Below are positions 1-22,725 of a stretch of 22,725 nt of DNA, piece after piece. The notes under the pieces are model-generated. The model made no database searches. It was not told the DNA's origin and saw only the letters and a list, made by a program, of their open reading frames with translations. This DNA is from a virus. The position numbers and the translations under genes are program-made. Location of the stretch: the IMG/VR virus record IMGVR_UViG_3300030012_000839, positions 646-23,370 of that record; one strand, given 5' to 3'. The first letter of the stretch is position 1. Every line of letters starts with the position of its first letter.

Positions 1-168
1 AGTAAAAAGGGTAGTAAAAGTTTAGGCGATAACATAAAAGTACAAGATGCAAGAGCAAGGGGATTTAAGCCAGAAACAAATGATAAAAAAGTATCAACTG
101 CACCTAAAAATATGAAGTATAAAGGTTATACCGCTGAATATTGGAATAAAATGAAATTTAAAAACTAA
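1..168 (+). CDS. C-terminal end of an unidentified protein (5' truncated)
   Basis: An open frame runs from the window edge to TAA at 166-168, giving 55 residues that are Lys-rich and end in KMKFKN. The next gene's ATG follows immediately at 169, which fits a continuous late operon. It lies just before a head-tail connector-like gene, so a capsid-module protein is likely. No domain is recognisable in this fragment, and the upstream part is needed to name it. Confidence 0.6.
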   Translation, partial: SKKGSKSLGDNIKVQDARARGFKPETNDKKVSTAPKNMKYKGYTAEYWNKMKFKN

Positions 169-684
169 ATGGCAACAGTACTATTCATAAACAGAACGGA
201 CTTAGTAAAAAACTCCATTATCGACGGAAACGTTGACTCGGATAAGTTCATGCAATTTATTAAGGTCGCACAGCAAATAGACATCCAAAATTTACTAGGA
301 ACTGATCTTTACAATAAGATAAGTAGCGATATAGCCTCAGGTGCATCAGGTGGCACTGGTTTGACTGGTAATTATCTTACACTAGTTAACACATACGTGC
401 AACCAACGCTTATCTGGTTTGCCCAAATGAATTATATACCTTTTGCTGCATATCAAATTAAAAATGGTGGAGTGTTTAAGCATAGTAGCGAAACTGCTCA
501 AAACGTGGAAAAAAACGAAGTAGACTATTTAGTTGGTAAAGCTAGAGAGTATGCGAATTATTACTCCACGAGAATGGTTGACTATTTAAGTTTCAACGAT
601 AACTTATTCCCAGAGTACAATACAAATAGCGATGCTGATGTTTATCCAGACAGTGATACAACTTTTAAAGGTTGGGTACTGTGA
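169..684 (+). CDS. DUF6712-like head-tail connector protein
   Basis: This 171-residue protein matches, from memory, the DUF6712 type found in Bacteroidota phages and prophages. Its characteristic N-terminal part reads QFIKVAQQIDIQNLLGTDLY (about residues 29-48), and a helical middle follows (VQPTLIWFAQMNYIPFAAYQ, about 77-96). Proteins of this type are usually placed at the head-tail interface as the equivalent of gp6-like connectors. The gene starts one base after the preceding stop and ends in an overlap with a possible small GTG-started ORF. Family recognition is fairly secure; the connector role is inferred from position and family. Confidence 0.7.
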   Translation: MATVLFINRTDLVKNSIIDGNVDSDKFMQFIKVAQQIDIQNLLGTDLYNKISSDIASGASGGTGLTGNYLTLVNTYVQPTLIWFAQMNYIPFAAYQIKNGGVFKHSSETAQNVEKNEVDYLVGKAREYANYYSTRMVDYLSFNDNLFPEYNTNSDADVYPDSDTTFKGWVL

Positions 685-767
685 GATACAAGGTTAAGCA
701 AAAAAACCTTATTAAATTAAAAAAATATATAATTAAGGTATTGAAAAAAGAAAAAAAGAATGAGTAA
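681..767 (+). CDS. possible 28-residue Lys-rich peptide
   Basis: A GTG at 681 overlaps the TGA of the connector gene (GTGA), and the frame stays open to TAA at 765-767, overlapping the ATG of the spike-like gene at 760. The product would be 28 residues with about 12 lysines and no motif. It fills an otherwise empty 75-base gap and follows the overlap style of neighbouring genes. Its composition is close to that of random AT-rich sequence, so it may not be real. Confidence 0.25.
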   Translation: MRYKVKQKNLIKLKKYIIKVLKKEKKNE

Positions 768-1986
768 TCCGATTTTAGCATTAATACCAAGCGGATATAG
801 AGCCACAGAGGTTTATTCTGTATTGCCAAGTGATGGTACTGGGGACTTTACTTTTGCAAGGACTGGCGAAGCTACAAGAGTGCGTAAGGATGGACTTATA
901 GAAACTGTTGCTACAACTGTACCAAGACTTGATTGGTTAAATAGCGATTGTCCTAATTTACTTTTAGAGCCATCCAAAACAAACTCACAACAATACTCAG
1001 AATTGTCTACTGGTAAAACTGTAACTGGCGGAACACTTACAGATAATAACTCAATAGCACCTACTGGAGAAAAAAAGGCTATGGAGTTAAAAGAAGATAC
1101 AAACAACAGCAGACATAGATTTTATGTTGGCGGTGTGCTATCTACAACAAGTGGAACTCAATATACTCTAAGTTTGTTCGTTAAAAAACAAAGCGACAAT
1201 AGATTTATATTTATAAATGCTGGTGCTTTTATGGGTGTTAGCGGTTCTTTTAATTTAGATACTCAAGCTGTTACTGGGGATGTACAACTATTTGAAACTT
1301 ATCCTAATGGTTGGTACAGAATAGGTATAACAGCCACAGCAAACGCAACACACACAAGCGGTTACTTTGTGCAATTACAACAAGGTACATCTGATGTAGA
1401 TTACACTGGAGATGGTAGTTCAGTACTTGTTTGGGGTTTACAATTTGAAGAAAGTGGACTATCAAGCTACATTGCTAACTTATCTTCTGGCTCAACTACA
1501 AGGAACTTAGAAACTTGTAAAATTGCTGATTTTTCCTCTATGCCATCAAACTACCCTATTACAGTTTACGGAGAAGTTATACCAAATGAGTTATCTTCTA
1601 CCAGCTATGCTTTTTCTTTGTTAAAGGATGTAGATACAAATGCTAATTATTACTTAGCTTTACTGCTCAGAAATACAAGTACAGTTAAAATTGTAAGACG
1701 AGATACCGATACAACTGCATCAAATTCAATATCACATACTTTATCGGTCGGAACACCTTTTAAGTTTGCAGTTTGTTTTCAAAATGAAACAGATTTTAAA
1801 TACTCTTTTGATGGTTTAAGTGCTGTAACTGTAACAAGTTCAGACACTGTTACTTGGGATTATCCAGATGTTCTTTTAGGTGCTTTAAGGTTGTCGGCTG
1901 ATACTGGAAAAAGAAACCCTATTAAAGAATTTAGATTGTACGATACTGAATTGACAGATGCAGAATTAAAAGAATTAACAAGTTAA
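760..1986 (+). CDS. phage spike/fibre-like structural protein with lectin-like domains
   Basis: The 408-residue product begins with a conserved block containing GDFTFARTGEATRVRKDGLI (about residues 28-47) and then CPNLLLEPSKTN (about 64-75). I associate these with head-spike or fibre proteins of Bacteroidota phages. Residues about 75-245 look like a carbohydrate-binding-module-type beta-sandwich (TYPNGWYRIGITATANAT). Residues about 250-405 look like a LamG/concanavalin-type fold ending in IKEFRLYDTELTDAELKEL, a motif typical of the last strand of such domains. This suggests glycan binding on the virion surface. It sits between connector and adhesin-like genes. Domain boundaries are by eye, and capsid spike versus tail fibre cannot be decided. 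Confidence 0.65.
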   Translation: MSNPILALIPSGYRATEVYSVLPSDGTGDFTFARTGEATRVRKDGLIETVATTVPRLDWLNSDCPNLLLEPSKTNSQQYSELSTGKTVTGGTLTDNNSIAPTGEKKAMELKEDTNNSRHRFYVGGVLSTTSGTQYTLSLFVKKQSDNRFIFINAGAFMGVSGSFNLDTQAVTGDVQLFETYPNGWYRIGITATANATHTSGYFVQLQQGTSDVDYTGDGSSVLVWGLQFEESGLSSYIANLSSGSTTRNLETCKIADFSSMPSNYPITVYGEVIPNELSSTSYAFSLLKDVDTNANYYLALLLRNTSTVKIVRRDTDTTASNSISHTLSVGTPFKFAVCFQNETDFKYSFDGLSAVTVTSSDTVTWDYPDVLLGALRLSADTGKRNPIKEFRLYDTELTDAELKELTS

Positions 1987-1988
1987 TT

Positions 1989-2162
1989 ATGAGTTTTGGA
2001 AAGGTTTACGAAACTACTTATTTTGGCGATGTAAAAGAAGAAGGCTGGGGTAAAATTTATTTTAAACAAGCTGAAAAATCTTTCGAGTATAAAAAACAAA
2101 AAGAGAAAGAAGAAAAAAAAGAAGATAAGAAAGAAGAAAAGCCTATAAAGAAAAAGAAATAG
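1989..2162 (+). CDS. short paralogue of the adhesin N-terminus with Lys/Glu-rich tail
   Basis: ATG at 1989 opens a 57-codon frame ending in TAG at 2160-2162, with the next ATG at 2163. Residues 1-25 (MSFGKVYETTYFGDVKEEGW and on) closely match the start of the next protein (MSYGKIYETTWWG, then GWGGIY). The remainder, from about residue 30, is almost entirely Lys and Glu and probably a charged helix. The shared block suggests an anchoring or assembly motif duplicated in tandem, one copy joined to a binding domain and the other to a charged tail. Function is unknown. Confidence 0.6.
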   Translation: MSFGKVYETTYFGDVKEEGWGKIYFKQAEKSFEYKKQKEKEEKKEDKKEEKPIKKKK

Positions 2163-3080
2163 ATGAGCTACGGAAAAATTTACGAAACAACTTGGTGGGG
2201 CAATCCAGTTACAGATGGTTGGGGTGGTATTTACGCCGCTTTGTCTTCAGACCCAACAGAGTTTAGGTTTACAGTAAAAACAGATAATGCTGGTACTTCA
2301 AACAATGACCAATTTACGCTACCTTTAGATAGTACTTTTAGTTCAATTACAGCTAAGGTAGATTGGGGGGATGGCAATACAGACGACATTACAACTTATA
2401 ATCAATCAGAAGTAACGCACACTTATTCAAGTGCTGGTACTTACACTATAAAAATAACAAACGCTTTAAAGGGCTGGAGATTTAACAATGGTGGCGATAA
2501 ACTTAAAATGCTCGAAATACAAAACTGGGGTGTATTTGAATTAAATAGAAATAAAACTTTTAAAGGGTGTGAAAATTTGACAATGACAGCAACAGACGAG
2601 CCAACCATAACAAGTACAAGTATGGCTGAAGTTTTTAACGACTGTTTTGCTTTGAATAGTACAAGTGGTTTTTCTGGTTGGGATATGAGTTCTGTTACAA
2701 ATATTAGTCAAATGTTTAGAGATACACTTATGAACGCCCCTATAAATGCTTGGGATGTAAGTAATGTTACAAATATGACAAGTACGTTAGCTGGTAACAC
2801 ATCTTTTAATCAAGATATAAGTTCTTGGGATATTTCTAAGGTATCAACTGGTTCTAATTTTTTACTTGGTGGTAGTGGTTTTTCTACTGCAAATTATGAT
2901 GCCTTGTTAATAGGGTGGCACGCAACATTGCAAACTTTATACCCTCGTGGTAATGAATATGAACTTTCTCCGAGTTGGCGTTTTCAAACTGCATATACTG
3001 GCGGCGGAGAAGCTGCGGCGGCGAGAGCATCCCTTGTAAGTAATTACAACTGGACAATAGTTGATTTGGGAACTGCATAA
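2163..3080 (+). CDS. adhesin-like tail/receptor protein with PKD-like and BspA-type DUF285 repeats
   Basis: The 305-residue protein has three parts. Residues 1-25 share the short motif of the preceding gene. Residues about 31-105 resemble a PKD-like Ig fold (VDWGDGNT, then THTYSSAGTYTIKI). Residues about 145-240 carry the WDxSxVTN repeats of the BspA/DUF285 surface-protein family (GWDMSSVTNISQMF, AWDVSNVTNMTS, SWDISKVS). BspA-type repeats mediate surface binding in bacteria and are also found in Bacteroidota phage fibres. The C-terminus contains a YNWTIVDLG ending frequent in this family. A role in host recognition is inferred. Confidence 0.7.
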   Translation: MSYGKIYETTWWGNPVTDGWGGIYAALSSDPTEFRFTVKTDNAGTSNNDQFTLPLDSTFSSITAKVDWGDGNTDDITTYNQSEVTHTYSSAGTYTIKITNALKGWRFNNGGDKLKMLEIQNWGVFELNRNKTFKGCENLTMTATDEPTITSTSMAEVFNDCFALNSTSGFSGWDMSSVTNISQMFRDTLMNAPINAWDVSNVTNMTSTLAGNTSFNQDISSWDISKVSTGSNFLLGGSGFSTANYDALLIGWHATLQTLYPRGNEYELSPSWRFQTAYTGGGEAAAARASLVSNYNWTIVDLGTA

Positions 3081-3090
3081 ATAAAAAACT

Positions 3091-3294
3091 ATGGCAAAAT
3101 TAAAAATTACAAATTTATGTTACCCAGAAGTAAAAACGTGGTTTATATGTTGGGATAAAGAAGAAATAAAGGCTTATTCTTATGTAAATACAGATGAGTG
3201 TTTAAGCACAAACTGGGATCAAGTTGATTATTATACTAACGAAGCTGAATGGGCAGAAATATTAATAGAAAACGGAATAGACCCTAACGAATAA
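3091..3294 (+). CDS. hypothetical small acidic protein
   Basis: A 67-residue protein with five Trp and two Cys, no signal peptide and no membrane segment. Its TAA overlaps the ATG of the next gene (TAATG at 3292-3296), indicating translational coupling. It lies between the adhesin-like gene and the lysis cassette, where flavobacterial phages often carry small structural or chaperone-like proteins. I do not recognise the family. Confidence 0.65.
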   Translation: MAKLKITNLCYPEVKTWFICWDKEEIKAYSYVNTDECLSTNWDQVDYYTNEAEWAEILIENGIDPNE

Positions 3295-3626
3295 TGAAAA
3301 TAGGAAAATACGAATTTAAAGATAAAGAAACTGCTGAGGCTAAAATAAAAGCTTTAGGAGTAGATAAAGACGAAGAAGGTAACGAGTACCCTACACACTC
3401 ACATGCTGTAGTTAAATTAGGTAATATTATTTTAGAGCGAGGCGAGTATGACGAAGAAGGCGAAGAAATAAAAGCACCAATACTTAGCGACAAGTATCAC
3501 TTAGATGTTATGTGGGTAGGCTTAGATGAACACCCTTATGGCTGGAAGTCAAATGCAGTAGGTAATATAGATGATAACGGAGTACACAGCTTTTATGGTG
3601 TGGACTATCAAACAAATAAAATGTAA
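3294..3626 (+). CDS. hypothetical protein of the pre-lysis region
   Basis: A 110-residue soluble, acidic protein. The N-terminus (MKIGKYEFKDKETAEAKIKA) and the central LGNIILERGEYDEEGEE stretch followed by YHLDVMWVGLDEHPYGWKS are of a type I have seen in flavobacterial phages near fibre and lysis genes, with no assigned role. Both ends overlap neighbouring genes by one base (TAATG). It could be a small virion component or a fibre-assembly protein; the sequence does not decide. Confidence 0.65.
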   Translation: MKIGKYEFKDKETAEAKIKALGVDKDEEGNEYPTHSHAVVKLGNIILERGEYDEEGEEIKAPILSDKYHLDVMWVGLDEHPYGWKSNAVGNIDDNGVHSFYGVDYQTNKM

Positions 3627-3724
3627 TGGTAAAAGGACTTAGATACTTAGCTAATAAAATAGAAAACTTGCAATTTTATTTAATTGCTAAATGGAATGCT
3701 TTTTTGAAAGCAATAATGTTATGA
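3626..3724 (+). CDS. possible 32-residue peptide
   Basis: ATG at 3626 overlaps the previous stop (TAATG), and the frame ends with TGA at 3722-3724, overlapping the ATG of the following membrane protein (ATGA). The product (MVKGLRYLANKIENLQFYLI and on) looks like an amphipathic helix. The overlaps on both sides are the main support for it being a gene. Nothing is known of its role; its place just before holin-like genes hints at a membrane-associated peptide. Confidence 0.4.
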   Translation: MVKGLRYLANKIENLQFYLIAKWNAFLKAIML

Positions 3725-3894
3725 ATTTGCAGGACGTGAGATTGTACTTATTTAATCTAATTACTTTGGGAATTAGCTTTACTGCTGTGGAAAATAGCCT
3801 TAAGATCATACTTCTTTTGGCTTCTATTGTTTATACAATTCAGAAGATATACGCAACATATAAAAAAAAGAATGAAACTAACAAAGAACTTTAA
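3721..3894 (+). CDS. small membrane protein, holin-like
   Basis: From ATG at 3721 the product has 57 residues. Two hydrophobic stretches (about residues 7-20, LYLFNLITLGISFT, and 26-40, SLKIILLLASIVYTI) are followed by a basic tail (YKKKNETNKEL). Small proteins with this pattern precede endolysins in many flavobacterial phages and are often called holins. The start at 3721 is preferred over an in-frame ATG at 3691 because it overlaps the previous stop as ATGA. The endolysin start at 3872 lies inside its 3' end. Because a second, clearer holin follows at 4263, this one could be a partner, antiholin or other membrane protein. Confidence 0.6.
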   Translation: MNLQDVRLYLFNLITLGISFTAVENSLKIILLLASIVYTIQKIYATYKKKNETNKEL

Positions 3895-4270
3895 ACTAAG
3901 TGAGTTTGAGTGTAAAGGCGCTTGTGAAGATTGCACTAATAATTGCAGTATGCCTTTAGATGTTTACGAGAACGTCATAAAACTCGCCGGACAGTTACAG
4001 TTTCTTAGAGACTATACTGGCAGAGCAATAACAATAAATAGCGCTTACAGAAGTCCAGAGCATAACGCTAAAGTAGGTGGTTCAAGTACAAGCCAGCACT
4101 TATTAGGTAAAGCAGCGGACATTACAATAGATGGTTTGAAACCAGCTGAAGTGTTAGTACTTATAGAAGATTTAATCGACATGGGTTTAATGTTGCAAGG
4201 CGGCTTAGGTTTATACGATACATTCGTACATTACGACATAAGAAAAACTAAAGCACGTTGGAATGCCTAA
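3872..4270 (+). CDS. peptidase M15-family endolysin
   Basis: The 132-residue product matches the Peptidase_M15_3 family of zinc D,D-/L,D-peptidases that cleave peptidoglycan cross-bridges. Likely zinc ligands are H76 (SQHLLGKAAD), D83 and H119 (TFVHYD); the substrate-site motif INSAYRSPEHN spans about 55-65. No signal peptide is visible, so export would depend on a holin. The start at 3872 (MKLTKNFKLSEFECKG) is preferred to one at 3827 because related proteins begin near the LSEFECK motif. C14, C18, C21 and C25 form a CX3CX2CX3C cluster near the N-terminus, denser than usual for this family. It overlaps the holin gene by 8 bases. Confidence 0.88.
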   Translation: MKLTKNFKLSEFECKGACEDCTNNCSMPLDVYENVIKLAGQLQFLRDYTGRAITINSAYRSPEHNAKVGGSSTSQHLLGKAADITIDGLKPAEVLVLIEDLIDMGLMLQGGLGLYDTFVHYDIRKTKARWNA

Positions 4271-4715
4271 AAAGAAGTTTAAAGATACAACAGTAGGAAA
4301 ACTGCTTTTAGGAGCAGCGAAAGTAATTAACCCGGCTTTGGGTAATGTGCTAGAGGGCGTTATATCCCCAAGCGAAGCTATTAAAGAAATAACTAAGTCG
4401 GATATATCGACAGAGGACAAAATAAAACTTCAGCAACTAATACACGAACAACAAAACAAAGAAATAGAGGAAACTACTAAAAGATGGATAAGCGATAATA
4501 GTACAGAAAGTTACCTAACACGTAATATAAGGCCTCTAACACTCTCTTTTCTTACACTAACGTTATTTATTTATATCATACTAGATAGCTCACTAGAGGG
4601 CTTCAAAATAGACTCTAGTTGGATAGATCTATTATCTTCTTTACTACTCTTAGTTTATGGAGGTTATTTTGGTATGAGATCAGCAGAGAAAATTACTAAA
4701 AATTTTAGAAAGTAA
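4263..4715 (+). CDS. 3TM-type phage holin (GTA_holin_3TM-like)
   Basis: The 150-residue protein has a soluble N-terminal half and two strong membrane segments (about 91-109, LTLSFLTLTLFIYIILDS, and 120-137, WIDLLSSLLLLVYGGYFGM). They are flanked by the family signatures RWISDNSTESYLTRNIRP (74-91) and GMRSAEKITK (137-146). This pattern matches the holin family of three-transmembrane proteins related to gene-transfer-agent holins; a weak hydrophobic stretch at about 12-30 could be the first segment. It directly follows and overlaps the endolysin gene, completing a lysis cassette in the inner membrane. Confidence 0.8.
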   Translation: MPKKKFKDTTVGKLLLGAAKVINPALGNVLEGVISPSEAIKEITKSDISTEDKIKLQQLIHEQQNKEIEETTKRWISDNSTESYLTRNIRPLTLSFLTLTLFIYIILDSSLEGFKIDSSWIDLLSSLLLLVYGGYFGMRSAEKITKNFRK

Positions 4716-4724
4716 ATTTTTTTT
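4698..4724 (+). terminator. weak all-A/T hairpin at the end of the lysis cassette
   Basis: AAAAATTT at 4698-4705 is the perfect inverse of AAATTTTT at 4714-4721, with an 8-nt loop and a run of T through 4724. It overlaps the holin stop codon. The stem has no G-C pair, so termination would be inefficient; it may be chance in AT-rich DNA. Confidence 0.25.
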
Positions 4725-4738
4725 AATATATTTATTTA

Positions 4739-4754
4739 TTATATACGTATATAA
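4739..4754. repeat. 16-bp perfect palindrome TTATATACGTATATAA
   Basis: A perfect palindrome centred on 4746/4747 sits in the 72-base, almost purely A/T spacer between the holin and the NinG-like gene. Its position just upstream of an unusual GTG start makes an operator or promoter element conceivable. No TAnnTTTG box is present in this spacer. Confidence 0.5.
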
Positions 4755-4787
4755 ATATATATAAATAGTATTATAATATACGCACGC

Positions 4788-5210
4788 GTGGCAAAGAAAA
4801 CACAAAGAAAAAAATTAATACAAAAGCTAGACAAAGTTTTTAGTATTTACATACGTCAAAGGTATGCTGTAAACGAAATAGCCGAATGCTTCACTTGTGG
4901 TAAAAAAGATCACTGGAAAAAAATGCAATGTGGACATTTTCAAAGCCGTAAGAACTACTCTACGAGGTTCGGGTCGATAGATGATGAAGATACAACAACT
5001 GAACTGAATTGTCAAGTACAGTGTGCAGGGTGTAACGTATTTAGGTATGGCGAGCAATACTTATTCGCTAAGCATTTAGATGAGCGTTATTATGACGGTC
5101 TTTCTGAAGAGTTATACATAAAATCTAAAAAAATAGTAAAGCTCGACAATATTGATCTTGAAATGTTAATAAATAAGTATAAAGATCTTACTGAAAAACT
5201 AAATGAATAG
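4788..5210 (+). CDS. ninG: NinG/Rap-like recombination protein
   Basis: The 140-residue protein matches the lambda NinG (Rap) family, which in lambda promotes RecA-dependent recombination and has an HNH/zinc-finger-like core. Signature elements are CFTCGKKDHWKKMQCGHFQS (34-53), STRF (58-61), CQVQCAGCNVFRYGEQYLFA (75-94) and KHLDERY (95-101). Probable metal ligands are C34, C37, C48, H50, C75, C79 and C82. There is an acidic insertion of about 10 residues (GSIDDEDTTTE, 62-72) where relatives pass almost directly from TRF to NC. The start is GTG at 4788; no in-frame ATG lies nearby upstream. A TAnnTTTG box begins 3 bases after its stop. Confidence 0.82.
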   Translation: MAKKTQRKKLIQKLDKVFSIYIRQRYAVNEIAECFTCGKKDHWKKMQCGHFQSRKNYSTRFGSIDDEDTTTELNCQVQCAGCNVFRYGEQYLFAKHLDERYYDGLSEELYIKSKKIVKLDNIDLEMLINKYKDLTEKLNE

Positions 5211-5212
5211 TT

Positions 5213-5220
5213 TATATTTG
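5213..5220 (+). promoter_or_regulatory. Bacteroidota-type -7 box TATATTTG
   Basis: TATATTTG fits the TAnnTTTG consensus of the main Bacteroidota promoter. Transcription from it would begin near 5224 and, with no gene before the terminator at 5271-5297, would yield a short untranslated RNA. No convincing -33 TTG was found, so the call rests on the -7 box. Confidence 0.4.
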
Positions 5221-5223
5221 TAA

Positions 5224-5297
5224 TACCAATTGTCTTTGTTTTATGTTTAGATTGATAACCAATCGAAAGGCCACTCTGAAAAGGGTGGTTTTTTTTT
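5224..5297 (+). ncRNA. candidate short RNA with two hairpins
   Basis: Between the TATATTTG box and the terminator there is no ORF. The predicted transcript of about 74 nt has a 5-bp hairpin, GATTG-ATAAC-CAATC (5250-5264), followed by the terminator hairpin (5271-5288). This may be a small regulatory RNA or simply a leaky leader for the early operon that follows. The evidence is structural only. Confidence 0.3.
5266..5297 (+). terminator. intrinsic terminator
   Basis: CCACTC (5271-5276) pairs with GGGTGG (5283-5288), one G-U pair included, around a TGAAAA loop and is followed by nine T residues (5289-5297). It ends the transcript carrying the lysis and NinG-like genes and separates it from the early operon promoter at 5330. 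Confidence 0.75.
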
Positions 5298-5329
5298 AGT
5301 TAAAAAAGTGTTAAGTTAATTTTTTTTTG

Positions 5330-5337
5330 TATATTTG
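5330..5337 (+). promoter_or_regulatory. early promoter -7 box TATATTTG with upstream GTTAA repeats
   Basis: TATATTTG lies 28 bases upstream of the ATG at 5365 and just after a terminator, so it probably starts the operon 5365-6411. Upstream, GTTAA occurs at 5299, 5310 and 5315; the first two are 11 bp apart, the spacing also seen in the repeats at 8170 and 15600. A T-tract (5319-5328) precedes the box. Confidence 0.65.
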
Positions 5338-5364
5338 CTGAGTAAAACATAAAACTTTAAAAAA

Positions 5365-5580
5365 ATGACATATAAAATAATAAGCTTAAAAGATAGACTT
5401 AAACCAGAATTCAATCAAAAATTTGAATCAGCAAATCTAAAATATCCTAAATTAACTGGCTCTATATTAGACGCGTTAGAGAATGAAAGCCTAATCACCG
5501 AGTTGAAATATGCTACTATTATGGATATTACTTTTTTACTTGGCGTGCAAAACCCCTTTGCAATGTTTAAAGATTTATAA
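5365..5580 (+). CDS. hypothetical first protein of the recombination operon
   Basis: A 71-residue protein, predicted mostly helical, with no membrane segment or cysteine. It is the first gene after the promoter at 5330 and is followed closely by a coiled-coil peptide, a recombination-associated protein and an SSB-like protein. First genes in such operons are often regulators, but I see no clear helix-turn-helix. Family not recognised. Confidence 0.65.
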   Translation: MTYKIISLKDRLKPEFNQKFESANLKYPKLTGSILDALENESLITELKYATIMDITFLLGVQNPFAMFKDL

Positions 5581-5581
5581 G

Positions 5582-5722
5582 ATGACACATTACCAAGACG
5601 TTAAACGAGCAAGAAGCACGGAAACCATAGACTTTCTAAACGCAAGAATAGAAGCACTAGAAAGACGAATAAAATACTTAGAACAAATAATAGAAATAGA
5701 ACACTTAAACAAAGAGGAATGA
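5582..5722 (+). CDS. small coiled-coil protein
   Basis: From ATG at 5582 the product has 46 residues; about 19-42 (FLNARIEALERRIKYLEQII) forms clear heptads with Leu and Ile at core positions, indicating a dimeric or trimeric coiled coil. A longer upstream reading from 5510 would lie inside the preceding gene and is not favoured. Its TGA overlaps the ATG of the next gene (ATGA). It could be a subunit or adaptor of the following DNA protein; this is inference from position. Confidence 0.6.
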   Translation: MTHYQDVKRARSTETIDFLNARIEALERRIKYLEQIIEIEHLNKEE

Positions 5723-6102
5723 ATAGAGAAAAACTGAAAGAACTTTATAACAAGTATAAGTTGGACAAAGAAGATTTTTTTAAGCATCAACATTATACAA
5801 TTATAACGCGTCAAGGCATAGATAAGATACAAGCCATGGAACAAATCACTATAGATTACGAAGTAATTAGATGTGAGCCAAATTATGCTGTATTTAAAGC
5901 TTATGCTGAAAAAGACGGTAAAAAGATCCAAACATTTGGAAGCGCTAAAAAAGGCGATAGTTTTAAAGATGGAAACACTAATAGTTGGTATGTCGCTGAA
6001 ATGGCGGAGAAAAGATCAATGAGTAGAGCTGTTTTGAAACTAACAGGCTTTTACGAGCTAGGAGTATTTGGAGAAGACGAAAGTGAAACATTTAAAAAAT
6101 AA
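5719..6102 (+). CDS. putative recombination/ssDNA-annealing-associated protein
   Basis: The 127-residue protein contains HYTIITRQGIDKIQAMEQIT (about 24-43), and NSWYVAEMAEKRSMSRAVLK (about 88-107) followed by LTGFYELGVFGEDE. This type is frequent next to SSB genes in flavobacterial phages. The pattern of a charged helix with EMAEKRxMSRAVLKxTG recalls the KRA/ETRAxxRAL helix of Rad52/Erf-like annealing proteins, but the similarity is short and I cannot confirm it. Together with the SSB-like gene 4 bases downstream, a role in recombination or replication of phage DNA is likely. Confidence 0.55.
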   Translation: MNREKLKELYNKYKLDKEDFFKHQHYTIITRQGIDKIQAMEQITIDYEVIRCEPNYAVFKAYAEKDGKKIQTFGSAKKGDSFKDGNTNSWYVAEMAEKRSMSRAVLKLTGFYELGVFGEDESETFKK

Positions 6103-6105
6103 ACT

Positions 6106-6411
6106 ATGAGTGCAATAATAACATATTCAATTAGAGTAGATAAGCTACCAAAAGAAAAATTTATAGCAGGCAAAGATGGAGCCGTGTATGTAAATTTAGC
6201 AATGAGTGTAAATGACGAAACAAGATACGGTAACAACACTAGTATTTACATTAGTCAAACACAAGAAGAGCGCGAAGCTAAAAAGCCAAAAACATATATT
6301 GGTAATGGTAAAGTTGTTTGGAACAATGGAACTATAGTTAACGCTGAGAGAGAAAACCAGGAACAAACCGTGGAAGCAGCCCCAACTGAATCTGCCGACT
6401 TGCCTTTCTAA
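6106..6411 (+). CDS. ssb: single-stranded DNA-binding protein (SSB-like)
   Basis: A 101-residue protein with a compact beta-rich N-terminal part (ITYSIRVDKLPKEKF, YVNLAMSVNDETRYGNNTSI) as in short OB-fold SSBs of flavobacterial phages. A Gln/Glu-rich linker then leads to an acidic C-terminal tip ending ADLPF, close to the DDDIPF tip by which bacterial SSB recruits partner proteins. The motif ISQTQEEREAKKPKTYIGNG (49-68) is typical of the phage type. It is the last gene of its operon; a terminator follows at 6437. Confidence 0.75.
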   Translation: MSAIITYSIRVDKLPKEKFIAGKDGAVYVNLAMSVNDETRYGNNTSIYISQTQEEREAKKPKTYIGNGKVVWNNGTIVNAERENQEQTVEAAPTESADLPF

Positions 6412-6436
6412 AAAAAATAAATTAATATAATTTTTT

Positions 6437-6465
6437 AGAGAGGCTTTATGCTTCTCTTTTTTTTT
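6437..6465 (+). terminator. intrinsic terminator after the SSB-like gene
   Basis: AGAGAGGC (6437-6444) pairs over 8 bp, with one G-U pair, with GCTTCTCT (6450-6457) around a TTTAT loop, followed by T through 6465. It is placed directly before the next promoter, so it insulates the two operons. Confidence 0.8.
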
Positions 6466-6466
6466 G

Positions 6467-6474
6467 TATATTAA
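6467..6474 (+). promoter_or_regulatory. promoter -7 box TATATTAA
   Basis: TATATTAA, preceded by a T-tract and G as at 5330, resembles TAnnTTTG but with TAA in place of TTG. It lies 13 bases upstream of the ATG at 6488 and starts within the tail of the terminator, giving a very short leader. It would drive the ATPase and sigma-like genes. Confidence 0.5.
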
Positions 6475-6487
6475 CACGAAAAACAAC

Positions 6488-7351
6488 ATGACAGAGAAAC
6501 AAACCACCGATAACATGCTAATGGAGCTTATAAAAGAAGAGTGCTTTATAGACACTAATGAGTTTATGGAATACCCTCCAATAGCGTTAAGTCTTGGTGA
6601 GACGACAATTCAAACTAAAACTGGTCAAAAAACTTTACCTATTCCAATTGGTACGTATGGTAATTTCAGCTTTGTGCAAGCTCCGCCTAAAACTAAAAAA
6701 ACATTTTTTATATCCCTGTTGGCTTCAGTTTATTTAAGTGGTGGCAATAACTTCGGTGGTAAAATGCTTGGTTATAGAGAAAATAAATGTTTAATACACT
6801 TTGACACTGAGCAAGGCCATTGGCATAGTCAGCGGGTTTTTAAAAGAGTACAAGACATGGCTAACATGCAAGACTTTGGTTGTTATCATACTTATGCTTT
6901 AAGAACTATTAACTATAAGCAGCGTATGCAATTTATAGAGTATTGCTTGCAGGAAAATAAAGACAAAAATGGTTTAATAATTATCGATGGAATAGCTGAC
7001 TTGGTATCAGATGTGAACAACTTAGAAGAGTCTAATCTCTGTGTGCAAAAAATAATGGAATGGAGTGCCAAGTTTAAGTGTCACATAGTCACGGTGATAC
7101 ATAGCAATTATGGGAGTGATAAGCCAACCGGACATTTAGGTAGTTTTTTAATGAAAAAGACAGAAACACAAATACAATTAGAAGCAAACACTGTAAATAA
7201 AGAATGGATAACTGTTAGCTGTAAAAACTCTAGAGGTTATGCTTTTGAAACTTTCAGTTTTAGTATAAACGAATTCGGGTTACCATTTGTAGTTGGTGAG
7301 ATCTATGATCCGCTTAAGTACTTTGTGACATCTAAAAATAAATTAACATGA
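6488..7351 (+). CDS. RecA-like (AAA_25/RepA-type) replication ATPase
   Basis: The 287-residue protein has the order expected of RepA/AAA_25 hexameric helicase-like ATPases. There is a P-loop region, FVQAPPKTKKTFFISLLASV (about 62-81), then FDTEQGHWHSQRVFKRVQ (about 104-121), Walker B GLIIIDGIADLV (about 164-175), and a HIVTVIHSNYGSDKPTGHLG block (about 199-218). The P-loop departs from GxxGxGKT: it reads APPKTKKT, keeping the second Lys and Thr but lacking the glycines, a variant I have seen in Bacteroidota relatives. The start at ATG 6488 is chosen because an upstream TTG (6464) would put the start inside the terminator and promoter. Role: DNA unwinding or helicase loading in phage replication. 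Confidence 0.75.
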   Translation: MTEKQTTDNMLMELIKEECFIDTNEFMEYPPIALSLGETTIQTKTGQKTLPIPIGTYGNFSFVQAPPKTKKTFFISLLASVYLSGGNNFGGKMLGYRENKCLIHFDTEQGHWHSQRVFKRVQDMANMQDFGCYHTYALRTINYKQRMQFIEYCLQENKDKNGLIIIDGIADLVSDVNNLEESNLCVQKIMEWSAKFKCHIVTVIHSNYGSDKPTGHLGSFLMKKTETQIQLEANTVNKEWITVSCKNSRGYAFETFSFSINEFGLPFVVGEIYDPLKYFVTSKNKLT

Positions 7352-7355
7352 TAAA

Positions 7356-7847
7356 ATGAAATCTTTAGTAGAAATAGCTTTTTTGAAGCATAAAGATTGG
7401 ATAAACATAGTGAAGTCATTTGGTTGCAATCCTAGCTTAGCTGAGGACGTTGTTCAAGAAATGTATATACAAATACACCTTGACATACATAAGGGTCTAG
7501 ATATATCCTATAACGACGATATCAACCACTATTATTGTTATAAGGTTTTAAGAGGTATTTACTTGAACATACACAAGAAAGAGGCTAAGAAAATTAAAAT
7601 ATATTTAGATCAAACTAAAGAAATAGAGCGAATAGACGAAATTGGTATTGATGAGGTAGAATACGCGCAGAATAAAGATAAAGTGGATAAGATATTAAGT
7701 GAGTTATATTGGTACGATAGAAAAGTTTTTGAGCTTATAGCTAGTGGTAAAAGTGTTGCTAGTTTAAGCAGGGAAACAGGCATTAGCTACATATCACTTT
7801 ACAACACATATAGAACAACTAAAAAATTTATAAAAGATCAGGTATGA
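7356..7847 (+). CDS. sigma-70-like transcription factor
   Basis: The 163-residue protein has a short region-2-like part (PSLAEDVVQEMYIQIHLDI, about 26-44, matching the AEDxxQExF helix). Its C-terminal helix-turn-helix (GKSVASLSRETGISYISLYN, 131-150, then TYRTTKKFIKD) fits sigma region 4. The region between is divergent and short on recognisable -10-binding residues. It may redirect host RNA polymerase to middle or late phage promoters, or be a DNA-binding derivative that no longer acts as a sigma factor. Its stop overlaps the next ATG (ATGA). Confidence 0.65.
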   Translation: MKSLVEIAFLKHKDWINIVKSFGCNPSLAEDVVQEMYIQIHLDIHKGLDISYNDDINHYYCYKVLRGIYLNIHKKEAKKIKIYLDQTKEIERIDEIGIDEVEYAQNKDKVDKILSELYWYDRKVFELIASGKSVASLSRETGISYISLYNTYRTTKKFIKDQV

Positions 7848-7987
7848 AATTAGGAGACTTATTTTTTTATTTAACATATTACACAGGTATACATTGGCTT
7901 GTGAAAAAAATTACTAAATTATTTAATAAAGACTGCGGTTGCGATAAACGTCGTGACGAGTGGAATGATATTGAACTATGGAAATAG
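7844..7987 (+). CDS. small conserved flavophage protein with CGCDKRRDEWN motif
   Basis: The 47-residue product has a hydrophobic/aromatic N-terminal part (LGDLFFYLTYYTGIHWLVKK) and then DCGCDKRRDEWND (30-42). Short proteins with this TGIxxLVKK-DCGCDKR arrangement are common in flavobacterial phages and have no known function. The CxC pair and flanking charges suggest metal binding or a redox pair. It overlaps both neighbours. Confidence 0.6.
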   Translation: MKLGDLFFYLTYYTGIHWLVKKITKLFNKDCGCDKRRDEWNDIELWK

Positions 7988-8175
7988 AAGAGAAAAAAGA
8001 ATGGAAAGAATTTAAAGCCAACGTTAAAAGTAGGTTGACACAAGATCAATATAAGCTATTATGTAGGTTACACGCTAAATATTACAAGCATAATTACCAT
8101 GAGCCTTGTAGTTGCAACCCGAAAAGACTACTGCAATGGATATCAGATATTGATAAAGTATATGAAAAGTGTTAA
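7978..8175 (+). CDS. small Cys-containing hypothetical protein
   Basis: A 65-residue protein; the part HEPCSCNPKRLLQWISDIDK (about 41-60) again carries a CxC pair as in the overlapping upstream gene, followed by an amphipathic helix. Similar short proteins accompany the CGCDKR protein in other flavobacterial phages, so the two may act together. Its stop codon lies inside the 26-bp repeat that begins at 8170. Confidence 0.6.
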   Translation: MEIEEKKEWKEFKANVKSRLTQDQYKLLCRLHAKYYKHNYHEPCSCNPKRLLQWISDIDKVYEKC

Positions 8176-8195
8176 AGTTTTGTTAAAATAGTTAA
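8170..8195. repeat. 26-bp direct repeat, copy 1 (putative regulator site)
   Basis: Bases 8170-8195 are identical to 15600-15625. Within it TGTTAAA occurs twice, 11 bp apart (8170, 8181), then AGTTAA at 8190. The copy starts 55 bases before the -7 box at 8225; the other copy starts 54 bases before its own -7 box. The fixed distance fits a binding site for an activator or repressor acting at both promoters. Confidence 0.7.
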
Positions 8196-8220
8196 GAAAT
8201 AGTTCATAACGTCCAATTAT

Positions 8221-8234
8221 TTGGTACATTAGCC
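8221..8234 (+). promoter_or_regulatory. promoter with extended -7 box TTGGTACATTAGCC
   Basis: This 14-base element differs at one position from 11479-11492 (TTGGTATATTAGCC). The core TACATTAG at 8225-8232 resembles TAnnTTTG with TAG in place of TTG. It is 28 bases upstream of ATG 8260 and would drive the small-gene and DNA-modification operon. The 26-bp repeat lies upstream. Confidence 0.6.
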
Positions 8235-8259
8235 ATATAACTTAAAAACAAAAACAATT

Positions 8260-8382
8260 ATGAACGAAGAAACAAAACAAGAAAAATTTGAGGAGATTAA
8301 ATCATACACAGTTAAAGTCCTTAAAAAATTTAAAATGGATGAAGATTTGTTAGATGACTTAATTAAAATAAATTTAGGTTAA
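8260..8382 (+). CDS. 40-residue hypothetical protein
   Basis: First ORF after the promoter at 8225, preceded by an A-rich leader typical of Bacteroidota starts. The product (MNEETKQEKFEEIKSYTVKV and on) is highly charged and helical with no motif. The stop overlaps the next ATG (TAATG). The promoter and tight coupling are the evidence that it is expressed. Confidence 0.5.
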   Translation: MNEETKQEKFEEIKSYTVKVLKKFKMDEDLLDDLIKINLG

Positions 8383-8495
8383 TGGAAACACTTACAGAAA
8401 CAGAAAAAGCTTGGATAACTATGATGGTACAAGCTTACGGAATGAACGAGCAAACTGCACTATCTTATATTCAAAACGTAAACACAAACAAATGA
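8382..8495 (+). CDS. 37-residue hypothetical protein
   Basis: ATG at 8382 overlaps the previous stop, and TGA at 8493-8495 overlaps the next ATG at 8492. The product (METLTETEKAWITMMVQAYG, then MNEQTALSYIQNV) looks like a two-helix peptide, possibly UBA-like in pattern, but it is too short to assign. Coupling on both sides is the main support. Confidence 0.5.
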   Translation: METLTETEKAWITMMVQAYGMNEQTALSYIQNVNTNK

Positions 8496-8647
8496 GAACA
8501 CAACTAACAGACTTACGCAAAGAACTTAGAGATATAGAAAGTACGTTAAGTGCTAATATGCTTGTAAGACGATTGCCTAAAGAAACAGAAACTAAACTAC
8601 TTAACAGAGCTCAATATATAAGAGACGTAATATTTAATATACAATAA
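8492..8647 (+). CDS. 51-residue helical protein
   Basis: From ATG at 8492 (ATGA overlap with the previous gene) the product (MRTQLTDLRKELRDIESTLS and on) is charged and helical, with heptads suggesting a coiled coil. A start at 8411 would run through the preceding gene and is not favoured. Function unknown. Confidence 0.55.
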   Translation: MRTQLTDLRKELRDIESTLSANMLVRRLPKETETKLLNRAQYIRDVIFNIQ

Positions 8648-8648
8648 A

Positions 8649-8837
8649 ATGAAAAAGACAAAAACCGGTTTACATATAGAAACACGTAAAAACAGAATAG
8701 AAGTTCATACTCAAAAAGAACTTGAAGCTATAGAGTTAAAAAGAGAAAGGCAGCGAGAAAGAATACTACAGGGAGTGGTGATATTCATGTTAGCACTATG
8801 CTTAGCTTTTGGTTACTTAATAGGATCTTCTAATTAG
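8649..8837 (+). CDS. single-pass membrane protein
   Basis: The 62-residue product has a basic N-terminal region of about 40 residues (KRERQRERI at 31-39) and one C-terminal membrane segment (about 40-59, LQGVVIFMLALCLAFGYLIG), suggesting a tail-anchored inner-membrane protein with its bulk in the cytoplasm. In an early operon it could act on host membrane processes or superinfection, but nothing in the sequence shows this. Confidence 0.6.
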   Translation: MKKTKTGLHIETRKNRIEVHTQKELEAIELKRERQRERILQGVVIFMLALCLAFGYLIGSSN

Positions 8838-8838
8838 A

Positions 8839-9093
8839 ATGGAGTTAATGCAAAAACAATCCTACAATCTTTGGTACTCTTTTTTAATAGACAAGTTGTT
8901 AGAGTGGCAACAACAAAAGCCAGACAATAAAGATCTTAACAATTGCGTTAAAGCTATAACTGAAGTAGGTATATTTAACAACTACCTACAAACTGAGCTC
9001 GATGTGATTACAAAAAGAGAAAGCATTGTTAGAAACGAAAAAAACAAAGAAATATTGAAACTTAAACGAGAACTAAAACAATACAATATATGA
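8839..9093 (+). CDS. hypothetical coiled-coil protein
   Basis: An 84-residue protein whose C-terminal third (ITKRESIVRNEKNKEILKLK, about 57-76) is strongly helical and charged. The N-terminal half (LWYSFLIDKLLEWQQQKPDN) is more hydrophobic. It starts one base after the previous stop and overlaps the next ATG by 4 bases. Family not recognised. Confidence 0.6.
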   Translation: MELMQKQSYNLWYSFLIDKLLEWQQQKPDNKDLNNCVKAITEVGIFNNYLQTELDVITKRESIVRNEKNKEILKLKRELKQYNI

Positions 9094-9287
9094 CAATTAA
9101 ATACCACAACGTGCCAATAGAAGTTACATACAAACATTACATTGGAGAACCAGAAACACATGACTACCCAGGATCCCCAGACGAAGTCGAACTATTGTCG
9201 GCTGAAGTAAATGACATTGATATAACTGAAATTTTAGTAGAAGAGCAGATTGAAGACATAGAAGACTTAATATTGAAAGAGATATGA
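9090..9287 (+). CDS. small acidic flavophage protein
   Basis: The 65-residue acidic protein begins with TIKYHNVPIEVTYKHYIGEP and contains a Tyr-Pro-Gly stretch (HDYPGSPDEVELLSAEVNDI) followed by a Glu/Ile-rich C-terminus. I know similar short proteins (Ixxxxxx-YPGxPEEVEI) from flavobacterial phages and Bacteroidota prophages, with no established role. ATGA overlap with the next gene. Confidence 0.6.
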   Translation: MTIKYHNVPIEVTYKHYIGEPETHDYPGSPDEVELLSAEVNDIDITEILVEEQIEDIEDLILKEI

Positions 9288-9415
9288 AAAATAAAAAATA
9301 TACAACTATGCAACGCATACTAAGACTCGAGAACATAGTAGCACAAATGTATTTAAAAATTGAGTCACTAAAAATAATACTAGACAGTTACCAAGCTAAA
9401 GACGAAGAAGAATGA
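9284..9415 (+). CDS. 43-residue coiled-coil peptide
   Basis: ATG 9284 overlaps the previous stop and TGA 9413-9415 overlaps the following ATG at 9412. The product (MQRILRLENIVAQMYLKIES from residue 9, then an acidic end DEEE) forms heptads typical of a short coiled coil. It resembles in size and pattern the peptide at 5582. Function unknown. Confidence 0.5.
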   Translation: MKNKKYTTMQRILRLENIVAQMYLKIESLKIILDSYQAKDEEE

Positions 9416-9672
9416 ACATACTAAAAACAGCAGACCAAATAATCAACGAAAGATCACAAGAGAAAGAAAGACTGTACGGCCCTTTTTCAGAAGGTATGGA
9501 AAGAGCAGCTATGATAGCTTCGGGTTCGACAGGCAAACAACTTACAGCGCAAGATATGTTTATGTGTCTTGTTGCTTTAAAGCTTTCTAGACAATCGTAT
9601 AATCACAAAGAAGACAATTTATTAGACGCAGTTGCTTATTTAGCAGCATTAAACAATTACAATGAGAAATAA
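9412..9672 (+). CDS. DUF6378-like protein
   Basis: The 86-residue protein matches a family I know as DUF6378: NERSQEKERLYGPFSEGMER (about 12-31), then a helical part, ending QSYNHKEDNLLDAVAYLAAL (about 61-80). The family is widespread in phages and often found among nucleotide-metabolism genes; its function is not established. Here it precedes the DNA-modification genes and overlaps the glucosyltransferase gene by 11 bases. Confidence 0.7.
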   Translation: MNILKTADQIINERSQEKERLYGPFSEGMERAAMIASGSTGKQLTAQDMFMCLVALKLSRQSYNHKEDNLLDAVAYLAALNNYNEK

Positions 9673-10687
9673 AACAGCAATCACTTGTGTATTTTCTAAC
9701 CCGCAACACGCTAAGACTACGCCGCGTGGACTAGAATTAATATACTTAAAACAATTATTAGAAGAGAAAAATAGAGAAGTATTCATATTTGGTAATAAAT
9801 GTAGAACAAATAAAGACTTAGATTTTTTCATTGACATAACAGAGATAAAAAACCACAACATAGATTCTTTAATATTACAGTTAGCTCCAGCTAATTTTTT
9901 TGGTGGTAAATATTCCGACTACTCAGTTGAGTGCGTGAAGAACGTAGCTGACTTATGGAGAAGTGACAAAGTAAAGTTTAATATATTACCAACTGATCCA
10001 CGTATAAAGCCTCTCAATCCAGCCAGGATATTTCACGAAAGATTTAATATATGCGAAGAGTATATTGAAACTTGGGATGAAATAATACGAGACAGTGTTT
10101 ACTTGTTTCCTGGTAAAGATCTTAATAAGTTTTTTGATATGGACATTAAGTTTAATACATATAAGCTAAATTGGTTTGCTTATATATTTAAAAAAGGTGT
10201 TAGCACTTATGAGTACTCAAAAGATAAAGACTATGACGTTATTTATTACGGTGACAAACGGGGTAGCTATAGAAATAATAAGATAAAAAAGCTTATGCCT
10301 TTTTCCACTAAGAACCTTTTACTTGGCTACAAAGAGCCTAAAATAACTTATGCTGACTATAAAACGAAAGTAAAACATTCAGATCTATTTAGCGTGTTGA
10401 ATAAATGTAAAGTTAGTTTAGTTATAGGAGATAAAGAACACGAAGACAATGTAGCTACGTTTAGATTCTTTGAAGCGCTAGCGTCTTCAGCAATAGCAGC
10501 TATAGATATTGATTATGATCCTAACAAAGAGTTGATAAAAAATAATACATTGAGAAATATATTGTATGTTAGCACTAAAAATCAAGTAGCTAATTTAGCT
10601 AAACTTTACACTGAGAACCCTACGCTCGCTAATGAGATCGTTAGTTTGCAAAAGCTAGAATTAAAAAGAATATTTAATGAAATATAA
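9662..10687 (+). CDS. T4-type DNA beta-glucosyltransferase homologue
   Basis: The 341-residue protein aligns by eye over its length with T4 beta-glucosyltransferase (351 residues), a GT-B enzyme that moves glucose from UDP-glucose to 5-hydroxymethylcytosine in DNA. Shared elements include ANFFGGK (T4 INFFGGK), PTDPR (T4 FTDIR), DVIYYGDKRGSYR (T4 DVIYGGSFRSGQR) and VSLVIGDKEHEDNVATFRFF, followed by EALASSAIAAID (T4 ALIIGDKNYNDNFITLRVWE, then TMASDAVMLID). The T4 catalytic D100 corresponds to D112. UDP-binding residues E22, R191, R195, R269 and E272 correspond to E25, R200, R204, R268 and E271. The next enzyme gene is a dCMP hydroxymethylase-like protein, which supports this function. The exact sugar, linkage and base are inferred. 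Confidence 0.85.
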   Translation: MRNKTAITCVFSNPQHAKTTPRGLELIYLKQLLEEKNREVFIFGNKCRTNKDLDFFIDITEIKNHNIDSLILQLAPANFFGGKYSDYSVECVKNVADLWRSDKVKFNILPTDPRIKPLNPARIFHERFNICEEYIETWDEIIRDSVYLFPGKDLNKFFDMDIKFNTYKLNWFAYIFKKGVSTYEYSKDKDYDVIYYGDKRGSYRNNKIKKLMPFSTKNLLLGYKEPKITYADYKTKVKHSDLFSVLNKCKVSLVIGDKEHEDNVATFRFFEALASSAIAAIDIDYDPNKELIKNNTLRNILYVSTKNQVANLAKLYTENPTLANEIVSLQKLELKRIFNEI

Positions 10688-10835
10688 AGTAAGATTTGCT
10701 GGTTCTACTCTAGAACTAGACTATGTAAAAAAAGATAAGTTAAACGACGGTACAAGTGTATATCTATTTAAAGATGATGTGCACACGTATCCAATAAGGA
10801 AAAAAGACATATTATGTGGCAATTTCAAACCGTAA
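10677..10835 (+). CDS. 52-residue hypothetical protein between the two modification genes
   Basis: ATG at 10677 lies inside the end of the glucosyltransferase gene, and TAA at 10833-10835 lies inside the hydroxymethylase gene. The product (MKYKVRFAGSTLELDYVKKD and on) has a beta-rich pattern with no known motif. It spans the gap between the two genes, so it is plausibly translated; its role is unknown. Confidence 0.45.
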   Translation: MKYKVRFAGSTLELDYVKKDKLNDGTSVYLFKDDVHTYPIRKKDILCGNFKP

Positions 10836-11455
10836 CAGAAGCATTCGAATATTACTATAGAAAGTTAGACTCTCAACCAAATAGTAATGGCACTAAAACA
10901 ATGTACAACCAAATGTTTACTATATTAGATACTAAGCAGAAAGTTGTTAAAACACTGGAGCGTAACTTTAAAATAGATTATGCTGAAAAAGAATGGGAAT
11001 GGTATCTGTCTAAAAACAGAGATGCTACCGAGATAGCTAAAGTCGCTAAGATCTGGTATAACCACATGGATGAGCGTGGATATGTTAACTCTAACTATGG
11101 TTGGCAATGGAGTAGGAACAATCAACTAGAGTACGCAATCAAAGAACTACAGCGTGACAAATATTCCAGGCGTGCTGTTATTAGTATCTATGACGGTAAA
11201 GAACATGCTGGCTATTCTAAAGATACTCCTTGCACATTGTCAATTCAGTTTTATTATACACCGGAGTCGGATAAACTACACATGACTGTTTTGATGAGAA
11301 GTAACGACTTGTGGTTTGGCTTTTGCAACGATGCTTATTGTTTCTTAAAACTACACGAATTAGTTGCTAATAGTCTCAATAGTGATCAAGGTTTTTATAC
11401 GCACTACGCTCACAACTTACACATATACGAACGTCACTATAATAAAAACATATAA
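10814..11455 (+). CDS. dCMP hydroxymethylase-like enzyme (thymidylate synthase family)
   Basis: The 213-residue protein belongs to the thymidylate synthase/deoxynucleotide hydroxymethylase family and resembles T4 gp42. Elements in order: GTKTMYNQMFTILDT (26-40), EWEWYLSK (60-67), VNSNYGWQW (91-99), SRRAVISIY (118-126), PCTLSIQFYY (139-148), MRSNDLWFGFCND (161-173) and LHIYERH (202-208). C140 is the expected catalytic Cys, followed by Thr as in T4 gp42 (CT), not His as in thymidylate synthase. D173 falls where T4 has D179, which favours dCMP over dUMP. It would make 5-hydroxymethyl-dCMP for incorporation and later glucosylation. The protein is about 30 residues shorter than gp42 at the C-terminus. 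Confidence 0.85.
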   Translation: MWQFQTVTEAFEYYYRKLDSQPNSNGTKTMYNQMFTILDTKQKVVKTLERNFKIDYAEKEWEWYLSKNRDATEIAKVAKIWYNHMDERGYVNSNYGWQWSRNNQLEYAIKELQRDKYSRRAVISIYDGKEHAGYSKDTPCTLSIQFYYTPESDKLHMTVLMRSNDLWFGFCNDAYCFLKLHELVANSLNSDQGFYTHYAHNLHIYERHYNKNI

Positions 11456-11478
11456 ATATTTTTTTTATTAACAAGTTA

Positions 11479-11492
11479 TTGGTATATTAGCC
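11479..11492 (+). promoter_or_regulatory. promoter with extended -7 box TTGGTATATTAGCC
   Basis: Differs at one base from the element at 8221-8234. The core TATATTAG at 11483-11490 is 23 bases before ATG 11514. It begins a new transcription unit for 11514-14072 after a 58-base gap, which itself has no clear terminator hairpin. Confidence 0.6.
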
Positions 11493-11513
11493 TAAACAAT
11501 AAAACATAATACA

Positions 11514-11756
11514 ATGAATTTATATTACGGAGTAAAATACGAAAACTTAGGGTACCACGTAGACTATCACGTTGGTAACAAGTATTACGGATCTATTAAA
11601 ATAGAAAAACCAGATAGAGATGTTATAGGTTATTGCGGTAAACAAGAGCATATTGCTGATGAAACTATTATTTTCAAAAATAAAAAGATCACCAAAGGCA
11701 TGAAATACCACACTTACTTATACCCTTTATGTGGTAAGTCTAACATCAAAATTTAA
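11514..11756 (+). CDS. hypothetical Tyr/His-rich protein
   Basis: An 80-residue protein unusually rich in Tyr, His and Lys (NLGYHVDYHVGNKYYGSI), with two Cys (C41, C73). It is the first gene after the promoter at 11483 and its stop overlaps the next ATG (TAATG). No membrane segment or family is recognisable. Confidence 0.6.
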   Translation: MNLYYGVKYENLGYHVDYHVGNKYYGSIKIEKPDRDVIGYCGKQEHIADETIIFKNKKITKGMKYHTYLYPLCGKSNIKI

Positions 11757-12505
11757 TGTATTACATATATCATATAGAAGGTGTAAAAGTAGGATGCACC
11801 AAAAACCCTGCTAAAAGAATTATAGTCCAACAAGGTTATACTGATTTTGAAATATTAGCTAAGACTAAATGTATTGACGAAGCTTCTAAATTAGAATTTG
11901 AATGGCAAAACAAGTTTGGATATAAAAACGACGTAAGAACATACAAACAAACAATAAACAATTTTATGCTACACATTACTAAAACAACAGTTACTTTCAA
12001 AAAAACATTTAATAAAAGCTTCGATAATTATACTTGGCCATCTAATATAGAATTAGACAAAGATTACAATATAGAAGTGAATGACGAAGTAAAAGACTTT
12101 ATATTGAAAAATAATTTTAAGTCAGCACACAACAATGAGAGATACATATACTCACAATCCTTAAAAAACTTTTGGGATGTTGCTAATAAACCAAAAGTGA
12201 ATTTAGAAATATTTGACAACATAAGATGTTGGGCTAACGAAAGAGGCTTGTATGACAAAGGCAATCCACACACACAATATGTTAAGTTAATGGAGGAAGC
12301 AGGTGAATTAGCTAAGGCACTACTAGAACAAGATACAAACGAAATAGAAGATGCTATTGGAGATATGGTTGTTGTACTAACTAACTTAGCTCATTTACAG
12401 GCTATGAGTATCGAAGAGTGTATACATTCAGCCTATAACGTTATATCCAAAAGAACAGGCAAAATGATTAATGGAACATTTGTAAAAGATGATACTACTA
12501 ATTGA
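11756..12505 (+). CDS. GIY-YIG-like/MazG-like fusion protein
   Basis: The 249-residue protein appears to join two domains. Residues 1-60 resemble a GIY-YIG nuclease core: YYIYHI, then KVGCT, NPAKRI with R21 as the candidate catalytic Arg, and E47/E49 in KLEFEW as candidate metal ligands. Residues about 150-240 match the all-alpha MazG/dCTPase-type nucleotide pyrophosphohydrolases: VKLMEEAGELAKALL (176-190) gives E180, E181, E184; EIEDAIGDMVVVLTNL (196-211) gives D199 and D203. The hydrolase could remove dCTP to favour hydroxymethyl-dCTP, and the nuclease-like part could act on DNA. The middle (60-150) is not recognised. The MazG-like call is stronger than the GIY-YIG call. Confidence 0.68.
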   Translation: MYYIYHIEGVKVGCTKNPAKRIIVQQGYTDFEILAKTKCIDEASKLEFEWQNKFGYKNDVRTYKQTINNFMLHITKTTVTFKKTFNKSFDNYTWPSNIELDKDYNIEVNDEVKDFILKNNFKSAHNNERYIYSQSLKNFWDVANKPKVNLEIFDNIRCWANERGLYDKGNPHTQYVKLMEEAGELAKALLEQDTNEIEDAIGDMVVVLTNLAHLQAMSIEECIHSAYNVISKRTGKMINGTFVKDDTTN

Positions 12506-13205
12506 TGCTGATAGTTTAGTTTACGCTTCTTGTTTGATATCTAAAAGAGAAGGTAGCAATGATAAGTTTTATAGAAACATAGAAGATAGCATAGCGAAGT
12601 TTGATCAGCAATACATGAAAATAGTTAATGACTTAGAGGAACGTTATGACATCGAAAAGATATACACGTTTAATAACTCTAAGGGTAATTTTAGGAAGCT
12701 ATTAACTAAAACATATAAAGCAAATAGAAACGATACGGTGCTTCCACCTCTGTTGACTGAGATGCATGAGTTTGTTAGGAAAGAATATAATGGTTTGTAT
12801 GCTTATGGTATAGAAACAGATGACTTAGTCGCGAAGTATTGGCATGATATATCAAGTGAAGTAGGCAGGGACAAAGTAATGATAGTATCTATAGATAAAG
12901 ACTATAAGCAATTTCCCTGTTTAATCTACAACTATCACTATAAACATAGAGTTGTGTATGATATTAATGAGCAAGATGCTATGTATAATTTTTATGAGCA
13001 AATGATAATAGGAGACGGAGCTGACAATGTTAACTACTTCAAAGGTAAAGGTAGAGCTTACGCTAAAAAACTTTATAAATCATGTAACACGAAGTTTTGT
13101 TACGTTAAAAACTTGTACAACTTATTTAAAGAAAAATATAGAGGAAAAGCAAAGCAAAAATATATTGAATGCTATAACCTATTAAAACTAAGAACAAAAA
13201 TATGA
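12489..13205 (+). CDS. 5'-3' exonuclease / flap endonuclease (FEN/PIN-like)
   Basis: The 238-residue protein has the acidic-cluster layout of phage 5'-3' exonucleases: D6 and D8 (LLIDADSLVY), the YKANR arginine/lysine region (76-80), ETDDLVA (109-115; E109, D111, D112), SIDKDYKQFP (134-143; D136, D138) and GDGADNVNYFKGKGRAYAKK (175-194; D176, D179 plus a helix-hairpin-helix-like turn). It would remove RNA primers or degrade 5' ends in replication and recombination. Size is close to the roughly 250-residue phage exonucleases. It overlaps the upstream gene by 17 bases and the downstream gene by 4. Confidence 0.82.
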   Translation: MILLIDADSLVYASCLISKREGSNDKFYRNIEDSIAKFDQQYMKIVNDLEERYDIEKIYTFNNSKGNFRKLLTKTYKANRNDTVLPPLLTEMHEFVRKEYNGLYAYGIETDDLVAKYWHDISSEVGRDKVMIVSIDKDYKQFPCLIYNYHYKHRVVYDINEQDAMYNFYEQMIIGDGADNVNYFKGKGRAYAKKLYKSCNTKFCYVKNLYNLFKEKYRGKAKQKYIECYNLLKLRTKI

Positions 13206-13420
13206 GTATACACTATAGAACAGATCAAGGCTTTGACGTGATAGATATTGCTAAAGCATACGACTTAAATTTCAATAGAGGAAATGTAGTTAAATATTTG
13301 TGTAGAGCAGGCAAAAAAGATAGTGAAATAAGAGATCTAGAGAAAGCTTTAGACTATTTACAAAAAGAAATAAAACACCTAAGACAAACACAATCAAATT
13401 GGATAGAACAAAATAAATAA
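13202..13420 (+). CDS. DUF3310-like (phage nucleotide-kinase-like) protein
   Basis: The 72-residue protein carries the pattern of DUF3310: HYRTDQGFDVIDIAKAYDLN, then GNVVKYLCRAGKK (about 29-41) and DLEKALDYLQKEIKHL (about 45-60). Members are short, widespread in phages and linked to nucleotide metabolism by name only. ATGA overlap with the exonuclease gene suggests joint expression. Confidence 0.7.
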   Translation: MSIHYRTDQGFDVIDIAKAYDLNFNRGNVVKYLCRAGKKDSEIRDLEKALDYLQKEIKHLRQTQSNWIEQNK

Positions 13421-13426
13421 AACGAC

Positions 13427-13576
13427 ATGTGGATAGAAAACGAAACATTTAACGAATACAGAATACAACAAAGAAAGATACAAGAAGCTATAAAGCTATT
13501 GAAAGAAAATAAATACACTGTAGAAAAAAACAAAGTAAATAATGACATTAGAACAATTAATAGACGAGATACATAA
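13427..13576 (+). CDS. 49-residue helical protein
   Basis: ATG at 13427 follows the previous stop by 6 bases; TAA is at 13574-13576, 35 bases inside the next gene. The product (NEYRIQQRKIQEAIKLLKEN at about 9-28, then KYTVEKN) is helical and basic, and resembles short flavobacterial phage proteins with an AIKLLKxNxYTV segment. The long overlap weakens the case for the C-terminal part, but the gap would otherwise be empty. Confidence 0.5.
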   Translation: MWIENETFNEYRIQQRKIQEAIKLLKENKYTVEKNKVNNDIRTINRRDT

Positions 13577-14072
13577 ATACTATCAATTCGATATAAGAAC
13601 AAAGAGTAGAAAGCGTGAAATAGTATATGCTAAAAAAGTATTCTGCAAACTAGGTTATGAAATAGGCTACACTTACGATAAAGTTGCAGCTGTTCTAAAC
13701 GCTAACCACGATTTAGCCTTATACCACGCTAATAGTATTAACGACGTAGAAGATAGAGACAAAAAGATATTTGATAAAATAATAGACGACTTTGACCTCT
13801 TAGTACGTAAATTCAACGTTAGAAAAAAACAAAGAATTATAAAAGGAATAGAAGACAACTTAGAGAAACAGAAAATAGAAAGATCAAAAGACCTTATAAC
13901 AGAAATAAACAAAGTAGTAATTAACTGGGATAGACCTACAATACAAGAATTTATAGACACGAGACTCAACGTATTTAATAAAGCCGTTAGCAATAGAGTT
14001 AAACCACTAAAAAAGGCATACGTTCCTGGAGCCACAATACTCAGAAAACCTAAAAACACCTTCTTGAGTTAA
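13542..14072 (+). CDS. DnaA domain-IV-like DNA-binding protein
   Basis: The 176-residue protein opens with a region that resembles the C-terminal DNA-binding domain of DnaA. REIVYAKKVFCKLGYEIGYT (25-44) corresponds to the R-x-x-x-x-A-R-x-x-x-x-Y-L helix, and AVLNANHDLALYHAN (50-64) to the RDHTTVLHA signature helix, with H56 and H62 in place of the signature histidines. The rest is helical and basic (VRKKQRIIKGIEDNLEKQKI) with no ATPase domain. It could bind a phage origin or act as a transcription regulator. It is the last gene before the terminase operon. Confidence 0.6.
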   Translation: MTLEQLIDEIHKYYQFDIRTKSRKREIVYAKKVFCKLGYEIGYTYDKVAAVLNANHDLALYHANSINDVEDRDKKIFDKIIDDFDLLVRKFNVRKKQRIIKGIEDNLEKQKIERSKDLITEINKVVINWDRPTIQEFIDTRLNVFNKAVSNRVKPLKKAYVPGATILRKPKNTFLS

Positions 14073-14085
14073 AAATATCTACAAA

Positions 14086-14105
14086 TGTTTATATATAAGT
14101 ATGAA
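14086..14105 (+). promoter_or_regulatory. late-gene start element TGTTTATATATAAGTATGAA, copy 1
   Basis: These 20 bases include the ATG of the small terminase gene and are identical to 15906-15925, which include the ATG of the first tail gene. The core TTATATATAA is palindromic. As it abuts the start codon it may be a late promoter giving leaderless or very short-leader mRNA, or a translation signal. Confidence 0.6.
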
Positions 14106-14457
14106 CAAAACTGAACAACATAAAAAAGCTATATTGTTAGCTTTAGAGAGATCCTTAGGTGTGGTAACAGAAGCTTGTAGAAAAGTAGGCGTAGGTAGAA
14201 CAACGTTTTATGGTTGGTTGAAAGATGATGAAGAGTTCGCTGCTCAGGTGAAGGACGTGCAGGATATTGCGTTAGACTTTGTTGAGTCTAAGTTATTTGA
14301 GAACATTAGGGATGGCAAGACGAGCGAGATGATATTTTACTTAAAGACAAAAGGAAAGTCACGTGGTTACATTGAAAGACAAGAGATAACAGGCGCAGAC
14401 GGTTTACCAAACAACTTTAAAGTGGAGATCATTGACAGCACAAAAAATACAGACTAA
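14101..14457 (+). CDS. terS: terminase small subunit
   Basis: The 118-residue protein has an N-terminal helix-turn-helix (GVVTEACRKVGVGRTTFYGW, about 20-39) followed by a helical oligomerisation region (FVESKLFENIRDGKTSEMIF) and FYLKTKGKSRGYIERQEITG, a stretch typical of TerS proteins in Bacteroidota phages. It would bind the packaging site and pass DNA to the large subunit encoded directly after it. The ATG sits in the repeated 20-base start element. Confidence 0.85.
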   Translation: MNKTEQHKKAILLALERSLGVVTEACRKVGVGRTTFYGWLKDDEEFAAQVKDVQDIALDFVESKLFENIRDGKTSEMIFYLKTKGKSRGYIERQEITGADGLPNNFKVEIIDSTKNTD

Positions 14458-15598
14458 CATTGTCTACAAACACTTATTAAATAGCCAACAGAAAATAGTA
14501 GTCCAACAAGGAGGTACACGTAGCGGCAAAACCTACAACGTACTATTGTTTATTATATTTGAATACTGTTTAAAGCAAAGAGACAAAACAATCACTATAT
14601 GTAGAAAGACATTCCCAAGTGTTAGAGCTACAGTGATGCGTGACTTCATAACCATACTTAGACAATATGGACTATATAGAGAAGAGCACCACAATAAGTC
14701 CAATAGCGAATACAAGTTAAACAACAACCTTATCGAGTTTATTAGCGTTGATCAACCACAAAAGATCAGAGGACGTAAACGTGATATATTGTTTATCAAT
14801 GAAGCTAATGAGCTAGACTTCGAAGACTGGCAACAGTTAGTATTTAGAACACAAGAAAAAATCATATTAGACTACAACCCTTCAGATGAGTATCACTGGA
14901 TTTACGATAAGGTATTGGTTAGAGAAGACGTGGAGTTTTATAAGACTACTTATTTGGATAACCCTTTTTTAGAGAAGTCTATAGTGAAGGAAATAGAACT
15001 ACTTAGAGAAACAGATGAGCAATATTGGCAGATATACGGATTAGGTTTAAAGGGTATGAGTAAAGCAACTATATTTACTTATGTTGAGGTACCACACGTT
15101 CCACACGATGCTGAGTTAGTTAGTTACGGGGCAGATGCTGGATATACAAACGATCCAAGCACTCTAGTGAGTGTTTACAAGAAAGACCATAACTTATATA
15201 TAAAGGAACATTTGTACAGGACCATGATGACTACAAGGGATCTAAGTGATCATTTTAAAGAAGTAATAGAGAACAAACGTAGTCCAGTTTATTTTGATGC
15301 AGCTGAGCCTAGACTGATAGATGAACTAAGGAGAATGGGACATAACATACAACCAAGCTTGAAAGGCAGAGACTCTATAAACGCAGGTATTGATTTATTA
15401 AAGAGATATAAGATACATGTAACAAGCGATAGCGATAATGCTATTAGGGAATTTAGAAACTATAAATGGTTAGAAGACAAGACAGGTAAATTAACCAATA
15501 AGCCAGTAGATAAAAACAATCATATAATAGATGCTGTACGCTATGCTACATATTCAATAATGAGTAGGCCAAACTTTGGTAGGTATGCGGTACACTAA
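14432..15598 (+). CDS. terL: terminase large subunit
   Basis: The 388-residue packaging motor and nuclease has Walker A GGTRSGKT (27-34), a Walker B region KRDILFINEA (116-125) with E124 as the likely catalytic Glu, and RNase H-like nuclease acids D235 (YGADAGYT), D289 (VYFDAAEP) and D367 (NHIIDAVRYA). No ATG lies upstream of Walker A, so the start is probably TTG at 14432, 26 bases inside the small-subunit gene. GGAG at 14424-14427 gives one of the few Shine-Dalgarno-like sequences in the window. Another non-ATG start a few codons on is possible. The non-coding leader region follows. Confidence 0.9.
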   Translation: MTAQKIQTNIVYKHLLNSQQKIVVQQGGTRSGKTYNVLLFIIFEYCLKQRDKTITICRKTFPSVRATVMRDFITILRQYGLYREEHHNKSNSEYKLNNNLIEFISVDQPQKIRGRKRDILFINEANELDFEDWQQLVFRTQEKIILDYNPSDEYHWIYDKVLVREDVEFYKTTYLDNPFLEKSIVKEIELLRETDEQYWQIYGLGLKGMSKATIFTYVEVPHVPHDAELVSYGADAGYTNDPSTLVSVYKKDHNLYIKEHLYRTMMTTRDLSDHFKEVIENKRSPVYFDAAEPRLIDELRRMGHNIQPSLKGRDSINAGIDLLKRYKIHVTSDSDNAIREFRNYKWLEDKTGKLTNKPVDKNNHIIDAVRYATYSIMSRPNFGRYAVH

Positions 15599-15599
15599 A

Positions 15600-15625
15600 T
15601 GTTAAAGTTTTGTTAAAATAGTTAA
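15600..15625. repeat. 26-bp direct repeat, copy 2 (putative regulator site)
   Basis: Identical to 8170-8195. Here a further GTTAA follows at 15632, so GTTAA motifs occur at 15601, 15612, 15621 and 15632, mostly 9-11 bp apart. It starts two bases after the terL stop codon and 54 bases upstream of the -7 box at 15654, the same geometry as copy 1. Confidence 0.7.
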
Positions 15626-15653
15626 TAATTGGTTAAGAACACATAAATTGTAG

Positions 15654-15661
15654 TATATTTG
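15654..15661 (+). promoter_or_regulatory. promoter -7 box TATATTTG upstream of the leader RNA
   Basis: A perfect TAnnTTTG box; TTG at 15629-15631 lies roughly where a -33 element is expected, though the spacing is a few bases long. Transcription would start near 15665, at an inverted repeat (ATGTAC 15664-15669 / GTACAT 15677-15682) that could be an operator or the first RNA hairpin. No gene lies between it and the terminator at 15856. Confidence 0.65.
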
Positions 15662-15664
15662 TAA

Positions 15665-15884
15665 TGTACAATAATAGTACATACGTTCTTTAAAATACCG
15701 ATAAGCATTAATAAATAAGTATTGTTGAAGTATATGAAATAATCAACCTTATTAAAAGTGTTTCTTAAATAGTATGAATATGTATTGGTGGAGTTTATGA
15801 AATAACCACCCATTAGTAAAAGGTTTAAGATAGGTATTTTAATATTCTATAAACTAACCCTTACAGACGTGTAGGGGTTTTTTT
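15665..15884 (+). ncRNA. candidate structured leader RNA with two paralogous stem-loops
   Basis: This gap has no credible ORF but ordered structure: hairpin 15664-15682; stem-loop 1 GTTGA (15724-15728) / TCAAC (15743-15747); stem-loop 2 GGTGG (15787-15791) / CCACC (15806-15810); terminator hairpin 15856-15879. The two middle units are 63 nt apart and share GTATTG on the left and the loop AGT(A/T)TATGAAATAA. Their stems differ at two of five pairs, each by a compensatory change (T-A to G-C and A-T to G-C). Stem-loop 1 can extend by AATAAG (15714-15719) with CTTATT (15748-15753), leaving a TATT bulge; stem-loop 2 by ATG/CAT, with the same bulge. It may be a regulatory leader (antitermination or attenuation) or a stable small RNA. 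Confidence 0.6.
15856..15884 (+). terminator. strong intrinsic terminator before the tail operon
   Basis: AACCCTTACA (15856-15865) pairs over 10 bp, with one G-U pair, with TGTAGGGGTT (15870-15879) around a GACG loop, followed by T through 15884. It would stop both terL read-through and the leader RNA, so the tail genes need their own promoter (15906 element) or antitermination. Confidence 0.85.
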
Positions 15885-15905
15885 ATGTCTAAAAATTATT
15901 AATTT

Positions 15906-15925
15906 TGTTTATATATAAGTATGAA
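15906..15925 (+). promoter_or_regulatory. late-gene start element, copy 2
   Basis: Identical 20 bases to 14086-14105, ending in the ATG of the tail chaperone gene. It is the only promoter-like sequence between the terminator (ends 15884) and that ATG, which strengthens the idea that it is a late promoter. Confidence 0.6.
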
Positions 15926-16577
15926 AGTTAATTTAAGAATACCAACAAGCTTAAACGAGATAACATTAGCACAATATCAAGAGTTCGCTAAGTTAGATGG
16001 CAAGTTGGAAGATACTCACGACGCTAAGATACAATTAAAGATAGTTGAAATATTTTGTAAGGTACCAGAGATAGTAGTTAGAAACATGAAGGCTACTGAT
16101 ATTGCTGAGGTTTGTGAGATCATAAATACGATGTTCGATACTAGCCATCAACTAATAAATAAGTTCAAACTAAATGGAGTTGATTATGGTTTTATACCAG
16201 AGTTAGACGACATGAGCTTTGGTGAGTATATGGACCTAGATACTTTCATATCAGATAACGATAATTTGCACAGAGCAGTAAACGTATTATTTAGACCAAT
16301 TAAGCATATTAGAGGACATAGATACGTAATAGAAGATTATGATCCCGACTCTAGCGAGAACGCTAAGGACTTTCCCTTAGATGTAGTATTAGGTGCTATT
16401 GTTTTTTTTTACAGTTTAGGCAGGGACTTATCGATGGTTATGCTGAACTCTTTGGAAGAGAAGAACGAGAAGGCTTTGACAGAGCATCTAATTTCACAGC
16501 CAAATGGGGATGGTTTAACGCACTCTATGGAATCGCTCAAGGCGATATTACAAGATTTAAAAATATCACTGAACTAA
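15921..16577 (+). CDS. tail assembly chaperone, short (G-like) form
   Basis: The 218-residue zero-frame product begins VNLRIPTSLNEITLAQYQEF (residues 3-22) and has a conserved centre (DFPLDVVLGAIVFFYSLG, about 150-167), as in tail assembly chaperones of flavobacterial phages, which bind the tape-measure protein while the tail tube forms. At FF (codons in the T-run 16402-16410) a -1 shift gives a longer form. The zero-frame C-terminus (about 164-218, rich in Glu/Lys with NGDGL) also resembles relatives, so both products are probably real. No membrane function is implied by the FF stretch. Confidence 0.75.
   Translation: MKVNLRIPTSLNEITLAQYQEFAKLDGKLEDTHDAKIQLKIVEIFCKVPEIVVRNMKATDIAEVCEIINTMFDTSHQLINKFKLNGVDYGFIPELDDMSFGEYMDLDTFISDNDNLHRAVNVLFRPIKHIRGHRYVIEDYDPDSSENAKDFPLDVVLGAIVFFYSLGRDLSMVMLNSLEEKNEKALTEHLISQPNGDGLTHSMESLKAILQDLKISLN
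16402..16410 (+). other. programmed -1 frameshift site (T9 run)
   Basis: Nine T residues read in zero frame as GTT TTT TTT TAC contain the slippery heptamer T-TTT-TTT. The -1 frame is open from the TAA at 16364-16366 to TGA at 16661-16663 and has no ATG or GTG to start independently. This is the position and type of signal used by lambda G/GT and many siphophages. Polymerase slippage on the T-run is another route to the same product. Confidence 0.75.
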
Positions 16578-16663
16578 ATGTACACAAATGCTTAACCTAT
16601 TTAGAATACACAAAAGAGAAAAACCAAATAGAAGCAGCACAGATTAAAAACAAATTCAAATGA
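16409..16663 (+). CDS. -1 frame extension of the tail chaperone (GT-like form)
   Basis: Read in the -1 frame from TTA at 16409, the extension is 84 residues, and the fused product about 247. It contains TAKWGWFNALYGIAQGDITR (codons 16496-16555) and NVHKCLTYLEYTKEKNQIEA. This WGWxxxxYxLAxGDITRF...CLTYLxxEKEK pattern is well known to me downstream of chaperone genes in flavobacterial phages. Its TGA overlaps the ATG of the next gene (ATGA at 16660), so coupling runs through the shifted frame rather than the zero frame, which stops 83 bases earlier. There is no independent start codon. Confidence 0.78.
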   Translation, partial: LQFRQGLIDGYAELFGREEREGFDRASNFTAKWGWFNALYGIAQGDITRFKNITELNVHKCLTYLEYTKEKNQIEAAQIKNKFK

Positions 16664-17130
16664 GCCAACAAGGAATAAGAGGGTTTTACCAATTAACAGA
16701 GACAATAGAGACTCAGCTTTTAAGCGACGTTAACGTTAACACAGTTACGACTGGTGACATAGCTGACGTTGACTTGTCTAAGCAAACAATCTTTCCGTTG
16801 TCTCACATTATAATAAATTCAGTTACGACACAAGAGCAAGTTTTATCTTTTAACATAAGCGTAATGGCTATGGATATTGTTGATGAGAGCAAAGAAGCTA
16901 CAACTGATATCTTTAGAGGTAACAATAACGAACAAGACGTATTAAATACACAGTTAGCTGTTTTAAATAAACTTATAATGGTTTTACGTAGAGGTACGTT
17001 GTACAGCGATAAATTCCAATTAGAAGGAGATCCAACACTTGAGCCGTTTTACGAAAGATTTGAAAACCGTTTAGCTGGTTGGGCTGCAACTATGGACGTA
17101 ATAATTCACAACGATATTGATATATGCTAG
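16660..17130 (+). CDS. putative tail terminator/completion protein
   Basis: The 156-residue protein contains PLSHIIINSVTTQEQVLSFN (about 47-66), DIFRGNNNEQDVLNTQLAVL (about 84-103) and EPFYERFENRLAGWAATMDV (about 128-147), blocks common to a family in flavobacterial phage tail operons. Size, beta/alpha pattern and place between chaperone and gp10-like genes fit a tail terminator, but this is inference. It is preceded by the ATGA overlap with the frameshifted chaperone. Confidence 0.55.
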   Translation: MSQQGIRGFYQLTETIETQLLSDVNVNTVTTGDIADVDLSKQTIFPLSHIIINSVTTQEQVLSFNISVMAMDIVDESKEATTDIFRGNNNEQDVLNTQLAVLNKLIMVLRRGTLYSDKFQLEGDPTLEPFYERFENRLAGWAATMDVIIHNDIDIC

Positions 17131-17654
17131 CTGATAAGTATTTACGTGACGAATTAAACAAGTTTGCTAAGTATGTTATACAGCAATCACGGAGCAACCT
17201 TACTAGGAATAAAAAGAACACTTCTAAGGGACTTTATAACTCTTTGGGTTATGATATAAAACACAGTAGCGGTACAACCTCACTAGGCTTTAGTATGGCG
17301 GACTATGGTAAATTCCAAGACCGCGGTGTTAGAGGTAAAACATCGAGTGCTAAAGCTCCTAATAGTCCTTATAAATTTGGGACAGGATCTGGAAAAAAAG
17401 GTGGCCTAAGAAAAGGCATAAGAGAATGGGTACAAAGAAGAGGCATACAATTTAGAGATAAGAAAAGTGGTAGGTTTTTAAGTTATGACAGTACTGCTTT
17501 TTTAATATCTAGAAGCATATATCAAAAAGGTATTAAGTCAAGCATGTTTTTCACAAAGCCTTTTGAGAGAGCCTTTAAGAGACTGCCAGATGATCTAGTC
17601 GAAGCATACGCTATAGGAATAGAGAAACAAATACAAGTAAACATAAACAAATGA
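17124..17654 (+). CDS. HK97 gp10-like head-tail joining protein
   Basis: The 176-residue protein starts with a basic helical part and carries MADYGKFQDRGVRGKTSSAK (about 61-80, the YGKFQDRG motif resembling the A-x-FxExG of gp10-like proteins). GTGSGKKGGLRKGIREWVQR (about 90-109), RGIQFRDKKSGRFLSYDSTA and FFTKPFERAFKRLP follow. Proteins of this type usually join tail and head or complete the tail. It overlaps neighbours by 7 and 4 bases. The alternative is a minor tail component. Confidence 0.6.
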   Translation: MLADKYLRDELNKFAKYVIQQSRSNLTRNKKNTSKGLYNSLGYDIKHSSGTTSLGFSMADYGKFQDRGVRGKTSSAKAPNSPYKFGTGSGKKGGLRKGIREWVQRRGIQFRDKKSGRFLSYDSTAFLISRSIYQKGIKSSMFFTKPFERAFKRLPDDLVEAYAIGIEKQIQVNINK

Positions 17655-18769
17655 GCAAGATAAACGTAAGAAGTCCGTACTATATAACTACTGGCACAGT
17701 AACAAACCTAACAAGCACACAGCTTGAGTTGTATATCTATCAAGGAACACAGACAACAAACAGAGGCACACGTATCTACCTTTTAAATTCGTTCGCGGTT
17801 GATAACGTATGTACTTTTGAGATAGCGGAACTCGTGAGAGATTACTTTACAAACGTATTTGATGGAGATTACTCAACAGACATTTGGTGGGTAGATTATA
17901 GAACAACGCAATTTATACAAGGCGTAGCACAAACTACAAGCGGTTACACACAGTTAAAAGCGTTCTTTGGCTATGGTTTGTTTGAGGATGGTGCAAACCC
18001 TATAAACAGCCAATCCGTGCTACAATCCAATACTAAAATAGTTAAGCTAGATGATGCACCGGCTGTAATAGCTGTAGACACCTCTTTAGCGACACAAGTA
18101 ACATACCTAAACAACGGAACACAAGTTTACACAAAGGCTATAACAACAAGTGCAGAAAATGATGAACAAATAGAATACGTTACAAGTGGTGTAAATGGCT
18201 CGGATGAGTTTAAGGATAGAGTTATACAAGATGGCGGTACTTTTGAGGGTAGCGATTGCCTTACAGCCTTTGAGGGCGAATACACGCTATTTGACTTTGA
18301 CACAATATTGGTAGATAGTTCTACTGGTGTTACAAAGCTAACAGTAACAAACGAAAGCGAGTGTAAGTTCACACCCTACAAGATTACGTTTATAAACAAG
18401 TTTGGAGTGTTGCAAGATATATGGTTCTTCAAACGCACGAACGAAACGCTAACAACCAAAACAGAGAAGTTTAAAAAGAATATAATAAGCGGTGCAAGTT
18501 ACAGCATAAGCAACCACCAAGATAAGACACTAACCAAAAATGGTAAAGAGAAACTAACCCTTAATACTGGTTACTACCCAGAAGCTTACAACGAGGTCTT
18601 TAAAGAGATGCAACTAAGCGAGGATTGTTGGATTGAGATAAACTCACAGACCTTACCGATACAAGTTACAAGTAGTTCATTTGCTTACAAGACACAACTA
18701 AACGACAAGATCATAAACTACACAATAGAGATAGAGTTTGCTTTTGACACCATAAACAACATACGCTAA
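17651..18769 (+). CDS. putative tail structural protein
   Basis: The 372-residue protein is rich in Thr and beta-strand pattern. The N-terminal part (RSPYYITTGTVTNLTSTQLE) and later segments ITFINKFGVLQDIWFFKRTN (about 246-265) and GYYPEAYNEVFKEMQLSEDC (about 308-327) are of a kind found in tail operons of Bacteroidota phages. No enzymatic motif or signal peptide is seen. Given its place between gp10-like and large tip-like genes it may be a tail-tip or distal-tail component. The major tail tube protein is not obvious in the window, and this protein could also be considered for it, though it is long for that. Confidence 0.5.
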   Translation: MSKINVRSPYYITTGTVTNLTSTQLELYIYQGTQTTNRGTRIYLLNSFAVDNVCTFEIAELVRDYFTNVFDGDYSTDIWWVDYRTTQFIQGVAQTTSGYTQLKAFFGYGLFEDGANPINSQSVLQSNTKIVKLDDAPAVIAVDTSLATQVTYLNNGTQVYTKAITTSAENDEQIEYVTSGVNGSDEFKDRVIQDGGTFEGSDCLTAFEGEYTLFDFDTILVDSSTGVTKLTVTNESECKFTPYKITFINKFGVLQDIWFFKRTNETLTTKTEKFKKNIISGASYSISNHQDKTLTKNGKEKLTLNTGYYPEAYNEVFKEMQLSEDCWIEINSQTLPIQVTSSSFAYKTQLNDKIINYTIEIEFAFDTINNIR

Positions 18770-21313
18770 ATGCAGATACTTGAGTTATACATAAGGGATG
18801 GTATAAGATACTATGGCAATGCTACATCTACTTCATCAAGCAACTTAGTAGACGCTAACGCTAATTTTACTGGTACTGTTGAGGTGGGTTATATTGTTTT
18901 TAATGAAGTCGATGGCACTTCCGCTAAAGTTACAGCAGTTACAAACGCAACTACCTTAGCTTTATCGGCTGATATATTTACTGTCAATGAGGCTTATATA
19001 ATTAAAAGTGATTTTAAAAGGCTTGATTTATTTGAGGATGAAAGTGTAAGCATTACAGACACTATAAAAAACGTAAAAGATGTAGCTAAAATATTTACAC
19101 CTTTTTCACAGCAGTTTAACGTACCAGCTTCTAAGCATAATTCCAAGATATTTAGACATTATCAAGACAGCGATATAATAGATAGCTTTGATGCAAGATA
19201 CAAAGCAGATGCGCTTATAAAGTTAAATGGTAGTGATTATAAGAAAGGCAAAATAAGGCTAAATAGTGTAAGCCTAAAAGACAATAAGCCACACGCTTAC
19301 AAGCTTATATTTTTTGGCGATACAATAGAACTAAAGGACTTGATGGGCGATACAATGCTAAGTGGTTTAAACTACGATGCGAGTGATAATTTTGCTTATA
19401 GCCACGCTGTGATTTACCCAATGTTTACTGGTTTAGGAGATGTTTGCTTCCCTTTAATTACGCACACTAAGTTAATGCGATACAATAACAACGCTTATAT
19501 ATCATCATCTCCAACAGCAAACGAGAAACTAAATTATAGAGATTTAAAACCAGCTATAAAGATTAAAAAAATATTGAATGCAATAGAAAACACTTTTGAC
19601 GAAATAAACTTCAGCGGAGAGTTTTTTAATAGCGAAGATTTTAATAGTATCTATATGTGGATGCACAGAGAAAAAGGCTTTATGAGTAATGCTGCTGAGG
19701 GTGGCGGTCTTACTATTTTAGAGAATGTTTTTCATTTGCCTACTGATAGTGGTTTAACGCTTTCAAGTGGTACAGAGGTTAGACCATTAACCCCAACAGC
19801 ACCAGATATTGTTACTGGTTTAGGTGGAGTTCGTGTTTTTATAAATATTGCAATAACAACTGGCTCTGCAAGTGATGAGTTTGACCTTAGAGTTGAAAAT
19901 GCTACATACCCACAAGTTGTTTATCTTGATACAACTGGAAATACTGGTAGCACTTCTTACGCTTTTAATAATATAGCTGGGTCATATTATGCACCAGTTA
20001 ATGCAAGAATAATACTTACCTCAACTAATACATTTACTATAAGCAGTTTTCAAATAACTGGATTTCAAGGTGCAAGTAGTGGCACTTACACAAGTGATGT
20101 ACTTGCGGTTGCTAATACTGTTGTTATTGGAAGGCAAATGCCTAAAATAAAAACAATAGATTTTTTAACAAATCTTTTTAAGATGTTTAATTTGGTAGCT
20201 TATAAAGTAGGAAGTGAAATAAGAGTACTACCCTTAAATGAATACTATGAAGAAGGTTTAGAGTATGACATAACCAAATATGTAGATACAACCAAAAATT
20301 CTATAAGTAAAGTATTACAGTTTAAAAATATAGATTTTAACTTTCCAAGTAAAGAAAGTTTTTTAGTACAAAAGTCAGACGAGCTACAAGGTGCTAATTT
20401 TGCTGGGGAAAGTTTCTCGCCAGATCCAAATTTACAAGCAGATGGCACAGACTACAAGATAGAGCCAGTATTTGAGAAAATGCTTTACGAAAGATTATCT
20501 GACGAGCAACACGGAACACTAACTACAATTTGTCAAGGTGCTATGCTTGATAAAGATTTTAATGCCACAATAGGCAAACCACTACTTTTATACATAGCTA
20601 ACCAAACTGCAACACCTAACTTTTTATTTGCAAACGCTGATGGTGGTGGCAATGAAACTGTAACAACATATAACAGACCAAGTCAAATATTAGTACAATC
20701 TGATGGTAGTGTTTTAGATGCCTCGAGTTCGTTAAATTTTGGAATTGAAAGGGATGAGTTTTTTCTTGAGCCTAAAGGCACTAACCTATTAGCTAAATAC
20801 TATTTAAACTATGTGCAAAGTGTTTTTAACAGACAAGCAAGGATAAACAAATTAGAGGCTTATTTGCCACTACATATTATTTTAAAATATCAGCTAAACG
20901 ACAGATTTGTTGTAGGTAATAAGCTTTACAGAATTAATAGTATAAAAACTAATTTACTAACAAACAAAAGTTCTTTAGAATTATATAGTTTATCACAAGC
21001 TACGCAATTAATACAAAACAGTCAATTTGAAACTTTACCAAGATTAGCTGCTTTAAATGTTACAGCTACATCAAGTTCAAGTGTTACTTTAGGGTGGACT
21101 GCGGCTGGTGCTTTAAACACAGACAACATTACTGGATATGACGTTTATAAAGATGACACATTTGTAGAAACTTTAGGCAATGATATAAGCGGAAGAACAC
21201 TAACTGGTTTAACAAGTAAAATAACATATAAATTAGCTATAAGAACAAGATACACCATTGACAGCAGTGTCGTGTTCTCTAATGACAGAATAGTTTACGC
21301 AACAACAGATTAA
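18770..21313 (+). CDS. large tail protein with C-terminal fibronectin type III domain
   Basis: At 847 residues this is the largest complete protein. Residues about 82-195 (KRLDLFEDESVSITDTIKNV, FTPFSQQFNVPASKHN) look like the N-terminal part of tail-tip/hub proteins in Bacteroidota phages. About 330-455 is a Thr/Ser/Gly-rich beta insertion (GGVRVFINIAITTGSASDEF) that may be a carbohydrate-binding module. About 755-845 is a fibronectin type III domain (LPRLAALNVTATSSSSVTLG, TGYDVYKDD, YKLAIRTRY), typical of exposed virion proteins. It lies upstream of the tape-measure gene, whereas tip proteins usually lie downstream. Domain edges are by eye. Confidence 0.6.
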   Translation: MQILELYIRDGIRYYGNATSTSSSNLVDANANFTGTVEVGYIVFNEVDGTSAKVTAVTNATTLALSADIFTVNEAYIIKSDFKRLDLFEDESVSITDTIKNVKDVAKIFTPFSQQFNVPASKHNSKIFRHYQDSDIIDSFDARYKADALIKLNGSDYKKGKIRLNSVSLKDNKPHAYKLIFFGDTIELKDLMGDTMLSGLNYDASDNFAYSHAVIYPMFTGLGDVCFPLITHTKLMRYNNNAYISSSPTANEKLNYRDLKPAIKIKKILNAIENTFDEINFSGEFFNSEDFNSIYMWMHREKGFMSNAAEGGGLTILENVFHLPTDSGLTLSSGTEVRPLTPTAPDIVTGLGGVRVFINIAITTGSASDEFDLRVENATYPQVVYLDTTGNTGSTSYAFNNIAGSYYAPVNARIILTSTNTFTISSFQITGFQGASSGTYTSDVLAVANTVVIGRQMPKIKTIDFLTNLFKMFNLVAYKVGSEIRVLPLNEYYEEGLEYDITKYVDTTKNSISKVLQFKNIDFNFPSKESFLVQKSDELQGANFAGESFSPDPNLQADGTDYKIEPVFEKMLYERLSDEQHGTLTTICQGAMLDKDFNATIGKPLLLYIANQTATPNFLFANADGGGNETVTTYNRPSQILVQSDGSVLDASSSLNFGIERDEFFLEPKGTNLLAKYYLNYVQSVFNRQARINKLEAYLPLHIILKYQLNDRFVVGNKLYRINSIKTNLLTNKSSLELYSLSQATQLIQNSQFETLPRLAALNVTATSSSSVTLGWTAAGALNTDNITGYDVYKDDTFVETLGNDISGRTLTGLTSKITYKLAIRTRYTIDSSVVFSNDRIVYATTD

Positions 21314-21453
21314 TGATAAAACAAATACTTGAACTTTTAAAACACGCAAACGGAGAAACAGAAACAATCCGTATAGCACAAGGTAAACACAAACTACCTA
21401 CAACACTAAAAGAGGGATATAAAGCACTTAAACAACAGATACAATGGCGATAG
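21313..21453 (+). CDS. 46-residue protein before the tape measure
   Basis: ATG at 21313 overlaps the previous stop (TAATG) and TAG at 21451-21453 lies 10 bases inside the tape-measure gene. The product (MIKQILELLKHANGETETIR, ending LKQQIQWR) is basic and mixed helix/strand with no motif. The overlaps on both sides support it being translated. Confidence 0.5.
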   Translation: MIKQILELLKHANGETETIRIAQGKHKLPTTLKEGYKALKQQIQWR

Positions 21454-22725
21454 AGAAAACAATTAATATAGACGTAGAAAGTAAAGAAGCCTTAGCTGGT
21501 ATTAAGTCCATCGATAAAGGTCTTGATGGTCTTGATAAAGGCGCGGATAAAGCAAGTAAGGGCGTTGGTGGAATATCAAACGCTTTTAAAGGTCTTGGTA
21601 CAGCTATCAAAGCTGCTGGTATTGGTTTAGTTATTGCTGCCTTCGCTAAACTATCCGAGATATTTATGCAAAACCAGAAGGTTGCTAATGGTTTCAACAC
21701 AGCTTTTGAAGCGGTTAGTATCGCCTTTAATGACTTTGTTAATTTTATAGTAAACAATGGTGGTAAGGTTGTAGATTTTTTTAAAGCAATATTTGAAAAC
21801 CCTTTAGATACAGTTAAGGCTTTAGGTCAAAGTATAAAAGCAAATATTATAGAACGCTTTGAGAGTTTTCTTGATACGCTTGGTTTTTTAGCAAGTGCAG
21901 TAAAAAAAGTATTTAGTGGAGATTTTAAAGGTGCTTTAGAAGATGTAAAGGCGGCTGGTAAAGAAAGTATTGATGTTCTTACTGGTGTAAACAACACAGT
22001 AGACAAAACGACCGAGTTTGTTACTAAAACTGCTGAAGCTGTAAAAAATTACGCAACAGAAACAATAAAGGCTGCTAAGGCAAATGTAGAATTAAATAGG
22101 TCAGCAGAAATAGGACTTGCGCAAAACAGATTACTTATTGAGCAGTTTGATAGACAAGCAGAGTTGCAACGTCAAATAAGAGATGACGAGAGCAAAACAA
22201 TAGAAGAAAGAATTGCGGCAAATGAAAGGCTTGGGGAGTTACTGGCAGAACAAGAAACTTTAATGTTAGCCAATGCAGATGCGGTTTTGAGAGCAGCAGA
22301 GGTGCAATTCCAAAAACTTGAAAATGACGAAAACGAAATAGCTTTGCTTGAAGCAAAAGCAGAGAGGGAGGGCGTACTTGCACAGATAGCTGGTTTTAGG
22401 TCTGAACAATTAACAAACATTAACTCTTTAGAAAGAGAAAGACAAGACTTAATACAAGAAAATCTTGATAAAGAAACTGAGGCAGCAGAAGCACAAATTG
22501 CAATAGACAAAGCTGTAAGAGATGCTAAGGTAAAAAATGCCGAGCAAGTAAGTGGTGCTATTGGGCAATTAGCAGCTATCGCTGGAGAAGGTACTTCGGC
22601 TGGTAAGGCTTTAGGGGTTGCTTCTGCAACTATTGATACTTATGTAGGTGCTAACAAGGCTTTGGCACAAGGTGGCTTTGCTGGTATTGCTCAAGCCATA
22701 GCAATTATTGGAACTGGTTTAGCAA
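21444..22725 (+). CDS. tail tape-measure protein (3' truncated by window edge)
   Basis: ATG at 21444 opens a frame that stays open to the window end (427 codons). The N-terminal part has repeated IxxGLDGLDKGADKASKGVG-type heptads (about 20-40), a hydrophobic Gly/Ala segment (AAGIGLVIAAFAKLSEIF, about 57-74), a long charged coiled coil (about 220-350) and Ala/Gly-rich hydrophobic segments (AIGQLAAIAGEGTSAGKALG and after, about 372 on). This is the typical tape-measure layout that sets tail length and goes with the chaperone encoded at 15921. Full length and any lytic domain lie outside the window. Confidence 0.8.
   Translation, partial: MAIEKTINIDVESKEALAGIKSIDKGLDGLDKGADKASKGVGGISNAFKGLGTAIKAAGIGLVIAAFAKLSEIFMQNQKVANGFNTAFEAVSIAFNDFVNFIVNNGGKVVDFFKAIFENPLDTVKALGQSIKANIIERFESFLDTLGFLASAVKKVFSGDFKGALEDVKAAGKESIDVLTGVNNTVDKTTEFVTKTAEAVKNYATETIKAAKANVELNRSAEIGLAQNRLLIEQFDRQAELQRQIRDDESKTIEERIAANERLGELLAEQETLMLANADAVLRAAEVQFQKLENDENEIALLEAKAEREGVLAQIAGFRSEQLTNINSLERERQDLIQENLDKETEAAEAQIAIDKAVRDAKVKNAEQVSGAIGQLAAIAGEGTSAGKALGVASATIDTYVGANKALAQGGFAGIAQAIAIIGTGLA

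Follow-up and report, generated by a model that had tools for sequence, protein, structure and literature searches.

The terL-tail gene interval

The DNA analysed here, referred to as the window, is a stretch of 22,725 nucleotides from the IMG/VR virus record IMGVR_UViG_3300030012_000839. Its large terminase gene (terL) and the first tail gene beyond it are separated by a gap of 322 nt (15599-15920). The preliminary description of this DNA had reported about 220 gene-less bases at this place; that length (15665-15884) belongs to an RNA transcription unit inside the gap, not to the gap itself. The features are as follows.

14432..15598, plus strand: terL (PHROG terminase large subunit, E 2.6e-43), bordering the slot on the left
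15629-15631, plus strand: possible -33 element TTG, from the sequence
15654..15661, plus strand: -7 box TATATTTG (TAnnTTTG), exact match, putative promoter
15665..15681, plus strand: small hairpin TGTAC-AATAATA-GTACA, from the sequence, near the predicted 5' end of the transcript
15685..15695, plus strand: boxA-type element GTTCTTTAAAA, perfect match to the boxA consensus
15690..15842, plus strand: two-arm RNA, a three-helix junction of ~155 nt (MFE and centroid fold, z -2.1; covariance model)
15690-15699 with 15833-15842, plus strand: closing helix P1 (window fold)
15704..15762, plus strand: arm 1, with P2 (15704-15709/15757-15762) and P3a (15714-15719/15748-15753)
Arm 1 tip, plus strand: bulge TATT 15720-15723, P3b 15724-15728/15743-15747, loop 15729-15742
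15763..15830, plus strand: arm 2, with P4a (15763-15769/15824-15830) and P4b (15780-15782/15811-15813)
Arm 2 tip, plus strand: bulge TATT 15783-15786, P4c 15787-15791/15806-15810, loop 15792-15805
15856..15884, plus strand: intrinsic terminator AACCCTTACAGACGTGTAGGGGTTTTTTT (10-bp stem, 4 G-C pairs, T tract)
15921..16577, plus strand: phrog_32199 (unknown function), first gene past the slot and its right border

The -7 box TATATTTG fits TAnnTTTG, which we take to be the -7 promoter box of Bacteroidota, and on both strands of the window it is the only such box that has GTTC[AT]T[TA] 12-45 nt downstream of it. The same -7 box is present at the matching place in the IMG/VR loci L152, L153, L165, L228 and L090, and counterparts of the 5' hairpin (GTACAAGAAATAGTAC and similar) are found in L178, L162, L197, L202, L152 and L159. 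Intrinsic terminators of the type seen at 15856-15884 were found once against 0.2 expected, and the same terminator occurs in cassette-bearing relatives. Since the RNA has its own promoter, and the terminator cuts it off from the tail gene, the earlier reading of this DNA as the untranslated leader of that gene had to be abandoned. A stand-alone transcript is predicted instead, and we consider it very likely.

Structure of the two-arm RNA

Two hairpins described previously could be read off the window as reported. Unit 1 (GTTGA-AGTATATGAAATAA-TCAAC, 15724-15747) and unit 2 (GGTGG-AGTTTATGAAATAA-CCACC, 15787-15810) lie 63 nt apart from start to start with GTATTG ahead of each, have the loop AGT(A/T)TATGAAATAA in common, carry TATT as an unpaired bulge under the stem and differ in their stems at pairs 2 and 5 (T-A to G-C and A-T to G-C). 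Statistics from the window by itself are weak, with four loci matching the loop within 2 mismatches against 2.25 expected by chance and a fold of the entire gap at z -1.5, and it is the relatives that supply the support by which the hairpins are confirmed. The two paralogous stem-loops are thus real, but they are the tips of two arms in one junction RNA of ~155 nt and not independent elements.

The arms abut directly, P2 ending at 15762 and P4a starting at 15763 with no linker between them, and in the window fold both are enclosed by P1 (UUAAAAUACC/GGUAUUUUAA), which is predicted in L165 too and is weak in L014 and L092. The bulge on each arm has the form (A/T/C)ATT and the usual loop is AGTNYAYGANAYAA. 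In L152, which is on the same contig as L092, a degenerate copy-like stretch beginning AAAGCATTAAGTATCTGCTGTAAGCAGTAG is located between boxA and the complete RNA at 2272; this upstream stretch is similar to arm 1 of L165, which lacks the loop (see below).

Relatives and covariation

A search of IMG/VR with terL returned 80 loci, of which one (L014) contains the two-arm element next to terL, in the gap; both units and the 63-nt spacing are kept there, and the stems are new but complementary (GTTAG/CTAAC and GGTTG/CAACC). A pattern scan added L087, L089, L090, L091, L093 and L092, and three further pattern scans gave the same contigs plus chance matches. The covariance model built from six sequences led to L153, L156 and L165 (95 bits, E ~1e-16); a last scan brought no new contig, L273, L274 and L275 being the parents of L153, L165 and L156. 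In all, 11 records including the window match the model, and IMG/VR yielded ten contigs in four lineages beyond the window, making about five lineages (the window; L014; L092; the L087-L093 group; L153/L156/L165). Both units with 63-nt spacing and differing, complementary stems are present in L014, L092, L087, L089 and L090. Pattern matches in 22 bacterial contigs were discarded as chance, none being fully paired (at most 4/5).

The six full-length sequences align without gaps across 155 nt. In a plain MAFFT alignment of these six (A3), 99.5% of the cells are paired and 11/31 pairs show double changes, and none of 500 shuffles equalled the real pairing. Eight distinct sequences aligned by fitting to the covariance model (A5) gave 98.8% of cells paired and double changes in 14/32 pairs (33 cells), again with 0/500 shuffles as good, and sliding the register by 1-3 bases lowered the pairing to 36-50%; the count from A3 is the cleaner one because A5 was fitted to the model. 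RNAalifold recovered the same arm structure unaided. Double changes occur in arm 1 at 5/6 pairs of P3a and 4/5 of P3b, with 100% of cells paired, and in arm 2 at 2/7 pairs of P4a, 1/3 of P4b and 2/5 of P4c, with 98-100% paired. On these sequence comparisons the arms are shown to be supported by covariation, the selection for structure proposed earlier is borne out, and we regard it as practically certain that the conserved RNA is real.

Arm 2 is present in every member. In L153, L156 and L165 arm 1 terminates in a simple short hairpin that lacks the AGT loop, and arm 2 is complete, which indicates that arm 2 is the invariant part of the RNA and that paired paralogous hairpins are not obligatory. 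Stems that fail to covary, or a loop that is not kept, in related phages had been set beforehand as grounds for rejecting the element; when the relatives were compared, arm 2 survived with its loop conserved, but arm 1 had lost its loop in these three members.

The members occupy two unrelated genomic sites, namely the gap between terL and the tail gene (the window, L014, L092 and L153/L156/L165) and the region downstream of a major-capsid-like gene, where the copies of L090 and L087 lie 3' of that gene. In L087/L090 the RNA stands behind its own promoter and has a U tract at its end; another promoter serves the gene that follows. In L014 the RNA stands behind a small ORF and is without boxA. 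At L092:1546-2754 (minus strand) the TerL is clearly different from that of the window while the tail gene is 89% identical and the RNA is the same; the RNA therefore does not simply follow terL, and terL was exchanged with the RNA and the tail gene remaining linked. Just 5' of the two-arm RNA at L090:11515-11582, and also in L087, L089, L091 and L093, there is a tRNA-like fold consisting of an acceptor-like helix, an anticodon-like hairpin GGGGTGAATGCCC and a T-arm-like hairpin with the loop TGCAAGT, without a D arm; ARAGORN made no call on it, and its similarity to the tymovirus tRNA-like element in Rfam is weak and sub-threshold.

As had been supposed from the sequence, the RNA corresponds to no known family: Rfam 15 gave no match at the gathering threshold in the window or the members, the best sub-threshold match being OmrA-B over the terminator (21.2 bits vs 40 needed). 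A covariance model search of 395 Bacteroidota genomes gave no two-arm RNA, with a positive control of 6/6 phage records, and blastn gave no match for it in named phages; a blastn match in Escherichia phage tuntematon is DNA without the two-arm structure and was set aside as chance.

The boxA element

Behind the promoter, GTTCTTTAAAA fits GYTCTTTAANA, which is the boxA consensus of gamma-proteobacteria (PMC5725501). For comparison with the host type, the DNA immediately preceding 16S genes was read in Bacteroidota genomes (an order-level set), and GTTC(T/A)TTGA was found 79-124 nt before the 16S rRNA in 29/29 flavobacterial leaders (26 genomes). This reading replaced a first test of host boxA with GTTCWTTRACATATTG and GTTCWTTNAMATATT, whose matches were located close to tRNAs, at the ends of contigs and in DNA that looked coding, and not at rRNA.

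The RNA cassettes have GTTC(T/A)T(T/A) just downstream of the promoter, in the form GTTCTTTAAAA in the window, L153 and L165, GTTCTTTAACA in L092, GTTCTTAAACA in L178, L162, L166, L197, L202 and L159, and GTTCATTAAAA in L228 and L090. A promoter box followed by boxA within 12-45 nt is seen in 12/14 RNA cassettes vs 0/23 ORF cassettes (Fisher 5e-8), a p-value that is only a guide since the element had been spotted in some RNA cassettes beforehand, the pattern was broadened to take in observed variants, we ourselves assigned the cassettes to the RNA and ORF classes, and the test treats related phages as independent. We consider that the phage boxA is probably functional, and protection from Rho by it may be inferred from other bacteria; in a limited literature search we came across no account of what boxA does in Bacteroidota.

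The slot and its cargo

A survey of the DNA upstream of homologues of the first tail gene (157 loci) revealed that the slot is empty in ~90 phages, where terL and the tail gene are 24-48 nt apart, and is filled in ~40 by a cassette measuring 300-1000 nt. In most cassettes a TAnnTTTG box is present and a GGG-T6 terminator lies ~50 nt short of the tail gene. As cargo the cassettes carry a small ORF, the two-arm RNA (6 of the ~40 cassette phages found), a second covarying RNA or another gene-less stretch. L003, whose TerL is 97% identical to that of the window, has kept the promoter region of the window and carries an ORF plus the second RNA as cargo. In the Nonlabens phages P12024S/L, the nearest isolates by tail gene, terL touches the next gene and there is no cassette.

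The second RNA is 340-380 nt long and is found in L003, L197, L218, L178, L162, L166 and L202, and in L165/L153/L156 immediately 3' of the two-arm RNA. It is placed as follows.

L003:5473-5814, second RNA
L178:1414-1776, second RNA
L162:966-1336, second RNA
L197:2076-2423, second RNA
L166:1327-1706, second RNA
L202:2065-2423, second RNA
L218:2080-2423, second RNA
L165:2061-2423, second RNA

It has a long closing helix (GAATATTAAA/TTTAATATTC), shows double changes in 27/68 predicted pairs, folds at z -4.2 (L178) and has no match in Rfam or named phages. L159:2160-2425 and L228:2092-2440 hold cargo without genes, preceded by the same promoter and boxA-like element, with sequences unrelated to each other and to both RNAs; in single-sequence folds neither L228 (z -0.8) nor L159 (z -0.5) outperforms shuffles, and therefore we do not claim this cargo as structured.

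Comparison with known systems

Morons of phages are promoter-cargo-terminator units that lie between structural genes and are swapped among relatives. The unit described here is of the same kind, with its own promoter and terminator and with presence and absence among close relatives, but its cargo is a structured RNA instead of a protein gene. Among known phage RNAs, the putRNA of HK022 is an antitermination RNA of ~70 nt with two stem-loops, and shares with our RNA two adjacent long stem-loops in paralogous copies behind a promoter (PMC9378689). To suppress terminators further downstream, put engages RNA polymerase through the beta' zinc-binding domain. The two-arm RNA differs from put in its length of ~155 nt, closing helix, conserved 14-nt loops and own terminator, and we do not place it with put, the presence of two arms notwithstanding. 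Similarity to the boxA leader of rrn operons (NusB/S10/SuhB) lies in GTTCTTTAAAA, which matches both GYTCTTTAANA and the element of flavobacterial 16S leaders, and the order of boxA and closing helix recalls the rrn boxA with its leader-trailer helix (PMC10250234). Elements of the rrn type bind NusB-S10 and keep Rho from terminating transcription. The phage copy, known here from sequence, would drive a non-coding RNA and not rRNA. GOLLD and ROOL are ornate non-coding phage RNAs of unknown function, often near tRNAs (PMC12286853). The two-arm RNA is likewise phage-encoded and non-coding, and its L087/L090 members adjoin the tRNA-like fold, but it is far smaller, unrelated in sequence and without an Rfam match.

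Proposed function and alternative explanations

We favour the reading, at a probability of roughly 0.6, that the element is a stand-alone structured non-coding phage RNA carried as an exchangeable 'RNA moron' cassette. The Bacteroidota promoter at 15654 would start a transcript of ~210 nt, in whose leader the boxA of host rRNA type would probably load the NusB/S10 antitermination complex and might thereby allow an untranslated RNA to be made without Rho cutting it short. The RNA would fold into the closing helix and two arms; because it would end at its own intrinsic terminator, its transcript would not continue into the tail gene. The invariance of loop and bulge suggests recognition by a protein or RNA: the loop AGTNYAYGANAYAA together with the (A/T/C)ATT bulge, found on arm 2 and in most cases on arm 1 as well, would most likely be a binding platform for a host protein or RNA, and the RNA would then work in trans in infected cells, either as a decoy or as a regulator. 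That the element is optional, occurs at two genomic sites and alternates with unrelated cargo also suggests an accessory trans-acting product. A trans-acting cargo seems probable to us; that it is specifically a protein-binding decoy is a tentative suggestion.

The main rival is a role in cis like that of put, in which the RNA would modify the polymerase as a processive antiterminator and carry it through the 15856 terminator into the tail operon. The abutting arms with a promoter before and a terminator after them are like the two-stem-loop HK022 putRNA (PMC9378689), and boxA is itself an antitermination element. However, the RNA has 155 nt vs ~70 nt for put, members also lie past the capsid gene, at a site whose downstream gene is served by a separate promoter, and ORF cargo is found in the slot with the same terminator, so that the slot needs no antiterminator; with the terminator standing alone and most relatives lacking any cassette, we find this role unlikely. 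The close intrinsic terminator behind a structured RNA could also call to mind an attenuator or riboswitch regulating the tail operon, but neither visual inspection nor the MFE fold revealed mutually exclusive pairing of the RNA with the terminator stem, a second RNA of ~360 nt intervenes between element and terminator in L165/L153, and L087/L090 are without a G+C-rich terminator and their next gene has its own promoter, which makes such regulation very improbable.

Palindromic units in a slot with swapped cargo might act as DNA, as a recombination or packaging site. Their presence in 6 of ~40 cassette phages and absence from the ~90 empty ones shows that the RNA element is not needed for packaging or exchange, the bulges and internal loops are conserved strand-specifically and the promoter-boxA-terminator frame follows RNA logic; we give a DNA-level element hardly any credence. 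Coding of a small protein with a 21-residue repeat on the minus strand (63 nt being 21 codons) is suggested by the gapless alignment over 155 nt and by a frame that is open in the window, L014, L087, L090 and L092 (e.g. MGCYFINSTNTHSYSLRSILNALSYFIYS), but this reading is largely refuted, and its probability close to nil, as variable columns by codon position number 15/14/11 with no third-position excess, L153/L156/L165 have an in-frame stop, promoter and terminator are on the plus strand and the pair-restoring double changes alter amino acids. Several other candidates were rejected for their repeat logic, neighbours or arm order, among them an integron attC site. A CRISPR array or anti-CRISPR repeat RNA, with its identical repeats and unrelated spacers, does not agree with stems that vary between units and inter-unit sequence that is conserved across phages, nor a type III toxin-antitoxin RNA, with its tandem repeats just ahead of a toxin gene, with the neighbours terL and phrog_32199 and no extra ORF between terminator and tail gene. 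A start-stop minigene (AUG AAA UAA) is not conserved (unit 1 reads ATGAAACAA in L014 and ACGAAATAA in L087).

Few functional phage RNAs are recognized and most of them were discovered singly, while this one slot in a large group of uncultured phages holds at least two undescribed covarying RNA families, with the testable rule that a boxA of rRNA type accompanies RNA cargo and not ORF cargo. As a broader proposal, which we put forward with some reserve, phages of marine Bacteroidota may maintain a dedicated, rRNA-operon-like slot (promoter, 5' hairpin, boxA, terminator) between terL and the tail genes that exchanges several unrelated structured RNAs and at times small genes, the RNAs being effectors of host takeover or counter-defence whose synthesis borrows the rRNA antitermination machinery of the host. 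If true, RNA effectors could be drawn from the slot, and it would be an instance of phages using host rRNA antitermination to make non-coding transcripts of their own.

The DNA upstream of the RNA promoter (15600-15640) has a 41-nt copy (88%) at 8170-8210 of the window, in another gene gap. A small ORF starting from 8260 follows this copy, and the upstream element may serve a second cassette there.
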